NCBI RefSeq assembly: GCF_900108585.1
Contig: NZ_UESZ01000001.1
Span: 1,302,001-1,366,000, forward strand
DNA length: 64,000 nucleotides
From: Branchiibius hedensis
Lineage (GTDB): Bacteria > Actinomycetota > Actinomycetes > Actinomycetales > Dermatophilaceae
Direction of reading: 5' to 3'
Shown: positions 1 to 64,000 of the stretch, one piece after another
Numbering within the stretch: the stretch's first letter is position 1
Layout: each line of letters begins with the position of its first letter
Program-made: the position numbers and the translations under genes
Notes under the pieces: model-generated
What the model saw: only the letters and a program-made list of their open reading frames with translations
The model's database searches: none
Told to the model about the DNA's origin: nothing

Positions 1-1005
1 GAGGCGGACGTCGCCCTCCTGCAACAGGGTGTCGACGTGGTGGCCGAGATGCTGGATGCGGCTCCACTGGTCATCGGAATAGGGCTTGGTCACACGCGGG
101 TCCTCGAAGACCCGCTGCACGGTGTTGCTGAACTCGAAGTCCACCCCGACGAAATCGGTGGCGCCGGAGATGGGTGCGGCGCTGCTGGGGTGCGGGGTCG
201 CGGACAGCGGGATGTGCCCCTCGCCGGCGAACAGCCCTGAGGTGGCGTCCAACCCGATCCACCCAGCGCCCGGCACGTAGACCTCGGCCCAGGCGTGCAG
301 GTCGGTGAAGTCCTCCGCGGGTCCGCTCGGACCGTCGATGGCCTGGATGTCGGAGGTCAGCTGCACCAGGTAGCCCGAGACGAACCGTGCGGCCAGGCCC
401 AGTTGCCGCAGCACGCTGACCAGCAACCAGGCGCTGTCGCGGCACGAGCCCAGATGGGCGGACAGCGTGTGGTCGGGACTCTGCACACCCGGTTCGAGAC
501 GGACCGTGTAGTCGACGTCGCGATTGATCTTGGCGTTGATGTCGACCAGGAAGTCGACGATCCGCATCCCGTCCTCGGGGATGACCACGTTGTCGGCCAC
601 CCACTGCGTCACCAACGGGCCGGGGCCGCTGCCGTTCTCGTCCACCGGGCGCAGATAGGGCTCCAGGTCGGCCTTCAGGGCGTCGGGGTAGGTGAAGGGG
701 AAGTTCTCGGCGTACTCCTCGACGAAGAAGTCGAAGGGGTTGATGACGGTCATGTCCGCCACCAGATCGACACAGATGTCGAGGGTGGAGACCTTCTCGG
801 GGAACACCAACCGGGCCAGATAGTTGCCGAACGCGTCCTGTTGCCAGTTGATGAAGTGGTTCGGTGGGTCGATCGTCAACGAGTACGAATCGATCGGCGT
901 CCGGCTGTGTGGTGCCGGGCGCAGGCGGACAGTGTGTGGATGCACCGTCACCGGTTGGTCGAAGCGGTACGTCGTGCGGTGTTGCAGGGCTACCCGGATC
1001 GTCAC
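1..1005 (-). CDS. Transglutaminase-like protein of the DUF2126 type (N-terminal part, 3' end beyond window)
   Basis: Partial: the gene runs off the left edge, so only its first 335 codons are visible. After a bacterial transglutaminase N-terminal region (HRTTYRFDQPV, residues 9-19) comes a papain-like transglutaminase core with the full triad in its usual contexts: Cys188 in LGSCRDSAW, His237 in DLHAWAEVY and Asp253 in GLDATSG. The segment RVTKPYSDDQWSRI near residues 304-317 is what precedes the DUF2126 half in the large (about 1,100 residue) actinobacterial members, so the missing part is probably DUF2126 (inference). The GTG at 1005 is preceded by AAGG about 8 bases upstream. The substrate of the family is not established; transamidase or peptidase activity is expected from the triad. 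Confidence 0.85.
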   Translation of the reverse strand, partial: MTIRVALQHRTTYRFDQPVTVHPHTVRLRPAPHSRTPIDSYSLTIDPPNHFINWQQDAFGNYLARLVFPEKVSTLDICVDLVADMTVINPFDFFVEEYAENFPFTYPDALKADLEPYLRPVDENGSGPGPLVTQWVADNVVIPEDGMRIVDFLVDINAKINRDVDYTVRLEPGVQSPDHTLSAHLGSCRDSAWLLVSVLRQLGLAARFVSGYLVQLTSDIQAIDGPSGPAEDFTDLHAWAEVYVPGAGWIGLDATSGLFAGEGHIPLSATPHPSSAAPISGATDFVGVDFEFSNTVQRVFEDPRVTKPYSDDQWSRIQHLGHHVDTLLQEGDVRL

Positions 1006-1064
1006 AGGGTTACCTTGCCAGAGGTATGCGGCGGCGGTGTTGCGCCGGTGTTACGACGGCGTCG

Positions 1065-2465
1065 TCAGGGTGTGGTCCAGTCCGGCGGATCGGCGGGCCG
1101 CAACGCATCGTCACCGACCCGGAACGAGCGCACCTTGCCCGGCTGGGTGCGTGGGCCTTCGAAGCGGACCGTTACCACGCCCCGACCGCTACCCCAGACC
1201 CAGCCCGCACCGAACTGCTCATGGGTCACGTCCTGACCCGGGCGCCACACCGGGTCACCCGGATTCATCGCGTACGCCGCGGGGCGGCTGACCATCGCCT
1301 GGGCCGAACCCCAGGCGTTGGCGACCTGATCGCCTGCGACCTCGTCCTCGGCACTGGCAGTAGCCGTCGGCAGGTCCTCCTCCCCCGGCCACTGCATGTC
1401 CAGCGCAGCTTGGGCGTGGGCGACGAATCCCGACACGCCGAAGCCCAGCAGGCGCAGGCCGTCACTGACGTCGTGGGCCTCGAGCAACCCGATAGCCAGC
1501 CGGAGCAGCGCCGCGGGGTCGTCCGTGGGATGGCCGGTGGTGACGCTGCGGGTGAAGGTGCTGAAGTCGTGGTGGCGGACCTTGATCGTCACGGTGCGGG
1601 CGAAGGCTCCGTGTTCGGCGAGGCGTGCGCTGACTCGATCGGCGAGACGGGCGAGCTCCTCGTTCAGGACGGCGCGATCGACGACATCGACGTCGAAGGT
1701 TTCCTCGGCGGAGATGCTCTTGGCCTCGCGTTCGGTGATCACCTCGCGATCGTCTTGCCCGCGGGCGATGGTGAACAGGCCTGAGCCGTGGGCGTTTCCG
1801 AAGATGCTGACCAGGTCAGGCTCGGTCATCCGGCGTAACTCGGAGACCTTTTCCACGCCGAAGGTGCGCAGCCGGTCTGCGGTGGCCGGGCCGACCCCGC
1901 CGAGTGCGCGAACCGGCAGTGGAGCCAGGAAGTCCTCCTCGTCGCCGGGTGCGACGATGACCAGGCCGCGCGGTTTGTGCATGTCGGAGGCGATCTTGGC
2001 GATCATCTTGGAGCTGCCGACACCGGCACTGGCCGTGAGCCCGCCGGTGCCTTCTTCGATCCTGGCCAGGAGCTCCTCGGCGCGGGATCGGACCTCGCCG
2101 ACGCTCAGGTGAGGTCCACCGTCAGCCGCCAGATCGACGTACGCCTCGTCGACGGAGACTTGCTCGACTTTGTCCGAGAGTTCGCGCAGCAGGTCCATGA
2201 CGACGCGGCTGGAGCGGCGGTACGCCTCGCCGCGTGGGAAGAGGAAGGCGGTGCCCGGTGGGCAGCGACGGCGGGCCTCGGAGGTCGACATCGCCGACCG
2301 CGCGCCGTACGCCCGGGCTTCATAACTGGCGGTAGCGACCACGCCGCGGTTGCCGATCCCGCCGACCACGACGGGTTTGCCGCGCAGCGAGGGTTTGTCG
2401 CGTTGCTCGACGGCGGCGAAGAAGGCATCGAGATCCAGGTGCAGGATGCTCGCCGTCGTACGCAC
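1065..2465 (-). CDS. dinB: DNA polymerase IV (Y-family translesion polymerase)
   Basis: Error-prone Y-family polymerase that extends primers past damaged template bases. The N-terminus has the catalytic block HLDLDAFFAAVEQ, followed by the YEARAYGARSAMS finger segment and the second acidic motif VSVDEAYVDL. A helix-hairpin-helix region (LGGVGPATADRLRTFGV) and the little-finger domain follow. The C-terminus adds a segment (GWVWGSGRGVVTVRFEGP) that I recall from actinobacterial DinB proteins. I prefer the GTG at 2465 (protein MRTTASILHLDL...). An in-frame GTG at 2492 would overlap the divergent HIT gene, and a -10-like GACGAT lies 7 bp before 2465. The length of about 466 residues is normal for the actinobacterial form. 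Confidence 0.93.
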   Translation of the reverse strand: MRTTASILHLDLDAFFAAVEQRDKPSLRGKPVVVGGIGNRGVVATASYEARAYGARSAMSTSEARRRCPPGTAFLFPRGEAYRRSSRVVMDLLRELSDKVEQVSVDEAYVDLAADGGPHLSVGEVRSRAEELLARIEEGTGGLTASAGVGSSKMIAKIASDMHKPRGLVIVAPGDEEDFLAPLPVRALGGVGPATADRLRTFGVEKVSELRRMTEPDLVSIFGNAHGSGLFTIARGQDDREVITEREAKSISAEETFDVDVVDRAVLNEELARLADRVSARLAEHGAFARTVTIKVRHHDFSTFTRSVTTGHPTDDPAALLRLAIGLLEAHDVSDGLRLLGFGVSGFVAHAQAALDMQWPGEEDLPTATASAEDEVAGDQVANAWGSAQAMVSRPAAYAMNPGDPVWRPGQDVTHEQFGAGWVWGSGRGVVTVRFEGPRTQPGKVRSFRVGDDALRPADPPDWTTP

Positions 2466-2471
2466 GCCCCC

Positions 2472-2477
2472 TATCGT
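2472..2477 (+). promoter_or_regulatory. Putative -10 element of HIT gene (leaderless)
   Basis: TATCGT ends 7 bp before the GTG at 2485, so transcription would begin at or next to the start codon. No Shine-Dalgarno sequence is visible. Confidence 0.45.
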
Positions 2478-2478
2478 C
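2473..2478 (-). promoter_or_regulatory. Putative -10 element of dinB (leaderless)
   Basis: GACGAT on the minus strand, 7 bp before the GTG at 2465. It matches only the conserved A and last T of TANNNT. It overlaps the -10 of the divergent HIT gene, so the two promoters would be back to back. Confidence 0.3.
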
Positions 2479-2484
2479 GCTGAC

Positions 2485-2958
2485 GTGGACACCGCTTCCT
2501 GCTACCCCTGCCGTCACGAGGCGCTCGAGTCGCTGCCGCCGCGGGAGAACGTGGTCTCGACGGCGCACTGGCGGGCGGCGCACGCCTTCAACAGCACACT
2601 GCCCGGCTGGCTGGTCCTCGTGCCCCGCACCCACGTGATGTCGTTCGCCGACCTGCCCGCGGCGGCAGCTGACGAACTCGGCGGGCTGATCCGCGGTCTC
2701 AGCGTGGCGCTACGGGAAGTCACGGGTTGCGTGAAGACCTACGTGATGCAGTTCGCCGAAGCAGAAGGCTTCGGGCACCTGCACATTCACCTCGTGCCGC
2801 GCGCCGCTGACCTGCCTGACGAACTGAAGGGGCCGCGCGTCTTCGGTTACCTGACCGACGACACGTCGCGTTGGCTACCCGACGAAGCGCTCGACGAGAT
2901 AGCGGCGCAGGTGACCAGTGCGTGGGAACAGATCGCGGGACTCAGCTCGCGCCGGTGA
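2485..2958 (+). CDS. HIT family nucleotide hydrolase
   Basis: Histidine-triad hydrolase of 157 residues. The diagnostic motif is HLHIHLVPR, preceded by the substrate-cradle segment [12 protein letters not shown]. An N-terminal CYPC pair may bind zinc. Family members cleave diadenosine polyphosphates or AMP conjugates; the exact substrate cannot be read from the sequence. The open frame continues upstream but is antisense to dinB. The GTG at 2485 is chosen because a TATCGT hexamer lies 7 bp upstream and because the HIT fold begins at once. The 3' end overlaps the convergent mraY by 17 bp. Confidence 0.88.
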
Positions 2959-4042
2959 CCCACTCGGCGTAGAACAGTCCGAGTCCGAACGCAACGCACA
3001 ACCCGCAGATGATCCAGAACCGGATCGTGATGGTGATCTGTTCCCATCCGATCAGCTCGAAGTGATGGTGCAGCGGCGCCATCTTGAACAGTCGTTTGCC
3101 GACGCCACCGTTGCGGCGCTTGGTGAGTTTGAAGTAGCCGGTCTGCAAGATCGAGGACATCGTCACGATGACGAACAGTCCTCCGAGCACGACCATGAGC
3201 AGCTCGGTCCGGGTGGTGATGGCGAGCCCGGCGAGTGCGCCACCCAGCCCGAGCGAACCGACATCGCCCATGAACAGCCTTGCCGGGAAAGCGTTCCACC
3301 ACAGGAACCCGAAACAGCCGCCCATCACCGCCGCTGCCACCACCGCCAGGTCCAGCGGGTCGCGGACGGCGTAACAGTGCGCCGCAGCCACCGTCTGGCA
3401 GCTCTGGTTGAACTGCCAGATCGCGACGAGCACGTACGCCCCGAACACCATCACGCACGCGCCGGCCGCTTGACCGTCGAGGCCGTCGGTGAGGTTCACA
3501 CCGTTGCTGGCGCCGGCGATGATCACGTTGGCCCACAGCACCAGCAGGATCAGGCCGATGGTGGTGCCGGCAAAGGCGAGATTCACCCAGGTGTCCCGCA
3601 GGAAGGAGATGTGGAAGCTCGCAGGGGTGAGTCCGTCGCGGGGAAAGCGGGTGGCGAGTACGACGAAGATCACCGTGACGAGAGCCTGACCGATCAGCTT
3701 CTCGCGGCCGGTCAGGCCCAGCGAGCGTTCGCGGCGGATCTTGCGCCAGTCGTCGAGAAAGCCCACGAAGCCGGTACCGAGCATCAGGAACAGCACCAGC
3801 AAGCCGGAGGCGGTCGGCGGCGTCCAGGTCACCAGATGGGCGACGGCGTACGCAGCGACGGCCGACAAGAGAATGGGAATGCCGCCCATCTGCGGCGTTC
3901 CGCGTTTGGTCTGATGGGTGACCGGGCCGTCGTCGCGCACATATTGCGCCCACCCCTTGCGGGTGGCCAGCGTGATGAACCACCGGGTACCGACCAAACC
4001 CAGAACGACGGACACCAGGGCCGAGATGACGACGAGCTTCAT
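2942..4042 (-). CDS. mraY: Phospho-N-acetylmuramoyl-pentapeptide transferase (MraY)
   Basis: Integral membrane enzyme (366 residues, about ten membrane segments) that moves phospho-MurNAc-pentapeptide from UDP to undecaprenyl phosphate, making lipid I. Family motifs are present: [12 protein letters not shown] (residues 43-54), FLDDWRK with the Asp pair at 97-98, [22 protein letters not shown] and the cytoplasmic PLHHHFEL loop. In [11 protein letters not shown] a Val replaces the usual Thr of GDTGSL. The gene is isolated: none of the usual dcw neighbours (murE, murF, murD, ftsW, murG) is present here. It may therefore be a second copy or a displaced sole copy. It diverges from the HNH gene. 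Confidence 0.93.
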
Positions 4043-4309
4043 GACCGGCCCTCAGTGCACAGCTGGGCTGCTCCCTCGCGGACGCGGTGCCAGCTCAGGG
4101 AAGGAAGCGCTCGCGGTTCCCGACTGCGGGTGCAGAAGGGGGTCAGGGGCACAACCGCCACAGTGGCAGACCAGACCGTTCGAGCCCATCGGAACACGCC
4201 GTCCGTTGCTGAGCCGTCCCCGATGAGGCGCCCGTCGACCCACCAGCGTTGTGCTCGGAAGGCGCCAATTTTAGGTTGTGTATATCTGTTTTCGGGGTTC
4301 GTACACCAG

Positions 4310-4315
4310 TACAAT
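4310..4315 (+). promoter_or_regulatory. Promoter -10 of the DUF222/HNH gene (leaderless)
   Basis: TACAAT ends 6 bp before the ATG at 4322, inside a short AT-rich patch (about 4266-4295) that stands out from its GC-rich surroundings. The implied transcription start is the A of the ATG. No clear -35 was found. The rest of the 4043-4321 gap holds no gene I can support. Confidence 0.55.
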
Positions 4316-4321
4316 CGGGGT

Positions 4322-5968
4322 ATGTCCTTGACCGCTACGGCTCCTACCCCGGTGACCTTGTCACCGGTGGGCCCGGACGCGTCGGTGGCGGAGTTGTTGG
4401 GCGCGGCGGCGGGGTTGCTGCAGGCCGCGTACGCCCGGGTCTCGGGTGATTATGCGGGGTTGTCCGAGGAAGACTTGATGGGCGACATTGTCGCCGCGCA
4501 ACACGTGCAGAACAGTGCCTGGGCGATCCAGTCGCACCGGTTGACGCAGGCGGCGGCGATCGAGCACCGGGATGACCCGAACCCCATCCAGGGCGCGTAT
4601 CCGATGCTGATCCACCGGGTGATCCGCCATGACCCGGGCTCGTTCGTGGATGAATGGTTCGCCCTGGAAACCGGGACCCGGCTGGGCTGGTCGGATCGGC
4701 ACAGCAACACCCGCCTCGGTGAAGCCCTCGACACGGTTGAGCGGTGTCCGCGGTTGGTGGACCGGGTCGGGTCCGGGACCTTGGACCCGGGTAAAGCCTG
4801 CGCGGTCGCGCAGGTCACCACCGAAGCCCCCGCACCCGTCGCCCGGGCGATCGAAAACACGATCCTGGCCGGGGACCCCGAAACGATGACGGCGGTGCGG
4901 TTGCGGGCGAAAGCGCGCCGGTTACGGGCCCGGCTGGACCCGGTCGGTGCTGACCGGGCCGCCCAGACCAGGCGCCGCTCACAGGTGGGGGTGTGGGTGT
5001 CCCCGCATCACGAACCCGGCCTGTCCCAGCTGACCGCGGTCCTCCCCACCCTGGAAGCCGCCAAGGTGATGGCGGCGGTCGATGACCTGGCCCGGGAACT
5101 GCACCAGGTCACCACCACCGGTAAGACGTTGCCGCAGTGCCGGGTCGATGCCCTGACCGACCTGATCTTGACCGGGGTCGGGGTGGACACCCAGGTGACG
5201 TTCACGATCCCCGTCACCGCTCCTGAAACGGCACCGGCGCAGGAGTTGTTGTGTGAGGAACCGGACTGGGATGACCTGGTCGACGGGTTCGATGAGGCGT
5301 CAGTGGACTACGACTGGCACGAAGACGGCCTGACCCCGATCAACGGGCTCGACCAACTCGATGAAGAACTACGCGCCCTGATCGCCGAAGAACTCGAAGA
5401 CCTCAACCGCGCAGACCTCAACGCCGAAGCACGCGCACGCAGCGAGTCGGTCGATGGGGACCCGCCAGATACCGGACCACCCGATGCGATCTCGGCTGAG
5501 TCGAGTGCAGTGAAGCCAGTAGTCACCGCTGGTGGGAGCAGTACTGCTGGTGGGGTGGGCGATGTGTTCCTGCCCCGGGTCGGGATCATCCCCGCCGCCG
5601 TGATCACCGAGTTGACGCAACAATTGGGAGTGAAACTGACCCGGGCCCTCACGGACGCCACCACCGGGACCGTGATCGAAACCGCGGACCGGTCGTATCG
5701 TCCCGGTGCCCGACTGGCCCGGTTCGTCAAAACCCGCGACCAGCACTGCCGGTTCCCCGGCTGCACCCGACCCGCCACCCTGTCCGACATCGACCACGTC
5801 ATCCGCTACCCCGACGGCAACACCGCCGCCGACAACCTGCAATGCCTATGCCGCCACCACCACCGCGCCAAACACGAAGGCGGCTGGCACGTCACCATGA
5901 CACCCGAAGGCATCTGCACCTGGACCAGCCCCGCCGGCCACACCTACGAAACGAACCCCGGCGACTGA
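4322..5968 (+). CDS. DUF222 / HNH endonuclease domain protein
   Basis: Protein of 548 residues of the actinobacterial DUF222-HNH family (the 13E12 repeat type in mycobacteria). DUF222 fills roughly the first 300 residues. An Asp/Glu-rich low-complexity linker follows (about 300-385). The HNH nuclease is near the C-terminus, starting at Cys476 in CRFPGC, with the core DIDHVIRYPDGN and the HHHRAKH zinc/metal segment near 510-520. A much longer open frame runs upstream but is antisense to mraY. The ATG at 4322 fits the TACAAT hexamer 6 bp before it. These genes are often multicopy; their role is unproven. No flanking repeats or target duplication were seen. Confidence 0.9.
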   Translation: MSLTATAPTPVTLSPVGPDASVAELLGAAAGLLQAAYARVSGDYAGLSEEDLMGDIVAAQHVQNSAWAIQSHRLTQAAAIEHRDDPNPIQGAYPMLIHRVIRHDPGSFVDEWFALETGTRLGWSDRHSNTRLGEALDTVERCPRLVDRVGSGTLDPGKACAVAQVTTEAPAPVARAIENTILAGDPETMTAVRLRAKARRLRARLDPVGADRAAQTRRRSQVGVWVSPHHEPGLSQLTAVLPTLEAAKVMAAVDDLARELHQVTTTGKTLPQCRVDALTDLILTGVGVDTQVTFTIPVTAPETAPAQELLCEEPDWDDLVDGFDEASVDYDWHEDGLTPINGLDQLDEELRALIAEELEDLNRADLNAEARARSESVDGDPPDTGPPDAISAESSAVKPVVTAGGSSTAGGVGDVFLPRVGIIPAAVITELTQQLGVKLTRALTDATTGTVIETADRSYRPGARLARFVKTRDQHCRFPGCTRPATLSDIDHVIRYPDGNTAADNLQCLCRHHHRAKHEGGWHVTMTPEGICTWTSPAGHTYETNPGD

Positions 5969-6347
5969 CAGCAGCCAAGAGCCGTCGGAGGCCGCCGGAG
6001 CTTGGTCAGATCTACTAGAACCAACCGAAGGCGGCCGCCGCCGCGTCAATGCTCAGCAGTCGACGTATCGGCGGCGGCTCAATCGCTGCCATCCTCACTG
6101 CCGCCGTCGTCGCTGTCTTCCTCACCGTCTTCCTGGCCCCGACCGGCATCAGCACCACTGGCACCTTCGTCCGAGCCGCCGCTGGCTACATCGTTGTCCG
6201 CGCCACCGGACTGGTCATCGGTGTGGGATCCTGGGCCACCGTCCTGCTCGTCCACGGCGGGGACGTACGTGTCTGGAGTGTCATCGCTCATTCATCGACA
6301 CTTGCATGCCCGGAGTACCAGACCTAGCCCCCGCCGGGTGGCCGCCC
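5969..6347. other. Gap with no secure gene
   Basis: The 379 bp between the HNH gene and the RecQ-like gene hold only two competing small open frames on opposite strands: an acidic one at 6079-6291 (minus) and a hydrophobic one at 6049-6327 (plus). No tRNA or clear terminator was seen. Confidence 0.5.
6079..6291 (-). CDS. Small acidic low-complexity protein (hypothetical)
   Basis: Candidate protein of 70 residues, extremely rich in Asp, Glu, Gly and Ser (for example GQEDGEEDSDDGG near the C-terminus). No domain, membrane segment or signal is present. It starts 56 bp after the stop of the RecQ-like gene on the same strand and could be its last cistron. No strong ribosome binding site precedes the ATG. 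An overlapping plus-strand frame (6049-6327) would encode a hydrophobic 92-residue protein. Codon-position composition does not separate the two, so the call is weak. Confidence 0.35.
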   Translation of the reverse strand: MSDDTPDTYVPAVDEQDGGPGSHTDDQSGGADNDVASGGSDEGASGADAGRGQEDGEEDSDDGGSEDGSD

Positions 6348-8423
6348 TCAGCCGACCGTTCGGTGGATCACCAACGGCAGAACACCGATCGCACCCGCGT
6401 CCCGCAGCGCCGCAGCCGCCACCGTGCACACCCAACCCGACGACGTTTCGTCCACCACGAGCAGCACCTGCTCCCCCGCCACTGCAGGCGGATCGACCAG
6501 CGTGCCGCGCCACCACGCCGCCTCCTCACCGGATGCCGCGGCGCCGGGGTGACCGGCCAACCACACGTCCCAGGAGGCAGCCGGCAACCGGCCGGCCGTG
6601 GCCAGCCGGTCGGCGACCGATGCGACCAACGAGCGACGGTTCGCAGCAGCCAGACTCACGATCATGGTCGGCCGGCTCGACCACGAATCCTTCCACCCGA
6701 CAAGGCAACTCACGGCCGCGGCTAGTAGGTCATCGGATGCGGGCCCGTCGGAAGACAACGGGCCGGCCAGCTCCGTCGACCACTCGACCGCATCGGCGTG
6801 CACGAGGACCCGGCCCGGCTCGGCCTGCAACTGTGGTGGGATCCGACCCTTGGTGCCGAACGCGCCGCCCGGCCACATCTTGCGAGGTTCGAGGACCTGG
6901 CTGCCGGTCCGCAACCGGGACCGCACACTGGCGACTGCCTCTGACGGCACCTCAGCGCTCAGCCCATCCGGCAGTGAACCCAGACAGACACTGCATCTGC
7001 CGCACGGCGTCGCCGTCGGATCATCCAGCGACTGCTGCAGCAGCTGCATCAGACAACGCTCGCCGCGCACGTACGCCCGCATGATGTCCGCTTCAGCACG
7101 TCGCTGGGCGAGGACCCCGTCGTAATGCGCCTGATCGAAGGACCACGTCGCACCCGTGCTGACCCAACCGTCGGCCGTGCGTGCGACGACGTCCTCGACC
7201 GCCAGTTGCTTCAGCAACAACTCGACCCGGGACCGCCGGATGCCGGACTCTGCTTCCAACGCCGGGATCGACTGCGGCTGCTGCGACAGGAGAGCCAGCA
7301 ACCGAGATACCTCCGAGGCGGTCGGAATCGTCGCTGTTGCGAAGTAGTCCCAGACCGCGTCGTCGGACGGTGCCGGGAGCAGCAGCGCAACCGCCGAGTC
7401 GATCGCACGACCAGCGCGACCCACCTGCTGGTAGTACGCGACCGGTGATGGCGGAGCGCCGACGTGCACAACAAATCCCAGGTCCGGTTTGTCGTAGCCC
7501 ATCCCGAGCGCAGACGTCGCCACCAACGCCTTGACCGAGTTGTCGCGCAGCGACTCCTCCAACCGCAGCCGGGTGTCCGCGTCCACTCCACCGGTGTAGG
7601 CCGCGACAGGCAACCGATCGCCGTACTCCGCATTGATGGCGTCCGCGAGACGTTCGGCGTCGGCCACGGTCAGGGTGTAGATGATCCCGCTGCCCGGCAA
7701 CGACGGCAGGTTGGCCACTACCCAGGCATAACGCGATAGCGGGTCCATCCGCGGGAGCACCGCCAACTGCAGACTGCGCCGCGCCAGCGGTCCTCGCAGG
7801 ACCGTTGTCGCCGAACCAAGCTGTGCCGCAACGTCGTCCACGACCCGCGAGTTCGCGGTCGCCGTCGTGGCCAGCACCGGAGCCGACGGCGACAAAGTGG
7901 GAAGCAGCCGCGCCAACCGGCGATAGTCGGGGCGGAAGTCGTGGCCCCAGTCGGAGATGGAATGCGCTTCGTCGATCACCAGCAACCCGAGCCGGCCCGC
8001 CAGCGCGGACATCACCCGCTCACCGAATGCCGGGTTCGCCAACCGTTCGGGTGACACGAGCAGGACGTCGAGTTCGTCGGCCAGCAGGGCGGATTCGACT
8101 GCTGACCAGTCGTCGAAGTTGGCGCTGTTCAACGTGGCCGCCCGCAGACCAGCGCGCGAAGCAGCCGCCACCTGATCGCGCATGAGCGACAGCAGCGGCG
8201 ACACCACCAACGTCGGCCCGGCCCCTTGCGAACGCAACGTCGCCGTCGCGATCCAGTAGACCGCCGACTTGCCCCAGCCGGTCGCCTGGACGACGAGCAC
8301 GCGCGCCCCGGGTTGCAGCAACGCGTCGAGTGCCTCGCCCTGTCCGTCGCGCAGGTGTGCGTCGGGACCGGCCAGCGCCGTGAGCGTGCGGGCGGCGACA
8401 GGCGTCAAGGTGTTGGTCGACAT
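6348..8423 (-). CDS. RecQ-like DEAH helicase with C-terminal phosphoribosyltransferase-like domain
   Basis: Superfamily 2 DNA helicase of 691 residues. Seen in order: a Q-motif-like LRDGQGEALDALL (24-36), Walker A ATGWGKS (47-53), SPLLSLMRDQV, DEAH box (151-154) in the RecQ-type DEAHSISDWGHDFRP, TTATA (186-190), and the second RecA lobe with GMGYDKPD and QQVGRAGR. A RecQ-type zinc cluster ends in CGRCSVC. The last 130 or so residues are not part of standard RecQ: they end in VLLVVDETSSGW plus an alpha-helical stretch, like the PRPP-binding loop of type I phosphoribosyltransferases. The start is the ATG at 8423; the open frame beyond it is antisense Arg-rich noise. Likely a DNA repair helicase; the tail's function is unknown. 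Confidence 0.88.
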   Translation of the reverse strand: MSTNTLTPVAARTLTALAGPDAHLRDGQGEALDALLQPGARVLVVQATGWGKSAVYWIATATLRSQGAGPTLVVSPLLSLMRDQVAAASRAGLRAATLNSANFDDWSAVESALLADELDVLLVSPERLANPAFGERVMSALAGRLGLLVIDEAHSISDWGHDFRPDYRRLARLLPTLSPSAPVLATTATANSRVVDDVAAQLGSATTVLRGPLARRSLQLAVLPRMDPLSRYAWVVANLPSLPGSGIIYTLTVADAERLADAINAEYGDRLPVAAYTGGVDADTRLRLEESLRDNSVKALVATSALGMGYDKPDLGFVVHVGAPPSPVAYYQQVGRAGRAIDSAVALLLPAPSDDAVWDYFATATIPTASEVSRLLALLSQQPQSIPALEAESGIRRSRVELLLKQLAVEDVVARTADGWVSTGATWSFDQAHYDGVLAQRRAEADIMRAYVRGERCLMQLLQQSLDDPTATPCGRCSVCLGSLPDGLSAEVPSEAVASVRSRLRTGSQVLEPRKMWPGGAFGTKGRIPPQLQAEPGRVLVHADAVEWSTELAGPLSSDGPASDDLLAAAVSCLVGWKDSWSSRPTMIVSLAAANRRSLVASVADRLATAGRLPAASWDVWLAGHPGAAASGEEAAWWRGTLVDPPAVAGEQVLLVVDETSSGWVCTVAAAALRDAGAIGVLPLVIHRTVG

Positions 8424-8457
8424 GCCCCAGACACTGTCAGGCGGCACCGACAAGCGC

Positions 8458-9234
8458 TCAGGACTTGTTCTGCTGGGCCCGCCGGGCCGCCAACGCCGCC
8501 TTCTTGCGGGCCAGCTCTGCGTCCTCGATCGTGGCCGCCGCTTCCGGCGTCGGTGCCTTGCCGCCGAGCCGGGCCGGCAGGAACACGAGGTCATCCCCGG
8601 TCAGCGGCTCGTAGGCCTCCTGCACCTCGTGCAGCATCGTCTCCATGACCGTGTGAAGGCTCTTGGTCGCCGTGTCGGCGTCTTCGGAAGGATCGATCCA
8701 GATCGGTTCGCCGACCCGGACGGTGATCGGGATGTTGGTCCGGCCAAGACGCTTGGGGTGACCCTTGGTCCAGATCCGCTGCGACCCCCACACGATGAGC
8801 GGCAACACCGGCACCCCGGCCTCAGCCGCCATCCGAACAGCACCCGTCTTGAAGCCCCGCAGCTCGAACGATCGCGACACCGTGCCTTCGGGGAAGACTC
8901 CGATCAGTTCGCCGGCCCTGAGCGCCTTCACGGCCTCGTTATAGGCGCCGATCCCTGCCGATCGATCCACCGGAATGTGCTTCATCCCGCGCATCAACGG
9001 CCCGGAGATCTTGTGGTCGAAGACCTCCTGCTTGGCCATGAACCGGATCATCCGATGTTGGTCGAGCGCCGGATATCCGGCCAGCGCGAAGTCCATGTAG
9101 CCGATGTGGTTGAGCGCGATGACCGCGCCGCCCTTGCGCGGGATGTTCTCCGAACCGATCCGGGTGACCTTCAGACCCTGGGCCACAAAAGCCCCCTGCG
9201 CGATGCGGATGATGCTCCCGTAAAAAGGCTCCAT
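8458..9234 (-). CDS. plsC: 1-acyl-sn-glycerol-3-phosphate acyltransferase (PlsC type)
   Basis: Membrane-associated acyltransferase (258 residues) of phospholipid synthesis, expected to acylate lysophosphatidate or a related lysolipid. The NHxxxxD catalytic motif appears as NHIGYMD (about residues 42-48), with the FPEGT substrate motif about 70 residues later and VLPLIVWG beyond it. The C-terminus is charged and Ala-rich (ARKKAALAARRAQQ). The ATG at 9234 is preceded at 6 bp by TAAGCT, consistent with a leaderless message. The gene ends 34 bp before the RecQ-like gene on the same strand. Several paralogues are usual in actinobacteria, so which one this is cannot be fixed. Confidence 0.9.
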   Translation of the reverse strand: MEPFYGSIIRIAQGAFVAQGLKVTRIGSENIPRKGGAVIALNHIGYMDFALAGYPALDQHRMIRFMAKQEVFDHKISGPLMRGMKHIPVDRSAGIGAYNEAVKALRAGELIGVFPEGTVSRSFELRGFKTGAVRMAAEAGVPVLPLIVWGSQRIWTKGHPKRLGRTNIPITVRVGEPIWIDPSEDADTATKSLHTVMETMLHEVQEAYEPLTGDDLVFLPARLGGKAPTPEAAATIEDAELARKKAALAARRAQQNKS

Positions 9235-9240
9235 CCGACC

Positions 9241-9246
9241 AGCTTA
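9241..9246 (-). promoter_or_regulatory. Putative -10 of plsC (leaderless)
   Basis: TAAGCT on the minus strand, 6 bp before the ATG at 9234. No Shine-Dalgarno sequence is present. Confidence 0.45.
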
Positions 9247-9285
9247 GGCGGAATGCGCGCCCGGGTCGGGCGGGTTGCACTGTGC

Positions 9286-10293
9286 GTGAGCATCTCGTTG
9301 TCCGTCCTGGATCTGTCCCCCATTGCCTCCGGCCGAACCGGCGCCGACGCCCTCCGCGAAACCGTGCAGCTCGCCCAGGCCGCTGAGTCGTTCGGCTATC
9401 ACCGTTTCTGGGTCGCGGAGCATCACAACATCCCCAGCGTCGCGAGCAGCGCTCCCGTGATCATGATCGCGACCGTCGCCGACCACACCACGACGATCCG
9501 GGTGGGCGCGGGCGGGATCATGTTGCCCAACCACGCACCGTTGCAGGTGGCCGAGCAGTTCCGGGTCCTCGAGGCTTTGCACCCGGGCCGGATCGACCTC
9601 GGCCTGGGTCGCGCACCCGGGACCGACCAGCTGACCGCACTGGCGTTGCGCCGCAGCCGAGAAGCGCTGATGGCCAACGACTTTCCCCAGCAGTACGCCG
9701 AGTTGTTGGCGTACGTCGAGGGGTTCCCCACCGACCACCCGTTCGCCCCGATCTCAGCCCAACCGACCGACGTACCGTTGCCTCCGGTGTGGATCCTCGG
9801 ATCCAGCCTGTACGGCGCGCAGGCGGCTGCCGCGGCCGGTGTCGCCTTCGCGTACGCCGGGCATTTCGGCGAGGCGGACCCGCGCGAGGCGATGCAGATC
9901 TACCGCGAGGAGTTCCGACCGACCGGCAAACCGGGCGCTCTCACCCAGCCGCACAGCATGCTCGCGGTCGCCGCGATCGCGGCCGACAGCGAGCAGCGGG
10001 CGGCCGAGCTGCAACGTGCGGCCGCGTTGTCCATGGTGCGGTTGCGGCAGAACAAGCCCGGTCCGCTGCCCTCACCAGAGCAAGCCGCGGCGTACGACTG
10101 GACCCCGCTGGACGAGCAGATCGCGGCGAGTTTCGCCCGGTTCGCCACGGTCGGCACGCCCGAGCAGGTCGCCGAGGGGATCGCGCAGCGCGCGGCCGCC
10201 TGCGGAGCCGACGAGCTGATGATCACCACCAACGTGCACGACCCGGCCGAGCGGATCGCGTCGTACGAACTGCTGATGAAGGCCTGGAACTAG
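9286..10293 (+). CDS. LLM-class flavin-dependent oxidoreductase (bacterial luciferase-like)
   Basis: FMN-dependent monooxygenase-family protein of 335 residues. Typical features: the N-terminal strand SISLSVLDLSPI, the RFWVAEHHNIP segment, GAGGIMLPNHAPLQVAEQF and the glycine-rich LGLGRAPGTD. This is the subgroup often annotated as luciferase-like alkane or unspecified monooxygenase; the substrate cannot be assigned. The open frame continues far upstream, but that part is antisense to plsC. I chose the GTG at 9286 because the family fold begins there; an in-frame ATG at 9253 is possible. It abuts the convergent ldh end to end. Confidence 0.88.
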   Translation: MSISLSVLDLSPIASGRTGADALRETVQLAQAAESFGYHRFWVAEHHNIPSVASSAPVIMIATVADHTTTIRVGAGGIMLPNHAPLQVAEQFRVLEALHPGRIDLGLGRAPGTDQLTALALRRSREALMANDFPQQYAELLAYVEGFPTDHPFAPISAQPTDVPLPPVWILGSSLYGAQAAAAAGVAFAYAGHFGEADPREAMQIYREEFRPTGKPGALTQPHSMLAVAAIAADSEQRAAELQRAAALSMVRLRQNKPGPLPSPEQAAAYDWTPLDEQIAASFARFATVGTPEQVAEGIAQRAAACGADELMITTNVHDPAERIASYELLMKAWN

Positions 10294-11250
10294 CTACAGC
10301 CCGAACTGCTCGATCGTCGCGCGCAGCGCGCGGGCCGAGGCCAGCAGGCCGGCTTCTTCCTCGTCGCTGATCGGGGTGTCCAGGCGCATGTCGCAGCCGC
10401 GCCGGTCGACGATCGAGGGCAGCGACAGACAGACCTCGCCGATCCCGTGGAAGCCGGTGGCCAGCGTGGACACCGGCAGGATCCGGCGTTCATCGCCGAG
10501 GATCGCCTCGACGATGCGGGTGGTGGCCAGGCCGATGGCATAGTTGGTCGCGCCCTTGCCCTCGATGATCTGGTACGCCGAGTGGACCACCTCGTGCGCG
10601 ATCCGCTCCCGGACCGTTTCATCGACCGGCGCGTAGCCTGGCATCGGCGTCCAATCCAGCAGCGGCAGACCGCCGATCGTGGCCGTCGACCACAGCGGGA
10701 TCTCCGAATCGCCATGCTCACCAGCGATATACGCGTGCACGTTCTGCACCGCCACGCCGGTGGCCTGGGCGATCAGGTAGCGCAGCCGGGAGGAGTCCAG
10801 CACGGTGCCGGAACCGAAGAGCTGGTTGGGCGGCAGGCCGGTGGTCTTCAGGGCCGCGTAGGTCACGACGTCGACCGGGTTGGTGACCATGATGATGATC
10901 GCCTTGGGCGCCACGGACACGAGGTCCGGGAGCACCTGCTGCGCGAGTTTGATGGTGGTCTCGGCCAGTTCGAGACGACTCTGCCCCGGCTTCTGTTTGG
11001 CGCCGGCGGTGAAGACGATGACGTCGGAGTCGGCGCACACCGAGGCGTCGGTGCCGCCGATGATGTCGGCTGCCGGGTTGAACTCCGAGCCGTGCGCGAG
11101 GTCCAGGACCTCCGCATCGACCTTCGCCTTGTTGATGTCCATGAGGGCGACGGTGCGCGCCGCACCGCGAGTCAGGAGGGCGTACGCCGTGGTGGCGCCG
11201 ACCGCGCCCGCACCGATGACCGAGACTTTGCTGCCCTGGATGGGGTTCAT
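10294..11250 (-). CDS. ldh: L-lactate dehydrogenase
   Basis: NAD-dependent lactate/malate dehydrogenase family enzyme of 318 residues that interconverts pyruvate and L-lactate. The Rossmann loop is VIGAGAVGATTAYALL. The substrate loop is KQKPGQSRLEL, with Gln rather than Arg at the specificity position, favouring lactate over malate dehydrogenase. The catalytic His sits in IAGEHGDSEIPLWS, and VTNPVD and GTVLDSSRLR are also present. The ATG at 11250 has GGAG closely upstream. It diverges from the HipA-like operon with a 43-bp gap. Confidence 0.93.
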   Translation of the reverse strand: MNPIQGSKVSVIGAGAVGATTAYALLTRGAARTVALMDINKAKVDAEVLDLAHGSEFNPAADIIGGTDASVCADSDVIVFTAGAKQKPGQSRLELAETTIKLAQQVLPDLVSVAPKAIIIMVTNPVDVVTYAALKTTGLPPNQLFGSGTVLDSSRLRYLIAQATGVAVQNVHAYIAGEHGDSEIPLWSTATIGGLPLLDWTPMPGYAPVDETVRERIAHEVVHSAYQIIEGKGATNYAIGLATTRIVEAILGDERRILPVSTLATGFHGIGEVCLSLPSIVDRRGCDMRLDTPISDEEEAGLLASARALRATIEQFGL

Positions 11251-11280
11251 GGCTCCATCTTGTCGGGTCCGCCGCCTCGA

Positions 11281-11286
11281 TAGGCT
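11281..11286 (+). promoter_or_regulatory. Putative -10 of the HipA-like operon (leaderless)
   Basis: TAGGCT ends 7 bp before the GTG at 11294, with no Shine-Dalgarno sequence. It would drive the four overlapping genes up to 13548. Confidence 0.45.
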
Positions 11287-11293
11287 CATAGGT

Positions 11294-12061
11294 GTGTTGC
11301 CCACCGCCCGCGCGATTCGTTACGTAACGCCACTGCGCGAGGGTGGCTCGCTGCCCGGCGTGGTCGAAGCCGACGATGACGGCACATGGGTCCTGAAGTT
11401 CCGCGGCGCCGGTCAGGGCCTGAAGGTGCTGGTCGCCGAGGTCATCGTCGGTGAGCTCGGCCGGGCGCTGGGCATCCGCGTGCCGGCCCTCAAAGCCATC
11501 GAGTTGCCGTCCCCCATCGCCAAGTACGAGGCCGACGAGGAGGTCCAGGACCTGCTCACCGCGAGTGTCGGGTTGAACCTGGGCGTCGACCTGCTGCCGG
11601 GTGCGTTCGGGTACGACGGGTCCGCGCCTCCCCCGGCCGCGGTAGCCGCCGAGATCCTCTGGCTGGACGCGTTCACTGCAAACATCGACCGGACCCCGCG
11701 GAATCCGAATCTGCTTGTGTGGCATGGCGAAACGTGGTGTATCGACCACGGTGCCGCGCTCTACTTCCAGCACGCCTGGCCCACCCGCGCGCCGTCGCCG
11801 TCCCGGTTCGCCGAGCAGCCCTATGACGCCGAGAGCCACATCCTGCGACCGATCGCGCGGGATGTGGCGGGGACCCATGCGCGCCTGTCCGCGTTGGTGA
11901 CACCCTCTCTGCTGGCGGAGGTGGTCGACCTCGTGCCCGAAGAGTGGTTGGAGACCACCGAATGGCTGCCGTCGGCGGCCAGTGTCCGATCGGCGTACGT
12001 CGATCATCTCCTTGCGCGGGTAGCGAACCCGGCCGCGTGGCTGCCCGGGGACCTGCCGTGA
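11294..12061 (+). CDS. HipA-like protein kinase (HipA_2 type)
   Basis: Protein of 255 residues resembling the compact HipA-like kinase family. The N-lobe has YVTPLREGGSLPG and the nucleotide-binding WVLKFRGAGQG. The C-lobe has a catalytic-loop-like DAFTANIDRTPRNPN, with the Asp and Asn pair expected of HipA/PI3K-fold kinases, and then IDHGAALYF in the place of the metal-binding DFG-like motif. It lacks the extra N-terminal domain of classical HipA toxins and no HipB-like antitoxin is adjacent. It overlaps the DUF3037 gene by 4 bp (GTGA), a pairing I recall as common. The phosphorylation target is unknown. Confidence 0.8.
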   Translation: MLPTARAIRYVTPLREGGSLPGVVEADDDGTWVLKFRGAGQGLKVLVAEVIVGELGRALGIRVPALKAIELPSPIAKYEADEEVQDLLTASVGLNLGVDLLPGAFGYDGSAPPPAAVAAEILWLDAFTANIDRTPRNPNLLVWHGETWCIDHGAALYFQHAWPTRAPSPSRFAEQPYDAESHILRPIARDVAGTHARLSALVTPSLLAEVVDLVPEEWLETTEWLPSAASVRSAYVDHLLARVANPAAWLPGDLP

Positions 12062-12435
12062 GGTACGGCTACCAATACGTGGTCCTGCGCTACGTGCCCG
12101 CGGTGGAGCGGGAGGAGTTCGTCAACGTCGGTGTCGTCCTCTACGCCCAACTGGCGGACTTCCTCGGCGTGGCGTACTCGCTGGATGCTCCACGTCTGCA
12201 AGCCTTTTCGCCGGCTGTGGACCTGCCCGCGCTGACTCAGTCGCTTGCCGCGTTGGAGCGGGTGTGCGAGGACGATCCGCCACCGGGCTTGCCGCAGCAC
12301 GCCAAGCCCGGGCAGCGGTTCGGCTGGTTGTCGGCGCCGCGCAGCACTGTCCTGCAGCCGGGGCCGGTGCACGGCGGCGTCACGGCCGACCCCGCGGCCG
12401 AACTCCAGCGGCTGTTGGCGAAACTGGTGACATGA
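12058..12435 (+). CDS. DUF3037 protein
   Basis: Small protein of 125 residues beginning YGYQYVVLRYVP, then REEFVNVGVVLYA, the signature of DUF3037. Its function is unknown. It starts inside the stop codon of the HipA-like gene and its stop overlaps the next ATG (ATGA), so translation is probably coupled on both sides. Stable pairing with HipA-like kinases suggests it is a partner or regulator of the kinase (inference). Confidence 0.8.
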   Translation: MRYGYQYVVLRYVPAVEREEFVNVGVVLYAQLADFLGVAYSLDAPRLQAFSPAVDLPALTQSLAALERVCEDDPPPGLPQHAKPGQRFGWLSAPRSTVLQPGPVHGGVTADPAAELQRLLAKLVT

Positions 12436-12971
12436 CGTCACTGGTCTGGCAGCCCGCCACTTCCGCACCCTCGTTGATGGCGCCCTCGACGGCAACCGCC
12501 GTCGCTGCGCTGGACTTCGCCGACGAGGTCGAGGCCGTGTCGATCGACCCGGCGATCAGCGACACCGCTGCGCTCGTCGAGGCGACCGGTATGGATCTGG
12601 CTGACTCCGCGAACTGTGTGATCGTGGCCGGCAAGCGCGATGGCGTCGAGCGCGTGGCTGCCCTGTTGGTCCTCGCTACCACCCGCGCGGACATCAACAA
12701 CGTCGTCCGGCGGCACCTGGACGTGCGCAAGATCTCCTTCATGCCAATGGACGACGCGGTGACCCGAACGCAGATGGAGTACGGCGGCATCACCCCGATC
12801 GGACTTCCGGATGACTGGCCGCTTCTGGTGGATTCCGCTGTGCTGCAGCGTGCTTCGATCGTCATCGGTTCGGGGATTCGGGCAGGCAAGTTGCGAATGC
12901 CGGGCGCTCGCGCCGCGGAGCTCGCGAACGTCACGGTCATCGACGGCATGGCCCGGGTCGTCGATGCGTGA
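12432..12971 (+). CDS. YbaK/EbsC-family aminoacyl-tRNA deacylase
   Basis: Protein of 179 residues with the YbaK/ProRS-editing-domain fold. Typical segments: DSANCVIVAGKRDGVERVAALLV, which includes the conserved Lys, and the late VRKISFMPMDDAV...TQMEYGGITPIGLP block with the GGITP loop that lines the editing pocket. Relatives hydrolyse mischarged aminoacyl-tRNAs (for example Cys-tRNAPro). The precise substrate cannot be told. Start and stop both overlap neighbours by a few bases. Confidence 0.85.
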   Translation: MTSLVWQPATSAPSLMAPSTATAVAALDFADEVEAVSIDPAISDTAALVEATGMDLADSANCVIVAGKRDGVERVAALLVLATTRADINNVVRRHLDVRKISFMPMDDAVTRTQMEYGGITPIGLPDDWPLLVDSAVLQRASIVIGSGIRAGKLRMPGARAAELANVTVIDGMARVVDA

Positions 12972-13548
12972 GACGGTCCGGTCGGCGGTGGCCGCGATCG
13001 CACCCATCGACGTACTGGCCGGAGAACACATCCGCGACGCGTTGACCTGGATCGACAGCGGCGCGGACCTGTTCCGCGTCGAACGACCAGCGACCCCCTC
13101 CCCGCACCTCGTGTCCTACTTCGTCCCGATCGACACCACGCGACGAACGCTGCTACTCGAGGAGCATCTGCGGTCGGGTCTCTGGCTGCCACCCGGCGGT
13201 CACGTGGAGGTCGACGAAGACCCGCGGGACGCCGTACGTCGGGAATGTCTGGAGGAGTTGGGAGTTGAGGCGAGGTTCCTCGCGGCCGGCCCCTTGCTGG
13301 TGACCATCACGGACACCACCCGCGAGGTCCACACCGACGTCAGTCTCTGGTACGCGATCGCGCTCAGCCAGGACGAGCCGATGCGGATCGACACGCGGGA
13401 GATGGCGAGCGTGCGGTGGTTCTCGTTCGCGGAGGCGACGGGCCTGGATCCGATGACGACCGACCCGCATCTCGCCCGTTTCGTCAGCGCTATCGACGGC
13501 CTTCTCGCAGTCACTGAGGAGAGTGCATTTCTGCGGACGAACGGCTGA
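12964..13548 (+). CDS. NUDIX hydrolase
   Basis: Protein of 194 residues with a complete NUDIX box, GHVEVDE followed after seven residues by RECLEELGV (GX5EX7REUXEEXGU). It should hydrolyse a nucleoside diphosphate linked to another group; the substrate is unknown. The ATG at 12964 overlaps the preceding gene by 8 bp. It is the last gene of the operon and faces a small membrane protein gene 48 bp away. Confidence 0.88.
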   Translation: MRETVRSAVAAIAPIDVLAGEHIRDALTWIDSGADLFRVERPATPSPHLVSYFVPIDTTRRTLLLEEHLRSGLWLPPGGHVEVDEDPRDAVRRECLEELGVEARFLAAGPLLVTITDTTREVHTDVSLWYAIALSQDEPMRIDTREMASVRWFSFAEATGLDPMTTDPHLARFVSAIDGLLAVTEESAFLRTNG

Positions 13549-13573
13549 GTCAGCATCCCTCAGAAGGCGCGTT

Positions 13574-13589
13574 GCCCGCCGAATCGGGC
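13574..13589. terminator. Weak hairpin between convergent genes
   Basis: GCCCG, a 6-base loop, then CGGGC, in the 48-bp gap between the NUDIX gene and the convergent membrane-protein gene. There is no U-tract, so its role as a terminator is uncertain. Confidence 0.25.
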
Positions 13590-13596
13590 TCGCCCG

Positions 13597-13788
13597 TTAG
13601 CCGCCTCGCACAATGGTGGCGATGGCCATCCCGAAGACACCGGCACCGAGGATGAGCGGCACCGCACCGATTCTGCGGCCTGACGGCAGGCTGATGAACA
13701 CCAGACCCAGGCCGATGAGCAGTACTCCTATGACCAAGAGAATCCACACCTCGGGTCTGCGCAGCTGTTTGCCTGCCTCACCTTTCAT
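13597..13788 (-). CDS. Small two-helix membrane protein (hypothetical)
   Basis: Protein of 63 residues with a basic N-terminus (MKGEAGKQLRRPE) and two hydrophobic segments, WILLVIGVLLIGLGLVFI and VPLILGAGVFGMAIATIV, joined by a short SLPSGRRIG loop. No domain is recognised. The longer open frame upstream overlaps the next gene, so the ATG at 13788 is preferred. Confidence 0.6.
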   Translation of the reverse strand: MKGEAGKQLRRPEVWILLVIGVLLIGLGLVFISLPSGRRIGAVPLILGAGVFGMAIATIVRGG

Positions 13789-13792
13789 GCGA

Positions 13793-14656
13793 TCACTCTG
13801 GCACGCCGTTGGCGTTACGAACGCGCACCAAACGCTGCCGGTCCAACGTGGCGACGATGCCGCGGCCACCGTGCCGCCCGGCATACCAGGCTGCGGTCGG
13901 TCCACACTGGCCGCCGATCTCGTGGATGCGTGACCCGCGCGCCCGCCAGCGGCAGGTGCCGTCGTTCAAGCGCAGGGTGAAACCGGCGGCGTCGTAGCTG
14001 ATCTCGGCGCCCACAGCGCGCCACGGGTGCCGGGCGAGTGTCCACCAGAAAGGGCACACCCGCACAACCGCGACGACGGACCACCAGAACAGAAACAGCA
14101 CCGCGGTCATGATCACGACCAGAAACTGCTCAGGTACGACGATCGTGTCGCCCATGTCGTTGATCCACCAGGTGCCGGCAACGTAGGCCAGCGTCGTGGC
14201 CACCAGGAGAGGAAGGAACGCGGACACCGACCGACGGATCAGCCAGCGGATCGTCCGGCTGTCCCGCATCGCGGCTGCACGGTCGTCGGGTCGGCGCAGT
14301 GTTGCAAACGCGTCGAAGATGCCGGGGTCGGGCACCGGAAGGCTCCGTGCCTGCAGTACGTCCAACTCCTCTGGCGAATACCAGCGAATCGACAGGCCTG
14401 CCAGTTCGGCGTTCAGGTCTGGCCAGTTCTCGACGTCGACGTACGCCGGAGCATCCGGCACTCTCAGCGGTGCCAGCGGGGCGAAACCCAACGTCAGGGA
14501 AGGCTCCTCGAAACCTTCGGCGATGAATTCCGGATCCGGCGCGTCGTACTCGACGAGGGCCACCCAACCGGTCCAGCAACCGGAGCCGACCAGCCCGGCG
14601 AATTGCTCTCGTCCGGCGGCCACCGCTGCCGGCGTCGGCGCCCATTGATCACTCAT
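13793..14656 (-). CDS. Membrane protein of unknown function
   Basis: Protein of 287 residues. The first 165 or so are soluble, Pro/Glu-rich and predicted cytoplasmic. Two adjacent membrane segments follow (around SAFLPLLVATTLAYVAGTWW and FLVVIMTAVLFLFWWSVVAV). The C-terminal part contains SYDAAGFTLRLNDGTCRWRA, which looks like a PH-like beta domain, but I do not recognise the family. The ATG at 14656 overlaps the TrmH gene by 8 bp, so the two are probably co-translated. Confidence 0.7.
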   Translation of the reverse strand: MSDQWAPTPAAVAAGREQFAGLVGSGCWTGWVALVEYDAPDPEFIAEGFEEPSLTLGFAPLAPLRVPDAPAYVDVENWPDLNAELAGLSIRWYSPEELDVLQARSLPVPDPGIFDAFATLRRPDDRAAAMRDSRTIRWLIRRSVSAFLPLLVATTLAYVAGTWWINDMGDTIVVPEQFLVVIMTAVLFLFWWSVVAVVRVCPFWWTLARHPWRAVGAEISYDAAGFTLRLNDGTCRWRARGSRIHEIGGQCGPTAAWYAGRHGGRGIVATLDRQRLVRVRNANGVPE

Positions 14657-15455
14657 CGAGGACCCGTAGGGCCCAGGCGGCGACCGCCGTCGCGGCGGCC
14701 ACGTTGAGCGAGTCCACTCCCCCGCGCATCGGGATCGTGACGACCAGATCGCTGGCCGCCAGGGTGGCCGGGGACAGTCCGTCGCCTTCCGTGCCGACCA
14801 CCAATGCCAACCGCGACAGCGGCCCGGCGGCCAGGGCATCCAGTGACACGGCGTCGTCAGCAAGGGCGAACGACGCCACGGTCCAGCCGTCCTGCTGCAA
14901 CGACGGGACAACACCCGGCCACGGATCGATCCGGGTCCACGGCACTTGAAACACCGTGCCCATCGACACCCGAATAGCCCTGCGGTAGAGCGGATCCGCA
15001 CACCGCGGCGTCACCAGCACCGCGTCCATTCCCAGCGCTGCCGCCGACCGGAAGATCGCGCCGACGTTGGTGTGATCGACGATGTCCTCACAGATCAGCA
15101 CCCGGCGCGCGCCGGACAACACGTCGTCAACAGAAGGCAACGTCGGCCGGTGCATCGACGCCAACGCGCCGCGGTGCAGATGGAACCCGGTCATCTTCCG
15201 GATCACTTCAGGTGATGCGACGTAGACCGGCGCGTCCGTCGACGAAACGACGTCGGCCATGTCCCCCAGCCAGCGCTCGGCCATCAGGAACGATCGCGGC
15301 TCGTGACCGGCCGCCAGCGCCCGCCGGATCACCTTCTCGGACTCGGCGATGTAGAGCCCCGAAGCCGGTTCGAGGATCCGGCGCAGCGCGACGTCGGTCA
15401 GCGAGAAGTAGTCGCGGACCCGTTCATCACCCGGATCATCGATCCAGTTGACCAT
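14649..15455 (-). CDS. TrmH/SpoU-family RNA methyltransferase
   Basis: SPOUT-fold 2'-O-ribose methyltransferase of 268 residues. The three SpoU motifs are clear: NVGAIFRSAAALGMDAVLV, LVVGTEGDGLS and IPMRGGVDSLNVAAA, the last two forming the trefoil knot that binds S-adenosylmethionine. The N-terminal 110 residues form an RNA-binding-type substrate domain. Whether the target is rRNA or tRNA is not evident. The start codon overlaps the stop of the ABC ATPase gene by one base (TGATG). Confidence 0.9.
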   Translation of the reverse strand: MVNWIDDPGDERVRDYFSLTDVALRRILEPASGLYIAESEKVIRRALAAGHEPRSFLMAERWLGDMADVVSSTDAPVYVASPEVIRKMTGFHLHRGALASMHRPTLPSVDDVLSGARRVLICEDIVDHTNVGAIFRSAAALGMDAVLVTPRCADPLYRRAIRVSMGTVFQVPWTRIDPWPGVVPSLQQDGWTVASFALADDAVSLDALAAGPLSRLALVVGTEGDGLSPATLAASDLVVTIPMRGGVDSLNVAAATAVAAWALRVLDE

Positions 15456-16240
15456 CAGGTCGCGGAACGGGCCGCGTACCGGTCACCATGCCGGTCCAGC
15501 ACCAGCGGCATCCCGAATGTGGCGCCCAGATTCTCGGCCGTCAGTGTCTCGTCGATCTGACCGGCCACCACGACCGAACCTTCGCGCAGCATCAACACAT
15601 CGGTGAACCCCGGCGGGATCTCCTCGACGTGGTGGGTGACCATCACGATGGCCGGTGCGTAGACGTCCTGCGCGATCTCTCCGAGTCGCCGCACCAGGTC
15701 TTCGCGGCCGCCGAGATCCATTCCAGCGGTGGGTTCGTCGAGGATCAACAGTTCCGGGTCGACCATCAGCGCCCGAGCGATCTGCACCCGCTTGCGCTCA
15801 CCCTCGCTCAACGTCCCGAACGTCCGGTCCACCAGATGCGCGGCGCCCATCAGGTCCAGCAACTCGACGGCGCGCCCGTGGTCCAGGTCGTCGTACGACT
15901 CCCGCCAACGGCCCACGACGCCGTACGACGCGGTCACCACCACGTCGCCCACCCGCTCGTCGTTCGGGATGCGACTGGCCAGGGCCGCCGATGCGATGCC
16001 GATGCGTGGCCGCAACTCGAACACGTCGACCTTGCCCAACTGCTCATCCAGCACCCGGGCGACCCCGGACGTCGGGTGCATCTGGGCCGCCGCGATCTGC
16101 ATCATGGTCGTTTTGCCGGCGCCGTTCGGGCCGAGAATGATCCACCGTTCGCCCTCGTCGACACCCCAGGTGACCTTGTCCAGCAGCTTCCGGCCGCTAC
16201 GGACAATGGTCACCTCGTCGAAATCGAGCACGTCACCCAT
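15455..16240 (-). CDS. ABC transporter ATP-binding protein
   Basis: ABC ATPase of 261 residues: Walker A GPNGAGKTT, signature LSEGERKRVQIARAL, Walker B LLILDEPTAGMD and switch His in MVTHHVEEIPPGFT. The EEIPPGFTD segment and the lack of any permease nearby fit the ModF/YlmA-like group of stand-alone ATPases rather than a classical importer. I start at the ATG at 16240 because TAACCT lies 7 bp upstream. It heads a minus-strand run with TrmH and two membrane proteins. Confidence 0.88.
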   Translation of the reverse strand: MGDVLDFDEVTIVRSGRKLLDKVTWGVDEGERWIILGPNGAGKTTMMQIAAAQMHPTSGVARVLDEQLGKVDVFELRPRIGIASAALASRIPNDERVGDVVVTASYGVVGRWRESYDDLDHGRAVELLDLMGAAHLVDRTFGTLSEGERKRVQIARALMVDPELLILDEPTAGMDLGGREDLVRRLGEIAQDVYAPAIVMVTHHVEEIPPGFTDVLMLREGSVVVAGQIDETLTAENLGATFGMPLVLDRHGDRYAARSAT

Positions 16241-16247
16241 GCCCCCG

Positions 16248-16253
16248 AGGTTA
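16248..16253 (-). promoter_or_regulatory. Putative -10 of the ABC-TrmH operon (leaderless)
   Basis: TAACCT on the minus strand, 7 bp before the ATG at 16240. It is back to back with the TACGAT of the divergent gene. Confidence 0.4.
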
Positions 16254-16259
16254 GCCACC

Positions 16260-16265
16260 TACGAT
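16260..16265 (+). promoter_or_regulatory. Putative -10 of the gene at 16273 (leaderless)
   Basis: TACGAT ends 7 bp before the ATG at 16273. Both divergent genes share a 32-bp gap that has room for no 5' leader. Confidence 0.45.
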
Positions 16266-16272
16266 CGTGGGG

Positions 16273-17019
16273 ATGTTCGCGCTCCCTGCCTCGACCCGCC
16301 TGTGCTTGTGGGTGACCAGTGCCTGGCACGGCAACCTGCGCGTCGAAGAGGCCGTTGACCGGGCGCTGCCCGACGTCGACGACATCTCCGGAGCCGTGAG
16401 CCGGTTCACCGACTGGGCCGAATTCGGCGAGCAGGTCCTTGCCTGCGCCCTGCCGCGTGCCGGCGCGCCTGGCCTGCTGCCCCGCGGGCCGCAGGAGATG
16501 CGCCAAACCGCGATGGACCACGGCGAATGCGTCTTCGTACCAGGCCTCGGCGGGGTGGTGGTGCCAGTCGTCAGTGAGTACGGCGCGGGCAGCGACCTGG
16601 GCGTGAGCGTCGAGTTCCTGCCGTTCGACGCCGACCCCGTTCCCCAGCACCGGCTGACCGGGATCGACGTCGGGTTTGCCGAACGGGAGTTGCGCGCCGC
16701 TCTGGGCTCATCCACGGCAGCTCTGGAGGAACTGGATCTCGGCGGCACCGAACTACGCCGCCCAGCCGTGTCGCGACCCAGCGAGAACTGGGCGCTACCC
16801 GACGATCTACCCGCCCGCGCCGCACGACTGATCGAACTCGCGGGCACGATCCTGTCCGCGGTCGAGGTCGCTCAGGAGCACACCGGGGACCTCGTCGGCG
16901 GTCGCGATGGCGCGGTGGCCGCTCAGTTGCAGACTCTCGAGGCCGCGGCCACTACCGCCCTTGAGCATGCGACCAACTCGGCCGCCCTGCGTATCGCCGG
17001 TCTCATTCCGGCCGAATAG
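16273..17019 (+). CDS. Conserved-looking protein of unknown function
   Basis: Soluble protein of 248 residues. Visible features: an N-terminal LWVTSAWHGNLRVEEAVDRAL, a central VFVPGLGGVVVPVVSEYG, and an Ala-rich helical C-terminus (QLQTLEAAATTALEHATNSAAL). No known domain, signal or membrane segment was recognised. Codon use is like that of its neighbours, so it looks resident. The ATG is chosen by its leaderless -10. The 3' end overlaps the convergent YqeY gene by 17 bp. Confidence 0.7.
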   Translation: MFALPASTRLCLWVTSAWHGNLRVEEAVDRALPDVDDISGAVSRFTDWAEFGEQVLACALPRAGAPGLLPRGPQEMRQTAMDHGECVFVPGLGGVVVPVVSEYGAGSDLGVSVEFLPFDADPVPQHRLTGIDVGFAERELRAALGSSTAALEELDLGGTELRRPAVSRPSENWALPDDLPARAARLIELAGTILSAVEVAQEHTGDLVGGRDGAVAAQLQTLEAAATTALEHATNSAALRIAGLIPAE

Positions 17020-17356
17020 CCGCCACCAATCGCGCGGTCACCTCCCGCATCACCCCGGCCCGTTCAGTCTGACCGGCGGTTTCCAAAGCCACCGCGGCGG
17101 CCTCCCGCTCCGCGATCTCGGATCTGACCAGGGCTTCGATGTCCTCCTCGGTGAGTTCCCGGCGCGGCGCTTCGGCAGCACCCGCTCCGGCCGCACTGGC
17201 CTCGATAGCCCCGGCTCGTGGCGCTTCGACGCCCTCGGACGATGCGTTGTCGATAGCGGACAGGGTGCTGCGCAGCGCTGCGACCAGGTCGCGGTCACGC
17301 GCGTTCATCGCCGTCCGCAACTGCGCCCGGAGCCGACCGACGAGCGGAGCGGTCAT
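17003..17356 (-). CDS. GatB/YqeY-like protein
   Basis: Protein of 117 residues. LRAQLRTAMNARDRDLVAALRSTLSAIDNA is the typical N-terminus of YqeY (quoted here as two adjoining motifs, LRAQLRTAMNARDRD and LVAALRSTLSAIDNA). REL-TEEDIEALVRSEIAER follows, after an Ala-rich insertion of about 25 residues that most YqeY proteins lack. YqeY is related to the tRNA-binding tail of GatB; its role is unclear. The ATG overlaps the glgA stop by 4 bp, so it is probably co-translated with glgA. Confidence 0.78.
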   Translation of the reverse strand: MTAPLVGRLRAQLRTAMNARDRDLVAALRSTLSAIDNASSEGVEAPRAGAIEASAAGAGAAEAPRRELTEEDIEALVRSEIAEREAAAVALETAGQTERAGVMREVTARLVAAIRPE

Positions 17357-18555
17357 CGCAGGACGGACTCGTAGACCTCGACAGTACGCCGCGCGATCGC
17401 CTCCCAGCCGAAGTCCGAGATGGCCCGTTCCCGGCCCGCGATCCCCCGGCGCCGCGCCTCGGCTGGATCCGAAACTGCTTGCGCCAGAGCAGAACTCAGA
17501 TCCGCGACGAAGGTCGCCGGCGACACCGGTGTCCCCGTCCCGTCCGACACCTGCTCGATCGGCACCAGCCACCCGGTCTGCCCGTCCAGCACCACCTCCG
17601 GGATGCCACCAGTCGCGGTCCCGACGACCGGCAACTCGCAGGCCATCGCCTCGAGATTCACGATGCCCAACGGCTCGTAGATCGACGGACACACGAAAAC
17701 CGTTGCGGCAGAGAGCAACGCCACGATCTGGGGACGCGGCAACATCTCGGTGATCCAGAAGACGCCGTCCCGCGACGACCGCAGCCCCGCCACCAGCGAC
17801 TCCACCTCGGCAAGGATCTCGGGGGTGTCCGGTGCCCCCGCACAGAGGATGATCTGCACCTCTGGCGGCAACGACGCGACCGCCTGCAGTAGGTAGGGCA
17901 AGCCCTTCTGCCGGGTGATCCGACCGACGAAGATTACGCTCGGACGCGACGGATCCACCCCCACCGATTCGACGAAGGACACTGCCGTCGATGAGACGTC
18001 TCGCGCCCACTCCTCGGTGTCAATTCCGTTGTGCACCACGTGAACCCGTGCCGGGTCGAGGGACGGATACGAGGCCAGCACATCTTTGCGCATGCCGTCG
18101 CTGACGGCGATCACGGCGTCCGCCCCCAGGTAGGCGGTCTTCTCCACCCAGGAGGACACGGCGTACCCACCACCGAGTTGCTCGGCCTTCCACGGCCGCA
18201 GTGGCTCCAGGCTGTGCGCGGTGATCACGTGCGGTACACCGTGCAGCAACGAGGCCAGGTGCCCGGCCATGTTGGCGTACCAGGTGTGCGAGTGCACCAC
18301 GGAAGCCCCGCCGCAGTCGGCCGCCATCGTGAGGTCGACACCCAGCGTCTGCAGCGTGGCGTTCGCCGCGGCGAGTTCTGGCAGGTCGGCGTACGACGAG
18401 GTGTCGGCCTCGTCCCGCGGCCCACCGAAGGCGCGGACCTGGGTCTCGATGTCGAGTGCCCGCAGGGCCTTCACCAACTCCGTCACGTGCACGCCGGCGC
18501 CACCGTAGATGGTCGGTGGGTATTCCTTGGTCAGTACGTCGATCCTCACCCGCAT
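17353..18555 (-). CDS. glgA: Actinobacterial-type glycogen synthase / alpha-glucosyltransferase
   Basis: GT-B glycosyltransferase of 400 residues. The N-terminus has KEYPPTIYGGAGVHV with the glycine-rich donor/acceptor loop. The C-terminal domain has FVGRITRQKGL and the retaining-enzyme motif EPLGIVNLEAMA with its two Glu residues. This is the compact actinobacterial form. In mycobacteria the orthologue (GlgM) makes maltose 1-phosphate from ADP-glucose for the GlgE route; which activity applies here cannot be seen. It is transcribed away from glgC, its ADP-glucose supplier, across a 66-bp gap. The ATG at 18555 is preferred over an upstream in-frame start. Confidence 0.92.
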   Translation of the reverse strand: MRVRIDVLTKEYPPTIYGGAGVHVTELVKALRALDIETQVRAFGGPRDEADTSSYADLPELAAANATLQTLGVDLTMAADCGGASVVHSHTWYANMAGHLASLLHGVPHVITAHSLEPLRPWKAEQLGGGYAVSSWVEKTAYLGADAVIAVSDGMRKDVLASYPSLDPARVHVVHNGIDTEEWARDVSSTAVSFVESVGVDPSRPSVIFVGRITRQKGLPYLLQAVASLPPEVQIILCAGAPDTPEILAEVESLVAGLRSSRDGVFWITEMLPRPQIVALLSAATVFVCPSIYEPLGIVNLEAMACELPVVGTATGGIPEVVLDGQTGWLVPIEQVSDGTGTPVSPATFVADLSSALAQAVSDPAEARRRGIAGRERAISDFGWEAIARRTVEVYESVLR

Positions 18556-18609
18556 GACGCTAGTCCAAACGGCGGGATCCAAACAGCGACAGATACGCCC
18601 GTGGCGGCA

Positions 18610-18615
18610 TAGGTT
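18610..18615 (+). promoter_or_regulatory. Promoter of glgC-serB-cphB-cphA (leaderless -10)
   Basis: TAGGTT ends 6 bp before the ATG at 18622. A -35-like GCGACA lies at 18586-18591 with an 18-bp spacer. TCCAAAC occurs twice as a direct repeat (18564-18570 and 18578-18584) just upstream, a possible regulator site in the glgA/glgC divergent gap. Confidence 0.5.
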
Positions 18616-18621
18616 GTGGCC

Positions 18622-19872
18622 ATGGCGAGACGAAGCGGTCTACGAGTTCTGGCGATCGTCCTTGCGGGCGGCGAGGGCAAACGGTTGATGCCACTGACGG
18701 CAGACCGGGCCAAACCGGCGGTCCCCTTCGGCGGCATCTATCGCCTGATCGACTTCGCGCTGACCAATGTCGCGCACAGCGGCTATCTGCAGATGGTCGT
18801 GCTGACGCAGTACAAGTCGCACAGTCTCGACCGGCACATCAGTAAGACGTGGCGGTTGTCCAGCATGCTGGACAACTACGTGACCCCGGTGCCGGCGCAA
18901 CAGCGCCGCGGGAAGAGCTGGTACTCCGGATCAGCCGATGCGATCTACCAGAGCCTGAACCTGATCTACGACCACAAACCGGACATCGTGGTCGTCGTCG
19001 GGGCCGACCACGTCTACCGGATGGACTTCAGCCAGATGGTGATGCGGCACGTGGAGAACGGTGCCGCGGCCAGCGTCGCCGCGATCCGTCAGCCGATCAG
19101 CCTTGCCGACCAGTTCGGCGTGATCGAACTCTCCGACACGGGCGACGACAAGATCGCCGCCTTCCGCGAAAAGCCATCTGACCCAAAGCCGTTGGCCGAC
19201 GCACCCCATGAGGTTCTGGCCTCGATGGGCAACTACGTTTTCGATGCCGACGCCCTCGTCAAGGCCGTGCTCGAGGACGCGAAAGACGACGACAGCAAGC
19301 ACGACATGGGCGGCAACATCATCCCGGCGTTCGTCGATCGTGGTGAGGCCTATGCCTACGACTTCAAGGACAACGAGATCCCGGGCGCGACCGAACGCGA
19401 CCGCGGCTACTGGCGTGACGTCGGCACGTTGGACTCCTACTACGAGGCCCACATGGACCTGGTGTCCATCCACCCGGTGTTCAACGTCTACAACTACGAC
19501 TGGCCGATCCTGACCAACGACGGCTCCTTCCCGCCGGCGAAGTTCGTGATGGGTGCCGAACAACTCCAGGGTGTTGCTACCGGTTCGATGATCTCCCCCG
19601 GCTGCATCATCAGCGGGTCCAGCATCGATGAGTCCGTGCTCGGTCTCAACGTGCACACGCACAGCCGCTCCAGCATTCGCGGCTCGGTCATCCTGGACGG
19701 CGTCGATGTGGGTCGCGACTGCGTCATCGAGCGCGCCATCATCGACAAGGAAGTGCGGGTGCCCGCCGGCGTCACGATCGGCGTCGATCACGAGCAGGAC
19801 CGGGCGCGCGGGTTCACGGTCACGGACTCCGGTATCACCGTGGTCGGCAAAGGCACCATCATTGAGGGGTGA
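18622..19872 (+). CDS. glgC: Glucose-1-phosphate adenylyltransferase (ADP-glucose pyrophosphorylase)
   Basis: Makes ADP-glucose from glucose 1-phosphate and ATP, the first committed step of glycogen synthesis. Length 416 residues. Nucleotidyltransferase motifs: [32 protein letters not shown] and [22 protein letters not shown] binds glucose 1-phosphate. The C-terminus is a left-handed beta-helix ([20 protein letters not shown] and on). An in-frame GTG lies 6 bp upstream, but the -10 geometry favours the ATG at 18622. The stop overlaps the serB start by 4 bp. Confidence 0.95.
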
Positions 19873-20789
19873 CCGCTGCCCTTATCGTCATCCTCGCCGC
19901 TGACCCTGCCGCTCTTGAAGCCGCCCAGTCCGACGTACGCCGAGTGGTCGCCTCCGTGGGCGGCGGCACCGATGCGTGGACGAAGCTGACGGATCGGCCC
20001 CTCACAGCGGTCTCCACCCAGGTCACCGGCACGGACATCACCGCACTGCGGACGGTACTGGCGCAGGTCGCCACCAATCACGAGGTCGACCTGGCTGTCA
20101 CGGACGTTGTGATGCACACCGCGGGTCCCGGTTTGCTGATCATGGACGTCGACAGCACCTTGATCCAGCAGGAAGTGATCGAGCTCCTGGCTGCACACGC
20201 CGGCCGCGAACGCGAGGTTGCCGTCGTCACCGAGCGCGCCATGCGCGGTGAACTCGATTTCGCGCAGTCCCTCCAGCAGCGGGTCGCCGCACTGGTGGGG
20301 CTACCCGAGAGCGTGTTCGAGCAGGTCCGCCGGCAGGTCCAACTCAGTCCCGGCGCCCGCAATCTGATCACGACGGCCAAGGAGCATGGCTTCATCGTCG
20401 CCGTCGTCTCCGGCGGTTTCATTGAGGTCGTGGGTCCACTGGCCGCTGACCTGGGCATCGATCACGCCCGCGCCAACGCGCTGGAGGTGCGCGACGGCGT
20501 ACTCACCGGTCGCACCACCGGACCGATCATCGACCGGGCCGCCAAGGCCGCCACCCTGCGCGAGTTGGCGACAGCGCATGGCATCCCGCTGGAGCGCACC
20601 GTCGCGGTCGGTGACGGCGCCAACGACCTGGACATGCTCGCCGCGGCCGGACTGGGGATCGCCTACAACGCCAAGCCGATCGTGCGCGAGCAGGCCCACG
20701 CGGCCCTCAACCAGCCCCATCTGGACAGCGTCCTGTTCATGCTCGGTCTCGCCGCCGACCGGCACTCCCTACACTCGGTCCATGACTGA
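19869..20789 (+). CDS. serB: Phosphoserine phosphatase
   Basis: HAD-superfamily phosphatase of 306 residues, the last step of serine synthesis. An ACT-like N-terminal region of about 85 residues precedes the catalytic [16 protein letters not shown], where the first Asp is the nucleophile. The Ser motif is [16 protein letters not shown] and motif IV is [18 protein letters not shown]. The start GTG lies in the glgC stop and the 3' end overlaps cphB by 8 bp. This places a serine-synthesis enzyme inside a storage-polymer gene run. Confidence 0.93.
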
Positions 20790-21687
20790 GGACCGCGAAG
20801 CAGACGCGACCGAAGCCCCCCGCACCCTGCTCATCATCGGCGGCGCCGAGGACAAGGTCGGCCGCGTGACCATCCTGCGCCGGTTCGTCCGGCTCGCCGG
20901 CGGGCGCGCTGCCAACATCGTCATCATCCCGACCGCCTCCTCCGTCCCCGACGAGGTCGTGTCGGTCTACTCCACGGTGTTCAGCCGCCTCGGAGTCCAG
21001 GACATCGGCGCGGTCAACCCGCCGTCCCGCAGCGCCAGTAGTGACCCGGATCTGGTCGCCCGCCTGGACCAGGCCACCGGCGTGTTCCTTTCCGGCGGTA
21101 ACCAGTTGCGGTTGTCCCAGCTCGTCGTCGGTACCCCCATGGGCGAAGCACTGTTGCGCGCCTACCGCCGGGGAGCGGTCATCGCCGGCACCAGTGCCGG
21201 CGCCTCGATCATGAGCCAGTTCATGATCTCGATGGGTGAGGAAGGGGTCACACCCCGACAACGCTCGAGCCAGTTGACCGTGGGGCTGGGGCTGCTCACC
21301 GGGGTCATCGTCGACCAGCACTTCGACCAGCGCGCCCGCTACGGCCGGCTGATGTCCCTGGTGGCCGGCTCCCCCAGCCTGCTCGGGATGGGGATCGACG
21401 AGGACACCGCCGCTGAGATCCGCGATGAGACCGAACTGACCGTCGTCGGGTCCGGCGCCGTGTTCGTCGTCGACGCGCGGTCGGCCATCACGGATGCTCA
21501 CGAGGCCAAACGTGATGCGCCGCTGCTGGTTTCGGGCGCCGTCGTGCATTCGCTGCCGTTCGGTGCGACGTTCGATCTGACCACCGCGACCCTGACCCAC
21601 TTCGTCGAGAAGAACGCCGACATCTCGGTGTCCTTCAGCCGCGACCGGCACGACACCGCCGCCGCTGCCGCCGCCCTGCGCCACTGA
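20782..21687 (+). CDS. cphB: Cyanophycinase
   Basis: Serine-type exopeptidase of the S51 family, 301 residues, which cleaves cyanophycin (multi-L-arginyl-poly-L-aspartate) to beta-Asp-Arg dipeptides. The N-terminus has LLIIGGAEDK. The nucleophile Ser is in VIAGTSAGASIMS, in the GTSAGA elbow of cyanophycinases, and FLSGGNQLRL and VDQHFDQRAR are also typical. No signal peptide is present, so the enzyme should be cytoplasmic. The ATG overlaps serB by 8 bp and cphA follows after 15 bp. Confidence 0.94.
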   Translation: MTEDREADATEAPRTLLIIGGAEDKVGRVTILRRFVRLAGGRAANIVIIPTASSVPDEVVSVYSTVFSRLGVQDIGAVNPPSRSASSDPDLVARLDQATGVFLSGGNQLRLSQLVVGTPMGEALLRAYRRGAVIAGTSAGASIMSQFMISMGEEGVTPRQRSSQLTVGLGLLTGVIVDQHFDQRARYGRLMSLVAGSPSLLGMGIDEDTAAEIRDETELTVVGSGAVFVVDARSAITDAHEAKRDAPLLVSGAVVHSLPFGATFDLTTATLTHFVEKNADISVSFSRDRHDTAAAAAALRH

Positions 21688-21690
21688 TCC

Positions 21691-21695
21691 GGAGG
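21691..21695 (+). promoter_or_regulatory. Ribosome binding site that fixes the TTG start of cphA
   Basis: GGAGG lies 7 bases before TTG at 21703. No ATG or GTG upstream of the conserved IAERRVYRGPN segment competes, so a TTG start is the best reading. Confidence 0.6.
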
Positions 21696-21702
21696 CCCCA
21701 CG

Positions 21703-24560
21703 TTGTCCCGTCCCGAACGACCCGAACCGTCCGGCCCACCGGCCCCAGAACTCACCATCGCCGAGCGGCGCGTCTACCGCGGCCCCAATGTCTGGTCCTT
21801 CGAGCAGGCAATCCATCTGGTCGTCGACCTGGGGGTGCTCGAGTCCTACCCCACCGACACGCTGCCCGGTTTCACCGATCGACTTCTTGAGGCCCTCCCA
21901 GCCCTCGCCGAACACACCTGCTCCCGTGGCTACCGCGGCGGCTTCGTCGAACGTCTGCGGGAAGGGACCTGGCTGGGTCACGTCACCGAGCACGTGGCGC
22001 TGCAACTGCAGCAGGAGGCGGGCCACGACATGCGCCGCGGCAAGACCCGCGCGGTCAAGGACGTTCCGGGCCGTTACAACATCGTCTTCGGGTACGTCGA
22101 TGAGCGGGTTGGTCTCGCGGCCGGCGAACTGGCCGTGCGACTGGTCAACGACCTGGTCGAGCACGATCCCGACTTCGACTGGACGACCGAGCGGGACGAC
22201 TACCTCCGGTTGGCTGCCCGCACCGCCTTCGGTCCGTCCACCGCGGCCATCCTCGAGGAAGCGGTCAGCCGGGACATCCCGTGGACCCGGTTGAACCAGT
22301 ATTCGCTGATCCAACTGGGTCAGGGCGTGCACCAGCAGCGGATCCGCGCCACGATGACCTCGCAGACGTCCGCGTTGGCAGTCGACATCGCCGGCGACAA
22401 GAACCTCACCACCACCTTGCTCGGCTCCGCAGGTCTACCGGTGCCGAAGGCGGAGACGGTGCGTTCAGAGGACGCCGCCGTGCGGGCCGCCCGCCGGATT
22501 GGCTACCCCGTCGTGGTCAAACCGTTGGACGGCAACCACGGCCGGGGGTCTGCCTCAACCTGCGCTCGGAGGAAGACATCCGGGAGGCCTTCCCCGTCGC
22601 CGAGGCGGAGTCGCGCCGGGGTGTGGTCCAGGTCGAGTCCTTCATCACCGGGAAGGACTACCGCTGCCTGATCATCGACGGTCACATGGCCGCCATCGCC
22701 GAACGCGTTCCGGCCCACGTGATGGGCGACGGGGAGCACTCGGTCACCGAACTGGTCGACATCACCAACGCCGACCCGCGCCGCGGGGTCGGCCACGAGA
22801 AGGTGCTGACCCGGATCCGGGTCGACGATGCCGCCGTCGAGTTGGTGGCCGACCAGGGGTACGCGATGAGCGACATTCCGCCCAAGGGCGAGATGGTCAA
22901 ACTCGCCCTCACCGGCAACATGTCGACCGGAGGCATTTCGGTGGACCGCACGTTCGATGCGCACCCCGACAACGTCGAGATCGCCGAAGAGGCCGCCCGG
23001 GTCATCGGTCTGGATGTCGCCGGTATCGACTTCATCTGTCCCGACATCACAGCGCCCGTCCGGGAGACCGGCGGTGCGATCTGTGAGGTCAACGCCGCTC
23101 CGGGCTTCCGCATGCACACCCACCCGACCGTCGGTGAGCCGCAGTTCATCGCCAAACCGGTCGTCGACCTGCTCTTCCCGCCGGGGAGCCCGGCACGGGT
23201 GCCGATCGTCGCGGTCACCGGCACGAACGGCAAGACCACCACTTCCCGGATGCTCGCGCACATCATGAAGGGCATGGGTCGCAAGGTGGGGATGACCTCC
23301 ACGGACGGCATCGTCATCGATGAGCGTCTGCTGATCAAAGCCGACGCCTCCGGTCCGCGGTCGGCGCGGATGGTGCTGCAGAACCCGCGGGTCGATTTCG
23401 CCGTCCTGGAGGTCGCGCGCGGCGGGATCCTGCGCGAGGGCCTGGGTTACGACCGCAACGACATCGCCGTGGTCACCAACATCGCGGCCGATCACCTTGG
23501 TACTCGTGGGATCGAGACGTTGCAGGATCTGGCGAACGTGAAATCCGTGGTGGTCGAGGCGGTTCCGCGGGACGGTTTCGCTGTCCTGAACGCCGACGAT
23601 GACCTGGTCCGGGCGATGCGGCGGCGGTGCAGCGGCACGGTGGTGTGGTTCTCGATGGAGCCGCCGGGGAGCCGGATCCGCGAATTCATCGACGACCGCT
23701 GCCGGCGTGGTGCCCGAGCCGTCGTCCTCGAACCAACCGATCGCGGCGAGATGATCGTCCTGAAGCAAGGCCGCCGCTCGATGCCGTTGGCCTGGACACA
23801 CCTGTTGCCCTCCACCTTCGGCGGCGCCGCCCGGATGAACGTTGCCAACGCATTGGCCGCCGCTGGAGCGGCGTTCGCCGCGGGGGCTCCGCTGCATGAC
23901 ATCCGGCAGGGTTTGCGGACCTTCACCACGTCGTACTACCTGTCCCCCGGACGTCTGAACAAGGCCGAGATCAACGGCTGCGACGTTTTCGTCGACTACT
24001 GCCACAACCCACCCGGTATGCGGGAGCTGGGTGAATTCGTGGAGCGGTACGCCGCGCAGAAGGAGCGCTCGGTCGAGCACCCGGTGACGCGCATCGGGAT
24101 GATCGGTGCCCCGGGCGACCGTCGCGACGCCGACATCATGGAATTGGGCACCATCGCCGCCCAGCACTTCGACGTCCTGGTGGTGCGCGAGGACGAGAAC
24201 CTGCGGCGCCGGGAGAAGGGTGTCTCCGCCGAACTGCTCGCCGAAGGTATCGAGGCAGCCATTGCGGACGGCGCCCGTTGCCAGACCGTCGTCACCGTGC
24301 TCGATGAGCTCGAAGCTACCCGTGAGGCGATGAATCGGGCCCGCCCCGGCGACCTCGTGGTGCTGTGCGTCGACCAGCACGCCAAGGTCGTCGCCGAATT
24401 GGAGGACTACACCAACCAGGCCGGCGCCGGATCGCGCACCACCGAATGGCAGCCGGGCGACCCCGACCTCGATCCGCGGGAGCTGTCCGACCAGGCCGCC
24501 CTGCAGTCTGCGCAAGACGAAGAGGACCTGCGCAAAGTCCTGGAGGACCAGGAGCCGTAG
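21703..24560 (+). pseudogene. cphA: Cyanophycin synthetase with a one-base frameshift
   Basis: CphA polymerises Asp and Arg into cyanophycin using an ATP-grasp domain and a Mur-ligase-type domain. The first 281 codons (ending PVVVKPLDGNHGRG) are in one frame; the rest, resuming at CLNLRSEEDIREAF, is in another. The break is the G5 tract at 22544-22548: one more G restores GRGVCLNLR and an uninterrupted 952-residue protein. As written, the first frame stops at 22671. The Mur P-loop TGTNGKTTT (about restored residues 506-514), LEVARGGILREGLG and the C-terminal domain are intact, so the break is recent or a sequencing error. TTG at 21703 is the start, 7 bases after GGAGG (21691-21695). Confidence 0.88.
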
Positions 24561-24563
24561 ACG

Positions 24564-26714
24564 TCAGCAGATCGCGTCGGTGAACCGGCGCAGCGACGAC
24601 GGGTAGCGAGCCACGTCCGGGTCCGTCGAGCCGGCCAGCGCCGCGCGCAGAACGTCGCGCAGCGCCTCGGCGTCGCGATCGAGGTCGTGCAGCGTGAATG
24701 CACGGAATGCCTGCACGACAACGCTGTTCGGGCGTTCCTCGGCCAACGCATCCAGGATCGCCAGCGAGTCCTCCAGCCGCCCGAGGTGCCGCAGCGTGCT
24801 CGCCTTCTGGATCAGCGCCCGGTGTCGGAACGGTTCGTTCAGGCCGCCGTCGATGGCGAGGTCGTAGTGGCCCAGCGCTTCCTGCTCAAGACCTGCGCTG
24901 TCGAAGGTTCCGGCGTACTCGTACCGCAGCCGGGCGTCTTCCGGATGCTGCGCCACCAAAGCCGCCGCGCGCTCGATGCGCAACCGGTCGTCCTCGATCG
25001 TCCACAGGTCATCGATCGCCGCGTCCAACTCGTGCCGACCCGCTGCGGTGAGGACCTTGCGCCGGATGGCCGCAGCATCGTCCTCGTGACCCCCCTGCGC
25101 GATCAGCCAGTCGTGCAGTGTCGCGCGGTCTTCGTGGGTCATCAGAGCAACGACATCACCGGGCCGGGACTGCTCCAGAAGGGTTGCCAGAGCTGAGGGT
25201 TCGTCGTCACTCAGACCGATCGGGACAGCGCCGGCGCGGGCCAGTCCCTCCCGCATCAGGCCCATCATCTCGTCCTTGTTGCGGTCGCGCAGGTAGTGCT
25301 CCTTGTGGACCAGCAGCACCTGATCGGCGACCAGTCCCGCCTGCTCGCCCAGGTTGACCAGGATCTCGTCGGTGCGGTCGCCACCGGTGCCCAGTCCCAG
25401 CCACAACTCGGCTCCTGGTGGACGCAGCCCCGAAGCGACCGTCAGCAGCGCCGCCAGCCCGGCCTCGTTGTGGGCCATATCCAGCACGACCGTCGCCTCC
25501 CGCAGGGAGTAGATGTTCATCCGGCCCGGGTTGTGGGCGACGTCCGGCGCGAACGTGCGCAGTCCCTCGATCACGGCCTCCCGCGGCAGACCGGCGGCCA
25601 GCCCAGCGGCGGCACCGGCGAGGGCATTGGCGACGTTCTGCTCGGACAGTCCGGCCAGCGTGATCGGTACGTCGAGGACGTTGATCAACCGCTCGAGTTC
25701 ACCGTGCTCGTCGATCGTGACGATGTCCCCGTCGAGCACCGTGATGCCGCGACCACGCACCGCCTGTGACTCGCGCAGAGCAGGAGAGTCGGGGCTCAGA
25801 CTGAAACACCACGGTGGGGCCGGTGCCGTTGCCCGCATGGTCCACACCCTCGGGTCGTCGCCGTTCAGCACCACCCAGCCGGAGGTGACCTTCGTGACGA
25901 TCGCCTTCACCTCGGCCAACTGGTCGAGCGTGTCGACTCCCTGCATGCCGAGGTGATCGGCACTGACGTTGGTGACGACGCTGACATCGTTGGTCGCCAC
26001 TCCAAGACCTTTGAACAGCATTCCGCCACGGGCGGTTTCGAGGACCGCGAACTCGACACCGGGTGCGGTCAGCACCGTCCGGGCACCCGCGGGGCCGGAG
26101 TAGTCACCGGAGACGACCACGTCCCCCTGGACCAAGACACCGTCGGTCGAGCTCCACCCGGTGCGCAGTCCCGCCGTCATCGCCAGGTGCGCGATCAGCC
26201 GCGTCGTGGTGGTCTTCCCGTTGGTTCCCGTCACGGAGACGGTCGGCACCTGGGGCGTGATCGGCTCCAGCAGCTCATCGGCGGGCGCACCGCGCACGGT
26301 CGCTGCCGCCTGCGTCCAGACCCCCGGATCCAACCCGTCCTCGATGGCCGCGTCCAACACCGAACCCAGGGCCGTGCCCAGGGCCTGTGCGCGGCCCCGG
26401 CTGCGGACCGGGCAGGCCAGGACGACCTGGTGCGGCTGCTCACCCGATCGCACGCGGATCCCCAGTCTGGTGATTCCCGCCTCCCGTGAGATCCGCCGCA
26501 CCACCGGCGGCAACAGACTCATCAGGGCGCGTTGGCGGGCGGCGCTGTCCGGCGCCCCGACGACCGATCGCCGTACGCCGAGTTCACTGGCCAGGACCAG
26601 GAAGCGTGCCGGAGGGCAGGAGAGCAACTCTGGAAGGTCCAGCGTGAGTTTGGCTGCGGGGCGGGGAAAGTAGAGGTTCGGCCCTTCCAGGACCCGCACC
26701 GCAACTCGCGTCAT
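24564..26714 (-). CDS. CphA-like Mur ligase without ATP-grasp domain, fused to a TPR domain
   Basis: Protein of 716 residues. Residues 1-150 resemble the CphA N-domain (RVLEGPNLYFPRP, compare RVYRGPN in CphA). The Mur ligase core follows: P-loop TGTNGKTTT (162-170), STDGVLV, LETARGGMLFKGLG, VSADHLGMQG and LDMAHNEAG. Pairwise likeness to the CphA Mur half is strong, but the ATP-grasp domain of about 270 residues is absent. Residues 568-716 match a small free-standing actinobacterial TPR protein family (LRYEYAGTFDSAGLEQEALG, then ASTLRHLGRLEDSLAILDAL). Its end is 3 bp from the convergent cphA. Expected to be an ATP-dependent peptide ligase; the substrate is unknown. Confidence 0.85.
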   Translation of the reverse strand: MTRVAVRVLEGPNLYFPRPAAKLTLDLPELLSCPPARFLVLASELGVRRSVVGAPDSAARQRALMSLLPPVVRRISREAGITRLGIRVRSGEQPHQVVLACPVRSRGRAQALGTALGSVLDAAIEDGLDPGVWTQAAATVRGAPADELLEPITPQVPTVSVTGTNGKTTTTRLIAHLAMTAGLRTGWSSTDGVLVQGDVVVSGDYSGPAGARTVLTAPGVEFAVLETARGGMLFKGLGVATNDVSVVTNVSADHLGMQGVDTLDQLAEVKAIVTKVTSGWVVLNGDDPRVWTMRATAPAPPWCFSLSPDSPALRESQAVRGRGITVLDGDIVTIDEHGELERLINVLDVPITLAGLSEQNVANALAGAAAGLAAGLPREAVIEGLRTFAPDVAHNPGRMNIYSLREATVVLDMAHNEAGLAALLTVASGLRPPGAELWLGLGTGGDRTDEILVNLGEQAGLVADQVLLVHKEHYLRDRNKDEMMGLMREGLARAGAVPIGLSDDEPSALATLLEQSRPGDVVALMTHEDRATLHDWLIAQGGHEDDAAAIRRKVLTAAGRHELDAAIDDLWTIEDDRLRIERAAALVAQHPEDARLRYEYAGTFDSAGLEQEALGHYDLAIDGGLNEPFRHRALIQKASTLRHLGRLEDSLAILDALAEERPNSVVVQAFRAFTLHDLDRDAEALRDVLRAALAGSTDPDVARYPSSLRRFTDAIC

Positions 26715-26720
26715 GGGTCC

Positions 26721-26726
26721 AGCGTA
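26721..26726 (-). promoter_or_regulatory. Putative -10 of the Mur ligase/TPR gene (leaderless)
   Basis: TACGCT on the minus strand, 6 bp before the ATG at 26714. It lies in the 17-bp gap after fabI, so the gene may have its own promoter as well as read-through from fabG-fabI. Confidence 0.4.
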
Positions 26727-26731
26727 GGCGG

Positions 26732-27493
26732 CTACTGGCCCATCGCGTGCACACCGCCATCGACGTGCACGATCTCACCGGTCGTGGCCGGGAACCAGTC
26801 CGACAGCAACGCCACGCAGGCGCGCGCAGCGGGTTCTGGATCGCGCACATCCCACCCGAGGGGGGCGCGCGTGGACCAGGTGTTCTCGAACTGCTCGAAA
26901 CCGGGGATCGACTTGGCCGCGGTTGTCCGGATCGGACCCGCAGCGACCAGATTGCACCGGACCCCGCGCGGACCGAGATCGCGCGCCAGGTAGCGGTTCG
27001 TCGACTCGAACGCCGCTTTGGCGACTCCCATCCAGTCGTACACCGGCCAGGCGAACTTGGCATCGAAGGTCAACCCCACCACCGACGAACCCTGTTGCAG
27101 CACAGGCAGAGTCGCGACCGACAAGGCCTTGAGCGAGTACGCCGAGGCGTGCAGGGCCGTCGCGACGTCCTCCCAGGTGCCGCTGAGGAAGTCGAACGCG
27201 CCCGGTGGGGCGAAACCGATCGAGTGCAGCACCCCGTCCAGGCCGTCGACGTGCTCGCCGAGACGTTCGGCGAGCGAGTCCAGGTCCTCTTGGGAGGTCA
27301 CGTCGAGTTCCAGCACCGGCGGTGTCTGCGGCAGTCGCTTGGCGATGGTCTGGGTGATCTTCATCGTTCGGCCGAAGGAGGTGAGCACCACCTGCGCCCC
27401 CTCTTCCTGGGCCAACCGGGCCACGTGGAAGGCGATGGAGGAGTCCATCAGGACCCCGGTGATCAGCAGGCGTTTGCCCTCGAGCAGACCCAT
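26732..27493 (-). CDS. fabI: Enoyl-[acyl-carrier-protein] reductase (FabI/InhA type)
   Basis: NADH-dependent enoyl-ACP reductase of 253 residues, the last step of each fatty acid elongation cycle. SDR fold: nucleotide loop ITGVLMDSSIAFHVARLA, LHSIGFAPPGAF, and catalytic Tyr/Lys in YDWMGVAKAA (Tyr-X6-Lys spacing, as in InhA). AAGPIRTTAAKSIPGF is the substrate-loop region. The ATG at 27493 comes one base after the fabG stop; the longer frame upstream is inside fabG. Confidence 0.94.
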   Translation of the reverse strand: MGLLEGKRLLITGVLMDSSIAFHVARLAQEEGAQVVLTSFGRTMKITQTIAKRLPQTPPVLELDVTSQEDLDSLAERLGEHVDGLDGVLHSIGFAPPGAFDFLSGTWEDVATALHASAYSLKALSVATLPVLQQGSSVVGLTFDAKFAWPVYDWMGVAKAAFESTNRYLARDLGPRGVRCNLVAAGPIRTTAAKSIPGFEQFENTWSTRAPLGWDVRDPEPAARACVALLSDWFPATTGEIVHVDGGVHAMGQ

Positions 27494-27494
27494 C

Positions 27495-28250
<756 letters not shown>

Positions 28251-28286
28251 CTACTGGGGGGTAGTCCCTATCGGCGACCCGGCGCC

Positions 28287-28292
28287 TATCCT
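28287..28292 (+). promoter_or_regulatory. Putative -10 of the DUF3099 gene (leaderless)
   Basis: TATCCT ends 6 bp before the GTG at 28299. With the fabG element it makes a 66-bp divergent leaderless pair. Confidence 0.45.
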
Positions 28293-28298
28293 GAACGG

Positions 28299-28589
28299 GT
28301 GAGTGACAAGCCCAGCGTGCCGTCGGCAACGAATCTGCCGGCGTCGCCCAAGGGCGACCAGTCCATCCGGATGCGTAACTACACCATCTCGATGACGATT
28401 CGAACGCTGTGCTTCGTGCTGGCGATCTTCACCCATGGCTGGATCCGGTGGGTTTTCGCGATCGCGGCCATTCTGCTGCCCTACGTCGCCGTTGTGCTCG
28501 CCAACGCGAGTAATCAACGGCGCGTCGATGTCCGCGGTTCGGTGCGACCGCGACGGGCCGACCAGCAGTTGCCCTCCGGCCGATCCTGA
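28299..28589 (+). CDS. DUF3099-like small membrane protein
   Basis: Protein of 96 residues with a polar N-terminus, two hydrophobic segments (TLCFVLAIFTHGWIRWVFAI and ILLPYVAVVLANA) and a basic tail (RPRRADQQ). The pattern MRNYTISMTIRTLCF, followed by a helix ending in LLPYVAVVLAN, is that of DUF3099, a widespread actinobacterial membrane protein of unknown role. Confidence 0.7.
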   Translation: MSDKPSVPSATNLPASPKGDQSIRMRNYTISMTIRTLCFVLAIFTHGWIRWVFAIAAILLPYVAVVLANASNQRRVDVRGSVRPRRADQQLPSGRS

Positions 28590-28664
28590 CGGGCACTGTC
28601 GGGAGTTCTCCGCCGAGTTGCGGGGCGAGTGGCCCTGTGCGCCATTGCGTGCCACGATCAAGGC

Positions 28665-29186
28665 ATGTCCAAAAACCTCCTGCTCACCGCCGCCTCAACC
28701 GTCGCCGCCGCCGCGGTGCTCTCAGCGTGCGGCTCATCCGTCACCGTCAACCCCACCGCCACCGGTGCAGGTACGACTACGACCACCTCCCAGGCACCGA
28801 CCGAAACCACCACCAGCGACACCCCGAGCGAAACCACCACCAGCGAGATGCCGAGCGAGACCACCACCTCGGAGACCAGTTCCGAGGCACCGACGTCGAC
28901 CAGCACCGCCGCGCCGAGCCCGTCGACCAGCGTCGACGCGATTCACAAGGCCGCGTTCCTGAAGGTGGTGAAGCAGCGCTTCCCCACGATCACCGACGAA
29001 GCCGCGCTGGCGGATGGCCAGTGGGTCTGCGGCGAAATGGGCCAGGACAAGAACATCCTGACGGTCATCGGCGACCTGAAGGACAAGCACCCCGACTGGA
29101 GCACCACCAACGCCGGCTACTTCCTCGGCGTGTCCATCGGTGCCCTGTGCCCGCAGTACACCTCCAAGGTGACGGCCGGCGCCTGA
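28665..29186 (+). CDS. Lipoprotein with DUF732-like domain
   Basis: Protein of 173 residues. A lipoprotein signal (MSKNLLLTAASTVAAAAVLSAC) places the lipobox Cys at residue 22. A Thr/Ser/Glu linker with a 9-residue repeat (ETTTSDTPS, ETTTSEMPS, ETTTSETSS) spaces the domain from the membrane. The C-terminal 80 residues resemble DUF732: AAFLKVVKQRFP, one Cys in GQWVCGEMG and one in IGALCPQY, probably disulphide-bonded outside the cell. Function is unknown. The ATG at 28665 is set by the signal peptide. Confidence 0.8.
   Translation: MSKNLLLTAASTVAAAAVLSACGSSVTVNPTATGAGTTTTTSQAPTETTTSDTPSETTTSEMPSETTTSETSSEAPTSTSTAAPSPSTSVDAIHKAAFLKVVKQRFPTITDEAALADGQWVCGEMGQDKNILTVIGDLKDKHPDWSTTNAGYFLGVSIGALCPQYTSKVTAGA
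28803..28883 (+). repeat. Three 27-bp tandem repeats in a lipoprotein linker
   Basis: Units at 28803-28829, 28830-28856 and 28857-28883 encode ETTTSDTPS, ETTTSEMPS and ETTTSETSS. The first two are nearly identical at DNA level and the third has diverged. The copy number may vary between strains. Confidence 0.7.
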
Positions 29187-29204
29187 TCGCAGTCAGCGGC
29201 GCGG

Positions 29205-30182
29205 TCAGCCGCCAATGCTCGACATCGGCCGCTCGGGTTGCACGAAATCCGGGCGGCCGATCCCGTGTCCACGGGCTTTGCGCCACATGGTTGCGCGGAT
29301 GATGGCGACCAGTTCCTCGTCGCTTGCGCCGGCCCGCAGGGGGTCGCGCAGGTTGCCCTCATCCTGCGCGAACAGGCAGTTGCGCACTTGCCCGTCAGCG
29401 GTCAGCCGCACCCGGTCACACGATCCGCAGAACGGCGCGGTGACGCTGGCAATGATTCCGACGGTCGCTGGTCCACCGTCCACGGTGAACCGTTCGGCCG
29501 GCGCACTGCCCCGCTCCTGCACCGGCGTCAGCCCGAAGGTCTTCCCCAACGTGGCCAGCAATTCATCCCTGGTCAGCATGGTGGCGCGATCCCAGGTGTG
29601 CCCGGCGTCCAGCGGCATCTGCTCGATGAACCGCAGGTTGTAGCCGCGGTCCACGCACCACGAGAGCAGCCGGACCGGGTCTTCCCCGTCCCGGGTCGCG
29701 ACCGCATTGACCTTCACCGGCAGTAGATCGGCATCGGCTGCCGCCTTGAGCCCGCGCTCCACGTCGTGGAACCGATCGCGCCGGGTCAACCGCGCATAGA
29801 TCTGGGGGTCGACGGCGTCCAAGGACACGTTGACCCGGTTCAGACCCGCTTCGGCCAGTGGCTCGGCCAACCGGTCGAGGCCGATCCCGTTGGTCGTCAA
29901 CGACAACTCGGGCCGCGGGGCCAAGCCGGCCAATCGGCGTACGACGCCCGGCAGTCCTCGGCGCAGCAGCGGCTCCCCGCCGGTCAAGCGGACCGACGTG
30001 ACACCCTCGGCGACGAACAGACCGACCACGCGCACCAACTCGTCATCGGTCAGGTGTTCGCTGCGCGGCAACCAGTTCAGACCCTCTTCGGGCATGCAGT
30101 AGGTGCAGCGGAGATTACAGCGGTCGGTGAGCGAGACCCGTAGGTCGGTCCCCACCCGACCGAACTGGTCGGCCAACGTCAT
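29205..30182 (-). CDS. moaA: GTP 3',8-cyclase (molybdenum cofactor biosynthesis)
   Basis: Radical SAM enzyme of 325 residues that starts molybdopterin synthesis from GTP. The N-terminal 4Fe-4S site is CNLRCTYC (CX3CX2C). The C-terminal second cluster is FCGSCDRVRLTADGQVRNC (CX2CX13C). The product ends in Gly-Gly, which is required for activity in the family. TAGGGT lies 7 bp before the ATG at 30182. moaC and other moa genes are not in the window. Confidence 0.95.
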   Translation of the reverse strand: MTLADQFGRVGTDLRVSLTDRCNLRCTYCMPEEGLNWLPRSEHLTDDELVRVVGLFVAEGVTSVRLTGGEPLLRRGLPGVVRRLAGLAPRPELSLTTNGIGLDRLAEPLAEAGLNRVNVSLDAVDPQIYARLTRRDRFHDVERGLKAAADADLLPVKVNAVATRDGEDPVRLLSWCVDRGYNLRFIEQMPLDAGHTWDRATMLTRDELLATLGKTFGLTPVQERGSAPAERFTVDGGPATVGIIASVTAPFCGSCDRVRLTADGQVRNCLFAQDEGNLRDPLRAGASDEELVAIIRATMWRKARGHGIGRPDFVQPERPMSSIGG

Positions 30183-30189
30183 AGGCCCC

Positions 30190-30195
30190 ACCCTA
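30190..30195 (-). promoter_or_regulatory. Putative -10 of moaA (leaderless)
   Basis: TAGGGT on the minus strand, 7 bp before the ATG at 30182. An in-frame GTG at 30191 falls inside this hexamer and is therefore unlikely to be the start. Confidence 0.45.
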
Positions 30196-30202
30196 TGCCG
30201 AG

Positions 30203-30208
30203 TAACGT
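30203..30208 (+). promoter_or_regulatory. Putative -10 of the SURF1 gene (leaderless)
   Basis: TAACGT ends 6 bp before the GTG at 30215. Confidence 0.45.
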
Positions 30209-30214
30209 CAGGGG

Positions 30215-31036
30215 GTGCTTGCGAAGCTGACCGAACGGCGGTGGCTGACCTGGTTGTTGGTCGCCACGGTCTGGGCCGTCGGTTGTTTCTTCCTCGGGTT
30301 GTGGCAGTGGCATCGCTTCAGTGACAAGCACACCGCCCAGGAACAACTGCACGTCAACTACGACGCCACCCCGGTTCCGTTGGCCGACGGCGTCGGCAGC
30401 GGCCGCAACTGGTTGCGGGTCACCATGACCGGCACCTACCTCGCCGATCAGCAGGTCCTGGCCCGCAACCGGCCCAACGACGGAGACTTCGGCTACGAGG
30501 TTCTCGTCCCCTTGCGGCTCACCTCCGCCGCGGATGGAGCAGGCATCGTGATCGTGGACCGCGGCTGGGTCCCCAACGGAGCGACGGCATCGGCGCCCGA
30601 CTCGGTGCCCGCCGTACCCTCCGGTCAGGTCACGGTCGTCGGCTGGCTTCGCCCGTTCGAACCCAATCTGGCTAAGCCGGCGGTCCCCCGCCAGGTGGCC
30701 TCGATCTATCTGCCCGACATCGTCGCGGCAGCCGGGCTGAGTGCGTCGGACGTGGTCAGCAGCAACTACGTCCTCATGCAATCGGAACGTACGGCGGCGG
30801 GCGACTCCCCCGCCCGACCCGCGGCGCTGCCCGAGCCGGACCCGGGCTCCTACGCCGGGATCAACCTGTCGTACGCGATCCAGTGGTGGATCGGCATGAT
30901 CGCCGGCTACGGGTTCGTGATCATGCGCGCCCGGCGGGAGCTGCGGGATGAACGCGCGCCGGCCACACCGCAGGCGAGCCCACCCCGGCCGGTCAAAGCC
31001 AAGAAGGTCCGGATCTGGGACGAGGAAGACGAGTAA
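30215..31036 (+). CDS. SURF1-family cytochrome oxidase assembly protein
   Basis: Membrane protein of 273 residues with helices near each end (WLTWLLVATVWAVGCFFLGL around 10-29; IQWWIGMIAGYGFVIM around 225-240) and an extracytoplasmic domain between them. SURF1 signatures: LGLWQWHR, DRGWVPNG and NLSYAIQWW. It assists insertion of heme a into cytochrome c oxidase. ctaA and ctaB lie about 14 kb away in this window. The C-terminal cytoplasmic tail is charged (KAKKVRIWDEEDE). Confidence 0.9.
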   Translation: MLAKLTERRWLTWLLVATVWAVGCFFLGLWQWHRFSDKHTAQEQLHVNYDATPVPLADGVGSGRNWLRVTMTGTYLADQQVLARNRPNDGDFGYEVLVPLRLTSAADGAGIVIVDRGWVPNGATASAPDSVPAVPSGQVTVVGWLRPFEPNLAKPAVPRQVASIYLPDIVAAAGLSASDVVSSNYVLMQSERTAAGDSPARPAALPEPDPGSYAGINLSYAIQWWIGMIAGYGFVIMRARRELRDERAPATPQASPPRPVKAKKVRIWDEEDE

Positions 31037-31044
31037 TCGGCGCC

Positions 31045-32643
31045 TCAGGCCAACGCCACGAGGTCGGCGTAGTCCGGACCCCACAGGTCCTCCACACCAT
31101 CGGGCAGCAGCAGCACCCGATCCGGCTCCAGCGCGTGCACCGCGCCCTCGTCGTGAGTCACCAGCACCACGGCCCCTTCGAAGGCGTGCAAGGCGCCCAG
31201 GATCTCCTCCCGCGAGGCCGGATCGAGGTTGTTGGTCGGTTCGTCGAGCAGCAGGACGTTCGCGGAGGACACCACCAGTAATGCCAGCGACAGCCGGGTC
31301 TTCTCGCCACCGGACAACACCCCGGCCGGTTTGTCGACGTCGTCCCCGCTGAACAGGAACGAGCCGAGTACCTTGCGGGTCTCGGTCTCCCCCAGCTCGG
31401 GGGCCGCGGACTTCATGTTGTCCAGCACGGTGCGATCCATATCGAGGTTCTCGTGCTCCTGGGCGTAGTAGCCCAGCCGCAGCCCGTGCCCGTGCTCCAC
31501 GACACCGGTGTCCGGTGGATCGATACCGGCCAGGATCCGCAGCAACGTGGTCTTACCGGCCCCGTTCAGACCGAGGACCACGACCCGCGATCCACGGTCG
31601 ATGGCCAGATCCACGTCGGTGAAGATCTCCAGCGAGCCGTAGGAGCGGGACAGGCCGTCGGCCATCAGCGGCGTCTTCCCGCAGGGCGCCGGCTTGGGGA
31701 ACCGCAGTTTGGCAACCCGGTCGCTTTGACGCTCACCCTCCACCGAATTCAGCAGGCGCTCGGCCCGACGGGCCATGTTCTGGGCAGCGGTGGCCTTCGT
31801 CGCTTTCGCCCGCATCTTGTCGGCCTGGGCCAGGAGGGTCGCGGCCTTCTTCTGCGCGTTCTGCAGTTCGCGTTTGCGCCGGCGTTCGTCGGTCTCGCGC
31901 TGCTGTAAGTACGTCTTCCACCCGACGTTGTACTGATCGATGACCTGTCGGTTGGCGTCCAGGTGGAACACCCGGTTGACGACCTTCTCCAGCAGATCGA
32001 CGTCGTGGCTGATGATGATCAACCCGCCGGAGTAGCTGGCCAGGTGGTCGCGCAACCAGACGATGGAGTCCGCGTCCAGGTGGTTGGTGGGTTCATCCAG
32101 CAACAGCGTTTCCGCGCCGGAGAAGAGGATCCGGGCCAGCTCGACCCGGCGGCGCTGACCACCGGACAACGTCGACAGCGGCTGTTCGAGGATGCGCTCG
32201 GGCAACCCGAGACTCGAGGCGATGGCGGCGGCCTCGGACTGCGCGGCGTACCCGCCGGCGGCTTCGAACTCGGCCTCCCGCCGGGAGTAGCGGCGCATCG
32301 CGCGCTCGGCGACGGCCGGATCGTCCTCACCCATCTGCGCTGCGGAGACAGCGAGGTCACGGACGATCACGTCAAGGGAGCGGGCGGCCAGGATGCGGTC
32401 GCGGGCCATTACGGACAGGTCGCCGGTGCGCGGGTCCTGGGGTAGGTAGCCGACTTCGCCGCTGGAGGTGACCGAGCCCGCCGCCGGTTGGCTCTGGCTG
32501 GCCAGGACCTTCGTCAGGGTCGTCTTGCCCGCCCCGTTACGGCCGACCAGGCCGATGCGATCACCCGCAGCCACCCGGAAGCTGGCGTCGGACAACAGGA
32601 GTCGGGAACCGGCACGCAGTTCGATGTCGGTCGCTACGATCAC
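31045..32643 (-). CDS. ABC-F family ATPase
   Basis: Protein of 532 residues with two ABC cassettes and no membrane segment. Cassette 1: Walker A GRNGAGKTT, signature LSGGQRRRVELARIL, DEPTNHLD. Cassette 2: GLNGAGKTT, LSGGEKTRLSLALL, DEPTNNLD. A charged coiled-coil linker (RRRKRELQNAQKKAATLLAQ) separates them, as in translation-factor or ribosome-protection ABC-F proteins. The subfamily cannot be assigned. The GTG at 32643 has TAGAAT 8 bp upstream; the longer frame adds only 13 residues with no support. Confidence 0.92.
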   Translation of the reverse strand: MIVATDIELRAGSRLLLSDASFRVAAGDRIGLVGRNGAGKTTLTKVLASQSQPAAGSVTSSGEVGYLPQDPRTGDLSVMARDRILAARSLDVIVRDLAVSAAQMGEDDPAVAERAMRRYSRREAEFEAAGGYAAQSEAAAIASSLGLPERILEQPLSTLSGGQRRRVELARILFSGAETLLLDEPTNHLDADSIVWLRDHLASYSGGLIIISHDVDLLEKVVNRVFHLDANRQVIDQYNVGWKTYLQQRETDERRRKRELQNAQKKAATLLAQADKMRAKATKATAAQNMARRAERLLNSVEGERQSDRVAKLRFPKPAPCGKTPLMADGLSRSYGSLEIFTDVDLAIDRGSRVVVLGLNGAGKTTLLRILAGIDPPDTGVVEHGHGLRLGYYAQEHENLDMDRTVLDNMKSAAPELGETETRKVLGSFLFSGDDVDKPAGVLSGGEKTRLSLALLVVSSANVLLLDEPTNNLDPASREEILGALHAFEGAVVLVTHDEGAVHALEPDRVLLLPDGVEDLWGPDYADLVALA

Positions 32644-32651
32644 GTGAAGCG

Positions 32652-32657
32652 ATTCTA
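32652..32657 (-). promoter_or_regulatory. Putative -10 of the ABC-F gene (near-leaderless)
   Basis: TAGAAT on the minus strand, 8 bp before the GTG at 32643; any leader would be one or two bases. Confidence 0.45.
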
Positions 32658-32705
32658 GTCGCGCGCCCGCTTGCACCCCCAATCGTTAACGGTGATGATC
32701 AGCCC

Positions 32706-33638
32706 ATGACGTTCAACGACAACGTCGGACTCGACACCTCGCAGGTGCAGTCCGGTGGATCAGGTGGGGGCTACGGCGGCGGCGGCGGGGTCGGCCGCGG
32801 GGGCGTGGCGATCGGCGGTATCGGCGGCATCATCATCATGATCCTGACCGCCATCTTCGGGGGGAACCTGTTGGGGTCCAGCGGCACCTCGAACGCATTG
32901 GACAACACCAGTGAGGTCTCGTCGAACTCCGGCTCCATCACCGACCAGTTCAGCGAATGCAAGACCGGCGCGGACGCCAACAGCAACGACACCTGCCGGG
33001 TGATCGCGACCGTCAACAGTGTGCAGAACTTCTGGTCGGGGTATCTACCCAAGTACGGCCAGAACTACACCCCGGCCAAGACGGTCCTGTACTCCGGTCA
33101 GACGCAGTCCGGTTGCGGCACGGCGACCTCCGACATGGGCCCGTTCTACTGCCCGCTGGACCAGAAGGTCTACGTGGACGTCTCCTTCTACCAGGAGTTG
33201 AGCAGTAAGTACGGCGCCGACACCGGTGCGCTGGCCAAGGAATACGTGATCGCGCACGAGTACGGTCACCACATCCAGAACATCTTCGGGGTGCTGGGTG
33301 CTTCGCAGCAGGACCCCCAGGGTGCCAACAGTGCGTCGGTGCGCACCGAGTTGCAGGCCGACTGCTACGCCGGTCTGTGGGTCCGGTACGCCTCGCAGAC
33401 CACCGACTCCCAGGGCAACGTTTACATCAAGGACATCACCGACACCGACATCAGGTCGGCGCTGTCCGCGGCTGCTGCGGTGGGCGATGATCACATCCAG
33501 GCCCAGGCGACGGGCCGGGTCCGCCCGGACACGTTCACGCACGGCACCTCGGCGCAGCGGCAGAAGTGGTTCTACACCGGCTACTCGACCGGCGACCTGA
33601 ACCGTTGCGACACGTTCAACGCAGCCTCACTGGGCTGA
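32706..33638 (+). CDS. Neutral zinc metallopeptidase (YpfJ-like)
   Basis: Membrane-anchored metallopeptidase of 310 residues. A Gly-rich N-terminus leads to one helix (about 35-56). The zinc motif is HEYGHH (184-189; HEXXH), with the third ligand region ELQADCYAGLW downstream. Four or more Cys residues (SECKTG, DTCRV, SGCGT, FYCP) suggest disulphides outside the membrane. The substrate is unknown. Confidence 0.9.
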   Translation: MTFNDNVGLDTSQVQSGGSGGGYGGGGGVGRGGVAIGGIGGIIIMILTAIFGGNLLGSSGTSNALDNTSEVSSNSGSITDQFSECKTGADANSNDTCRVIATVNSVQNFWSGYLPKYGQNYTPAKTVLYSGQTQSGCGTATSDMGPFYCPLDQKVYVDVSFYQELSSKYGADTGALAKEYVIAHEYGHHIQNIFGVLGASQQDPQGANSASVRTELQADCYAGLWVRYASQTTDSQGNVYIKDITDTDIRSALSAAAAVGDDHIQAQATGRVRPDTFTHGTSAQRQKWFYTGYSTGDLNRCDTFNAASLG

Positions 33639-33683
33639 CCGCTGGGCTGAGCTTCGGGGCGCGATCAGCGCGGCGTCGAGCCC

Positions 33684-34010
33684 TCAGATGTTGAAGCCCA
33701 GGGCGCGCAGCATCTCGCGGCCATCGTCGGTGATCTTGTCCGGACCCCACGGCGGCATCCACACCCAGTTGATGCGGTGCGTGGAGACCAGACCTTCGAG
33801 CGCGGCGGCCGTCTGGTCCTCGATGACGTCGGTCAGCGGGCAGGCCGCACTGGTCAGCGTCATGTCGAGCACAGCGTTGGCCTCACCGTCGACCGTGATG
33901 CCGTAGACCAGCCCAAGGTCGACCACGTTGATCCCGAGTTCGGGGTCGACGACGTCGCGCATCGCTTCTTCGACGTCCGCGACGTTGACAGGGTTGGTGG
34001 TCTCAGTCAT
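33684..34010 (-). CDS. sufT: SufT-like iron-sulfur assembly factor (MIP18/DUF59)
   Basis: Protein of 108 residues of the DUF59/MIP18 family, which helps mature Fe-S proteins. Motifs: VVDPELGINVVDLGLVYGI, TLTSAACPL with the conserved Cys, and a tail ending in WGPDKITDDGREMLRALGF. Last gene of the suf operon; its ATG overlaps the sufU stop by 4 bp. The open frame extends 21 codons upstream into sufU without support. Confidence 0.9.
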   Translation of the reverse strand: MTETTNPVNVADVEEAMRDVVDPELGINVVDLGLVYGITVDGEANAVLDMTLTSAACPLTDVIEDQTAAALEGLVSTHRINWVWMPPWGPDKITDDGREMLRALGFNI

Positions 34011-34440
34011 GCGGTTTCCTCCTGGGTGCGGCTGAGCGCGTCGAGATAGGCCGACCACGCCAGCAGAGCGCATTTGACCCGCGCGGGGTATTTGGCGACA
34101 CCGGCGAACGCGACCCCGTCGCCGATGAGTTCCTCATCGCCCGGATCCTGACCCCGCGAGGTCAACATCGCCTTCATCGCTTCGTACGTGGCCAGACTTT
34201 CGGTGATCGAATGGCCGATGACTTCTTCGGCGAGGACCGAGGCGGACGCCACCGAGATGGAGCAGCCGGTGGAGTCGTAGGACACGTCCTTGACCACGTC
34301 ACCATCGACGTCGACCCGCAGGGTGATCTCGTCACCGCACGTGGTGTTGATGTGGTGCACCTGGGCGTCGAACGGTTCCCGAAGCCCGGCGTGCTGCGGA
34401 TGCTTGTAGTGATCAAGGATCACTTCCTGGTACAGGTCCA

Positions 34441-34441
<1 letters not shown>
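34007..34441 (-). CDS. sufU: SufU iron-sulfur scaffold / sulfur acceptor
   Basis: Zinc-containing sulfur acceptor for SufS, 144 residues. Conserved sites: INTTCGDEI (first Cys), DSTGCSISVASASV (second Cys in the GCSIS motif) and RVKCALLAW (third Cys). The 18-residue insertion between the second and third Cys regions is typical of SufU rather than IscU. The ATG abuts the sufS stop. Confidence 0.94.
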
Positions 34442-36524
<2,083 letters not shown>

Positions 36525-36545
36525 GGTTCTTCCTTCTTCAGTGAT

Positions 36546-36884
36546 TCAGACGGGGACGCCGTTGACGGAGGTGGTGACGTCGACCAGCACGTCGCCCTCC
36601 TGCACCTTCACGGCGTAGACGGCGATGGGTTCGGTGGCCGGCAGGCTGGTGGGCTCACCGGTGTTCAGGTCGAAGGCGGAGCCGTGCAGCCAGCACTCGA
36701 TGGTGCAACCGTCGACTTCGCCCTCGGACAGCGAGACGTTCGCGTGCGAGCAGGTGTCGTCGACCGCGTGGACGTGGTCGTCCTCGTCGCGCACGATCGC
36801 AACGGGTCGGCCATCGATCTCCGCCAGCGCCGGCGCATTGCGGGTCAGCTCCGCCAGGGCGCAGACACGGACGAAGTCGCTCAT
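36546..36884 (-). CDS. Rieske-type ferredoxin of the suf operon
   Basis: Soluble Rieske [2Fe-2S] ferredoxin of 112 residues. The cluster ligands are CSHANVSL (Cys-X-His) and ECWLHGSAFD (Cys-X2-His). It resembles non-heme dioxygenase ferredoxins. It is translationally coupled between sufD (4-bp overlap) and sufC, a position usual in actinobacterial suf operons, suggesting electron supply to assembly or repair (inference). Confidence 0.92.
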   Translation of the reverse strand: MSDFVRVCALAELTRNAPALAEIDGRPVAIVRDEDDHVHAVDDTCSHANVSLSEGEVDGCTIECWLHGSAFDLNTGEPTSLPATEPIAVYAVKVQEGDVLVDVTTSVNGVPV

Positions 36885-38079
36885 GCTTCGGCCTTCGAGC
36901 CAGCCGCGAGCTCGCGGTCGATCGCCTCCATCAGCGGGTCGACGATCTCGGGGATACCGATCTTGGCCACGATGTCCGCGAAGAAGCCGCGCACGACCAG
37001 CCGACGCGCCGCGTCCTCGGGGATGCCGCGGGCCTGCAGGTAGAACAACTGCTCGTCGTCGAACCGGCCGGTGGACGACGCGTGGCCCGCGCCCTCGATC
37101 TCACCGGTCTCGATCTCCAGGTTCGGCACCGAATCGGCGCGGGCCCCATCGGTCAGCACCAGGTTGCGGTTCAGCTCGTAGGTCTCGATGCCCTCGGCCT
37201 CGGCGCGGATCAACACATCCCCCACCCAGACGGTGTGGGCCGAATCCCCTTGCAGCGCACCCTTGTACGTCACCAACGAGGTGCATCGCGGCGCGTTGTG
37301 GTCGACGAACGAGCGGTGCTCCAGGTGCTGCCCGGCGTCGGCGAAGTAGACGCCCAGCAGGGTCGCGTCGCCGCCCGGTCCGTCGTACGTGACGTTGGTG
37401 TTGAGCCGCACGATGGCGCCGCCCAGGGTGACCGCGATGTGCCGGTACGTCGCGTCGCGGCGCACGATCGCGTCGTACTGGCCGAGGTGGATCGCCTCGT
37501 CCTGCCACTCGGCGGTCGTCACCAGGGTCAGGTTCGCGCCGTCCTGCACCTCGACGGTCAGCACCTCGCTGTAGTCGGCGATGCCGTGGTGGCTGAGCAC
37601 CACTGTGGCGTGCGCGTGCTTGCCGACGCGGACCAGCAGGTGACCGTGCACGGTCTTGCGCTCGGCACCGGTCAGGTCGATGCGCACCGGCTCGGTCAGT
37701 TCCGCTTCGGCGGCAATGTCCAGCACCGCGACGCCACCGGAGTGCGCCGCCGCGACCGCGGCGGCCCGGTCGGCCGGGATCGCTAGGCCGAGGTCGCGCC
37801 ACTCCTGCACCGAGATGGTGCTCAGGGTCGCGCCCAGCGGGAGCTCCTGCGACCAGGTGAGGCACTCGCCGGTGGCCTCGTCCCGAAACAGCGGACCGAG
37901 ACGGTCGACCGGGGTGAAGCGCCACTCCTCCTCGCGACCGTTCGGGATCGCGAAGTCGGCGACGTCGAACGAGGTCTTGCGCTCGGCGCGGGACTGGTCG
38001 GGGATGACCGCGCCGCTGGCCTGAGCGGACGGGTCGACGTGAGTTTTCGAGGTGCTCTTCTCGGGCGTCAGCAACGACA

Positions 38080-38080
<1 letters not shown>
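36881..38080 (-). CDS. sufD: SufD scaffold subunit
   Basis: Protein of 399 residues, the SufB paralogue in the SufBCD Fe-S scaffold. The N-terminal REEEWRFTPVDRL and the parallel beta-helix core (for example LGVYFADAGQHLEHRSFVDHN) are family traits. GHASSTGRFDDEQLFYLQ contains the conserved His used at the SufB-SufD interface. Start and sufB stop overlap by one base. Confidence 0.95.
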
Positions 38081-39494
<1,414 letters not shown>

Positions 39495-39498
<4 letters not shown>

Positions 39499-40184
39499 GA
39501 TTCGTCCCTTCCGGTGGTGGAGTGAGGGTGCTGACCACTGCCTGATTGAGCAGGTGTCGGCACGAAGGTCGTGCACACGTGGTCTCCGTGTGCCAGCGAA
39601 GCCAGTCTCTGTACGTGAACACCGAGCACCTGCGAGAACATTTCCGTTTCCGCTTCGCACAAGGCAGGGAACTGCTCGGCCACGTGCTGCACCGGGCAAT
39701 GCCCCTGACACAACTGCACGCCCGCACCCAACGGGCGGGTGGACGTGGCGAAGCCCTTGCCGTTGAGCGCCGTCGCCAGCGCTTCGGTGCGCTCAGCCAC
39801 CGTGCCCGCGTCCGGCAGATCGAGGCTGTCGGCGATCACGGCTGCCCGTCGCCGGGCGTAGGCCTGCACGGCCTCGTCGCCGCCCTGTTCGGCCAGGAAG
39901 GCCAGCAGGTCGGCCGCGAGGTCGTCGTAGTCCGATCGCAGCCGCGAGTGCCCGGCATCCGTGACGACATAAGCCCGGGCCGGTCGACCCCGGCGACGTT
40001 CGCCGTGCTGCTCACGGTGGGTATCGCGCTCGGACAACTGCCCCTCGGCCACCAGTGCATCGAGATGCCGCCGGATCGCCGTGGGTGTCACCTCGAGCAG
40101 TTCGGCGAGTTCGCCAGCGGTGATCGGGCCCTGCTCCGAGACGGTACGAAGCACCCGCTGGCGGGTGCCCGTCTCGATATTCAC
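39495..40184 (-). CDS. sufR: SufR-type Fe-S-sensing repressor of the suf operon
   Basis: DNA-binding regulator of 229 residues. The N-terminal winged helix-turn-helix ([20 protein letters not shown]) precedes a dimerisation region. The Cys cluster [19 protein letters not shown], plus a later Cys (GDHVC), would hold the [4Fe-4S] sensor. It is the first gene of sufR-B-D-Rieske-C-S-U-T and overlaps sufB by 4 bp. A palindrome that looks like its own operator covers the GTG start codon, so autorepression is likely. Confidence 0.9.
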
Positions 40185-40195
40185 AACATGAGTGT
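40181..40195 (-). promoter_or_regulatory. Putative SufR operator overlapping the sufR start
   Basis: Minus strand reads ACACT-CATGT-TGTGA, the inverted repeat ACACT-N5-TGTGA that I recall being reported for mycobacterial SufR. It overlaps the GTG at 40184 and any leaderless -10 (TAACAC/AACACT). A further AACACT half-site lies on the plus strand at 40211-40216, making AGTGTT-N14-AACACT with the first. Confidence 0.6.
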
Positions 40196-40241
40196 TACCT
40201 AATTACCCGGAACACTTCTAGGCAGGCCAGCCTTACCTGTG

Positions 40242-41369
40242 CTAGAGGCGACAGCCGAGCAGTCCGCGGGACTGCTTGGCCGTCAGGTTGGTCAGCGCAG
40301 CCGCCCGGACCGTGGCCCGGAACGCGGCGTTCGTCGTCGCCCGTCGATAGACCGCCTGCCACATGGCTGGCAACGTCGACGGAGCAGCGGACACCAGGAG
40401 CATCGTGTCGCCGGCGGCGATGGCCTTGCTTGCCCGGACTCCGGGCGGGTAGATCGATGGCGCCCTGGCGGCGCTGACGTCATCGGTGATGATCGGGCCG
40501 GCGAACCGTAACTGCCCGCGCAACCAGCCGATGATGCGACTGGAGAAGACCGCGGGGTTGCTGTTATCGATCCGGCTGTACCGCGCCGACGACATCATCA
40601 CGAACGGTGCGCCGGCCCGGATCGCTGCGACGAACGACCTGACGTACGGCGAGCGGACCGTGATGTTGGCATCGACCACGTTGGCGGTGGTGTCCGTGTT
40701 CGCCGACACCAGGCCGAGGCCGGGGAAGTGTTTCACCGAGACCGCGACGCCCGACTGCAGTTGGCCCTTGGTGAAGGCCACTGCCCCCTTTGTCGTCGTC
40801 GCTGAGGTGTGACCGAACTCACGCTGGAAACTGCCGATCGGCGGGTTCCAGCGGCCCACCGGAACCGTGTCAGCGACCGGGGCGAGGTTCATGTTCACCC
40901 CCGCAGCCCGCAACTGGCTCCCCCACCGCGCCGCCCTCGCCTGGATCGTCGCCGCCGACCAGCCACCCTGGGCGAGGGCAGGTGGCATCCGATCGAAACC
41001 CGACCCCTGCAACACCTGCACGTATCCGCCCTCCTGGTCGGTGGCGATGAACAGCCGCACGCCCGCGGTCGAGGTGCCCGTCAGCGCTTGCAACGACCGG
41101 TTGACACCGGCCACCGAGCCCAGGGCTGCGTGCGAGCGCCCGGTCAGCATCACGTTGCTCACGTGGTAGGTGGCGACCTGCCGGCGGGTCGTCGCACTCA
41201 CCGACCCGACCCGATTGCCGACCATGAACAGTTGACCGACCTGCTGGGCCAGGGTCAGCCGGGACACCACGGTGGCCGCCGAACAACCTGCCGCGTGCGC
41301 CGTTGCGGGCAGCGCAATCGTCGGCGCCGTCATCGTCAGTGTGCCCATCGCCGCGATCAAAAGTCGCAT
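40242..41369 (-). CDS. Secreted glycoside hydrolase family 3 protein
   Basis: NagZ-like GH3 N-terminal-domain protein, 375 residues, with a Sec signal peptide (MRLLIAAMGTLTM... cleaved near ATAHAAG). Conserved GH3 segments: IATDQEGG, VNMNLAPVADT, VSVKHFPGLG and the nucleophile motif IITDDVSA. The Asp-Ser-His dyad that supplies the acid/base in classical NagZ reads NTDTTA here. The gene is a tandem duplicate of its upstream neighbour, overlapping it by 13 bp. A role in cell-wall muropeptide or glycan turnover is inferred. Confidence 0.85.
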   Translation of the reverse strand: MRLLIAAMGTLTMTAPTIALPATAHAAGCSAATVVSRLTLAQQVGQLFMVGNRVGSVSATTRRQVATYHVSNVMLTGRSHAALGSVAGVNRSLQALTGTSTAGVRLFIATDQEGGYVQVLQGSGFDRMPPALAQGGWSAATIQARAARWGSQLRAAGVNMNLAPVADTVPVGRWNPPIGSFQREFGHTSATTTKGAVAFTKGQLQSGVAVSVKHFPGLGLVSANTDTTANVVDANITVRSPYVRSFVAAIRAGAPFVMMSSARYSRIDNSNPAVFSSRIIGWLRGQLRFAGPIITDDVSAARAPSIYPPGVRASKAIAAGDTMLLVSAAPSTLPAMWQAVYRRATTNAAFRATVRAAALTNLTAKQSRGLLGCRL

Positions 41370-42643
41370 GTGACCAAACCCATCCGTTGTTTGGCCGCGA
41401 TCACCCGGGTCGCGGCCTGGCTGAGCTGTTCGCGGAACCCGGTGTCGGAGGTGGCGCGGTCGTGCACCGCCTGCCACATCTTCGGCAGCACCTGCGGCTG
41501 CGCCGACAGCAGCAGCAGGTCGCTGCCGGCGGCGATCGCCGTGACCGCTCGCTGCCCGGCAGGCAGCACCTGTGGTGCTTTGGCGCCGCTGAGGTCATCG
41601 GTGATGACCGCTCCGGAGAAGCCGAGGCCCTGGCGCAGCCAGGTCAGAACGGTCGGAGAGAACACCGCCAGATGGTCGGGGTCGATCTTCTGGTACGTCG
41701 CGGAGGACACCATCACGAACGGCACCCCGGCGTCGATCACCTGCCGGAACGCCTGGATCGACGGCGAGTTCCTGGTCGTGACGGAGTCGACGACCCGCGC
41801 GGAGAAGTCCGTGTTGGTGGTCACCGAACCCAGCCCGGGGAAGTGCTTGACACTAACGGCGACGCCCTGGGCCAGCTGACCCCTGGCGAACGCGGCCGCT
41901 CCTTGTCCCGCCGCCTGCGGGGTGTGGCCGAACTCCCGACGGAGATCGCCGACCGGCGGGTTGTTGGCCCCGGCTGCCGCGGTATCGGCGACCGGCGCGA
42001 GGTTCATGTTCACCCCAGCCGCTTTCAACTGCCGCGCCCACGCCCCGGCGCGCCCGATCAGCCGTGCTGGGCTCCAGCCACCTTGCACCAGCGCCGACGG
42101 CATCCGATCGAAGCCCGGGCCCTTGAGCACCTGGACGTTGCCACCCTCCTGGTCCGTGGCGATGAACGGCCGGATTCCAGAGACCGTCGTCAGCCGCCCC
42201 AGGTCGGAGGTGAGATCCGCGATCTGGCCGACGGACGCCGTACTGCGCCCGGTCAGCATCACGTTGCCCACGTGATGGCGCGTCGCCCACCCCGACAGTT
42301 GGTGACTCACGGACCCCACGGGATTGCCCACCATGAAGATCTGGCCGACCTGCTCGTCCAGACCGAGGTGCGCGACGACCTCCGCCGGCGTGCAGCCCCC
42401 CGCGGAGGAAGAACTGGAGGATGGCGTGCTCGATGTCGACGCACTCGATGTCGACGCACTCGGTGTCGGCGTGCTCGACGACGACTTGCTGGGCGTCGAC
42501 CCGGTGCTGGTGGGCTGCTCCGACACCGACGAGGGCGTCGTTGGGGCCGCATCCGACGCCTGCGGGATGGCCACCGGCGAGCTACACGCGGCGAGGGTCA
42601 CCACACCCCCAGCGATCGTCACCATCCGCGCGCGCCTGGTCAC
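41357..42643 (-). CDS. Lipoprotein glycoside hydrolase family 3 protein (LpqI-like)
   Basis: Protein of 428 residues with a lipoprotein signal (VVTLAACSS) and a Ser/Thr-rich linker of about 60 residues before the GH3 domain. Motifs match the downstream paralogue: IATDQEGG, VNMNLAPVADT, SVKHFPGLG and the nucleophile-region VITDDLSGA. The acid/base site reads NTDFSA instead of DSH. The pair gives one membrane-tethered and one released enzyme. The GTG at 42643 has TAGGGT 6 bp upstream. LpqI-type N-acetylglucosaminidase activity is the nearest known function. Confidence 0.86.
   Translation of the reverse strand: MTRRARMVTIAGGVVTLAACSSPVAIPQASDAAPTTPSSVSEQPTSTGSTPSKSSSSTPTPSASTSSASTSSTPSSSSSSAGGCTPAEVVAHLGLDEQVGQIFMVGNPVGSVSHQLSGWATRHHVGNVMLTGRSTASVGQIADLTSDLGRLTTVSGIRPFIATDQEGGNVQVLKGPGFDRMPSALVQGGWSPARLIGRAGAWARQLKAAGVNMNLAPVADTAAAGANNPPVGDLRREFGHTPQAAGQGAAAFARGQLAQGVAVSVKHFPGLGSVTTNTDFSARVVDSVTTRNSPSIQAFRQVIDAGVPFVMVSSATYQKIDPDHLAVFSPTVLTWLRQGLGFSGAVITDDLSGAKAPQVLPAGQRAVTAIAAGSDLLLLSAQPQVLPKMWQAVHDRATSDTGFREQLSQAATRVIAAKQRMGLVTCDF
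42426..42485 (-). repeat. Four 15-bp tandem repeats in a Ser/Thr linker
   Basis: Units at 42426-42440, 42441-42455, 42456-42470 and 42471-42485; units 1 and 2 differ by two bases, unit 3 by a few more. They encode the Ser-Ala-Ser-Thr-Ser-like spacer of the GH3 lipoprotein. Confidence 0.7.
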
Positions 42644-42649
42644 GGACCG

Positions 42650-42655
42650 ACCCTA
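42650..42655 (-). promoter_or_regulatory. Putative -10 of the tandem GH3 genes (leaderless)
   Basis: TAGGGT on the minus strand, 6 bp before the GTG at 42643. Confidence 0.45.
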
Positions 42656-42679
42656 ACCGAGGCACCTGACCCGCTCGCC

Positions 42680-42685
42680 TAGAAT
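42680..42685 (+). promoter_or_regulatory. Putative -10 of the ABC exporter-ctaA operon
   Basis: TAGAAT ends 8 bp before the GTG at 42694, divergent from the GH3 promoter. Confidence 0.5.
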
Positions 42686-42693
42686 CGAGCCTT

Positions 42694-43410
42694 GTGACGT
42701 CCGCAGCAGTTGAGATCCGCGACGTCGTGCATTCGTACGGAACCACCCGCGCGTTGGACGGCCTGACCTGGTCGGCCCACGCCGGCCGGGTCACCTGTGT
42801 GCTCGGCCCCAACGGGGCCGGGAAAACCAGCATCATCGAGATGGCCGAAGGTTTGCGGCGACCCGACTCCGGGTCGATCCGGGTGCTCGGGGTCGACCCG
42901 TGGGGCGCTGACGCGAGCCACCGGGCCCAGGTCGGCGTGATGTTGCAGGACGGTGGACTGCCCGGCAGCGTCGCGGCCGGCCGCTTCCTCACCCACCTCA
43001 CCCGGCTCTACCCCGACACCGGCCGACTACCGCAGCTGCGCGACCGGCTGGGGTTGGCCGAGTTCGAGAAGACCGCGGTACGACGCCTGTCCGGTGGGCA
43101 GCGCCAACGGGTTGCGCTCGCGGCGGCCCTGCTCCCCCGACCGGCCGTGGCCTTCCTCGACGAGCCGAGCGCCGGTCTGGATCCGCACGCCCGGCTGGAC
43201 GTCTGGGACCTGGTGCGCGAAGAACGCGACCGCGGCTGCGCGGTCCTGGTGACAACCCACTCCTTCGAGGAAGCCGAGCAGTTGGCCGACGACATCGTGA
43301 TCATGGCTGCGGGGCGGGTCGTGGCTGCCGGCACTCCGGCGACCGTCTCGGCGGGATCCTCCCTGGCCGACACCTACTTCGACCTGACCCGGCCGGTGCA
43401 CCACCGATGA
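42694..43410 (+). CDS. ABC transporter ATP-binding protein
   Basis: ATPase of 238 residues of the DrrA/CcmA-like exporter class. Walker A GPNGAGKTS, signature LSGGQRQRVALAAAL, Walker B VAFLDEPSAGLD and switch His VTTHSFEEAEQLA. The stop overlaps the permease ATG by 4 bp. Orthologous gene pairs sit beside ctaA and sufR in mycobacteria and relatives. A role linked to heme or oxidase maturation is possible but unproven. Confidence 0.92.
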   Translation: MTSAAVEIRDVVHSYGTTRALDGLTWSAHAGRVTCVLGPNGAGKTSIIEMAEGLRRPDSGSIRVLGVDPWGADASHRAQVGVMLQDGGLPGSVAAGRFLTHLTRLYPDTGRLPQLRDRLGLAEFEKTAVRRLSGGQRQRVALAAALLPRPAVAFLDEPSAGLDPHARLDVWDLVREERDRGCAVLVTTHSFEEAEQLADDIVIMAAGRVVAAGTPATVSAGSSLADTYFDLTRPVHHR

Positions 43411-44171
43411 CGACCACGACCGTGACCTCGGGCCTGCCCTCCCCCGCTGCCCGCGTCCGTGCCCAGGGGATCTACGAGGCGCAGACCCTGCTGCGCAACG
43501 GCGAACAACTCCTGGTGTCCGTCGTGCTGCCGGTGATGGCGCTCATCGGCCTCGCCGTCTCCACCATCCCCTCGCTCGGACCGGGCCGACGCATCGATGT
43601 CGCCGTGCCGGGCGTCCTGGCGCTCGCCGTGGTCTCCACCGCCTTCACCGGGCAGGCGATCGCCACTGGCTTCGATCGTCGGTACGGCGTGTTGCGGCTA
43701 CTCGGCGCCAGCCCCCTCGGTAGGGGCGGGCTGCTGGCCGGCAAAGCACTCGCCGTACTCACCGTCGTGGCGATCCAGACCGTCGTGCTGTCCGCGATCG
43801 GGATCGGGTTCGGCTGGCGACCGCACCTGCCCGGGATCCTGGCCGGTGTCCTGCTGCTCATCCTGGGCACCTGGACCTGGGTGGCCCTCGCTCTCCTGCT
43901 GGCGGGCACCTTGCGCGCAGAGGGCGTTCTGGCGGTGGCCAACCTGATCTGGATCCTGCTGGCGGCCGGCGGGGGCCTGCTGATCCCGACCGCTCGGCTC
44001 GGCGGCCTCGGCGAGGTCGTCCGGTACCTGCCGTCGGGTGCCCTCGGCGACGGGCTGCGCGCCGCGCTGCAAGGTCACGACACCTCGCTGGTGATCCCCA
44101 TCCTGGTCCTGGTCGTGTGGGGCGCAGCGGCCACGGCGCTCACCGCTCGGTTCTTCCGGTGGAGCGACTGA
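43407..44171 (+). CDS. ABC-2 type transporter permease
   Basis: Membrane protein of 254 residues with six predicted helices. After a short cytoplasmic start come LLVSVVLPVMALIGLAVSTI, then segments around VLALAVVSTAFTGQAIATGF and LLLILGTWTWVALALLLAGT. FDRRYGVLRLLGASPLGRGG is the typical coupling loop of ABC-2 permeases. It pairs with the preceding ATPase and overlaps ctaA by one base. Confidence 0.9.
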   Translation: MTTTTVTSGLPSPAARVRAQGIYEAQTLLRNGEQLLVSVVLPVMALIGLAVSTIPSLGPGRRIDVAVPGVLALAVVSTAFTGQAIATGFDRRYGVLRLLGASPLGRGGLLAGKALAVLTVVAIQTVVLSAIGIGFGWRPHLPGILAGVLLLILGTWTWVALALLLAGTLRAEGVLAVANLIWILLAAGGGLLIPTARLGGLGEVVRYLPSGALGDGLRAALQGHDTSLVIPILVLVVWGAAATALTARFFRWSD

Positions 44172-45091
44172 TGGGCACGTTGCTTCCGGTGCTGCCGCGA
44201 GCCGTGCCGACGCACCGCGTGTTGCGCTTCCTGGTCTGGCTCAACCTGGTCGTCGAAGTGCTCATCGTTTGCACCGGCGGGCTCGTCCGGCTCACCGGCA
44301 GCGGTCTGGGCTGCCCGACCTGGCCGCAGTGCGTGCCGGGTTCCTACGTACCGGTGGCGCACCAGGAGCAGTCCTGGCACAAGTACATCGAATTCGGTAA
44401 CCGCACGTTGACCAGCGTGGTCAGTGTCGTGGCGATCGCGCTGCTCGTCGCGATCTGGCTGTGGGCCCGCGACCGCAAGGGGCTGCTGTTGCCGGTCGGC
44501 TTGATCATCCTGGGCATCGCGATCCAGGCGGTCGTCGGCGGTATCAGCGTCCACCTCAAGCTGAACCCGGCGATCGTCGCGATCCACTTCCTGACCTCGA
44601 TGCTGCTCGTCTGCGGCTCGGCGTGGCTGGTCTGGCGTGAACGCGAAGGTGACGCACCGCGAACGTGGCTGGTGCGCAAGGAGATCCGCTGGCTCGCGGT
44701 CGCAGCCTCGGTGATGACCGTGATCGTCCTGGTGCTGGGCACCATGGTCACCGGGTCCGGTCCGCACTCCGGCGACGCCTCGCAGCCTGCCCGGTTGGAC
44801 ATCGATCCGCGCACGACCTCCTGGCTGCACGCCGATGCCGTGATGTTGCTCCTGGGTCTGGTGCTCGCCGTACTCATCGCGGTTCGCCTGACCGCCAAGG
44901 ACTCCCAGCCGTGGCGTAACTGGCTCTGGGTCCTGCTCGTGATCCTGGCGCAGGGTGTGCTGGGCTACACCCAGTACTTCCTCGGGGTGCCTGCACCGCT
45001 GGTCCTGCTGCACATGCTCGGAGCCAGCCTGCTGGTGGTCTTCGTCACCTGGGCGATGCTCAGCCTGCGCGAGCGACCGCACGACCACTGA
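44171..45091 (+). CDS. ctaA: Heme A synthase (COX15/CtaA)
   Basis: Eight-helix membrane enzyme (306 residues) that oxidises the heme O methyl group to make heme A. The TGGLVRLTGSGLGCPTWPQC block includes the external Cys pair; heme-ligand His residues lie in SWHKYIEFGNR, AIHFLTSM, SWLHADAVM and LLHMLGAS. The ATG at 44171 shares a base with the permease stop. It works after CtaB, encoded nearby on the other strand. Confidence 0.94.
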   Translation: MGTLLPVLPRAVPTHRVLRFLVWLNLVVEVLIVCTGGLVRLTGSGLGCPTWPQCVPGSYVPVAHQEQSWHKYIEFGNRTLTSVVSVVAIALLVAIWLWARDRKGLLLPVGLIILGIAIQAVVGGISVHLKLNPAIVAIHFLTSMLLVCGSAWLVWREREGDAPRTWLVRKEIRWLAVAASVMTVIVLVLGTMVTGSGPHSGDASQPARLDIDPRTTSWLHADAVMLLLGLVLAVLIAVRLTAKDSQPWRNWLWVLLVILAQGVLGYTQYFLGVPAPLVLLHMLGASLLVVFVTWAMLSLRERPHDH

Positions 45092-45159
45092 CGAATGTCA
45101 CCTGCGGCACAGGACACCTGGTCCTGTCATCTGCTGGTGGGGTCGGACAGACTGTTGCC

Positions 45160-45537
45160 ATGACCGATCGCACCCTGCACCTGAACGGCACCATGGGCAG
45201 CACCAAACGCTCCGGACTGTGGCAGGTGCCGCGCTACGTGTCGATCAAACGCCGCCTCGGGTCGGTCGAACTCGACTTCACACAGGCCGAATTCGTCGAC
45301 GAAACGGTCGACATCCTGGTCGATCTGATCGGCGGCTCGCTGGAGATCCGGGTACCGGCCGACGTCTGGGTGGAGAGCAGCATCACGACCAACCTGGGCA
45401 GCTACGAGGACCACCGCAAGGGCAATCCCGACGACCCGCGGATCATCATGCGGCTCACCGGATCGACGACCGCCGGATCGGTGGAGGTACGCGGACCGAA
45501 GAAGCCGATCTGGCCGTTGCGCTCGAAGCAGGCCTGA
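45160..45537 (+). CDS. Small beta-rich protein of unknown function
   Basis: Protein of 125 residues without signal or membrane segment. The pattern RRLGSVELDFTQAEF... then GGSLEIRVPADVWVE and RIIMRLTGSTTAGSVEVR looks like the beta-helical C-terminal domain of LiaF/DUF1707-type cell-envelope stress proteins (fold-level similarity only). It stands alone between ctaA and the convergent ctaB. The 68-bp gap before it holds a weak CAGACT 6 bp from the ATG. Confidence 0.65.
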   Translation: MTDRTLHLNGTMGSTKRSGLWQVPRYVSIKRRLGSVELDFTQAEFVDETVDILVDLIGGSLEIRVPADVWVESSITTNLGSYEDHRKGNPDDPRIIMRLTGSTTAGSVEVRGPKKPIWPLRSKQA

Positions 45538-45558
45538 CGAGGCCAGGGCCACCGCGGG

Positions 45559-46551
45559 TCAGTGCCAGGGCGTCAGGTGCAGCAGCGGGTCGATCGCCAC
45601 GCCGAGGAAGACCAGGGTCAGATAGCTGATCGAGAAGTGGAACAGCCGCATCGGTTTCAGCACCGAGTACGGCGCCCCAGCCTTGGCGCGCGCCAGCAGC
45701 AGGTGTGACTCGCGCAAGAAGACCGCCCCGGAGGCAACGGCCACCACGGTGTAGATCAGGCCCATGTCGCCCACCGGGATCAGCACCAAGGTGGTGATCA
45801 CCGTCGCCCAGGCGTAGGCGACGATCTTGCGGCCGACCGCTACGTCCTCGGCGACGACCGGCAACATCGGCACACCCGCTGCGGCGTAGTCGTCCTTGAA
45901 CCGCATCGACAGCGGCCAGTAGTGCGGTGGCGTCCAGAAGAACACCACCAGGAAGAGCACGACGGGGGTCCAATCCAGGCTGTTACGAACGGCCGCCCAC
46001 CCGATCAGCACCGGCATGCACCCCGCCACGCCGCCCCAGACGATGTTCTGCGCGGTACGGCGCTTGAGCAGCATCGTGTAGAAGCCGACGTAGAGCACGA
46101 TCGCCGCGAACGACAAGGCGGCGGACAGCCAGTTGACCAACAACCCGAGCCACAACACCGAGATCGCGCCGAGGGTCGTCGCGAAGACCAGTGCAGAGCC
46201 TGGTCGGATCGCGCCGGTGGCCAGCGGGCGGTTCTGCGTCCGGTGCATCTTGGCGTCGATGTCGCGATCCAGATAGCAGTTGAAGGCGTTCGCCGAGCCG
46301 GCCGACAACGTGCCACCGACGAGGGTCGCGAGGATCAGCCAGACCGACGGCACACCGCGGTCGGCCAGGAACATCACGGGGAACGTCGTCACCAGCAGCA
46401 GCTCGATGATCCGCGGCTTGGTCAACGCCACGTAGTCCCGCACGACCGTGCGCCAAGTGCGCAGACCGGTGTCCGGAGTGTCAGCCTCGCCACCGATCGG
46501 ATCCACCGCTGCCGTCTCCTCGGCACCGGAGTGCGGGCGGATCGCGGTCAC
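45559..46551 (-). CDS. ctaB: Protoheme IX farnesyltransferase (heme O synthase)
   Basis: UbiA-family prenyltransferase, 330 residues, with about nine membrane helices; adds farnesyl to heme B to form heme O. The first Asp-rich motif is [18 protein letters not shown] and the second region is [17 protein letters not shown]. The GTG at 46551 follows AAGGAC; an ATG 21 codons upstream is possible but its extra residues are Arg-rich and unsupported. Confidence 0.93.
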
Positions 46552-46747
46552 GATGTCCTTGTCATGGAAGCGGCGCGGGGCGGCCGGTGGTCGAGGAAGA
46601 GAACGCGCTCGCAAGCGCTTTTCCCATCCTAGCCTCCCGCGTCGTGACCCTCATCGGGGCGACGCGACCTCGGCAGTTCGCCGCGGCAGGACTAGGCTCG
46701 AGGGGAACGGTTATGCGGCCTACGTCCCGCCGAAGGAGTCTCCACCA

Positions 46748-48901
46748 GTGAGTGTCGAAACCCAGTCCCCGATCGCCCAGCGCGACCCCTCTCTTGCCCG
46801 TCCGATCGCCGACCAGGTCGGTTGGAGTGACCTGGACATCCGCGCCGTCGACACGATCCGTGTCCTCGCTGCAGATGCGGTGCAGAAAACCGGCAACGGC
46901 CACCCCGGCACGGCGATGAGCCTGGCGCCACTGGCCTACCTGCTCTACCAGAAGGTCATGAAGCACGACCCGACCGATCCGCACTGGTTGGGCCGGGACC
47001 GCTTCGTGCTCTCCTGCGGCCACTCCAGCCTCACCCAGTACATCCAGCTCTACTTCAGCGGTTACGGCCTGGAACTTTCTGACCTGGAGTCGTTGCGCAC
47101 CTGGGGGTCCAAGACCCCCGGCCACCCTGAGGTGCACCACACCGTCGGTGTCGAGATCACGACCGGCCCGCTCGGTTCGGGTCTGGCCTCGGCCGTCGGT
47201 ATGGCGATGGCCCAGCGTCGGCAGCGGGGTCTGCTCGACCCCGACGCCGCACCCGGTGAGAGCCCGTTCGATCACCACATCTACGTCGTCGCCAGCGACG
47301 GCGACATCATGGAAGGCGTCTCCAGTGAGGCGTCCTCGCTGGCCGGTCGACAGAAACTGGGCAACCTGACGCTGTTCTACGACGAGAACTACATCTCGAT
47401 CGAGGACCAGACCGACGTGTCCTTCTCCGAGGACGTCGCGGCCCGGTACGCGGCGTACCAGTGGCACACCCAGATCGTCGACTGGCGCACCTCCCGCGCC
47501 GAGGACGGCACGTACGTCGAGGACGTGGACGCGCTGTACGCCGCCATCGAGGCCGCGCAGGCAGTCACCGACAAGCCCAGCATCATCGTGTTGCGCACGG
47601 TCCTGGGCTACCCGGCGCCCACCAAGGAGGACACCGGCAAGGCGCACGGCGCAGCACTCGGCGACGAGGAGGTCGCGGCCACCAAGAAGTTGCTCGGCTT
47701 CGACCCCGACAAGTCCTTCGAGGTCTCCGACGAGGTCATCTCCCACGTCCGCGAGGTCGCCGCCCGCGGCAAGGCTGCGCACGAGGCATGGCAACCGGGC
47801 TATGAGAAGTGGCGTGCGGACAATCCGGCCGCTGCCGACCTGCTGGACCGGTTGGTCGCGGGTGAGCTGCCCACTGGGTTCGCCGATGCGTTCCCGGTGT
47901 TCGACGCCGACGCCAAGGGCATCGCGACCCGGGCCGCGTCGGGCAAGATCCTGTCCGCGCTCGCCCCGGTGATGCCCGAGTTGTGGGGCGGTTCGGCCGA
48001 CCTGGCCGAGTCCAACAACACCACCATGGAGGGTGAGCCCAGCTTCCTGCCCGAAGGTGTCGAAACCCGCGAGTGGAAGGGCGGCCCCTACGGTCGCACC
48101 CTGCACTTCGGGATCCGCGAGAACGCCATGGGCATGATCCTGAACGGCATTGCGCTGGAGGGACTCACCCGGCCCTACGGGGGCACCTTCTTGGTGTTCT
48201 CCGATTACATGCGACCCGCCGTACGCCTGGCTGCCATCCAACAACTGCCGGTCACGTTTGTCTGGACGCACGATTCGATCGGCCTCGGCGAGGACGGCCC
48301 CACGCACCAGCCGATCGAGCACCTCGCCGCGCTGCGCGCCATCCCGGGGCTGGATGTGGTCCGTCCCGCGGACGCCAACGAGACGGCCATTGCCTGGCGC
48401 ACGATCCTGCAGCACAAGGACCGGCCGGCCGGTCTGGCCCTCACCCGGCAGAACCTGCCGATCGTGGACCGCACGGAGTACGCCAGTGCCGACGGGGTCT
48501 CCCGGGGCGCCTACGTGCTCGCCGACGCCGCTGGCGGACCGCCGGACGTCATCCTGATCGCGACCGGTAGCGAGGTGGCGTTGGCCCTGACCGCCCGCGA
48601 CCACCTGGCGCAGGACGACATCAAGGCGCGTGTTGTCTCGATGCCGTGCCGGGAATGGTTCCTGGAGCAGGACCAGTCCTACCGTGACGAGGTGCTGCCG
48701 CCCACGATCAAGGCGCGCGTCAGCGTCGAGGCTGCCAGCCAGCTGGGGTGGCGCGATTTCGTCGGCGACGCCGGCCGCACGGTCGCGATCGACCACTTCG
48801 GCGCCAGTGCCGCCGGACCTGTGCTCTTCGAGAAATTCGGATTCACCGCCGAAGCCGTCGTCGATGCCGCGAAAGCGTCCATCGCGGACGCAACCGCCTG
48901 A
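46748..48901 (+). CDS. tkt: Transketolase
   Basis: Thiamine-diphosphate enzyme of 717 residues, non-oxidative pentose phosphate pathway. ThDP/Mg site: SDGDIMEGVSSEASSLAG. Other landmarks: KTGNGHPGTAMSLAP, ENAMGMILNGIAL, DSIGLGEDGPTHQPIE and a C-terminal regulatory domain. AAGGAG (46733-46738) precedes the GTG at 46748. It heads the tkt-tal-zwf-opcA-pgl run. The 196-bp gap to ctaB must contain both promoters; no convincing -35/-10 pair stood out. Confidence 0.96.
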   Translation: MSVETQSPIAQRDPSLARPIADQVGWSDLDIRAVDTIRVLAADAVQKTGNGHPGTAMSLAPLAYLLYQKVMKHDPTDPHWLGRDRFVLSCGHSSLTQYIQLYFSGYGLELSDLESLRTWGSKTPGHPEVHHTVGVEITTGPLGSGLASAVGMAMAQRRQRGLLDPDAAPGESPFDHHIYVVASDGDIMEGVSSEASSLAGRQKLGNLTLFYDENYISIEDQTDVSFSEDVAARYAAYQWHTQIVDWRTSRAEDGTYVEDVDALYAAIEAAQAVTDKPSIIVLRTVLGYPAPTKEDTGKAHGAALGDEEVAATKKLLGFDPDKSFEVSDEVISHVREVAARGKAAHEAWQPGYEKWRADNPAAADLLDRLVAGELPTGFADAFPVFDADAKGIATRAASGKILSALAPVMPELWGGSADLAESNNTTMEGEPSFLPEGVETREWKGGPYGRTLHFGIRENAMGMILNGIALEGLTRPYGGTFLVFSDYMRPAVRLAAIQQLPVTFVWTHDSIGLGEDGPTHQPIEHLAALRAIPGLDVVRPADANETAIAWRTILQHKDRPAGLALTRQNLPIVDRTEYASADGVSRGAYVLADAAGGPPDVILIATGSEVALALTARDHLAQDDIKARVVSMPCREWFLEQDQSYRDEVLPPTIKARVSVEAASQLGWRDFVGDAGRTVAIDHFGASAAGPVLFEKFGFTAEAVVDAAKASIADATA

Positions 48902-48946
48902 CCACTTACCCCGCCTACGCCAAGGCTTCACAAGGAGGCTTCACCC

Positions 48947-50059
48947 ATGACCAACGCACACACCCAGGCGCTCAGCGACATCGGCGTGTCCATCTGGCTG
49001 GACGACCTGTCCCGCACCCTGGTTTCCTCAGGCGAGCTGAAGGCGCTCACCGAGGAGAAGAACGTCGTCGGCGTCACCAGCAACCCGACGATCTTCGCCG
49101 GCGCGCTCTCGGATGGATCGGCGTACGACGAACAGGTCCGCACGCTGGCCGCCGACGGGGCGGACGTCGACGAGGCGGTCTTCGTCATCACCACCGACGA
49201 CGTGCGCAACGCCTGCGATGTCCTGCGCCCGGTCTATGACGCCACCGACGGCCAGGACGGCCGGGTCTCCATCGAGGTCGACCCGCGGCTGGCACGCAAC
49301 ACCCAGGCCACCATCGACAGCGCCCGCAAACTGTGGGACACCGTCAACCGGCCGAACGTGATGATCAAGATCCCGGCAACCGCCGAAGGCCTGCCCGCGA
49401 TCACCGCAGCCATCGCTGCGGGCATCAGCGTCAACGTGACGTTGATCTTCGCACTCGAGCGCTACCGCGAGGTCATGGACGCCTACCTGTCCGGTCTCGA
49501 GCAGGCGCAGCAAGCCGGCGTGGACCTGTCCACGATCCGCTCGGTCGCCTCGTTCTTCGTATCCCGCGTGGACACCGAGGTCGACAAGCGTCTGGAGAAG
49601 ATCGGTACCGAGGAAGCCGCGGCGCTCAACGCCAAGGCCGGCATCGCCAACGCCCGCCTGGCCTACCAGGCGTTCACCGAGGTGTTCACCACCCCGCGCT
49701 GGGAGAACCTCGCGGCCGCCGGCGCGCATCTACAGCGCCCGCTGTGGGCATCCACCAGCGTCAAGGACCCGGCGCTGCCCGACACGCTCTACGTGGTGCA
49801 ACTCGCGGTTGCCGACACCGTCAACACGATGCCGCCCAAGACGCTGGACGCCCTCGCCGACCACGGCGAGCCCGACGGTGACCGGGTCACCGGCGAGTAC
49901 GCCGATGCTACCGCCGTGATGGACAAGCTGGACCAGCTCGGGATCTCCTACGAGGACGTCGTGAAGGTCCTCGAGGACGAGGGGATCGAGAAGTTCGAGG
50001 CGTCCTGGAACGACTTGCTGGAGTCCGTCTCCGGCGAACTGTCCAAGGCCCGGGCCTGA
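48947..50059 (+). CDS. tal: Transaldolase
   Basis: Enzyme of 370 residues moving a dihydroxyacetone unit between sugar phosphates. The Schiff-base Lys is in [27 protein letters not shown] and [14 protein letters not shown] are family signatures. The length fits the long actinobacterial class (TalB-type fold, mycobacterial Tal). AAGGAGG lies just before the ATG. Confidence 0.95.
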
Positions 50060-50082
50060 GGGCCCCGCGACGAGTAGCGACG

Positions 50083-51627
50083 GTGAGCCCCGCTCGAGTA
50101 GCCCGGGGGATCAATCCCCTTCGTCACGCCGACGATCGCCGCATGCCGCGGATCGCCGGCCCGTGTTGCATGGTGATGTTCGGTGTCACCGGTGACCTGG
50201 CCCGCAAGAAGCTGCTGCCGGCGATCTACGACCTGTACAACCGTGGGTTGTTACCACCCAGCTTCGCGCTGGTGGGTTTCGCCCGACGGGACTGGGAGGA
50301 CCAGGACTTCGGCAAGATCGTCTACGACGCAGTCCGCGCTGGCGCCCGGACCCCGTTCCGGGAAGACGTGTGGCGCAACCTGTCGGAGGGATTGCGTTTC
50401 GTACCAGGCAGTTTCGATGACCCGGATGCGTTCACCGAACTAGCCAACACGGTCAAGCAACTCGACGAGGAGCGAGGAACCGGCGGCAACATCGCGTTCT
50501 ACCTGTCCATCCCGCCGGGCTCGTTCAGCACCGTGTGCCAACAGCTGGATGCCTCAGGTCTGACCGACCAGAAGAACGACTCGTGGCGCCGCGTCGTGAT
50601 CGAGAAGCCGTTCGGGCACGACCTGGCCAGCGCTCGCGCCCTGTCCGAAGTGCTCGAGCGGGTCTTCCCGCCGGACTCGATCTTCCGGATCGACCACTAC
50701 CTGGGCAAGGAGACCGTCCAGAACATCCTGGCGCTGCGCTTTGCCAACCAGTTGTTCGAGCCGGTGTGGAACAGCCACTACGTCGACCACGTGCAGATCA
50801 CGATGGCCGAGGACATCGGCATCGCCGGGCGTGCCGGCTACTACGACGGCATCGGCGCCGCCCGCGATGTCATCCAGAACCATCTGCTGCAACTGCTCGC
50901 CCTGACCGCCATGGAGCAGCCCAATTCCTTCGACGCCGGCGGACTTCGGCAGGAGAAGGAGAAGGTGCTGGCTGCGGTCAGCCTGCCCGATGACCTGGGC
51001 AAGTCCACCGCTCGCGGCCAGTACGCCGCAGGTTGGCAGGGCAGCAAGAAGGTGATCGGTTACCTCGACGAGGACGGCATCAACAAGCGCTCGACCACTG
51101 AGACGTACGCCGGGCTGAAGCTCGAGGTGCACACCCGCCGCTGGGCAGGGGTGCCGTTCTATCTGCGTACCGGCAAGCGGCTGGGCAAGCGCGTGACCGA
51201 GATCGCGGTGGTCTTCAAACGGGCGCCGCACCTGCCGTTCGCGGACACCGACACCGAAGAGCTGGGTCAGAACGCGATCGTGATCCGAGTCCAGCCGGAT
51301 GAAGGAGTCACGATCCGCTTCGGCTCGAAGGTGCCCGGCGCCACCGGGATGGAGGTGCGGGACGTGACGATGGACTTCGGCTACGGCAGCGCCTTCACCG
51401 AGTCCAGTCCGGAGGCTTACGAGCGACTGATCCTCGACGTACTCCTGGGTGATCCGCCGCTGTTCCCGCGGCACGAGGAGGTCGAGTTGTCCTGGAAGAT
51501 CCTGGACCCGATCGAGCGGTTCTGGGCCCGGCAATCGCGCCCGGAGCAGTACCCCGCGGGTACCTGGGGTCCGCACAGCGCCGATGTGATGATGCGCCGC
51601 GACGGGCGCACGTGGAGGATGCCGTGA
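50083..51627 (+). CDS. zwf: Glucose-6-phosphate 1-dehydrogenase
   Basis: First enzyme of the oxidative pentose phosphate pathway, 514 residues. Nucleotide loop FGVTGDLARKKLLPAIYDL, active-site RIDHYLGKETVQN and VPFYLRTGKRLGKR. The GTG at 50083 gives the N-terminal extension usual in actinobacteria (RGINPLRHADDRRMPRIAGP). The stop overlaps the opcA start by 4 bp. Confidence 0.96.
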   Translation: MSPARVARGINPLRHADDRRMPRIAGPCCMVMFGVTGDLARKKLLPAIYDLYNRGLLPPSFALVGFARRDWEDQDFGKIVYDAVRAGARTPFREDVWRNLSEGLRFVPGSFDDPDAFTELANTVKQLDEERGTGGNIAFYLSIPPGSFSTVCQQLDASGLTDQKNDSWRRVVIEKPFGHDLASARALSEVLERVFPPDSIFRIDHYLGKETVQNILALRFANQLFEPVWNSHYVDHVQITMAEDIGIAGRAGYYDGIGAARDVIQNHLLQLLALTAMEQPNSFDAGGLRQEKEKVLAAVSLPDDLGKSTARGQYAAGWQGSKKVIGYLDEDGINKRSTTETYAGLKLEVHTRRWAGVPFYLRTGKRLGKRVTEIAVVFKRAPHLPFADTDTEELGQNAIVIRVQPDEGVTIRFGSKVPGATGMEVRDVTMDFGYGSAFTESSPEAYERLILDVLLGDPPLFPRHEEVELSWKILDPIERFWARQSRPEQYPAGTWGPHSADVMMRRDGRTWRMP

Positions 51628-52859
51628 TCGTCAACCTGCCCAGCAGCAGCGTTCAGGACGTCAGCAAGGCGATGGTCCGCCTGCGCAACGAAACCGGCTC
51701 GATGACCCTCGGTCGGGTGATGACGCTCATCATCGTCACCGACGAGGACTACGCGGAGGAATCCCTCGAGGCCGCCGCGCAAGCCAGCCGACAGCACCCC
51801 AGCCGGATCATCGTCGTCGTCCGCTCCGCCATCCGGGCCGCTGCCCGGATGGACGCCCAGATCCGTCTCGGCGGCGATGCTGGTGCCTCCGAAATCATCG
51901 TGCTGCGCCTGTACGGCGAGTTGTCCGATCACGGCGATGCCGCCGTGATCCCGCTGCTCCTGGCCGACTCCCCCGTCGTCGCCTGGTGGCCGCACGAACC
52001 GGGCTCGGATGTGGCGGGCTCGCCGATCGGAAAGATGGCCGACCGCCGCATCACGGATGCGTCCTCGTCCAAGGATCCCCGCCGTGAGCTGCAGAAGCGT
52101 CGGGAGCACTTCGATGAGGGCGACACCGACATGGCGTGGTCCCGGGCGACCCGCTGGCGGGGCCTGCTGGCCGCGGCACTGGACCAACCGCCGTACGAGC
52201 CGGTCACCTCGGCCGTCGTCACCGGCGCCTCCGACTCGGCCAGCGCCGACCTGCTGGCGGGGTGGCTGGCGATCTGTCTGAAGTGTCCGGTACGCCGCGT
52301 CAACGGCCCCGCCGGGCGCGGACTGATCTCGGTGCGGCTGCAACGCGCCAGCGGACCGATAGACCTGGTCCGCACCGAGGATCAGCAGGCGACGCTGAGT
52401 CAGCCCGGCCATCCGGTACGCCGCCTCGCGCTTCATCGCCCGACCACAGCCGACTGTCTCGCCGAAGAACTGCGACGTCTCGACAAGGACGACATCTACC
52501 GGGAGACGCTGCTGAAGGGACTGCCGAAGGTCACCCAGTCGCGTACGACGTCCGCGAAGGCGACCCGCAAGGGTGAGACCCCGTCTGTGCAGCGGGCGAC
52601 TGCGGAGGGCAAGAAGGCAGCCCGCCGCGCCGATTCGTCGATGTCCGCCCGATCCCTGGCCAAGCGTTCTGCACCGACAGCCAAGAAGTCAGCGGCTCGG
52701 AAATCAGCAACTTCGACGTCGGCGACGAAGGCGACCGCCAAGAAGGCCGCCACAACGAAAACGACAGCAAAGAAGACGACGGCAAAGAAAACGGCAGCAA
52801 AGAAAGCCCCCGCGCGGAAGAAGGCATCCAAGCGCGCCTCGACGAAAGCGGAGAAATAG
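51624..52859 (+). CDS. opcA: OpcA, glucose-6-phosphate dehydrogenase assembly factor, with long basic tail
   Basis: Protein of 411 residues. Residues 1-305 are OpcA (SMTLGRVMTLIIVTDE, SEIIVLRLYGELSDH, LLLADSPVVAWWP), an allosteric partner that activates Zwf. From about Ser306 to the end is a low-complexity tail with about 23 Lys and 10 Arg among 106 residues, built on AKKTTAKKTAAKKAPARKK repeats. Such tails resemble histone H1 and mycobacterial HupB C-termini and are not part of the OpcA family as I know it. The start is the GTG that overlaps the zwf stop. Confidence 0.93.
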   Translation: MIVNLPSSSVQDVSKAMVRLRNETGSMTLGRVMTLIIVTDEDYAEESLEAAAQASRQHPSRIIVVVRSAIRAAARMDAQIRLGGDAGASEIIVLRLYGELSDHGDAAVIPLLLADSPVVAWWPHEPGSDVAGSPIGKMADRRITDASSSKDPRRELQKRREHFDEGDTDMAWSRATRWRGLLAAALDQPPYEPVTSAVVTGASDSASADLLAGWLAICLKCPVRRVNGPAGRGLISVRLQRASGPIDLVRTEDQQATLSQPGHPVRRLALHRPTTADCLAEELRRLDKDDIYRETLLKGLPKVTQSRTTSAKATRKGETPSVQRATAEGKKAARRADSSMSARSLAKRSAPTAKKSAARKSATSTSATKATAKKAATTKTTAKKTTAKKTAAKKAPARKKASKRASTKAEK

Positions 52860-52864
52860 TCGTC

Positions 52865-53623
52865 ATGACTCATTCCGATCCGAGCTCAGGTGCCCCGAGC
52901 AGAGTGGTCATCCATCCGGACAAGCAGGCGGTCGCCGACGCCGGTGCCGCTCGCTTGCTGACCGCGATCATCGACGCGCAAGCCGAACGGGCAGAGGCAC
53001 AACTGGCCCTGACCGGTGGATCGATGGGTTCGACGATCATCACGTCCCTGCTGAACCAGCCCGGTCGGGAAGCGGTCGACTGGCACCGGGTACGCATCTG
53101 GTGGGGTGATGAGCGGTATCTACCTGCGGGGCACCCCGATCGCAATGACACCCAGAACGACGACGCCGGGCTCACCGCGCTGGGACTCGATCCGGCGAAG
53201 GTGCACCGGGTGGCCGGTCCGGATAGCAGCGGTTCAGTGCAGGACAGCGCGGACGCCTACGCCGCTGATTTGCGGCGGTACGGCCTCGGCGCCTTCGACG
53301 TCGTCATGCTCGGCGTGGGTCCGGATGCCCATGTCGCCTCACTCTTCCCCCACCACCCGGCGCAACGGATCACCGGTGCGATCGCCGTACCGGTGGAGGA
53401 TTCTCCCAAGCCGCCGCCGACCCGCGTGTCGCTGACCTTCGAGGCGCTGAACCGGACGCGGGCGGTGTGGTTCCTGGTGGCGGGTGCCGAGAAGGCGGAC
53501 GCCCTCGCCGCGGCTCTCGCACCCGGGGCAACGGCGTGGGACGTCCCGGCCGCGGGGGTGCACGGCACCGACGACTCGGTGTGGCTGGTCGACCAGGCCG
53601 CAGCGGCCCTGCTGCGCCACTAG
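52865..53623 (+). CDS. pgl: 6-phosphogluconolactonase
   Basis: DevB-type lactonase of 252 residues, second step of the oxidative pentose phosphate pathway. Family motifs: LTGGSMGSTIITSL, IWWGDERYLPAGHPDRND and VMLGVGPDAHVASLFPHH. It starts 5 bp after opcA and is the last gene before a convergent inverted repeat. Confidence 0.94.
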   Translation: MTHSDPSSGAPSRVVIHPDKQAVADAGAARLLTAIIDAQAERAEAQLALTGGSMGSTIITSLLNQPGREAVDWHRVRIWWGDERYLPAGHPDRNDTQNDDAGLTALGLDPAKVHRVAGPDSSGSVQDSADAYAADLRRYGLGAFDVVMLGVGPDAHVASLFPHHPAQRITGAIAVPVEDSPKPPPTRVSLTFEALNRTRAVWFLVAGAEKADALAAALAPGATAWDVPAAGVHGTDDSVWLVDQAAAALLRH

Positions 53624-53681
53624 CCCGAGCCGAGGTCCTCGCAGCCGCCAGAACGTCCCAGCCAGCAGGACCTCGCGGGCT
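53622..53681. terminator. Large inverted repeat between pgl and rbpA (likely bidirectional terminator)
   Basis: Left arm AGCCCG-AGC-CGAGGTCCT (53622-53639) and right arm AGGACCTCG-CGGGCT (53667-53681) pair perfectly over 9+6 bp, with a 3-base bulge and a 27-base loop. The right arm includes the rbpA stop codon. There is no U-tract; its place between convergent genes favours a terminator role. Confidence 0.5.
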
Positions 53682-54030
53682 ACTGGATCAGGCCGCGGTC
53701 CCGCAACGACTTGAGCGCCTCGTCGAGGATCACGGCGCCTTCCTTGTCGCTGCGGCGCTCTTTGACGTAGGCCAGGTGGGTCTTGTACGGCTCCGCTTTC
53801 GGCGGTGCCGGCGGGTTGTCCTGGTCCTGACCGGCCGGGAAACCACACCGCGGGCAGTCCCAGAACTCCGGGACGACCATGCCAGGCTCCTGCGCGAAGC
53901 TGGGGGTCGTCACGTGCTCGTTCGCGCAGTAGTACGCCACGACGACGCGCGGAGCTGCCTCGCCACGCTCGGCCTCCCCCATCGGACCCGCTCCGACCCG
54001 GCTGCCCCGGATCGCGTTACCACCGGCCAC
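53680..54030 (-). CDS. rbpA: RNA polymerase-binding protein RbpA
   Basis: Actinobacterial transcription factor of 116 residues that stabilises the housekeeping sigma factor on RNA polymerase. The core has a Cys/His zinc site (VAYYCANEHVTTPSFA and WDCPRCGFPAG) and the C-terminal sigma-interaction region (KTHLAYVKERRSDKEGAVIL). AGGAGG (54037-54042 on the minus strand) precedes the GTG at 54030. Confidence 0.96.
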   Translation of the reverse strand: MAGGNAIRGSRVGAGPMGEAERGEAAPRVVVAYYCANEHVTTPSFAQEPGMVVPEFWDCPRCGFPAGQDQDNPPAPPKAEPYKTHLAYVKERRSDKEGAVILDEALKSLRDRGLIQ

Positions 54031-54123
54031 GTAATTCCTCCTGATGCCTGACCGGACCAGTAGGCAACCCCCGATGCCCGCCAGCCGGATTCTTAACCGA
54101 ACCGGACCTGAGTTGAACCGGAG

Positions 54124-54366
54124 CTAACTGAAACGGACGAGCAGACCCAACCCGATGATCGCCAGCACCCACAACAGACTGGCGGCCAACGTCAACCGGT
54201 CGAGGTTACGTTCGGCGACTGAGGATCCGCCGAGGTTGCTGGAGACGCCGCCGCCGAACATGTCCGACAATCCGCCACCCTTGCCCTTGTGCAACAGGAT
54301 CAGCAGGGTGAGGAACAGACTCGTGATGGCAACGACGACCTCGAGCGCAATCTTTACGGCTTCCAC
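54124..54366 (-). CDS. secG: Preprotein translocase subunit SecG
   Basis: Protein of 80 residues with two membrane helices (ALEVVVAITSLFLTLLILLH and LTLAASLLWVLAIIGLGLLV) and the conserved loop GKGGGLSDMFGGG between them. It belongs to the SecYEG channel. The GTG at 54366 has TACACT 8 bp upstream. The gap to rbpA (54031-54123) has two GAACCGGA direct repeats (54099-54106, 54115-54122). Confidence 0.95.
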   Translation of the reverse strand: MEAVKIALEVVVAITSLFLTLLILLHKGKGGGLSDMFGGGVSSNLGGSSVAERNLDRLTLAASLLWVLAIIGLGLLVRFS

Positions 54367-54374
54367 AGACGTCG

Positions 54375-54380
54375 AGTGTA
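54375..54380 (-). promoter_or_regulatory. Putative -10 of secG (near-leaderless)
   Basis: TACACT on the minus strand, 8 bp before the GTG at 54366; it lies in the 23-bp gap after tpiA. Confidence 0.4.
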
Positions 54381-54389
54381 AACGGTGAA

Positions 54390-55178
54390 TCAGGCGGTGA
54401 CGTGCGCCTGGTAGCGGCAGATGGCCGCGAACTCCACCGGATCCAGCGATGCACCGCCCACCAGAGCCCCGTCGACGTCGGGCTGGGCCATGATCGACGC
54501 AACGTTGCCGGACTTCACCGAACCGCCGTAGAGGACACGTGCGGCGTCGGCTGTCGCCTCGTCGTACAGCTCGGCCAGCTTGGCCCGAATGGCGCCGCAG
54601 ACTTCCTGGGCATCATCGGGGGTGGCCACCTCACCGGTGCCGATCGCCCAAATCGGTTCATAGGCGACAACGACAGTGGCGGCCTGCTCGGCGCTCAGAC
54701 CCTCGAAGGCGGCCACGATCTGGGCATCCACGTGGGCGACCTGCTCACCGGCCTGGCGTACCTCCAGCGACTCGCCCACGCACAGCAACGGCACGAGTTC
54801 GTTACGGAACGCGGCCTTCACCTTGGCGGCCACGACGTCGTCGGTCTCGCCGTGACCTTCTCGACGTTCGCTGTGCCCGACCAGCACGTAGCTGACGCCG
54901 AGTTTGCGCAGGAACACACCGGAGATGTCACCGGTGTAGGCGCCTTCGTCGTACGGCGAAAGATCCTGGGCACCGAGCAGCAACGACAGCTTGTCCCCGT
55001 CGATGAGGGTCTGCACCGAGCGCAGGTCCGTGAACGGCGGCACCACGCAGACCTCGACGGCATCGAAGTCGTGCTTCTTGTCGCGCAGCGTCCAATCCAA
55101 CTTCTGCACCAGGACAGTCGCCTGCTGGTGGTCGACGTTCATCTTCCAGTTTCCGGCGATGAGCGGCGTGCGAGCCAT
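54390..55178 (-). CDS. tpiA: Triosephosphate isomerase
   Basis: TIM-barrel enzyme of 262 residues. Catalytic Lys in [13 protein letters not shown], His in [14 protein letters not shown] and Glu in [13 protein letters not shown]; phosphate loop [18 protein letters not shown] precedes the ATG, which is 3 bp after the pgk stop. Part of the gap-pgk-tpiA glycolytic operon. Confidence 0.97.
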
Positions 55179-55181
55179 GGT

Positions 55182-56380
55182 TCAGTCCTCCAGGATTGCG
55201 AGACCGGGCAGCGTCTTGCCCTCGAGGTATTCGAGGCTGGCTCCGCCGCCGGTCGAGATGTGGGTGAACTGGTCGTCGTGGAAACCCAGCTGCCGGACCG
55301 CGGCCGCGGAGTCACCACCGCCGACCACCGTCAGCGCGCCGTCGGCGGTTGCGTCGACGAGCGCCTCCGCAACCGCTTTGGTGCCTGCGGCGTACGGCGC
55401 CATCTCGAACGCACCCATCGGGCCGTTCCAGAAGACCGTCTTGGATTCGCGGATCTTCGCTCCGAACGCCTCGGCCGAGTCTGGACCGATGTCGAGGCCC
55501 ATCTGATCGGCCGGAATGGCGTCGGCAGCAACGACCTCGTGGTGGGCGTCGGCCGAGAAGGCGTCCGCAGCCACGATGTCGGTGGGCAGCACGATGTCCA
55601 CGCCCCGGTTCTCGGCCTCGGCGAGGTAGCCCTTCACCGTGTCGATCTGATCGGCCTCCAGCAGGCTCTTACCGACCTCGTAACCCTGAGCGGCCAGGAA
55701 GGTGAAGACCATTCCGCCACCGATCAGCAGGGTGTCGGCTTCCTTCAGCAGGTTTTCGATGACACCGAGTTTGTCGCTGACCTTGGCACCACCCAGCACC
55801 ACGGCGTACGGGCGGCGCGGCCGGGTCAGCCGCGAGAGAACGCCGACCTCGGTCTCCACCAGACCACCGGCGGCCTGCGGCAGACGCTCCGCGACGTCGA
55901 CCACACTGGCCTGCGCACGGTGCACCACCCCGAACCCGTCCGAGACGAAAACATCTGCCAGAGAGGCGAGTTCGTCGGCAAAGGCACCGCGTTCCGCATC
56001 GTCCTTGCTGGTCTCACCCTTGTTGAACCGCAGGTTCTCCAGGACGGCGACGTCACCGTCCTGGAGGCCCGCGACGACCTCGTGGGCTGAATCTCCCACC
56101 GTGTCCGTGGCGAACGCCACCGGTTGGCCGAGGAGTTCAGACAGCCGCTGGGCGACCGGCCGCAGGGAATACTGCGGGTCCGGCTCGCCCTTGGGACGGC
56201 CGAGGTGGGCGACCACGATCACGCGAGCACCCTGCTCGGTCAGCCGCTTGATGGTGGGTACGGAGGCTCGCACCCGGCCGTCGTCGGTGATGTTGCCGGC
56301 CTTGTCCAGCGGGACGTTGAGGTCACTACGCAGCAGGACCTTCTTGCCCCGCAGATCCCCCAGATCCGCGATCGTGCGCA

Positions 56381-56381
<1 letters not shown>
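55182..56381 (-). CDS. pgk: Phosphoglycerate kinase
   Basis: Two-domain glycolytic kinase, 399 residues. [11 protein letters not shown] and VAHLGRPKG are N-domain substrate motifs; [11 protein letters not shown] and [11 protein letters not shown] are nucleotide-side motifs. The ATG at 56381 shares one base with the gap stop. The upstream open frame lies inside gap in another frame and is discarded. Confidence 0.97.
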
Positions 56382-57421
<1,040 letters not shown>

Positions 57422-57547
57422 TTATCTGTATTCGCCGTGAGTCGGGGACAAGAGACTGGGTAGTCCAGCCGTCAGCTTGCCCGGTATCCCTGCGGCGCTG
57501 CGGGTTTTGTTGCCTACTACGACCCTAGGGGAATTGACCGCTTCTGG

Positions 57548-57572
57548 CGCCCGGCTGCCCAGCCTTCGGGCG
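57548..57572 (-). terminator. Hairpin downstream of whiA
   Basis: CGCCC-GGCT-GCCC-AGCC-TTC-GGGCG on the plus strand folds into a 5+4 bp stem with a GCCC tetraloop and a 3-base bulge, 17 bp beyond the whiA stop. No U-tract follows, as is common in GC-rich actinobacteria. Confidence 0.45.
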
Positions 57573-57589
57573 TTACCGGACGGTATGTC

Positions 57590-58570
57590 TCATTCTTCAA
57601 GCATGTCCGGTGTGAGCACCGCCTCAGTGTTCGGAATGTTGAGTTCTTCGGCCCGTTTGTCGGCCATGGCCAGCAGCCGACGGATCCGGCCGGCCACGGC
57701 GTCTTTGGTCATCGGCGGGTCGGCCAGTTGACCGAGTTCCTCCAGGGAGGCCTGCTTGTGCTCGACCCGCAGTCGGCCGGCTTGCTGCAGGTGGTCCGGA
57801 ATGTCGTCGCCGAGGATCTCCATCGCCCGCTCGACCCGCGCCCCGGCCGCAACCGCAGCCCGCACCGAGCGGCGCAGGTTGGCGTCGTCGAAGTTGGCCA
57901 GCCGGTTGGCGGTCGCGCGCACCTCCCGGCGCATCCGGCGTTCCTCCCACTGCATGAAGGCGTCGTGCGCTCCGAGCAGCGTGAGCAGCGCGCCGATGGC
58001 GTCACCGTCGCGGATGACCACCCGGTCGACGCCCCTGGCCTCACGGGCTTTGGCCGAGATACCCAACCGGCGGGCTGCGCCCACGAGGGCCAGGGCGGCC
58101 TCGGAGCCGGGACAGGACACTTCCAGGGCACCGGAGCGACCCGGTTCGGTCAGCGAACCGTGCGCGAGGAAGGCACCGCGCCAGGCTGATTCGGCATCGC
58201 ACACCGAGCCGTTGACCACTCGCGGCGGCAGGCCTCGCACGGGGCGGCCCTTGAGGTCGATCAAGCCGGCCTGGCGCGCCAACGCTTCACCACCCTGCAC
58301 GACCCGCACCACGTAATGCGTTGCCCGCCGGATTCCGTTGGGGTTGACCACGATGAGCTCGGACTCATGCCCGTACACCGAGGAAATCGCCTGCCGCAAT
58401 CGTCGCGCCGCCGAAGCGGTGTCCAACTCGGCTTCGATCACGATCCGTCCGCCGACGATATGCAGCCCACCAGCGAAGCGCAGGGTCGAAGAGACCTCCG
58501 CTTTGCGGCAACAGGCTTTGACGACCGGCAGCCGGCTCAACTCGTCCTTGACGTCGGCAGTCATCGCCAT
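57590..58570 (-). CDS. whiA: WhiA DNA-binding regulator
   Basis: Protein of 326 residues with a LAGLIDADG-like N-terminal domain ([30 protein letters not shown]) and a C-terminal helix-turn-helix ([20 protein letters not shown]). WhiA controls sporulation septation in Streptomyces and is widespread in Gram-positives that do not sporulate, so it does not imply spores here. Downstream of yvcK in the usual rapZ-yvcK-whiA order. Confidence 0.96.
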
Positions 58571-58645
58571 GGCTTCATCATCCCACTCGCGTCCAGCACC
58601 TGTGCACCGCCGTGGGTCCAGCCTGATTCACAGCCTGCGGCACAG

Positions 58646-59593
58646 TCACAGCTCAAAGATGTCCCGGTACGCCGCTGCCAGGCGTAGCGGATCGTGCGTG
58701 CCCGGCGCGTCGCTATCGGCAACCTGGGTGAAAACCACTGTGGCGCCGAGGGATTGGGCTGCATCCCGCAACTGATCGCCTGAGTCGGTCACGACACTGG
58801 GGTCGGCCAGCACCACGTCCAGATGCAACTCCGGCGCGTGCGCGGCAAGCACTTCGAGGTGGTCGGCTGCGGTGTACCCCGCGGTCTCTCCGGTATGCAT
58901 CGTCACGTTCAACGTGAGCAGTCGTCGCGCTTTGGTGTGCACCAAGGCGTCCCGCAGATCCGGAACCAGTAGGTGCGGGATCACCGAGGTGAACCACGAC
59001 CCGGGGCCTAGCACGACCCAGTCCGCATCACCGACGGCATCCAGCGCTTCGATGCACGGCCGTGGCGGGTCCGGATACAGCCCGACACTGAGGACGTCGC
59101 CCAACGTCGTGGCGACACTCACCTGACCGGTGACAGTGCTGACCTGCTCGGGCTCTTCGGGGTCGGCGCCGCGCACCTGCGCTTCGATCCGGACCGGCTC
59201 GACCGCCATCGGAAGCACCCGGCCGCGCGCCTCGACCAGTCGGCCCACCAGGTCCAGGCCGGCCACCGGATCCCCAAGCAGATCCCACAGTGAGGCGATC
59301 ACCAGGTTGCCCAGCGGGTGCCCACCCAGCGGTCCGTCGCCGGCGAACCGGTGCTGGAGCGCGTCGCGCCACTGCAACCCCCACTCCGAAGGGTCGCACA
59401 GGGCGGCCAGCGCCATCCGCAGATCACCAGGCGGCAGGATGTCGAATTCCTCCCGGAGCCGACCGCTGGAACCGCCGTCATCAGCGACGGTGACGATGGC
59501 GGTGATCTGGTCGGTGACGTACTGCAGGGCCTGCAGCGAGGCGAACAGACCGTGCCCCCCGCCGAGCGCGGCAACGGCCGGGCGACGACTCAC
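58646..59593 (-). CDS. yvcK: YvcK/CofD-like protein (gluconeogenesis factor)
   Basis: Protein of 315 residues of the CofD/YvcK family. The glycine-rich nucleotide loop is ALGGGHGLFASLQAL, followed by VTVADDGGSSGRLRE and PPGDLRMALAAL; WVVLGPGSWFTSVIPHLLV lies further on. YvcK proteins bind UDP-GlcNAc and link cell-wall precursor and carbon metabolism. The GTG at 59593 overlaps the rapZ stop by 4 bp. Confidence 0.95.
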   Translation of the reverse strand: MSRRPAVAALGGGHGLFASLQALQYVTDQITAIVTVADDGGSSGRLREEFDILPPGDLRMALAALCDPSEWGLQWRDALQHRFAGDGPLGGHPLGNLVIASLWDLLGDPVAGLDLVGRLVEARGRVLPMAVEPVRIEAQVRGADPEEPEQVSTVTGQVSVATTLGDVLSVGLYPDPPRPCIEALDAVGDADWVVLGPGSWFTSVIPHLLVPDLRDALVHTKARRLLTLNVTMHTGETAGYTAADHLEVLAAHAPELHLDVVLADPSVVTDSGDQLRDAAQSLGATVVFTQVADSDAPGTHDPLRLAAAYRDIFEL

Positions 59594-60456
59594 TCGCGCC
59601 CCAGATCCCGGTGTACGACGATCGCCCGGATCTCATCGGAGTCCAGTTCCTTGGCGAGGGCTTCCGACATCGCCACCGAGCGGTGCTTGCCACCGGTGCA
59701 ACCGATGGCCAGCGTGATGTAACTACGGCCCTCCCGCAGGTAGCCCTCCGTCATCGGGCGCAATAGTTCGACCGCACCGGTCAGGAACTCCTTGGCGCCG
59801 GGTTGCGCGAGCACGAAGTCCGCCACGATCGGCTCGCGGCCGCTGTGCGGACGCAACTGCGGGTTCCAGAACGGGTTGGGCAGGAAACGCATGTCGAAGA
59901 CGATGTCTGCATCCAGCGGAATGCCGTATTTGAAACCGAACGACATGACGGCGATCCGAAGACTGGGACCGTCCTCGCCGCCGAACATGCCGCGAATCTT
60001 CGCGGTCAGCTGGTGGACGTTCAGCCCACTGGAGTCGATGATGACGTCGGCCGTGTCGCGCAGGTCGGCCAGGGCCTCCCGCTCGGCGTGGATGCCGTCG
60101 AGCATCCGACCCTCGCCCTGCAACGGATGGGGGCGGCGGACGGACTCGAAGCGGCGGACCAGGGCCTCGTCGGTGGCGTCCATGAAGACCACGGTCGGTT
60201 TCCACCCGGCGTCACGCAGCCGGTCAAGGCCGTCCCGGAACTCGGCGAAGAACACCCGCGACCGGATGTCGACGACCGCGGCCAGAGACCGTCCCTCACC
60301 GCCCGCGTCGGCCAGCAATTCGGCCATGGCGGTCAGCAACTGCGGTGGCAGGTTGTCGATGACGTACCAACCCCGGTCTTCCAGGACTTTGGCGGCGGTC
60401 GTGCGACCGGCACCGCTCATCCCGGTCACGATGATCAGCTCGGCTTGCGGGCTCAC
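59590..60456 (-). CDS. rapZ: RapZ/YvcJ nucleotide-binding protein
   Basis: P-loop protein of 288 residues. Walker A is VTGMSGAGRTTA with Arg where Lys is usual, a variation seen in some actinobacterial homologues. C-terminal hallmarks: FKYGIPLDADIVFDMRFLPN and IGCTGGKHRSVAMSE. In enterobacteria RapZ directs GlmZ sRNA decay; in Gram-positives the role is less clear. It lies 13 bp after uvrC in the same direction. Confidence 0.94.
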   Translation of the reverse strand: MSPQAELIIVTGMSGAGRTTAAKVLEDRGWYVIDNLPPQLLTAMAELLADAGGEGRSLAAVVDIRSRVFFAEFRDGLDRLRDAGWKPTVVFMDATDEALVRRFESVRRPHPLQGEGRMLDGIHAEREALADLRDTADVIIDSSGLNVHQLTAKIRGMFGGEDGPSLRIAVMSFGFKYGIPLDADIVFDMRFLPNPFWNPQLRPHSGREPIVADFVLAQPGAKEFLTGAVELLRPMTEGYLREGRSYITLAIGCTGGKHRSVAMSEALAKELDSDEIRAIVVHRDLGRE

Positions 60457-60469
60457 ACCAGTGATCCAA

Positions 60470-62473
60470 TCACTCCAGCACCTCGCCCGTCGTCAGGTTG
60501 ACAGCAGGCACGTCTGCACCATCCTCGCGTAGAGCGGCCTGGATGGTCTGCGCCAGCGCCGGTCCGATGCCCTTGACGGCCGTAATCTCGCTAACATCCG
60601 CGGCACGGAGCTTCTTCACCGACCCGAAGTGCGCCAACAGCGCCTTGGCCCGGACTTGGCCGAGGCCCGGGATGTCGTCCAGCGCGGACCGCACCATCGC
60701 TTTGGACCGTCGTTGCCGGTGGAAGGTGATGGCGAAGCGGTGCGCTTCGTCCCGGACCCGCTGCAACAGGTAGAGGCCTTCGCTGGTGCGCGGCAGGATG
60801 ACCGGGAAGTCGTCGTCGGGCAACCAGACTTCCTCCAACCGCTTGGCCAAGCCGACCACGGCGACGTCATCGATGCCGAGGTTGCGCAAGGCAGCGGCCG
60901 CCGCGTTGACCTGGGGCTTACCGCCGTCCACCACGATCAGTTGCGGCGGGTAGGCGAATCTTCTTGGCTTTCCGGTGGTTTCATCGATCGGACCGTGCGG
61001 CAGACGGTCGTCCTGATCGTGGTCGTCGATTTCCAGGCCGCCGCTGTCGCCCTGCTCCTCCAGATACCGACGGAATCGCCGGGTCAGCACTTCGTCCATC
61101 GCAGCGGTGTCATCCACCCGTACGGAACCGTCGGGCTGCGGGGTGCCACGCACGATGAACCGGCGGTACTCCCCCTTACGCGCTAGACCGTCCTCGAAGA
61201 CCACCATCGACGCGACGACGTTGGTGCCTTGGACGTGGCTGACATCGAAACACTCGATCCGCAACGGCGCCTGGGACAGGCCCAGCGCGTCCTGGAGGTC
61301 CTGCAGGGCCTGGCTGCGTGCGGTCAGATCGCCGGCGCGAGCCACTTTGTGCCGGGCTAGCGCCTGGGCGGCGTTGCGCTCGACGGTCTGCATCAGCGTT
61401 CGCTTGTCACCGCGCTGCGGCACCCGCAGATCCACCCGGGCACTGCGCAAGCCACCCAGCCACTCGGCCACCGAGTCGGGGTCGGGTGGCAGGGCGGGGA
61501 CGAGGACTTCGCGCGGGACCCCCTCAGGTGACTCACCGCCGTACACCTGGAGCAACAGCCGCTCGACCACCTCGGCCAGGCCCAGGTCGCCCTCCTCCTG
61601 TTTGTCCACGACCCAGCCGCGCTGGCCGCGCACCCGGCCACCACGCACGTGGAACACCTGAACGGCTGCCTCCAGCTCGTCGTCGGCGATACCGAACACG
61701 TCGGCATCCGTGGCGTCGCCGAGCACGACGGCACTGCGCTCCAGGGCTTTGGTCAGCGCGCCCAGGTCATCGCGCCGACGCGCGGCGGTCTCGAAATCGA
61801 GTTCGCTACTGGCCTCGAGCATTTCGCGCTCGAGTCGCTTCACGAACCGGTCGGTGTGACCGGCCATGAAGTCACAGAAGTCCTCAGCGATGGCGCGGTG
61901 GTTCTCCTCACTCACCCGCCCCACACACGGTGCCGAACACTTCTCGATGTAGCCAAGCAGGCAGGGTCGCCCCACCTGACCGGCCCGTTTGAAGACACCA
62001 CTGCTGCAGGTGCGGATCGGGAAGACCCGCAGCAACTGGTCGAGCGTCTCCCGGATGGCCCAGGCGTGCGCATACGGCCCGAAGTAGCGGGTACCGGGCC
62101 GCTTACGGCCCCGCATCACCTGCGCCCGCGGGAACAGCTCGCCCATGGTCACAGCGAGGTAGGGGTAGGACTTGTCGTCGCGGTACTTGACGTTGAACCG
62201 GGGGTCGAACTCCTTGATCCACGAGTACTCCAGTTGCAACGCTTCGACCTCGTTGCGGACCACCGTCCACTCGACGCTGGCACCAGTAGTGACCATGGTG
62301 CGGGTGCGTGGGTGCAGTGCCGAGATGTCCTGGAAGTACGACGACAACCGGCTGCGCAGCGACTTCGCCTTGCCGACGTAGATGACCCGGCCGTCTTTGT
62401 CCCGAAACCGGTACACCCCAGGATCGAGCGGGATCTCCCCCGGCTTTGGACGGTACGTCGATGGGTCGGCCAC
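60470..62473 (-). CDS. uvrC: Excinuclease ABC subunit C
   Basis: Nucleotide excision repair nuclease of 667 residues. N-terminal GIY-YIG nuclease ([19 protein letters not shown]), Cys-rich region ([17 protein letters not shown]), UVR helical hairpin ([19 protein letters not shown]), RNase H-like nuclease region ([20 protein letters not shown]) and C-terminal helix-hairpin-helix pair ([26 protein letters not shown]). A Gly/Asp-rich insertion of about 35 residues (around [18 protein letters not shown]) interrupts the RNase H region. The GTG at 62473 has TAGAGT 6 bp upstream. Confidence 0.97.
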
Positions 62474-62479
62474 GCCCCT

Positions 62480-62485
62480 ACTCTA
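62480..62485 (-). promoter_or_regulatory. Putative -10 of uvrC-rapZ-yvcK-whiA (leaderless)
   Basis: TAGAGT on the minus strand, 6 bp before the GTG at 62473. Confidence 0.45.
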
Positions 62486-62508
62486 CGAAGCCGCGCCGAC
62501 AGTCCCGA

Positions 62509-63114
62509 TCAGCTGACCTGGACGTCGCTGCCTTCGACGGTTGCGGTGTACGACGCCAGCGCCTCGGTTGCCGGGCCCACCTTCGCCGAGCCGTCGGAGA
62601 TGCTGAATTCGCTGCCGTGGCAGGGACATTTGATGACGCCGTCCTCGACCGAGGTCACGGGGCAGCCCTGGTGGGTGCAGATGGCGGTGAACGCCTTGTA
62701 CTCGCCGGAGGTGGGTTGGGTGACCACGTATTTCTCCTCGAGGATCACCCCGCCACCGACCGGAACCTTCGATGTGGCGACCGTTGCCTTGGCGGCGGTC
62801 CCACCGGACGCGGCGGACGTCGCAGCCGATGTCGCGGCTGACGACGACGTGGACTCAGCCGCGGACCCGGTCGCGCCTCCCCCGCTGCTCGAGGACCCGC
62901 CGCACGCAGCCAGCACCGCAGTTGCCGCCACCGCTGAACCGCCGACCCCGGCGGAGCGCAGGACCGCGCGACGGTTGGTCACCAGTTGCTGCAGCTGCTG
63001 GTGTCGGGTCTGCGCAGTCGTCGGCTCGGGAGTCGTCTGTTCTGGAGACTTCTGGTGCTGAGTCTTCTTGTGGGGGCTCATAGGATCATGGTGAATGTTT
63101 GAACCGTCAATCAC
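62509..63114 (-). CDS. Rieske [2Fe-2S] lipoprotein with twin-arginine-like signal
   Basis: Protein of 201 residues. The Rieske ligands are CTHQGCPV and CPCHGSEF (CTHxGC and CPCHGS). A signal with NRRAVLRSAG, then a hydrophobic stretch and lipobox AVLAACGG, suggests Tat export and lipid anchoring. A Ser/Ala linker precedes the domain. Start choice matters: AAGGAGGG (63122-63129, minus strand) sits 7 bases before the GTG at 63114, giving an unusual polar stretch of about 48 residues before the Arg pair. The ATG at 63081 has no ribosome binding site. It lies between uvrA and uvrC; its redox partner is unknown. Confidence 0.87.
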   Translation of the reverse strand: MIDGSNIHHDPMSPHKKTQHQKSPEQTTPEPTTAQTRHQQLQQLVTNRRAVLRSAGVGGSAVAATAVLAACGGSSSSGGGATGSAAESTSSSAATSAATSAASGGTAAKATVATSKVPVGGGVILEEKYVVTQPTSGEYKAFTAICTHQGCPVTSVEDGVIKCPCHGSEFSISDGSAKVGPATEALASYTATVEGSDVQVS

Positions 63115-63121
63115 AACGAAA

Positions 63122-63129
63122 CCCTCCTT
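63122..63129 (-). promoter_or_regulatory. Strong ribosome binding site selecting the GTG start of the Rieske lipoprotein
   Basis: AAGGAGGG on the minus strand, 7 bases before GTG at 63114, is one of the best Shine-Dalgarno matches in the window. Confidence 0.6.
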
Positions 63130-63149
63130 GGAGGTGGCTGTGAGAACGG

Positions 63150-64000
<851 letters not shown>

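Follow-up and report, generated by a model that had tools for sequence, protein, structure and literature searches.

In the window, as we refer to the whole 64,000-nucleotide stretch of Branchiibius hedensis DNA analysed here, the gene that faces the cyanophycin synthetase gene cphA encodes a CphA-related Mur ligase devoid of an ATP-grasp domain (the short Mur). Its sequence and predicted structure suggest, with moderate confidence, that it is an active, ATP-dependent, Mur-type amide ligase that acts on a cyanophycin-type peptide in partnership with CphA, and that either its donor or its acceptor, both of which we infer, probably differs from that of the Arg step of CphA. In the proposed reaction, the peptide would occupy the same groove between the N domain and the Mur core in which it has been modelled for CphA; one of its carboxylates would be phosphorylated at the expense of ATP, and the activated carboxylate would be joined to an amino compound held by the lid. 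The product would have a side chain that bears an amino acid other than Arg, or a chain end that is modified, and would be unlike the Asp side-chain-Arg bond, because invariant CphA residues around both acceptor and donor are replaced. We further propose, tentatively, that the short Mur represents a new family of cyanophycin-metabolism enzymes, a second, nearly obligate actinobacterial ligase that could cap the chain or give it side chains other than Arg.

Cyanophycin is a nitrogen-storage polymer, and if the actinobacteria that produce it rely on a second, conserved ligase, their polymer, or its turnover, would differ. Members of the family include former Tetrasphaera lineages of phosphorus-removing sludge, and the short Mur might serve as a tool with which to produce modified cyanophycin. 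No account of the protein was found in the literature searched, and to that extent the undescribed function anticipated by the initial annotation is borne out. The abstract of PMC9427784 attributes cyanophycin to one enzyme, CphA1; the word 'ligase' is absent from the text of PMC10206079, a survey of cyanophycin gene clusters, and 'Mur ligase' from that of PMC10687191, which deals with the Tetrasphaera cluster. The 12 Mur family members listed in PMC11915815 do not include the short Mur.

The features of the protein and of its two cyanophycin-related neighbours are collected in the table below. The mur and cphA genes lie tail to tail, separated by a 3-base gap. The frame switch in the cphA homology (within 22530-22570, near 22548) falls in a short G run, and may be genuine or else an error of sequencing or assembly.

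Table. Short Mur, its domains and the adjacent cyanophycin genes, in window positions
Feature	Position	Strand	Remarks
TPR-fused Mur ligase related to CphA, lacking the ATP-grasp domain	24564..26714	-	716 aa, ATG start
N domain, residues 1-150	26265..26714	-	remote CphA N-domain homologue, without Cx19HxxEH
Mur core, residues 151-395	25530..26264	-	ATP site and acceptor side
P-loop TGTNGKTT, residues 162-169	26208..26231	-	K167 corresponds to K499 of CphA1 (PMC9427784, section 10)
D253-H254	25953..25958	-	equivalent to SuCphA1 D585-H586 (PMC9262961)
Mur lid / C-terminal domain, residues 396-545	25080..25529	-	Pfam and predicted structure
Lid loop HKEHYLRDR, residues 470-478	25281..25307	-	proposed donor-specificity loop
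Linker and TPR domain, residues 546-716	24567..25079	-	TPR_5 match at residues 597-709 (24588-24926)
cphA	21703..24560	+	convergent partner; read in two frames, break near 22548
Cyanophycinase (cphB)	20782..21687	+	profile matches

Pfam recognizes Mur_ligase_M at residues 161-370 (E 2.9e-17), Mur_ligase_C at 397-525 (6.1e-11) and TPR_5 (PF12688; E 5.1e-21, 75.5 bits, above the cut-off of 24.2) as the sole matches at E 0.1, with none to a MurE-type N-terminal domain for the UDP-MurNAc substrate; no ATP-grasp family appears at E <= 0.1. Neither does PF18921, the Pfam model of the CphA N domain, match; hhalign does align the N domain with that of CphA (E 1.7e-5, probability 79%, 119 columns, in a single comparison run without a negative control), and the N domain is thus of the CphA type, albeit remote and with a weak sequence match. 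The best NCBIfam model is that of cyanophycin synthetase, TIGR02068, matched over model positions 476-850 only and with a score of 353 bits, where a CphA would need 850. The nearest solved chains are CphAs, aligned over residues about 137-524, and the neighbouring CphA is 40% identical over 146-529. These results agree with the initial annotation, which had described a CphA-type N domain, a Mur core close to that of CphA, the lack of an ATP-grasp domain and a fusion to a TPR domain.

The predicted model of the protein (mean pLDDT 92.1, pTM 0.85) superposes on the Trichodesmium enzyme TeCphA1 (7wae_A) from residue 1, with a Z of 54.2 and 520 residues aligned at 2.4 A over residues 1-541. The N and M domains of TeCphA1 are superposed together, the middle of the 877-residue CphA being skipped in the alignment, and this superposition indicates that the N and Mur domains of the predicted structure are placed relative to each other as in CphA, only without the intervening ATP-grasp domain. 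In section 10 of PMC9427784, a cyanophycin analogue is placed between the N domain and Mcore of CphA1. MurE (best superposition Z 32.9) and other Mur ligases are the next-best structures, and this shared fold is what speaks for a cell-wall ligase of the MurE or MurT kind. Such a role is exceedingly unlikely: other proteins of the genome exceed the curated cut-offs for MurC, MurD, MurE and MurF, the N domain is CphA-like, and across the surveys described below the short Mur was seen apart from CphA only in three incomplete genomes. A cell-wall ligase was rejected as the main reading, the typing having covered all of the eight Mur_ligase_M proteins in the genome but the one at 563 kb.

The short Mur is carried by many cyanophycin-making members of the Actinomycetota, the phylum within which all surveys were made. 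Relatives in many genera are 48-63% identical over almost their full length. Named members include Flexivirga, Knoellia, Phycicoccus, Ornithinimicrobium, Terrabacter, Tetrasphaera/Nostocoides and Arsenicicoccus, as well as Nocardioides, where the TPR is missing. Three partly overlapping sets were surveyed, and the family turned up in 28 of the 58 close genomes, in 24 of the 396 from the phylum and in 25 of the 296 from the class; from the genome scan, 80 relatives out of 245 were retained, and an order-level sample gave 17 of 248 at a threshold that hides CphA. A lone fusion produced by gene calling was rejected on the grounds of these relatives.

Wherever it occurs, the short Mur almost always accompanies CphA. 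The 58 relatives comprise 27 genomes with both proteins, 30 with neither, one with the short Mur only (58% complete) and none with CphA only; in the 36 that belong to the window's own family, the corresponding counts are 26, 9, 1 and 0 (Fisher test 1e-7, with kinship and linkage ignored). In the phylum set, 22 genomes have both (G419 as fragments), two the short Mur only (87% and 67% complete) and none CphA only, and in the class set the figures are 25, 0 and 5. Among 149 loci examined, some of them places fetched twice, 140 have the short Mur and 121 have it together with cphA; the two genes are convergent in all 121 (101 distinct), an arrangement that persists in some loci where unrelated genes lie between them. 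The 19 Mur loci without cphA consist of 14 short fetches (flanks of about 1.5 kb), two that lie near contig ends (L150, L155) and three longer ones, whose genomes all carry cphA elsewhere: 3 Mb away in Nostocoides jenkinsii, about 8 kb away in one Nocardioides, and on another contig in a Nocardioides MAG. One further locus (L083) falls below the 150-bit rule for the Mur, though its tail resembles it. The link to cyanophycin made in the initial annotation is thereby supported, with the qualification that physical linkage makes joint gain or loss likely even without a functional need. Two genomes of the Actinomycetes, G771 and G889, carry one CphA, no second copy and no short Mur at E 1e-40, so that CphA is able to do without it. 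The CphA of G889 (L174) is Acinetobacter/Tatumella-like and was probably acquired by transfer, and that of G771 (L173) has a long branch in the tree and is the only CphA row without D781. One MAG (G029; 84% complete, 4% contamination) contains two Mur-CphA pairs, on contigs C34 and C171 (L049, L061), and could be a strain mixture.

On the side of mur away from cphB-cphA (20782-24560, plus strand) lies an InhA/FabG-like pair, and the order within 17353-31036, in putative gene names, is glgA, glgC, serB, cphB, cphA, mur, inhA, fabG, moaA and surf1. This order recurs, whole or in part, in relatives. Matches to fabG and inhA occur in 107 and 106 of the 140 Mur loci, respectively, and inhA is immediately upstream of mur on the same strand in 69 loci (by a gap rule; duplicates are included in all three counts); since neither gene is found at the deeper-lineage Mur loci listed, the pair is taken as neighbourhood and not as function. 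Inspection of ten loci by eye revealed no shared gene between mur and cphA, and a promoter and terminator scan was uninformative. Section 3.3 of PMC10687191 gives the Tetrasphaera cluster as glgA, glgC, serB, cphB and cphA, genes that are also together in the window, and cphA with cphB is reported for 48 of 69 Tetrasphaera-group genomes in PMC9123174.

The residues of the active site were compared in an alignment of ORFs that cover most of the Mur core (139 Mur and 126 CphA; with additions, 140 and 136 rows), which correspond to 117 distinct Mur and 119 distinct CphA sequences, the duplicates being places fetched twice. Fourteen positions, namely K167, T168, T190, E226, R229, D253, H254, K270, N363, R398, D412, H415, D446 and R447, are each found in 117 of 117 distinct Mur sequences. 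The ATP- and Mg-binding residues listed for TeCphA1 in section 10 of PMC9427784 (K499, T500, T522, E558, R731 and H748) are kept in the Mur as K167, T168, T190, E226, R398 and H415, and the SuCphA1 pair D585-H586 is the one changed in a published M-minus mutant (PMC9262961). This invariance bears on the idea that the protein has no catalytic role and instead regulates or scaffolds CphA or the granule, with the TPR serving for docking. The TPR fusion of one clade fits that idea, and the retained N-M arrangement could pair with CphA oligomers; full conservation of ATP and catalytic residues is not expected of a dead paralogue, however, and deeper members have no TPR, which makes a scaffold very improbable.

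The substrate side of the pocket is different. CphA residues S542, R566, R778 and Y746 are each present in 119 of 119 distinct CphA sequences, and D781 in 118; in the 117 distinct Mur sequences, S542 is always replaced (G210), R566 is R in just 6, Y746 is Y in 15, and neither R778 nor D781 is kept in any. At the position of E800, 115 of 117 have K, L or A, and D801 (117 of 119 distinct CphA) corresponds to Mur position 472, which is variable yet acidic in 54 of 117. Conversely, R289, N395 and Y474 are Mur-only invariants (117 of 117 distinct). The lid loop reads HKEHYLRDR in the window protein as opposed to [RK]ED..LRxR or similar in most CphAs examined, and by analogy with MurE structures, this loop (470-478) is presumably the binding place of the amino acid to be added. 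Kept ATP and catalytic residues together with changed pocket positions are most readily read, at the level of sequence, as an active ligase of changed specificity.

The same data bear on whether the short Mur could simply help CphA, performing the M-domain reaction by adding Arg (or Lys) onto bare Asp side chains and so repairing or finishing the polymer. Its top similarity is to CphA M domains, its chemistry residues are conserved, and its gene is linked to cphA; nevertheless, several substrate-side residues invariant in CphA are missing from every one, or almost every one, of the 117 distinct Mur sequences, so that an unchanged Arg reaction, merely stripped of backbone extension, is not the obvious interpretation. 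An intact-looking M domain is, besides, retained by the CphAs that share a genome with the short Mur. We consider a helper of this kind rather unlikely. Trimming of cyanophycin, an option raised in the initial annotation, did not find support, because Mur ligases form bonds and the hydrolytic motif of the N domain is missing: Cx19HxxEH is absent from the N domain of the short Mur, HxxEH being found in 3 of 140 Mur ORFs and always behind the P-loop. This motif also weighs on the notion that the short Mur supplies CphA with a starting primer or dipeptide, which it would make by linking Asp to Arg or by lengthening beta-Asp-Arg units. According to PMC9262961, CphA1 needs at least (beta-Asp-Arg)-Asp as a primer, and the motif is present in 83% of CphA1s at 70% non-redundancy. 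Primer-generating Cx19HxxEH is carried by the window CphA and, among CphA ORFs longer than 800 aa, by 113 of 117 (92 of the 95 distinct ones), so that most CphAs should need no outside primer, and the pocket changes do not point to Arg, which renders a primer maker quite improbable. A CphA partner that forms some bond other than the Asp side-chain-Arg bond thus stays our preferred reading.

The TPR domain is not essential to the family, but a lineage-limited addition. Of the 140 Mur ORFs, 86 match it (68 of the 116 distinct ones) and 54 (48 distinct) do not; the latter include every fetched Nocardioides locus and deeper lineages, three of the 54 rows being partial ORFs (L080-L082). The initial annotation regards the module as a separate small actinobacterial protein as well; no TPR_5 protein besides the window protein was detected in the genome at E 0.001, nor any separate TPR gene among the ORFs of the fetched loci with TPR-less members (E 1e-3). 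Where it occurs, in the Dermatophilaceae and in a second family (f5), the TPR is a late add-on that probably acts as a docking module. Two members inside the TPR-bearing clade (L058, 9360-11282, and L059, 9254-11458) have a TPR that is either cut short or no longer recognisable.

In a tree of 66 Mur domains, built from one representative per 75% identity (37 Mur, 14 CphA) and named additions, the 38 short Mur are separated from all 24 CphA rows by a branch with support values of 95/97 that recurs in 100% of the 200 bootstrap trees. The root is uncertain, with one outgroup row kept, on a very long branch, and a second dropped as too weak; on account of that branch, the tree is compatible both with loss of the ATP-grasp domain and with an ancestral N-plus-Mur protein. 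The short Mur may preserve a design that predates the insertion of ATP-grasp into CphA.

A possible natural stand-in for the short Mur is provided by family f99, in which all three genomes sampled have two CphAs and no Mur (E 1e-40). The second CphAs of the first two genomes are the only 2 of 136 rows in which D801 is lost and R occupies position 289, the first copy keeping D801 without R at 289; both changes were predicted for the third genome before its sequence was read, and were then found. In all three second copies (L169, L172, L198) the lid loop has PS.. in place of RED. Among 260 columns nearly invariant in CphA, the three copies depart jointly from the other CphAs at just four: D801, a single position of the G domain, a conservative I/V exchange and a gap in the tail. 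They retain R778, D781 and an intact-looking ATP-grasp domain, and are therefore not of the same architecture as the short Mur. The sequences would be consistent with a replacement pattern, counted here as a single supporting case since the three genomes may share one event.

Among known systems, the N-plus-M proteins encoded on plasmids of Legionella adelaidensis and Deinococcus deserti also combine a CphA-type N domain with a Mur ligase and no Pfam ATP-grasp match. Their pockets, unlike that of the short Mur, are CphA-like at S542, R566, R778 and D781, the Legionella protein retains Cx19HxxEH (by eye), and both nest inside CphA in the tree, which indicates separate losses of ATP-grasp. On the Legionella plasmid (NZ_LR134428.1; L191, 3353-5221) the N-plus-M gene is followed by a cyanophycinase and an isoaspartyl peptidase, and none of the six features displayed around the gene is a full CphA. 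Deinococcus plasmids carry an extra CphA-like Mur whose ATP-grasp match is missing or weak (L189, 4176-6350; L196, 3936-6452; L190, 4735-7234); in L190 it comes after cphA, isoaspartyl peptidase and cyanophycinase, and is split into two annotated genes. MurE shares the fold of the Mur core and lid, whereas the N domain of the short Mur is CphA-like, identity to MurE is about 24%, and the window protein scores 94 bits against a TIGR01085 cut-off of 257.3, as compared to 448.7 for the genome's own MurE. CphA2 works through its ATP-grasp half, its Mur half being dead, and the short Mur is the reverse, with the Mur half intact and ATP-grasp absent. Cyanobacterial CphA2, a CphA relative that polymerises beta-Asp-Arg dipeptides, has an N domain without the peptidase motif (PMC9262961), a trait that it shares with the short Mur. 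CphA1 (TIGR02068; 7wae, 7lgq, 7lg5) offers the same arrangement of N domain, Mur core and lid, the ATP and catalytic residues, and a gene near which that of the short Mur lies; it differs in its ATP-grasp G domain and N-domain Cx19HxxEH, neither of which the short Mur has, in the S542, R566, R778 and D781 that are replaced there, and in falling outside the short Mur clade. The short Mur is not a CphA; sequence and model together suggest a ligase that would work by the Mur half of CphA chemistry.
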